This document shows positions 1 to 11,544 of a stretch of 11,544 bases of DNA, piece by piece (position 1 is the stretch's first letter; the number at the start of each line of letters is the position of its first letter). The translations under genes were made by a program, and so were the position numbers. The DNA is taken from assembly GCA_002716355.1 (NCBI GenBank), contig PBAU01000001.1, positions 10,573 through 22,116 on the forward strand, in the 5' to 3' direction. The stretch is from a bacterium (lineage in GTDB: Bacteria > UBP7 > UBA6624). The notes beneath the pieces are model-generated. The model searched no databases. It worked only from the letters and a program-made list of their open reading frames with translations, and was not told where the DNA came from.

Positions 1-119
1 GGTAATTGAAATTTTGAACTTATATCCTTTAGCTGCGAGGCTACCTCTAAGGATAAGTTTTCACTCTCAAGTGAACAAGGTCCTGCAATTAAAAATTTTG
101 AAGAAAATTGTTTAAGCAT
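1..119 (-). CDS. kdsA: KdsA, 3-deoxy-D-manno-octulosonate 8-phosphate synthase, N-terminal fragment (cut by window edge)
   Basis: Thirty-nine codons are visible from an ATG at 119 to the window edge. They contain FLIAGPCSLESE at about residues 9-20, the N-terminal signature of the KDO8P synthase/DAHP synthase fold. Here it lies about ten residues from the start, as in KdsA. AroG-type DAHP synthases carry a longer N-terminal extension before this motif. KdsA condenses phosphoenolpyruvate with D-arabinose 5-phosphate to make KDO 8-phosphate for the LPS inner core. The start lies 13 bases after the stop of the lipid A acyltransferase gene, in the same direction, which supports an LPS role. No clear Shine-Dalgarno is seen in the short AT-rich spacer. 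The call rests on a short stretch, so a DAHP synthase of an unusual short form is not excluded. Confidence 0.8.
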   Translation of the reverse strand, partial: MLKQFSSKFLIAGPCSLESENLSLEVASQLKDISSKFQL

Positions 120-132
120 CAATTTGTTTTAA

Positions 133-984
133 TTAACCTACCTTCCATCTATTGTGCAACCAAAGCCATTGGCTAGGCTCCTCCATTATAAGTTCAACAA
201 TTTCATTTGAATACTGCTGCACTGCCTCTTCTTGGCTAAGTTTACCAAGTTTTTTAGAAGGTCTAATAACCCATTCAAAAGAACCCCATTCAACCCTCCT
301 GACTATAGAAACCACTGCAGAACAATCAAACTTAAGCGAAAGGTTGTAAGCTCCCGTAAACGCCCTTGCTGGCCTTCCCATAAAGTCTACAACTATACCG
401 TTAGCAGAGTGTTGGTCAGAAACCAAGCCAGCAACAGCACCCTTTTTCATAATTTTAGAAATCTTAGCAAGGTCACGCCAATGTCTTGTTAGGTTTAGCA
501 TGCCGAATTTAGATCTTGTTTCAAGTGCAAGATCATTAAGGAGGCTATTGCTTTGCGCTCTTCCAACTGCAATTAAAGGTATATCAAGGTTCTTTTTAAA
601 AAACGCTCCACAGATTTCCCAATTACCATAATGTGCAGTTACCATGATGCCGCCTTTTTTAATTGATTTGATATTTTTGAAACCACTTTTTTTAAGCTTT
701 ATCAATTTAAAAAAATCTTTACCATGAAGATGCATATAAAAAATTTCAACCATTGTTAAAGCAAGATTGTAAAAACTTTTTTTCAGAATTTTTTCACATT
801 CAGATATAGAAACATCAACGAAAACCAGTCTCATTCTCTGGATGGCTCTTTTTCTTGGGCTGATCATCAGGGGCCATAATAAAGAAAAATAAAGTTTACC
901 TAAAGTTTCACCATGTTGAAATGGCACTACTCTTACCAAAAACATAGCAAGGTAAAGTAAAAACTTTTCAAATATTCTTCTCAA
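133..984 (-). CDS. lpxL: LpxL/HtrB-family lipid A late acyltransferase
   Basis: A 283-residue protein of the lysophospholipid acyltransferase (LpxL/LpxM) family, which transfers a secondary acyl chain from acyl-ACP to KDO2-lipid IVA at the inner membrane. Visible marks are a hydrophobic N-terminal anchor at about residues 8-22, the catalytic H-x4-E motif in AHYGNWE (His118, Glu123), a GLVSDQHS segment at 186-193, and a C-terminal PSQWLWLHNRWK (270-281) typical of the family. Its length is slightly below the usual 290-310. The start is a TTG: the only upstream in-frame codons are ATC and then the TAA of the preceding gene, and the next ATG (codon 14) would remove half of the membrane anchor. 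Downstream lies kdsA, another LPS gene. Which acyl position it serves cannot be read from the sequence, so the symbol is a family-level assignment. Confidence 0.88.
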   Translation of the reverse strand: MRRIFEKFLLYLAMFLVRVVPFQHGETLGKLYFSLLWPLMISPRKRAIQRMRLVFVDVSISECEKILKKSFYNLALTMVEIFYMHLHGKDFFKLIKLKKSGFKNIKSIKKGGIMVTAHYGNWEICGAFFKKNLDIPLIAVGRAQSNSLLNDLALETRSKFGMLNLTRHWRDLAKISKIMKKGAVAGLVSDQHSANGIVVDFMGRPARAFTGAYNLSLKFDCSAVVSIVRRVEWGSFEWVIRPSKKLGKLSQEEAVQQYSNEIVELIMEEPSQWLWLHNRWKVG

Positions 985-996
985 GATTTAAACCTT
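982..996 (-). promoter_or_regulatory. Shine-Dalgarno and TTG start of the acyltransferase gene
   Basis: On the minus strand an AAGG element (plus-strand 993-996) sits 8 bases before TTG at 984. It lies inside the last codons of the dehydrogenase gene, whose TAA (988-990) is in phase with the TTG. This spacing supports TTG as the start, since the in-phase stop leaves no other usual start codon upstream. Confidence 0.5.
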
Positions 997-1947
997 GATT
1001 GGCGTAAGTGGGTCAATACCTTGCAAAACATTAATTACATTTTGAGCTGCTAAATGAGCCATGCCATTCCTGGAATTCACAGAAGCACTGCCGGTATGGG
1101 GGGCCAGAACAACTTGATCCATACTTAACAATGGGTTATTTTTTTCTGGGGGCTCTGGGTCATACACATCTAAGCCAGCACCTAAAATCTCCCCTTCAAC
1201 AAGAGCCCTATATAAATCAGCCTCATCCACTAAACCACCTCTTGCAGCATTAATTAATATTGAATTTTTTTTCATCTTTTTAAAAGCTGCGTAATTCATA
1301 ATTTTTTTTGTAGACTCCAAAAGAGGCGCATGCAGGCTTAAAAAATCACTCTCAGCCAAAAGATCATCAAAATCAACTCTTCTTGCATTTAACTCATTTT
1401 CACCTTCCTCCCATGGGAAAGCATCAGTATAAAGAATCTTCATATTAAAACCTTTTGCTCTTTTCGCTACCGCCCTGCCAATTCTGCCAGCACCAAAAAT
1501 ACCAAGTGTTGCTTCCCATAGATCCTGCCCAATCAGCAAGCTGGGGGACCAGCCTTTATACTGGCCTTTTTCAGTCATTTTATGACCCTCGACAATTCGC
1601 CTAGCACAAGACATCATCAATGCCCAGGTGAGATCCGCAGTTGCTTCAGTTAAAACATCAGGTGTATTTGTACAGATAACATCATGTTCACAACACGCTT
1701 TCACATCTATATTATCGAAACCAACAGCATAATTTGCAACAATTTTCAAATTAGGAGCATTTTTTAACAAATCAGTATCCACCTTATCTGTTAACAAGGT
1801 AATTAGAGCATCTGCATCCTGCACCTTGCTTAAAAGCAAATCTCTTGGTATCACGCAATCATCCTCATGTATCCAAACATCATGAGATGCATTGCGAATC
1901 ATCTGTTCGGCATCACCAGGCAACTTTCTAGTTATAACAACTTTCAT
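988..1947 (-). CDS. D-2-hydroxyacid dehydrogenase, glyoxylate/hydroxypyruvate reductase type
   Basis: A 319-residue NAD(P)-dependent D-isomer-specific 2-hydroxyacid dehydrogenase, full length for the family. The substrate loop NYAVGFDNID is at 72-81, the Rossmann dinucleotide motif GAGRIG at 152-157, and the catalytic set is complete: Arg236 in NAARGGLVDE, Glu265 in DVYDPEPP, and His284 in APHTGSAS. The sequence looks most like the glyoxylate reductase/D-glycerate dehydrogenase branch, which interconverts glyoxylate and glycolate or hydroxypyruvate and D-glycerate in the cytoplasm. The acidic Asp175 after the second strand (LYTD) suggests a preference for NADH, which is an inference. Its ATG overlaps the metG stop as ATGA, so translation is probably coupled. 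Exact substrate is unproven; 2-ketogluconate reductase or another subfamily remains possible. Confidence 0.9.
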   Translation of the reverse strand: MKVVITRKLPGDAEQMIRNASHDVWIHEDDCVIPRDLLLSKVQDADALITLLTDKVDTDLLKNAPNLKIVANYAVGFDNIDVKACCEHDVICTNTPDVLTEATADLTWALMMSCARRIVEGHKMTEKGQYKGWSPSLLIGQDLWEATLGIFGAGRIGRAVAKRAKGFNMKILYTDAFPWEEGENELNARRVDFDDLLAESDFLSLHAPLLESTKKIMNYAAFKKMKKNSILINAARGGLVDEADLYRALVEGEILGAGLDVYDPEPPEKNNPLLSMDQVVLAPHTGSASVNSRNGMAHLAAQNVINVLQGIDPLTPIKV

Positions 1948-3821
1948 TTCACTATAGTACCATTCGAAACTTGTTTTTGAGGGTGTAAAGCAATTGGACC
2001 ACCATCATCAGCACAAAGAATCATTCCTTCACTCATCTCGCCTCGAAGCTTTACGGGTTCAAGGTTTGCAACAACAACAACTTGTTTTCCAATCATTTCA
2101 TCTACTGTATAGTGGCCAGCTAATCCAGCAACTATCTGCCTGACTGAATCCTCTCCAAGATCTACCTTAAACACTAATAGCCTGTCTGCATCCGGGTGTT
2201 TTTTTCCTGAAGTAATTGTGCCTATTTTTAATTTTGTTTTAAAAAAACTTTTAATATCAATATTTTCTTTTTTTTGATTCATTTTGCTCTCCTTGTGATT
2301 CTTTTCCTTGATGTCAATTCTTGGAAATAATTGTTTGAATGATTTTAAATCCTTAACGGGTGGAACAAATTCATTATCATCAGCTGGCATGGTTGGTTGA
2401 GAATTAAAAATCTTCAAAATGCTATCAGAGCTTGCGGGAAGAAGGGGGTTTAGCATATTTCCGATTGTCAAAATGGCATCACACAGGTGGAAAAAAACAT
2501 CATTTACCTCTTGGTGTTTTTTATTCTTGTAAAGGTTCCATGGTTGTTTTTCATCTAAATATTTATGTCCCCAGCGAACCAAATCTAAAATTGCCTCCAT
2601 TGAATTTCGAGGATTTAAGGATTCAAATCCGGCATGCCACTCTTTTATACAATTTGTTTTTTTGCTTAAGTATGTTTTGCTGATGCTCCCAGCAGGCTTG
2701 ACTGAACAGTCAAGATATCTATCAATCATTGATAAAGACCTGTGTATTAGGTTGCCTATCTCATTCGCTAAAAATGAATTGTAAAAATTAAAAAACTGTT
2801 CAACTGTAACAGCACCATCGCTGCCAAATGGAACAGAATAAAGACAAAAAAATCTCAAAGAATCCTCTTCATTTAATCCAGTTTTTCTTGTAATTTTTAA
2901 AGGGTCTATGACATTTCCAAGACTTTTTGACATTTTCGTATTTCCAACAGTTAAATAACCGTGAACAAACATGCCTTTAGGTAATGGTAGTTCTGCGGCC
3001 ATCAACAAAGCCGGCCACACACCTGCATGAAACCATAGTATATCTTTTGCAAGAAGGTGAAAAGAGTTTTTCCATCTATCTTCCCATTGGTCATCTTTAT
3101 CCCAGTTTACACCTGATAAATATGTTGTCAAAGCATCAAACCAAACATAAAAAACATTTTCTGCATCATCAGGTATTGGAACTGCGAAGTTCAATCTTGA
3201 CCTAGGTCTAGAAATGCATAAATCTTCAACTTCACCATTCAACCTTGCCAGAATTTCTTTCCGCCTACCAGGTGGATTGATGAAATTAGGATTATCTTGA
3301 ATAAAACTTGCTACTTTTGGAGCCCATTCTGAAAGTGGAAAAAACCAAGCGTCTTCTTTAACCTTCTCCAAATCATCACCTGTATCTGGATCTAAATAAT
3401 TGCTTTTTTTTGCTTCTAACTCTGGAACAAACCTGGCCTCACGAACATTGTACCAACCCTCGTAAATGCCTTTTTTAACTTGATTTTTTGCTTTTAGTTT
3501 TAAAAACAATCTTTTAACATCCTGATGATGCTCTGGGTCATCTGTGTGAATGAATTGATGATCATCGATATTCAAATGTCGCATAAGTTCATGCCATTTT
3601 GGACGCATTTTTTTTACAAAATCTTCCGCTTTTAACTTTTCAACCATAGCTATTTTTTCAATTTTTTCAGCATGTTCATCAGTGCCTGTTGTCATTAAAA
3701 CCTCTTGTCCATTGAGCCTAATGTATCTACAAAAAACATCAGCAAAAATACTTGTGTATGCATGGCCAAGGTGAGGGTTGGCGTTTGGATAAAAAATAGG
3801 TGTTGTGATATGTCTAAACAT
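1944..3821 (-). CDS. metG: Methionyl-tRNA synthetase with C-terminal tRNA-binding domain
   Basis: A 625-residue class I aminoacyl-tRNA synthetase that charges tRNA-Met. The HIGH-type motif is PHLGH (16-20) and the KMSKS motif is exact at 296-300. The anticodon-binding helical domain includes DEKQPW at 423-428. The connective 'knuckle' (about 116-160) starts YEGWYNVRE and has no cysteine, so it should not bind zinc; this resembles alphaproteobacterial enzymes rather than E. coli MetG. A lysine-rich linker (505-520) leads to an EMAPII/Trbp111-like OB-fold domain (about 521-625) with KIGTI, HPDADRLL and ANLEPVKLRGEMSEGM. The core alone is about 513 residues, the usual length of MetG lacking this domain. 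The gene overlaps the DUF3084 gene upstream (TAATG) and the dehydrogenase gene downstream (ATGA). Confidence 0.97.
   Translation of the reverse strand: MFRHITTPIFYPNANPHLGHAYTSIFADVFCRYIRLNGQEVLMTTGTDEHAEKIEKIAMVEKLKAEDFVKKMRPKWHELMRHLNIDDHQFIHTDDPEHHQDVKRLFLKLKAKNQVKKGIYEGWYNVREARFVPELEAKKSNYLDPDTGDDLEKVKEDAWFFPLSEWAPKVASFIQDNPNFINPPGRRKEILARLNGEVEDLCISRPRSRLNFAVPIPDDAENVFYVWFDALTTYLSGVNWDKDDQWEDRWKNSFHLLAKDILWFHAGVWPALLMAAELPLPKGMFVHGYLTVGNTKMSKSLGNVIDPLKITRKTGLNEEDSLRFFCLYSVPFGSDGAVTVEQFFNFYNSFLANEIGNLIHRSLSMIDRYLDCSVKPAGSISKTYLSKKTNCIKEWHAGFESLNPRNSMEAILDLVRWGHKYLDEKQPWNLYKNKKHQEVNDVFFHLCDAILTIGNMLNPLLPASSDSILKIFNSQPTMPADDNEFVPPVKDLKSFKQLFPRIDIKEKNHKESKMNQKKENIDIKSFFKTKLKIGTITSGKKHPDADRLLVFKVDLGEDSVRQIVAGLAGHYTVDEMIGKQVVVVANLEPVKLRGEMSEGMILCADDGGPIALHPQKQVSNGTIVK
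2280..2294 (-). promoter_or_regulatory. Possible internal ribosome-binding site and ATG for a separate tRNA-binding domain within metG
   Basis: On the minus strand an AAGGAG element (plus-strand 2289-2294) lies 6 bases before the in-frame ATG for Met514 of MetG (2280-2282). It is one of the best Shine-Dalgarno matches in the window, better than that of most true starts here. Initiation here would give a 112-residue protein consisting of the tRNA-binding domain alone, close to the size of free-standing Trbp111-type proteins. The element falls in a lysine/glutamate-rich linker whose codons (AAG GAG) can form it by chance. Confidence 0.35.
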
Positions 3822-5110
3822 TATTGACCCTCAATGATAATTTCTATTTTAGACATAGATTCAAAATTGTAAATATCTTTAGTTATTCGAACTGATGCCA
3901 AAGCACCGTTTTCAAAACTAACCATCTCTTCGGCCCTGTTTGTAAGCTTCCATGTTGGGTAAAAAACTCTTTTTTGAGTTTTCACATCTGGAAAGATACC
4001 TTTAGATTCCGCAATCTCCTCAATCAAGCTAATCAAAGACTGTAAAAATAAATAATTATTCTGAACAAGAGCGGTATCCTCAAAGAACCGTTCTGCCAGA
4101 ATCTCCCCTTCTTTAAAAATGATGCCCGAAGGAACCCATTCAAATATTACTTTCACTGCATCTCCCACAAAAACATTTGAGAGAACGGATGTTCTTAAAA
4201 AATAATTTCCAGATTTTTTTGAACCTAAAGCTCTTGCTGCAAGCGTATCTGCGGTTTCAAATGCAAAACTAACACCCAGGCTTTCAATGTCAGAAATCAT
4301 TTTTTGAAAACTGCTTTTTAAATAATCGCCTAAAAGCAAAGGGTCCAAATCCGCAGGGACCATTAATCTTTTCAATTCTTGACCCTTAACCAAAACCAAA
4401 GTTCCCTCAGAAGCTCGAACCTCTGCATCATTCAATGCAGCTGTTAGCTGCAGTAAATCCTTTTGAAGATCATCTAATTGATTATTTTTTTCAAGTAATT
4501 CATTTTCTGTTTTTTGCAGATTGATACTTAATTCTGAAATGCTGTCATTCAATTTTTTTTCTTCCTCTTTTAAAGTCAGAACCTGATTTTCTTTTTCAGA
4601 AAGTTCCTGGGTTAAAGAAAGTCCTTGCTCTTTTAAAGTTTGGATTTGTGCATTTAAAACTTCCGCCTGTTTAGATGAGTTCATTATCTCAATTTCTAAC
4701 TGCTCTTTCAGGATCGTGAGATCTTGTATCTGGTTGTTACTATCATTTAAATCTATTTCTAATTTTCCAAAATTTATTTCAAGATCTTTATAGGAAATCT
4801 GCAAATCTGAATATGTATCCTCTATACCCTGAAGCTGCTCTGAACTTTCTGCAAGCTCCTTTTTAATTGCCTGAATCCGAAAAACAGCATCCTGAAAATC
4901 ACTACTTACAAAGGATAACAATCCGTAAATAAAGGCTGAAACCAAAAAACCAATCATGCCTGCCCATATTGCAGATGCATACTTGGGCCTTAGGCCTAGC
5001 AATCTTTTTTTACTTTTTGAATATCTTCTACCTGCTATATCTCCCAAATAAGCAATAATCCCTCCAGAAAGCAAGAGGAAAAGAACATTGATTAAACCAT
5101 CATTAAACAT
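3821..5110 (-). CDS. DUF3084-like membrane-anchored coiled-coil protein
   Basis: A 429-residue protein of unknown function. The N-terminus has one membrane segment at about 5-24, a cytoplasmic-type basic stretch containing GRRYSKSKKRLLGLRPKYAS (27-46), and a second membrane segment at about 47-69. A long heptad-rich coiled coil follows (about 75-232), then a C-terminal globular domain (about 235-429) containing FKEGEILAE (332-340). The pairing of a short GDxxGRR..GLRPK segment between two helices, a coiled coil, and a C-terminal domain with a 'GE+LA' motif matches my memory of the DUF3084 family, best known from cyanobacteria and Thermus/Deinococcus. Function is not known. It sits 12 bases downstream of the enoyl-CoA hydratase gene with no visible Shine-Dalgarno, only a T-rich leader, and its stop overlaps the metG start (TAATG). 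The start is kept because the N-terminal helix is part of the family pattern. Confidence 0.75.
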   Translation of the reverse strand: MFNDGLINVLFLLLSGGIIAYLGDIAGRRYSKSKKRLLGLRPKYASAIWAGMIGFLVSAFIYGLLSFVSSDFQDAVFRIQAIKKELAESSEQLQGIEDTYSDLQISYKDLEINFGKLEIDLNDSNNQIQDLTILKEQLEIEIMNSSKQAEVLNAQIQTLKEQGLSLTQELSEKENQVLTLKEEEKKLNDSISELSINLQKTENELLEKNNQLDDLQKDLLQLTAALNDAEVRASEGTLVLVKGQELKRLMVPADLDPLLLGDYLKSSFQKMISDIESLGVSFAFETADTLAARALGSKKSGNYFLRTSVLSNVFVGDAVKVIFEWVPSGIIFKEGEILAERFFEDTALVQNNYLFLQSLISLIEEIAESKGIFPDVKTQKRVFYPTWKLTNRAEEMVSFENGALASVRITKDIYNFESMSKIEIIIEGQ

Positions 5111-5122
5111 AATTAAAAAAAA

Positions 5123-5905
5123 CTATTTTTTTTGATCTGAGTTGTTATTTTGAAAATCAGTAATAGTTTTTTTTGTTGTTTCTAAAGACCAAGATTCTGC
5201 AAATAAATCTGCCTCTTTGATCAATGCATCTTTCTGGGACATCTCCAAATGCAGGCAAAGAGATTGTTTGGCTAACGCAATTGTTTGCTTGTTTTTAACA
5301 AGATACGGTTTTAAAAATTCTTTTGCATCAGCGATTAATTCTTTTGGTCTAGATACCTTTTGTATCAAACCCATTTCAAATGCTTCATCAGCTCTGAACA
5401 AACGACCACTTAAAACCAAATCCAAAGCTTTGGTTCTCCCAAGAAGCTCGACTAACCTTTGGCCACCCCCCCATCCAGGGATAAGACCCAAATTAATTTC
5501 AGTTTGACCAAATTTTGCCCTTGAACTAGCAATTCTAAAATCACAACAAAGCGCAAGCTCCAAGCCTCCGCCAAAACACATTCCATTTACTGCCGCTAAA
5601 GTTACAAGAGGTACGGATTCCATTAAGCTCCATATGCTATTCCCTTTTTGAGCTAAACGAGCTGCACCGGCTGTATCCTGGGACATAAGTTCAGGAAGGT
5701 ATGCCCCCGCTGAAAACATTGGCCCCCGGCCAGTTATTATGATTGCTTTTAAACTATCATTTTTAGAAGCAAGCAAAGCGCACTCTTTAAAGCTATCTGA
5801 AAAAGCATCTGACAAATTATTTAATGGATTCCCTTTGGTGTTAATCGTGATGATCAAACAGTCATCGTCTTGCTTGGCTTCAAAATAATCAGATTGATAA
5901 AACAT
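5123..5905 (-). CDS. Enoyl-CoA hydratase/isomerase family protein (crotonase fold)
   Basis: A 260-residue crotonase-superfamily enzyme, normal length for the family. These enzymes act on acyl-CoA thioesters, typically hydrating trans-2-enoyl-CoA in beta-oxidation. The oxyanion-hole segments SAGA (65-68) and GMCFGGGLELALCCDFR (108-124) are present, and both catalytic glutamates of true hydratases are retained: Glu116 in GGLEL and Glu136 in FGQTEINLGLIPGWGGGQR. One difference is Tyr69 where most hydratases have Asp in SAGAD. The short lysine/asparagine-rich tail is not diagnostic. The ATG overlaps the stop of the HerA-like gene (TGATG), so translation is probably coupled. Nothing in the context reveals the acyl substrate. 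Hydratase activity is likely from the two glutamates; an isomerase or another crotonase activity is possible. Confidence 0.92.
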   Translation of the reverse strand: MFYQSDYFEAKQDDDCLIITINTKGNPLNNLSDAFSDSFKECALLASKNDSLKAIIITGRGPMFSAGAYLPELMSQDTAGAARLAQKGNSIWSLMESVPLVTLAAVNGMCFGGGLELALCCDFRIASSRAKFGQTEINLGLIPGWGGGQRLVELLGRTKALDLVLSGRLFRADEAFEMGLIQKVSRPKELIADAKEFLKPYLVKNKQTIALAKQSLCLHLEMSQKDALIKEADLFAESWSLETTKKTITDFQNNNSDQKK

Positions 5906-7686
5906 CAGAACTTAAACTTAACGTCTCCTTTCTTTTTCCAGTCTGCTGCTTTCGGGGCTCTTTTCCTACCCCTGTCAATTTCTTCTTGTGACTGCAAATA
6001 CATATCTCCGGGCACGCATGGAGGATATGGAAACTGCATAATTACAGGCTGACTATAACGAGCATGCTTCAAAAGCAAAGTTCCCTTCGGGAATATGGCC
6101 ATTTTTTTCTTAACCTCATCCGGAAGGTATGAGTATTCTGGAAGTCCTAATTCAGTTGGCCCAGATCTTCCGTAGCATATAGTTGAACTATTATCTGTGA
6201 CCTGCTTGTCGATCATTGAAGCAAACTGTTCAGCACCGAAAAAAGTAAGACCTAATGATCTTCCTCTAGCAGTAGCGTGAATGATAGACTCCTTCAGTGT
6301 TGTGCTTTTATCTGCTGGAGCAAATTTATTCAACTCATCAACAAACACAATAATATTGTCAAGGCCCTCCTCTTCTGTTTTCATTTCAACCAACTCAAAC
6401 AATCTCTTTAACACCCTTTCAAAAACCATCTGCTGGCCTCTATCGTTTAAGGCCTGAATATCAATAACGTATATATCTCCTGTTTTAAATTCATCTAATG
6501 GTATATCTTGTGGTTTTTCTGGAATATCTCTCGAATTAACCAAACCTTTAAAAAGCTCTGGGAGCGTAACTAAATTTTGAACAAGTTTAAAAAAGGTGGT
6601 TCTCTTATGTCCGTGCCAATGCTCCCTGTCTCTCATTACCCTTCGTTCTTCAACCAAAAAATCAACAAGATCTGGAAACTCTTTAATCGTTTCGTCTTTA
6701 TCAACTATGTCAAGCATATCTTCATATGCTGCTTGAACATTGTCATCCCAATCATCCTCATCAAAAAGCTCTGGTAGGTATTTTCTTAACTCAGGTATAT
6801 CCCAAACAAAATATTCAACAGAACCATCTTGCCTTAAGCTGTTAACTTTTGATGAGGTGGTTGAAGAGTATGGCGCAAAAATACGCAATTGATCAAATGG
6901 TTCAGGAGGAACATTTAGTTCTTTGTATATTTCTCTGTAAAATTCACCTTGTGAACTTTTTTCCTGAAGTTCAGGATTAGCCTTATCTAAAAACAATAAA
7001 TCCTTACCTTTAACATTAAATAAAACTACGCCTATTCTTTTTTTCTTATACTCTTGATTTCTTTGGAAAAAAGTTTGTACTGATTTAAGCATAAACTCAA
7101 CCAAACTTGTTTTGGTAGCCAAACCTGAAATTCCACTAATATTAAAGTGTGCTCCCTCTGGCCCTAAAAGAAATTCAATATCGACATAAATAGGTGTAAG
7201 TTGTCCATCTCCATTTTTAATAACACCTATAGGTACCCCTCTATCCTCAATATAGCCCTCCATATTAAAAGCCCTTCTGACTCCAGCAGGGTTAGCATAA
7301 AAAATATTAGCTCGAGTAACGGGCCTTGCTTTATCATCAGTTGATCCAATGATATTTGCTTTTGCAACAAGAACCTCTGAAACATCTGTTGGCAGTGACT
7401 GATCTGGTTTTCCAAAATCATGTGATATATAGTCAGAAAGAAAGTTTGGCATATCCATAGTTGAACGCAAATCAACAACAGTTCCAAATGTTATATGTCC
7501 ATCATCTCTAACAGCAGCAACAATGTTCCCTAATTCAAGATTTTGCTCCTTTCTAGAAAGCCAAAAATGAAAATAAGAAGAGGTGTTTGGATGTTTTTCA
7601 GTGCTAGCACCCTTTCCTACAAAACCCCACTCAAGGTTTACATATTCATTAAATTTTTCTTCTGCAAAATGAAAATTCTTGTTCAT
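5905..7686 (-). CDS. HerA-like DNA-translocase ATPase (HerA/FtsK superfamily)
   Basis: A 593-residue ATPase. Residues about 15-130 look like the N-terminal HAS-barrel (ELGNIVAAVRDDGHITFGTVVDL at 51-73). The P-loop region is ISGISGLATKTS (183-194): Lys192 and Thr193 fit Walker A, but Thr191 replaces the usual last glycine. A large middle insert (about 230-400) includes an acidic stretch at 307-332. Walker B is IIVFVDE (445-451, Asp450 and Glu451), and ATARGRSLG (471-479) supplies a likely arginine finger. HerA proteins form hexameric rings that pump double-stranded DNA and drive the partner nuclease NurA. The gene directly before this one encodes a NurA-like protein, 18 bases away, which supports that pairing. 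A Shine-Dalgarno AAGGA lies 7 bases before the ATG and fixes the start. The P-loop change is probably a subfamily feature, as all other motifs are intact. Confidence 0.85.
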   Translation of the reverse strand: MNKNFHFAEEKFNEYVNLEWGFVGKGASTEKHPNTSSYFHFWLSRKEQNLELGNIVAAVRDDGHITFGTVVDLRSTMDMPNFLSDYISHDFGKPDQSLPTDVSEVLVAKANIIGSTDDKARPVTRANIFYANPAGVRRAFNMEGYIEDRGVPIGVIKNGDGQLTPIYVDIEFLLGPEGAHFNISGISGLATKTSLVEFMLKSVQTFFQRNQEYKKKRIGVVLFNVKGKDLLFLDKANPELQEKSSQGEFYREIYKELNVPPEPFDQLRIFAPYSSTTSSKVNSLRQDGSVEYFVWDIPELRKYLPELFDEDDWDDNVQAAYEDMLDIVDKDETIKEFPDLVDFLVEERRVMRDREHWHGHKRTTFFKLVQNLVTLPELFKGLVNSRDIPEKPQDIPLDEFKTGDIYVIDIQALNDRGQQMVFERVLKRLFELVEMKTEEEGLDNIIVFVDELNKFAPADKSTTLKESIIHATARGRSLGLTFFGAEQFASMIDKQVTDNSSTICYGRSGPTELGLPEYSYLPDEVKKKMAIFPKGTLLLKHARYSQPVIMQFPYPPCVPGDMYLQSQEEIDRGRKRAPKAADWKKKGDVKFKF

Positions 7687-7704
7687 AATACCATCCTTAC
7701 TATT

Positions 7705-8697
7705 TTAGGTTACTATTGCTCCGTGCAAAAACCATTTAATTGTTTCAGCCTTAGGTAAATGGTTTGTTAAAAAATCAGTACAAACTTTTAAAGGGTGAAC
7801 TAATCTTTCCCATTTTGGGCTTGGATAAGAAACAGGATTTCTTAAACTGAAAACCAATCTCGAAACCTCATCCACGCTTCCGGGGTCAAGAGGCATTCCT
7901 TCGTATACTTCAGGTCTGATTAAACCAAAATTAGCCGAATGTGCACGAGGTTGCCTAATTCTCAAAAACCAACTTGTAATTTCATCTTTCTGTGGGGTTG
8001 AATATGAAAACAATGCACTTCTTTCAGAATAACCGAGGCTAAGAATATTACGTTGTGTCTCTGGTGTAAAAAATAAAGGATGATTGTCTTTACATAAACC
8101 AACAGCACAGGGGATAGGTTTTGGAAGATGTGCTAAAGATCCATCTACTAAAATTTTTTCTTTATATTTTTTCTCCTCTGCCCATTCGTAAAGATGATTG
8201 GACTCGAGCTTGTGACGTTGCTGTCTGGCCCTCATGACTGCAGCATACCTTTGCGCACCAAAATAACCTGTTTTCTCACCAGTGTCTAAAAAACCTTTTG
8301 GAAGATCGGATCCCAACAAAGACTTAGAAACTAATGCAAACTCCTCAATTCTGGGTTGCCCCCACATTTCAAAATTTCCATTTCTAAAACCAATAATTAA
8401 ACTTGCAATAATTGAATAATGAACTGTTACCGGATTGCTCCCAAAATCAAAAGTTCCTATTAAAAATGTTTTTTGAACTCCATCAGTAAACCATCTAATA
8501 GCTAGATCTTGATTTTCAGATTTTGCAATTTTTAAATCCTGAATCATCCCTCCCTCATGAACAGTTGTAACGTCTCTCAAATCCAATCGCTGTGGAGCAA
8601 AAGAGGCCTCTTCTATTTGATCTGCTGAGGCAATTTCACCACCACTCTCAACTAGGAAATTCTTAATATTAGCAAGTGTATCTGTTAGAAATGTCAT
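7705..8697 (-). CDS. nurA: NurA-like nuclease, partner of the HerA-like ATPase
   Basis: A 330-residue protein with a NurA-domain pattern. There is a first acidic motif RWFTDGVQK (Asp72), a second motif KILVDGSLAHLPKPIPCAVGLCK (181-203; Asp185, Lys203), and a C-terminal NPVSYPSPKWERLVHP (287-301) resembling the 'YP.PL..A' region of NurA. NurA is a Mn-dependent nuclease with an RNase H-like fold that resects DNA ends inside a complex with HerA; length and motif order fit. The gene lies between a Fe-S nuclease gene (stop 6 bases upstream, in phase) and the HerA-like gene. AAAGGA directly abuts the ATG, too close for a good Shine-Dalgarno, so translation may depend on coupling to the upstream gene. 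There is no alternative start codon nearby. The call comes from motifs and context rather than close overall similarity. Confidence 0.75.
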   Translation of the reverse strand: MTFLTDTLANIKNFLVESGGEIASADQIEEASFAPQRLDLRDVTTVHEGGMIQDLKIAKSENQDLAIRWFTDGVQKTFLIGTFDFGSNPVTVHYSIIASLIIGFRNGNFEMWGQPRIEEFALVSKSLLGSDLPKGFLDTGEKTGYFGAQRYAAVMRARQQRHKLESNHLYEWAEEKKYKEKILVDGSLAHLPKPIPCAVGLCKDNHPLFFTPETQRNILSLGYSERSALFSYSTPQKDEITSWFLRIRQPRAHSANFGLIRPEVYEGMPLDPGSVDEVSRLVFSLRNPVSYPSPKWERLVHPLKVCTDFLTNHLPKAETIKWFLHGAIVT

Positions 8698-8703
8698 TCC
8701 TTT

Positions 8704-10050
8704 CTATTGTAATCTAGCAATGTGCGGCAATTTTTCCCCAGTTTCAACAATTGCACCATTTGCAATAATTGAATACGAATCATTCACAAACCCTTCCAGA
8801 TTACCTGAATAATCTGAAAGCCTGACATCAACATCAACACAAAAAACATCATTACCTTCCTCTAGGGAGCCTAGGATTTTCCCGGAACCTTCCCAACCTT
8901 TTACAACAACCTCTTCATTATCCTGAGTTTTAATCAAAATTGCCCCCGGTCTATTACCTGATGGTTTTTGCACATTGAGAACATTACCTTTTATTGATTT
9001 AGAGCGACCTTGTTTTTGCCAAGGTGTATCTTGAATATACTGATGATAAGAACCGCACCAGGGTTTTGCATCACACCATTTACAGTTATTTTCAGATGGC
9101 CTTGCTTCAAATAAAGACTCTGGTGATCCTGATTGCTGCTTAATTGCAGTAGCTGTATCGTTAAGGGTTAAAATCCAGCCATTAATAGACTCTTGATCGA
9201 GTTCCAGCTTTTTGATTTGTTGTGACCCAGTGTACCAAAACTCTACAGCGATAGGCATGTTGTCAAATCTTTCAGAAGCCAAATGTGCATACAGCCATCC
9301 TTGCAATTCGTGATTAAAATCAATTTCATTTTTCTTTGCCTTCCCAGTTTTGTAATCGACAATTTTGACATTATTATTTTCATCAACAAAAATCGCATCA
9401 ATAATTCCGCCCAATATGCCATCTTCTGAAAAAATACATGATTCGGTTTCAGTCGGGCCAAGTAACCGAACTGAATCCTTGTCCATTTTCCCATCAGTCA
9501 TATTATGAATAACCCAAATAATTTGATCCAAAATATCATCTCTTTTAGAGTCATCCCATTTGCCTTTTTTTCGTGCAGATGTCTCAAAGCGAGCTTTATA
9601 TTTATCCCAATAATCCATCAAAAGTGCCTTGATGTATGAGGATGGTTTTGCTTTGTCTAAGTCACATTGAAACAAAGCCTCTAAAACCGCATGAGCGACA
9701 CTGCCACGGTATAAAGCGGGGCTAACCATAGTTGGAATTTTTTTCTCGTAAGAAAAATAATACTGTTTTGGACACAGCAAATATTGGCTTGCTTTAGAAA
9801 AAGACAAACTGCCTTTTTGCCAGCGTTTCCGTGTTGGTAATTTTGGTATATCAACCCTTTCTGCTAATATTTCTGGCAATGGGTTGTTTTTAACGAACCA
9901 AGACTCCACATGCAAGATACCCGTTTCATCTGGGCCATCTACAACCTTTTTAGGAAACCATTTTTTAAAATTATCGTCTATTCGTACAATATAAACAGCT
10001 TTTTCTGTTTCTCTTTCGGTGTGCCACATTCCTTTTTGCTGTTTTTTCAT
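8704..10050 (-). CDS. PD-(D/E)XK nuclease with Cas4/AddB-type Fe-S cluster motif
   Basis: A 448-residue RecB/Cas4-family nuclease. The order is: Cys93 in LLCPKQYYFSYE; motif I GSVAHAVLE (116-124, His120); GGIIDAIFVD with Asp218; DYKTGKAK (232-239) with Asp232 and Lys234; the QxxxY motif QGWLY (250-254); then CKWCDAKPWC (Cys323, 326, 332). One early cysteine plus C-x2-C-x5-C downstream is the 4Fe-4S pattern of Cas4 and AddB. About 85 N-terminal residues precede the nuclease core and are not recognised. Residues about 350-430 after the cluster look beta-rich and may form an OB-like DNA-binding domain, which is an inference. There is no helicase domain, so it is not AddB itself. It leads the minus-strand operon and precedes the NurA-like gene. 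Met8 is an alternative start; neither has a well-spaced Shine-Dalgarno. Confidence 0.88.
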   Translation of the reverse strand: MKKQQKGMWHTERETEKAVYIVRIDDNFKKWFPKKVVDGPDETGILHVESWFVKNNPLPEILAERVDIPKLPTRKRWQKGSLSFSKASQYLLCPKQYYFSYEKKIPTMVSPALYRGSVAHAVLEALFQCDLDKAKPSSYIKALLMDYWDKYKARFETSARKKGKWDDSKRDDILDQIIWVIHNMTDGKMDKDSVRLLGPTETESCIFSEDGILGGIIDAIFVDENNNVKIVDYKTGKAKKNEIDFNHELQGWLYAHLASERFDNMPIAVEFWYTGSQQIKKLELDQESINGWILTLNDTATAIKQQSGSPESLFEARPSENNCKWCDAKPWCGSYHQYIQDTPWQKQGRSKSIKGNVLNVQKPSGNRPGAILIKTQDNEEVVVKGWEGSGKILGSLEEGNDVFCVDVDVRLSDYSGNLEGFVNDSYSIIANGAIVETGEKLPHIARLQ

Positions 10051-10075
10051 ATGAATTAATGATAAAGTAGATTAG
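10051..10075. promoter_or_regulatory. Divergent promoter region between the nuclease operon and the antiporter operon
   Basis: Only 25 bases separate the two divergent ATG codons. On the minus strand TATCAT (plus-strand 10059-10064) is a five-of-six match to a -10 element. It would place transcription initiation within one or two bases of the nuclease ATG, implying a nearly leaderless message. No convincing -35 element was found for it. For the plus strand only a weak -10-like TATGAA (10050-10055) is seen. A perfect 10-base palindrome, TTCATATGAA (10046-10055), covers the nuclease start codon and could be an operator or chance. Neither gene start has a Shine-Dalgarno in this gap. Confidence 0.35.
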
Positions 10076-10579
10076 ATGAAAACTCATACACGTTTAGGTT
10101 TTTCATTTCTGACTCTATTGGTGCTAATTTGGTTGATTTTTTCATCATTTGATAACAAACATCTATACTTTGGGTTACTAGTAATTATGCTTAGTTACAA
10201 CTGGTGCAAAAAGATATTATTTATTTCTACTTCTAAAAATAAATTTTATATTTTTGATTTAAACTGGATTGCTTTAGCTGAGTATATGCTTTGGCTTTGT
10301 TGGCAAATTTTCATTGCAAACATCCATGTTGCAAAAATAATACTATCAAATAAAAACGATTTAGATCCACAGGTCATGATTTTTAAATCGGATTTAAAAC
10401 ACCCATTGGCAAAGTCGCTACTAGCTAACTCAATAACATTGACACCTGGAACAATTACATTGAATGTTTTTGCTGACAACTTTGAAGTTCACGCGCTAAA
10501 TGAAGAATTCACCCACCTGATAAAAGTTGGAGAGCTAAATAAAAAAATAGCTAAAATTTTTAAAGTTAAAAATGATTGA
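10076..10579 (+). CDS. mrpE: Mrp/Mnh cation/proton antiporter subunit E
   Basis: A 167-residue membrane protein of the MrpE (MnhE/PhaE) family, a structural subunit of the multi-subunit Na+/H+ antiporter in the inner membrane. Hydrophobic segments lie at about 9-23 and 29-51 and again at 63-90. They are followed by the family signature SLLANSITLTPGTITLNVF (114-132) and a cytoplasmic C-terminal domain. The length is typical. It is the first gene of the plus-strand antiporter operon and overlaps the subunit F gene by 8 bases. The gap before its ATG carries no recognisable Shine-Dalgarno. Confidence 0.95.
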   Translation: MKTHTRLGFSFLTLLVLIWLIFSSFDNKHLYFGLLVIMLSYNWCKKILFISTSKNKFYIFDLNWIALAEYMLWLCWQIFIANIHVAKIILSNKNDLDPQVMIFKSDLKHPLAKSLLANSITLTPGTITLNVFADNFEVHALNEEFTHLIKVGELNKKIAKIFKVKND

Positions 10580-10829
10580 ACTAATTATTATTATCATTTT
10601 GGCTGTATTGCCGTTAAAACTTCTTGTAAAGGGTTCATCACCCTATGAAAGATTAATTGGCTTAAATGTTTTCAGCAACAAGGTCCTGGTTTTAATCCTG
10701 TTGCTGGGTTTAAGTTATGGGAAGATCGGTTTTTTTATCGATGTAGCAATAGGTTATGCATTGTTAAATTTCGTAGGGGTTGTAGTTCTGACAAGGTTTT
10801 TAAGAATGAGGGAGGAAAGCAATGGTTGA
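10572..10829 (+). CDS. mrpF: Mrp/Mnh cation/proton antiporter subunit F
   Basis: An 85-residue protein with three membrane segments (about 2-19, 36-51, 53-76), the normal size and topology of MrpF. The family pattern is visible in SSPYERLIGLNVFSNKVLVL (22-41) and in IDVAIGYALLNFVGVVVLTRFL (56-77). Asn32 occupies the place of the aspartate found in many MrpF proteins of Bacillus type; I believe Asn is usual in a proteobacterial subgroup, so this is not taken as a defect. The start overlaps the end of the subunit E gene by 8 bases and the stop overlaps the subunit G gene by 8 bases, indicating coupled translation. Confidence 0.93.
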   Translation: MIELIIIIILAVLPLKLLVKGSSPYERLIGLNVFSNKVLVLILLLGLSYGKIGFFIDVAIGYALLNFVGVVVLTRFLRMREESNG

Positions 10830-11121
10830 GTTATTGTCCGGCATCACCCTTTGGTTAGGTTTATTTTTTCTAGCAATCGGCAGCATTGGCATAATTAAAA
10901 TGCCAGACATTTATTGCAAGCTGCACGCTAGTGGAAAGTGTGATACATTGGGTATATTTCTTGCTTTTTCCGGCATATCGATGCAAGCAGATAACTGGCA
11001 TCAAATTTTAAAAATATTTCTTATGCTGATTTTTATTGCTATTGCCAATCCAACATCAGCTCATCTTGTTGGCAGAACCGCTAAGCATTCAAATATAAAA
11101 TTTTGGAAAAAATCAAAATGA
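10822..11121 (+). CDS. mrpG: Mrp/Mnh cation/proton antiporter subunit G
   Basis: A 99-residue membrane protein of the MrpG (MnhG/PhaG) family. The signatures are GSIGIIKMPDIYCKLHASGKCDTLG (about 20-44) and IANPTSAHLVGRTA (about 73-86). There are three hydrophobic segments, at about 4-25, 42-56 and 61-80. A strong Shine-Dalgarno GGAGG (10811-10815) lies 6 bases before the ATG and fixes the start. It overlaps the subunit F gene by 8 bases, and its TGA overlaps the next gene as ATGA. Confidence 0.95.
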   Translation: MVELLSGITLWLGLFFLAIGSIGIIKMPDIYCKLHASGKCDTLGIFLAFSGISMQADNWHQILKIFLMLIFIAIANPTSAHLVGRTAKHSNIKFWKKSK

Positions 11122-11360
11122 TTTTTGAACTAAATGTTTTTCTATATTTGGTGTTATTTGCACTTGCAATAGTAGCATTAAAAAATAAAGATCTTGTGGT
11201 TTCGGCAATATCACTGGGTGGTTTCTCTTTTTGCATGGCAATACTATATTCCTCTTTGGGCGCTGTGGATGTTGGATTAACCGAAGCGGTAATAGGTGCA
11301 GGTGTCAATAGTGTAATTGTTGTAGCTGCAATATGGCATCTAAGGACAAGCAAACAATGA
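11118..11360 (+). CDS. mbhD: DUF4040/MbhD-like antiporter subunit (separate MrpA C-terminal segment)
   Basis: An 80-residue membrane protein matching the DUF4040 domain, known as MbhD of membrane-bound hydrogenases and as part of the C-terminal region of MrpA. The marks are a first helix FLYLVLFALAIVALKNKDL, then SAISLGGFSFCMAILYSSLGAVDVGLTEAVIGAG, with the conserved acidic residue in LTEA, and a third helix ending in WHLR. I chose ATG at 11118 because it forms an ATGA overlap with the subunit G stop. A TTG at 11103 would add five residues but is a poorer start. The TGA overlaps the following ATG (11357) in the same way. Being separate from MrpA, it points to an Mbh-like subunit arrangement. 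Confidence 0.85.
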   Translation: MIFELNVFLYLVLFALAIVALKNKDLVVSAISLGGFSFCMAILYSSLGAVDVGLTEAVIGAGVNSVIVVAAIWHLRTSKQ

Positions 11361-11544
11361 AAATTAAAAATCTATTTACCCTTGTCCTGTTTGGCTTAGT
11401 TCTTTTATTCGCCCAAAAAGATATCCCGCATTTTGGAGAATCTGGACCAATTCATCAAAAAATAAACACTGTTTATCTAGATGAAACATATGAAAAGACA
11501 CACACTAAAAACATAATCACAGCCGTACTTGCAGATTGGAGAGG
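11357..11544 (+). CDS. mbhE: MbhE-like antiporter subunit, N-terminal part (cut by window edge)
   Basis: Sixty-two codons are visible from an ATG that overlaps the preceding stop as ATGA. The protein starts with a membrane segment (KNLFTLVLFGLVLLFA, residues 4-19), continues through a polar periplasmic-type stretch including FGESGPIHQKIN, and reaches NIITAVLADWRG at the window edge. The last motif corresponds to the 'NVVTAVLADYRGYDTLGE' region shared by MbhE and the C-terminal end of MrpA, just before the MnhB-type domain. The gene must continue beyond the window. Whether it is MbhE alone or fused to an MnhB domain cannot be seen. Confidence 0.8.
   Translation, partial: MKIKNLFTLVLFGLVLLFAQKDIPHFGESGPIHQKINTVYLDETYEKTHTKNIITAVLADWR

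Follow-up and report, generated by a model that had tools for sequence, protein, structure and literature searches.

Our study indicates that two adjacent genes in a bacterium of the candidate phylum UBP7 very probably encode a divergent NurA–HerA complex, of the kind found in Deinococcus and Thermus, that processes DNA ends, and that the Fe-S nuclease encoded beside them is a separate, linked enzyme. Homology, motifs, synteny, purifying selection and the presence of an AddAB-like pair were observed directly. The window, meaning the whole stretch of 11 544 nucleotides that was analysed (G000:C1:10573-22116), belongs to a UBP7 MAG of 1.26 Mb that is 86.6 % complete. The nearest named record is bacterium UBP7_UBA7824, with NurA and HerA proteins 96–98 % identical to those of the window, and comparison within the phylum was based upon three genomes, all of them incomplete MAGs: the source (G000), a member of a second genus (G001) and G002.

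A conserved chromosomal gene run

The genes of the run, numbered by position in the window, are the following:

133–984, minus strand: lipid A biosynthesis acyltransferase (LpxL-type), syntenic neighbour (family search and synteny)
988–1947, minus strand: D-isomer 2-hydroxyacid dehydrogenase, syntenic neighbour (family search and synteny)
1944–3821, minus strand: methionyl-tRNA synthetase (metG), syntenic neighbour (named from sequence; synteny and identities)
3821–5110, minus strand: DUF3084 gene, syntenic neighbour (family search and synteny)
5123–5905, minus strand: enoyl-CoA hydratase family gene (Pfam ECH_1, 3.9e-47; synteny in G001 and UBA7824)
5905–7686, minus strand: predicted HerA-like hexameric DNA-translocase ATPase, 593 aa (phmmer, family profile, PADLOC and dN/dS)
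7705–8697, minus strand: predicted NurA-like RNase-H-fold nuclease, 330 aa (family profiles and predicted fold)
8704–10050, minus strand: predicted PD-(D/E)XK nuclease of 448 aa that carries four Fe-S-type cysteines and is extended at both termini (Pfam PDDEXK_1, E=3.7e-30)

The last three are intact minus-strand ORFs, separated by gaps of 6 bp (Fe-S nuclease/NurA) and 18 bp (NurA/HerA), and an ORF check found the coordinates first proposed for them to be correct. Comparison with UBA7824 gave identities of 98.3 % for HerA, 96.4 % for NurA and 88.8 % for the Fe-S nuclease, with dN/dS values of 0.010, 0.024 and 0.056, respectively, placing all three under purifying selection. As they are both intact and conserved between species, we regard the three ORFs as real genes.

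The enoyl-CoA hydratase gene comes next in the HerA run, overlapping the HerA stop by one base, and the order HerA, enoyl-CoA hydratase, DUF3084, MetG, dehydrogenase and LpxL was identical in all three UBP7 genomes. The NurA gene adjoined herA in each of them. Between the two genera HerA retained 80 % identity, compared with 60 % for NurA, 39 % for the Fe-S nuclease and 35–59 % for the remaining run members. This synteny with metG and an LPS acyltransferase gene speaks for a core function on the chromosome rather than a defence island, and the original prediction of such a role is supported by a housekeeping setting that is kept across the phylum. On the plus strand, window positions 10076–11360 carry Mrp-type Na+/H+ antiporter genes (MnhE, MnhG and MbhD-like) divergent from the Fe-S nuclease gene; in G001 a different transporter-like gene sits divergently beside the orthologue.

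The HerA-like ATPase and its NurA-like partner

The HerA-like identity held up despite the lack of a Pfam family. The single window protein matched the HerA of D. radiodurans (drHerA; 7F6D) by phmmer at E=2e-42, and a HerA family profile aligned to the same protein over nearly its full length, the N-terminal region included (E=2.9e-166). Both ATPase motifs were intact when examined in an alignment of 23 relatives (A1):

7105–7134, minus strand: HerA Walker A, GISGLATKTS, residues 185–194 (near-invariant columns in A1)
6334–6354, minus strand: HerA Walker B, I-I-V-F-V-D450-E451, residues 445–451 (D450 and E451 invariant in A1)

The key Walker A residues, G185 and K192-T-S194, were invariant or nearly so, and Walker B reads IIVFVDELNK in its sequence context. 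Pfam, with its HAS-barrel and DUF87 models, assigned no family to the window HerA, and because most of the relatives tested also failed or fell below the cut-off, we consider that the Pfam HerA models miss this branch. NCBIfam and PHROGs profile scans of HerA and NurA returned nothing or weak matches only, and PADLOC recognized the window protein as HerA weakly, at 2e-7. Phylogenetic inference, from a tree that did not include drHerA, grouped the UBP7 HerAs with those of loci L039–L042, with good support, and then with L043/L044, on a branch distinct from that of the HerAs of Thermus and cyanobacterium type.

The NurA-like identity was likewise sustained, through family profiles, predicted fold and retained residues. 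On its own, the window protein matched neither Pfam NurA (PF09376) nor, significantly, any known NurA in the PDB. The Pfam model appears too narrow for this branch, as it recognizes L052 and L056, two HerA-adjacent members of the alignment, but not eight others. A profile of 19 proteins (A2), comprising the window NurA and those found beside HerA elsewhere, reached D. radiodurans NurA (drNurA; 7F6D) at 9e-27 and T. maritima TM1739 (TmNurA; 1ZUP) at 8e-25, and a stricter profile that left out the Pfam-NurA members (A3) reached them at 3e-5 and 0.009. A structural model of moderate quality (pLDDT 71), built from the window, UBA7824 and viral-contig sequences, matched five NurAs (drNurA, TmNurA, SsoNurA, TkoNurA and PfNurA) with Z-scores from 19.7 to 11.9. 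The rows for drNurA (19.7), TmNurA (17.7) and SsoNurA (15.6) stand clear of those for Argonaute and EndoV (Z about 10–11), and Foldseek gave 8.8e-11 and 2.3e-8 for its top two matches. TmNurA shares the fold, but at 15–18 % identity in structural alignments. The motifs FTDG and VDGSL are present, and three residues stand out in the alignment:

8482–8484, minus strand: NurA D72, corresponding to the drNurA catalytic residue D53
8143–8145, minus strand: NurA D185, second acidic motif (VDGSL)
8089–8091, minus strand: NurA K203, corresponding to the drNurA catalytic residue K201

The D53A mutant of drNurA is inactive (PMC9960219).

A HerA–NurA pair is not new for bacteria, having been characterized in D. 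radiodurans (PMC9960219) and described in Thermus (PMC5448004). The window pair shares with the Deinococcus complex a near-full-length HerA alignment by profile, the NurA fold, equivalents of D53 and K201, and the pairing of motor and nuclease. However, the pore arginines R495 and R552 of drHerA, both of which are required for resection (PMC9960219), are replaced by A458 and L515, and R309 of drNurA by K295, and the Deinococcus mechanism may therefore not apply in every detail. The pore positions were also variable in other relatives, and we treat these arginines as a Deinococcus-type detail, not as a hallmark of the family at large. Unlike D. radiodurans, the window has an Fe-S nuclease gene adjacent to the pair. 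The Thermus nurA-hepA genes are likewise a two-gene tandem within a genus-wide metabolic run and without SbcCD, but their neighbours are malic enzyme and gcvT, and no Fe-S nuclease gene is described there (PMC5448004). The archaeal systems of Sulfolobus, Pyrococcus and Thermococcus share the motor and nuclease pair, with NurA Z-scores of 15.6 (2YGK), 13.4 (9X1M) and 12.6 (3TAZ); they differ in very low sequence similarity and in working with Mre11–Rad50, neither of which is linked in the window.

By analogy with these systems, HerA would assemble as a six-subunit ring, taking up double-stranded DNA at a free end and driving it into a dimer of NurA (a presumed 6 : 2 assembly); the dimer would cut the strands on arrival. 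Such activity need not extend to every member of the family. In the nearest non-UBP7 HerA relatives whose NurA could be read, the D72 position is occupied by G, G and R, respectively, and the K203 position is changed too:

L039:7612-8661, L040:2494-3474 and L041:9187-10257: NurA-like partners without the catalytic Asp and Lys positions (alignment)

HerA in these loci keeps its ATPase motifs while the NurA catalytic positions are lost, which suggests that the motor has an inactive NurA for a partner. The loss of the catalytic Asp in the three closest relatives implies that not every member of the NurA family is active as a nuclease.

The Fe-S nuclease as a linked neighbour

The third protein was confirmed as a Cas4/AddB-type Fe-S nuclease by its PDDEXK_1 match, its RecB-family motifs (H120, D218, D232-x-K234 and Q250 of QxxxY) and four cysteines. 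The motif residues and cysteines were invariant across four UBP7 rows:

9772–9774, minus strand: C93, first Fe-S cysteine
9349–9357, minus strand: PD-(D/E)XK active-site motif D232-Y-K234 (motif alignment)
9055–9084, minus strand: C323-x2-C326-x5-C332, C-terminal Fe-S cysteines

The protein differs from known Cas4 and AddB enzymes in its extra regions (about 80 residues N-terminal and about 110 C-terminal, conserved in UBP7), in that no helicase domain was found in it, and in scoring below the curated Cas4 cut-off (TIGR00372, 3.6e-9; 36.7 bits against a cut-off of 65). We do not class it as Cas4 proper, given this score and the lack of cas genes, such as cas1 and cas2, among the window proteins that could be identified. 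A structural model based on two sequences reached a pLDDT of 32. In the sampled genomes, no full-length relatives were found outside UBP7; weak domain-level matches occurred in two other genomes, neither of them HerA-positive. Single-protein scans of viral contigs with the Fe-S nuclease and with the window HerA found no relatives.

The original prediction treated the trio as one module, and a three-component machine would have the Fe-S nuclease bind HerA–NurA in the place held elsewhere by Mre11–Rad50. Consistent with this are the tight spacing of the genes in one run, their linkage, in every UBP7 genome compared, on one contig and one strand, and the SbcCD carried by several other HerA–NurA loci while SbcD went undetected in the phylum. 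However, the genes are adjacent in one UBP7 genus only: in G001 the Fe-S nuclease lies on the contig and strand of NurA but about 7.7 kb upstream, separated from it by five genes on the opposite strand, most of them respiratory in type. No close homologue was present at the other HerA–NurA loci or genomes examined, and many such loci have neither SbcCD nor an Fe-S nuclease gene. Furthermore, the identity of the Fe-S nuclease between genera lies in the range of its unrelated run neighbours, whereas that of HerA is 80 %. The trio therefore did not stand as a single module, and we judge a three-component machine improbable. That UBP7 recruited the nuclease to HerA–NurA in Mre11–Rad50's place seems quite unlikely to us; were it true, one ring motor would serve two chemically different nucleases. 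We favour instead a separate Cas4/AddB-like enzyme, encoded first in the run and genetically linked, which probably acts on DNA ends or flaps too. It is a linked neighbour confined to UBP7.

Repair background, distribution and cellular role

The source lineage had been proposed to lack RecBCD and AddAB, which would make the pair its main end-resection enzyme. This proposal was rejected, as G000 encodes a tandem AddB-like (859 aa) and AddA-like (1046 aa) pair in which the helicase motifs and both nuclease motifs, including Walker, DEFQDT and DxK, are intact. The pair was also found in G002 and in G001, where AddA is cut by a contig end. We use the label AddAB-like because no protein reaches the curated AddA or AddB cut-off. 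The G000 AddB-like protein (L079:3906-6485) ends CHWCQKFGRSKFW and is missing the last Fe-S cysteine, which is present in the G001 protein (CKWCDWAEAC). RecJ-like genes were present too, with an ORF of 453 aa in G000 (L103:1483-2844) and G002 (L104:1480-2841), where the RecJ profile match extends beyond the stop, and one of 505 aa in G001 (L105:1477-2994). No Mre11 or Rad50 gene occurs in the window, in agreement with the original prediction, and SbcD was also undetected in the three UBP7 genomes, incomplete as these are; an AAA_23 search for SbcC gave weak partial matches only.

A weak trend does point towards the main resection role. PDDEXK_1, a crude proxy for AddAB or RecB, was missing slightly more often from HerA-positive genomes (5/25) than from HerA-negative ones (19/265), at a Fisher P value of 0.04 uncorrected for kinship. 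However, it was present in the other 20 HerA-positive genomes, and with an AddAB-like pair in every UBP7 genome compared we consider this role highly unlikely. The Deinococcus–Thermus phylum, by contrast, is without RecBCD and AddAB (PMC9960219). As the UBP7 genome has an AddAB-like enzyme, AddAB absence is not what keeps NurA–HerA here.

HerA relatives were found in 25 of 290 sampled genomes, comprising the three UBP7 genomes and 22 of 287 non-UBP7 bacteria. Among the non-UBP7 bacterial loci examined, 14 of 18 had a recognizable NurA-like gene next to HerA, as did three of four plasmid or phage records; in all five viral contigs such a gene lay close upstream of HerA. SbcC and/or SbcD was adjacent in four of the same 18 loci and in three of the four plasmid or phage records. 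A four-gene order of NurA, HerA, an HSP90/HATPase-like protein (about 520 aa) and a radical-SAM/B12-binding-like protein (about 470–650 aa) was repeated in bacterial and viral contigs (L046, L047, L087, L089, L090 and L091), with Pfam naming the last two genes in L047, L089 and L091. In L047 and L089 neither the HATPase nor the radical-SAM protein had a PADLOC match; the L089 HerA matched mad8. A literature search found no description of this arrangement, possibly a mobile or defence cassette that has yet to be described.

The in vivo role of bacterial NurA–HerA is disputed (PMC9960219, PMC12977600). Double knockout in D. radiodurans raised UV and mitomycin resistance (PMC9960219), and work on Thermococcus makes the case for an antiviral function rather than resection (PMC12977600). 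HerA also teams with effectors in the defence systems SIR2-HerA and HerA-DUF4297 (PMC12977600, PMC11291478). An antiphage system in which HerA–NurA degrades invading DNA would fit these precedents, the weak PADLOC matches to HerA and mad8, and the occurrence of the sister HerA branch in prophages and viral contigs. TdpAB is a phosphorothioate-dependent defence system, and the predicted window NurA resembles its chain G (8WFD, 8WET; Z 14.6), albeit at 11 % identity and with no modification genes recognized in the window. However, of the window genes that were identified, none beside the UBP7 pair is a defence gene, the pair lies within the same housekeeping run in every UBP7 genome, and HerA shows the lowest dN/dS of the three. 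We therefore regard an antiphage system as unlikely. The NurA–HerA pair would instead be a vertically kept chromosomal function, most likely processing or destroying broken DNA ends beside the AddAB-like enzyme.

In summary, our study places a NurA–HerA pair missed by Pfam in an uncultured phylum, within a conserved housekeeping gene run. The very strong constraint on HerA, seen alongside NurA partners that have lost the catalytic Asp in the closest relatives, raises the question of whether the motor may have a role beyond feeding a nuclease.
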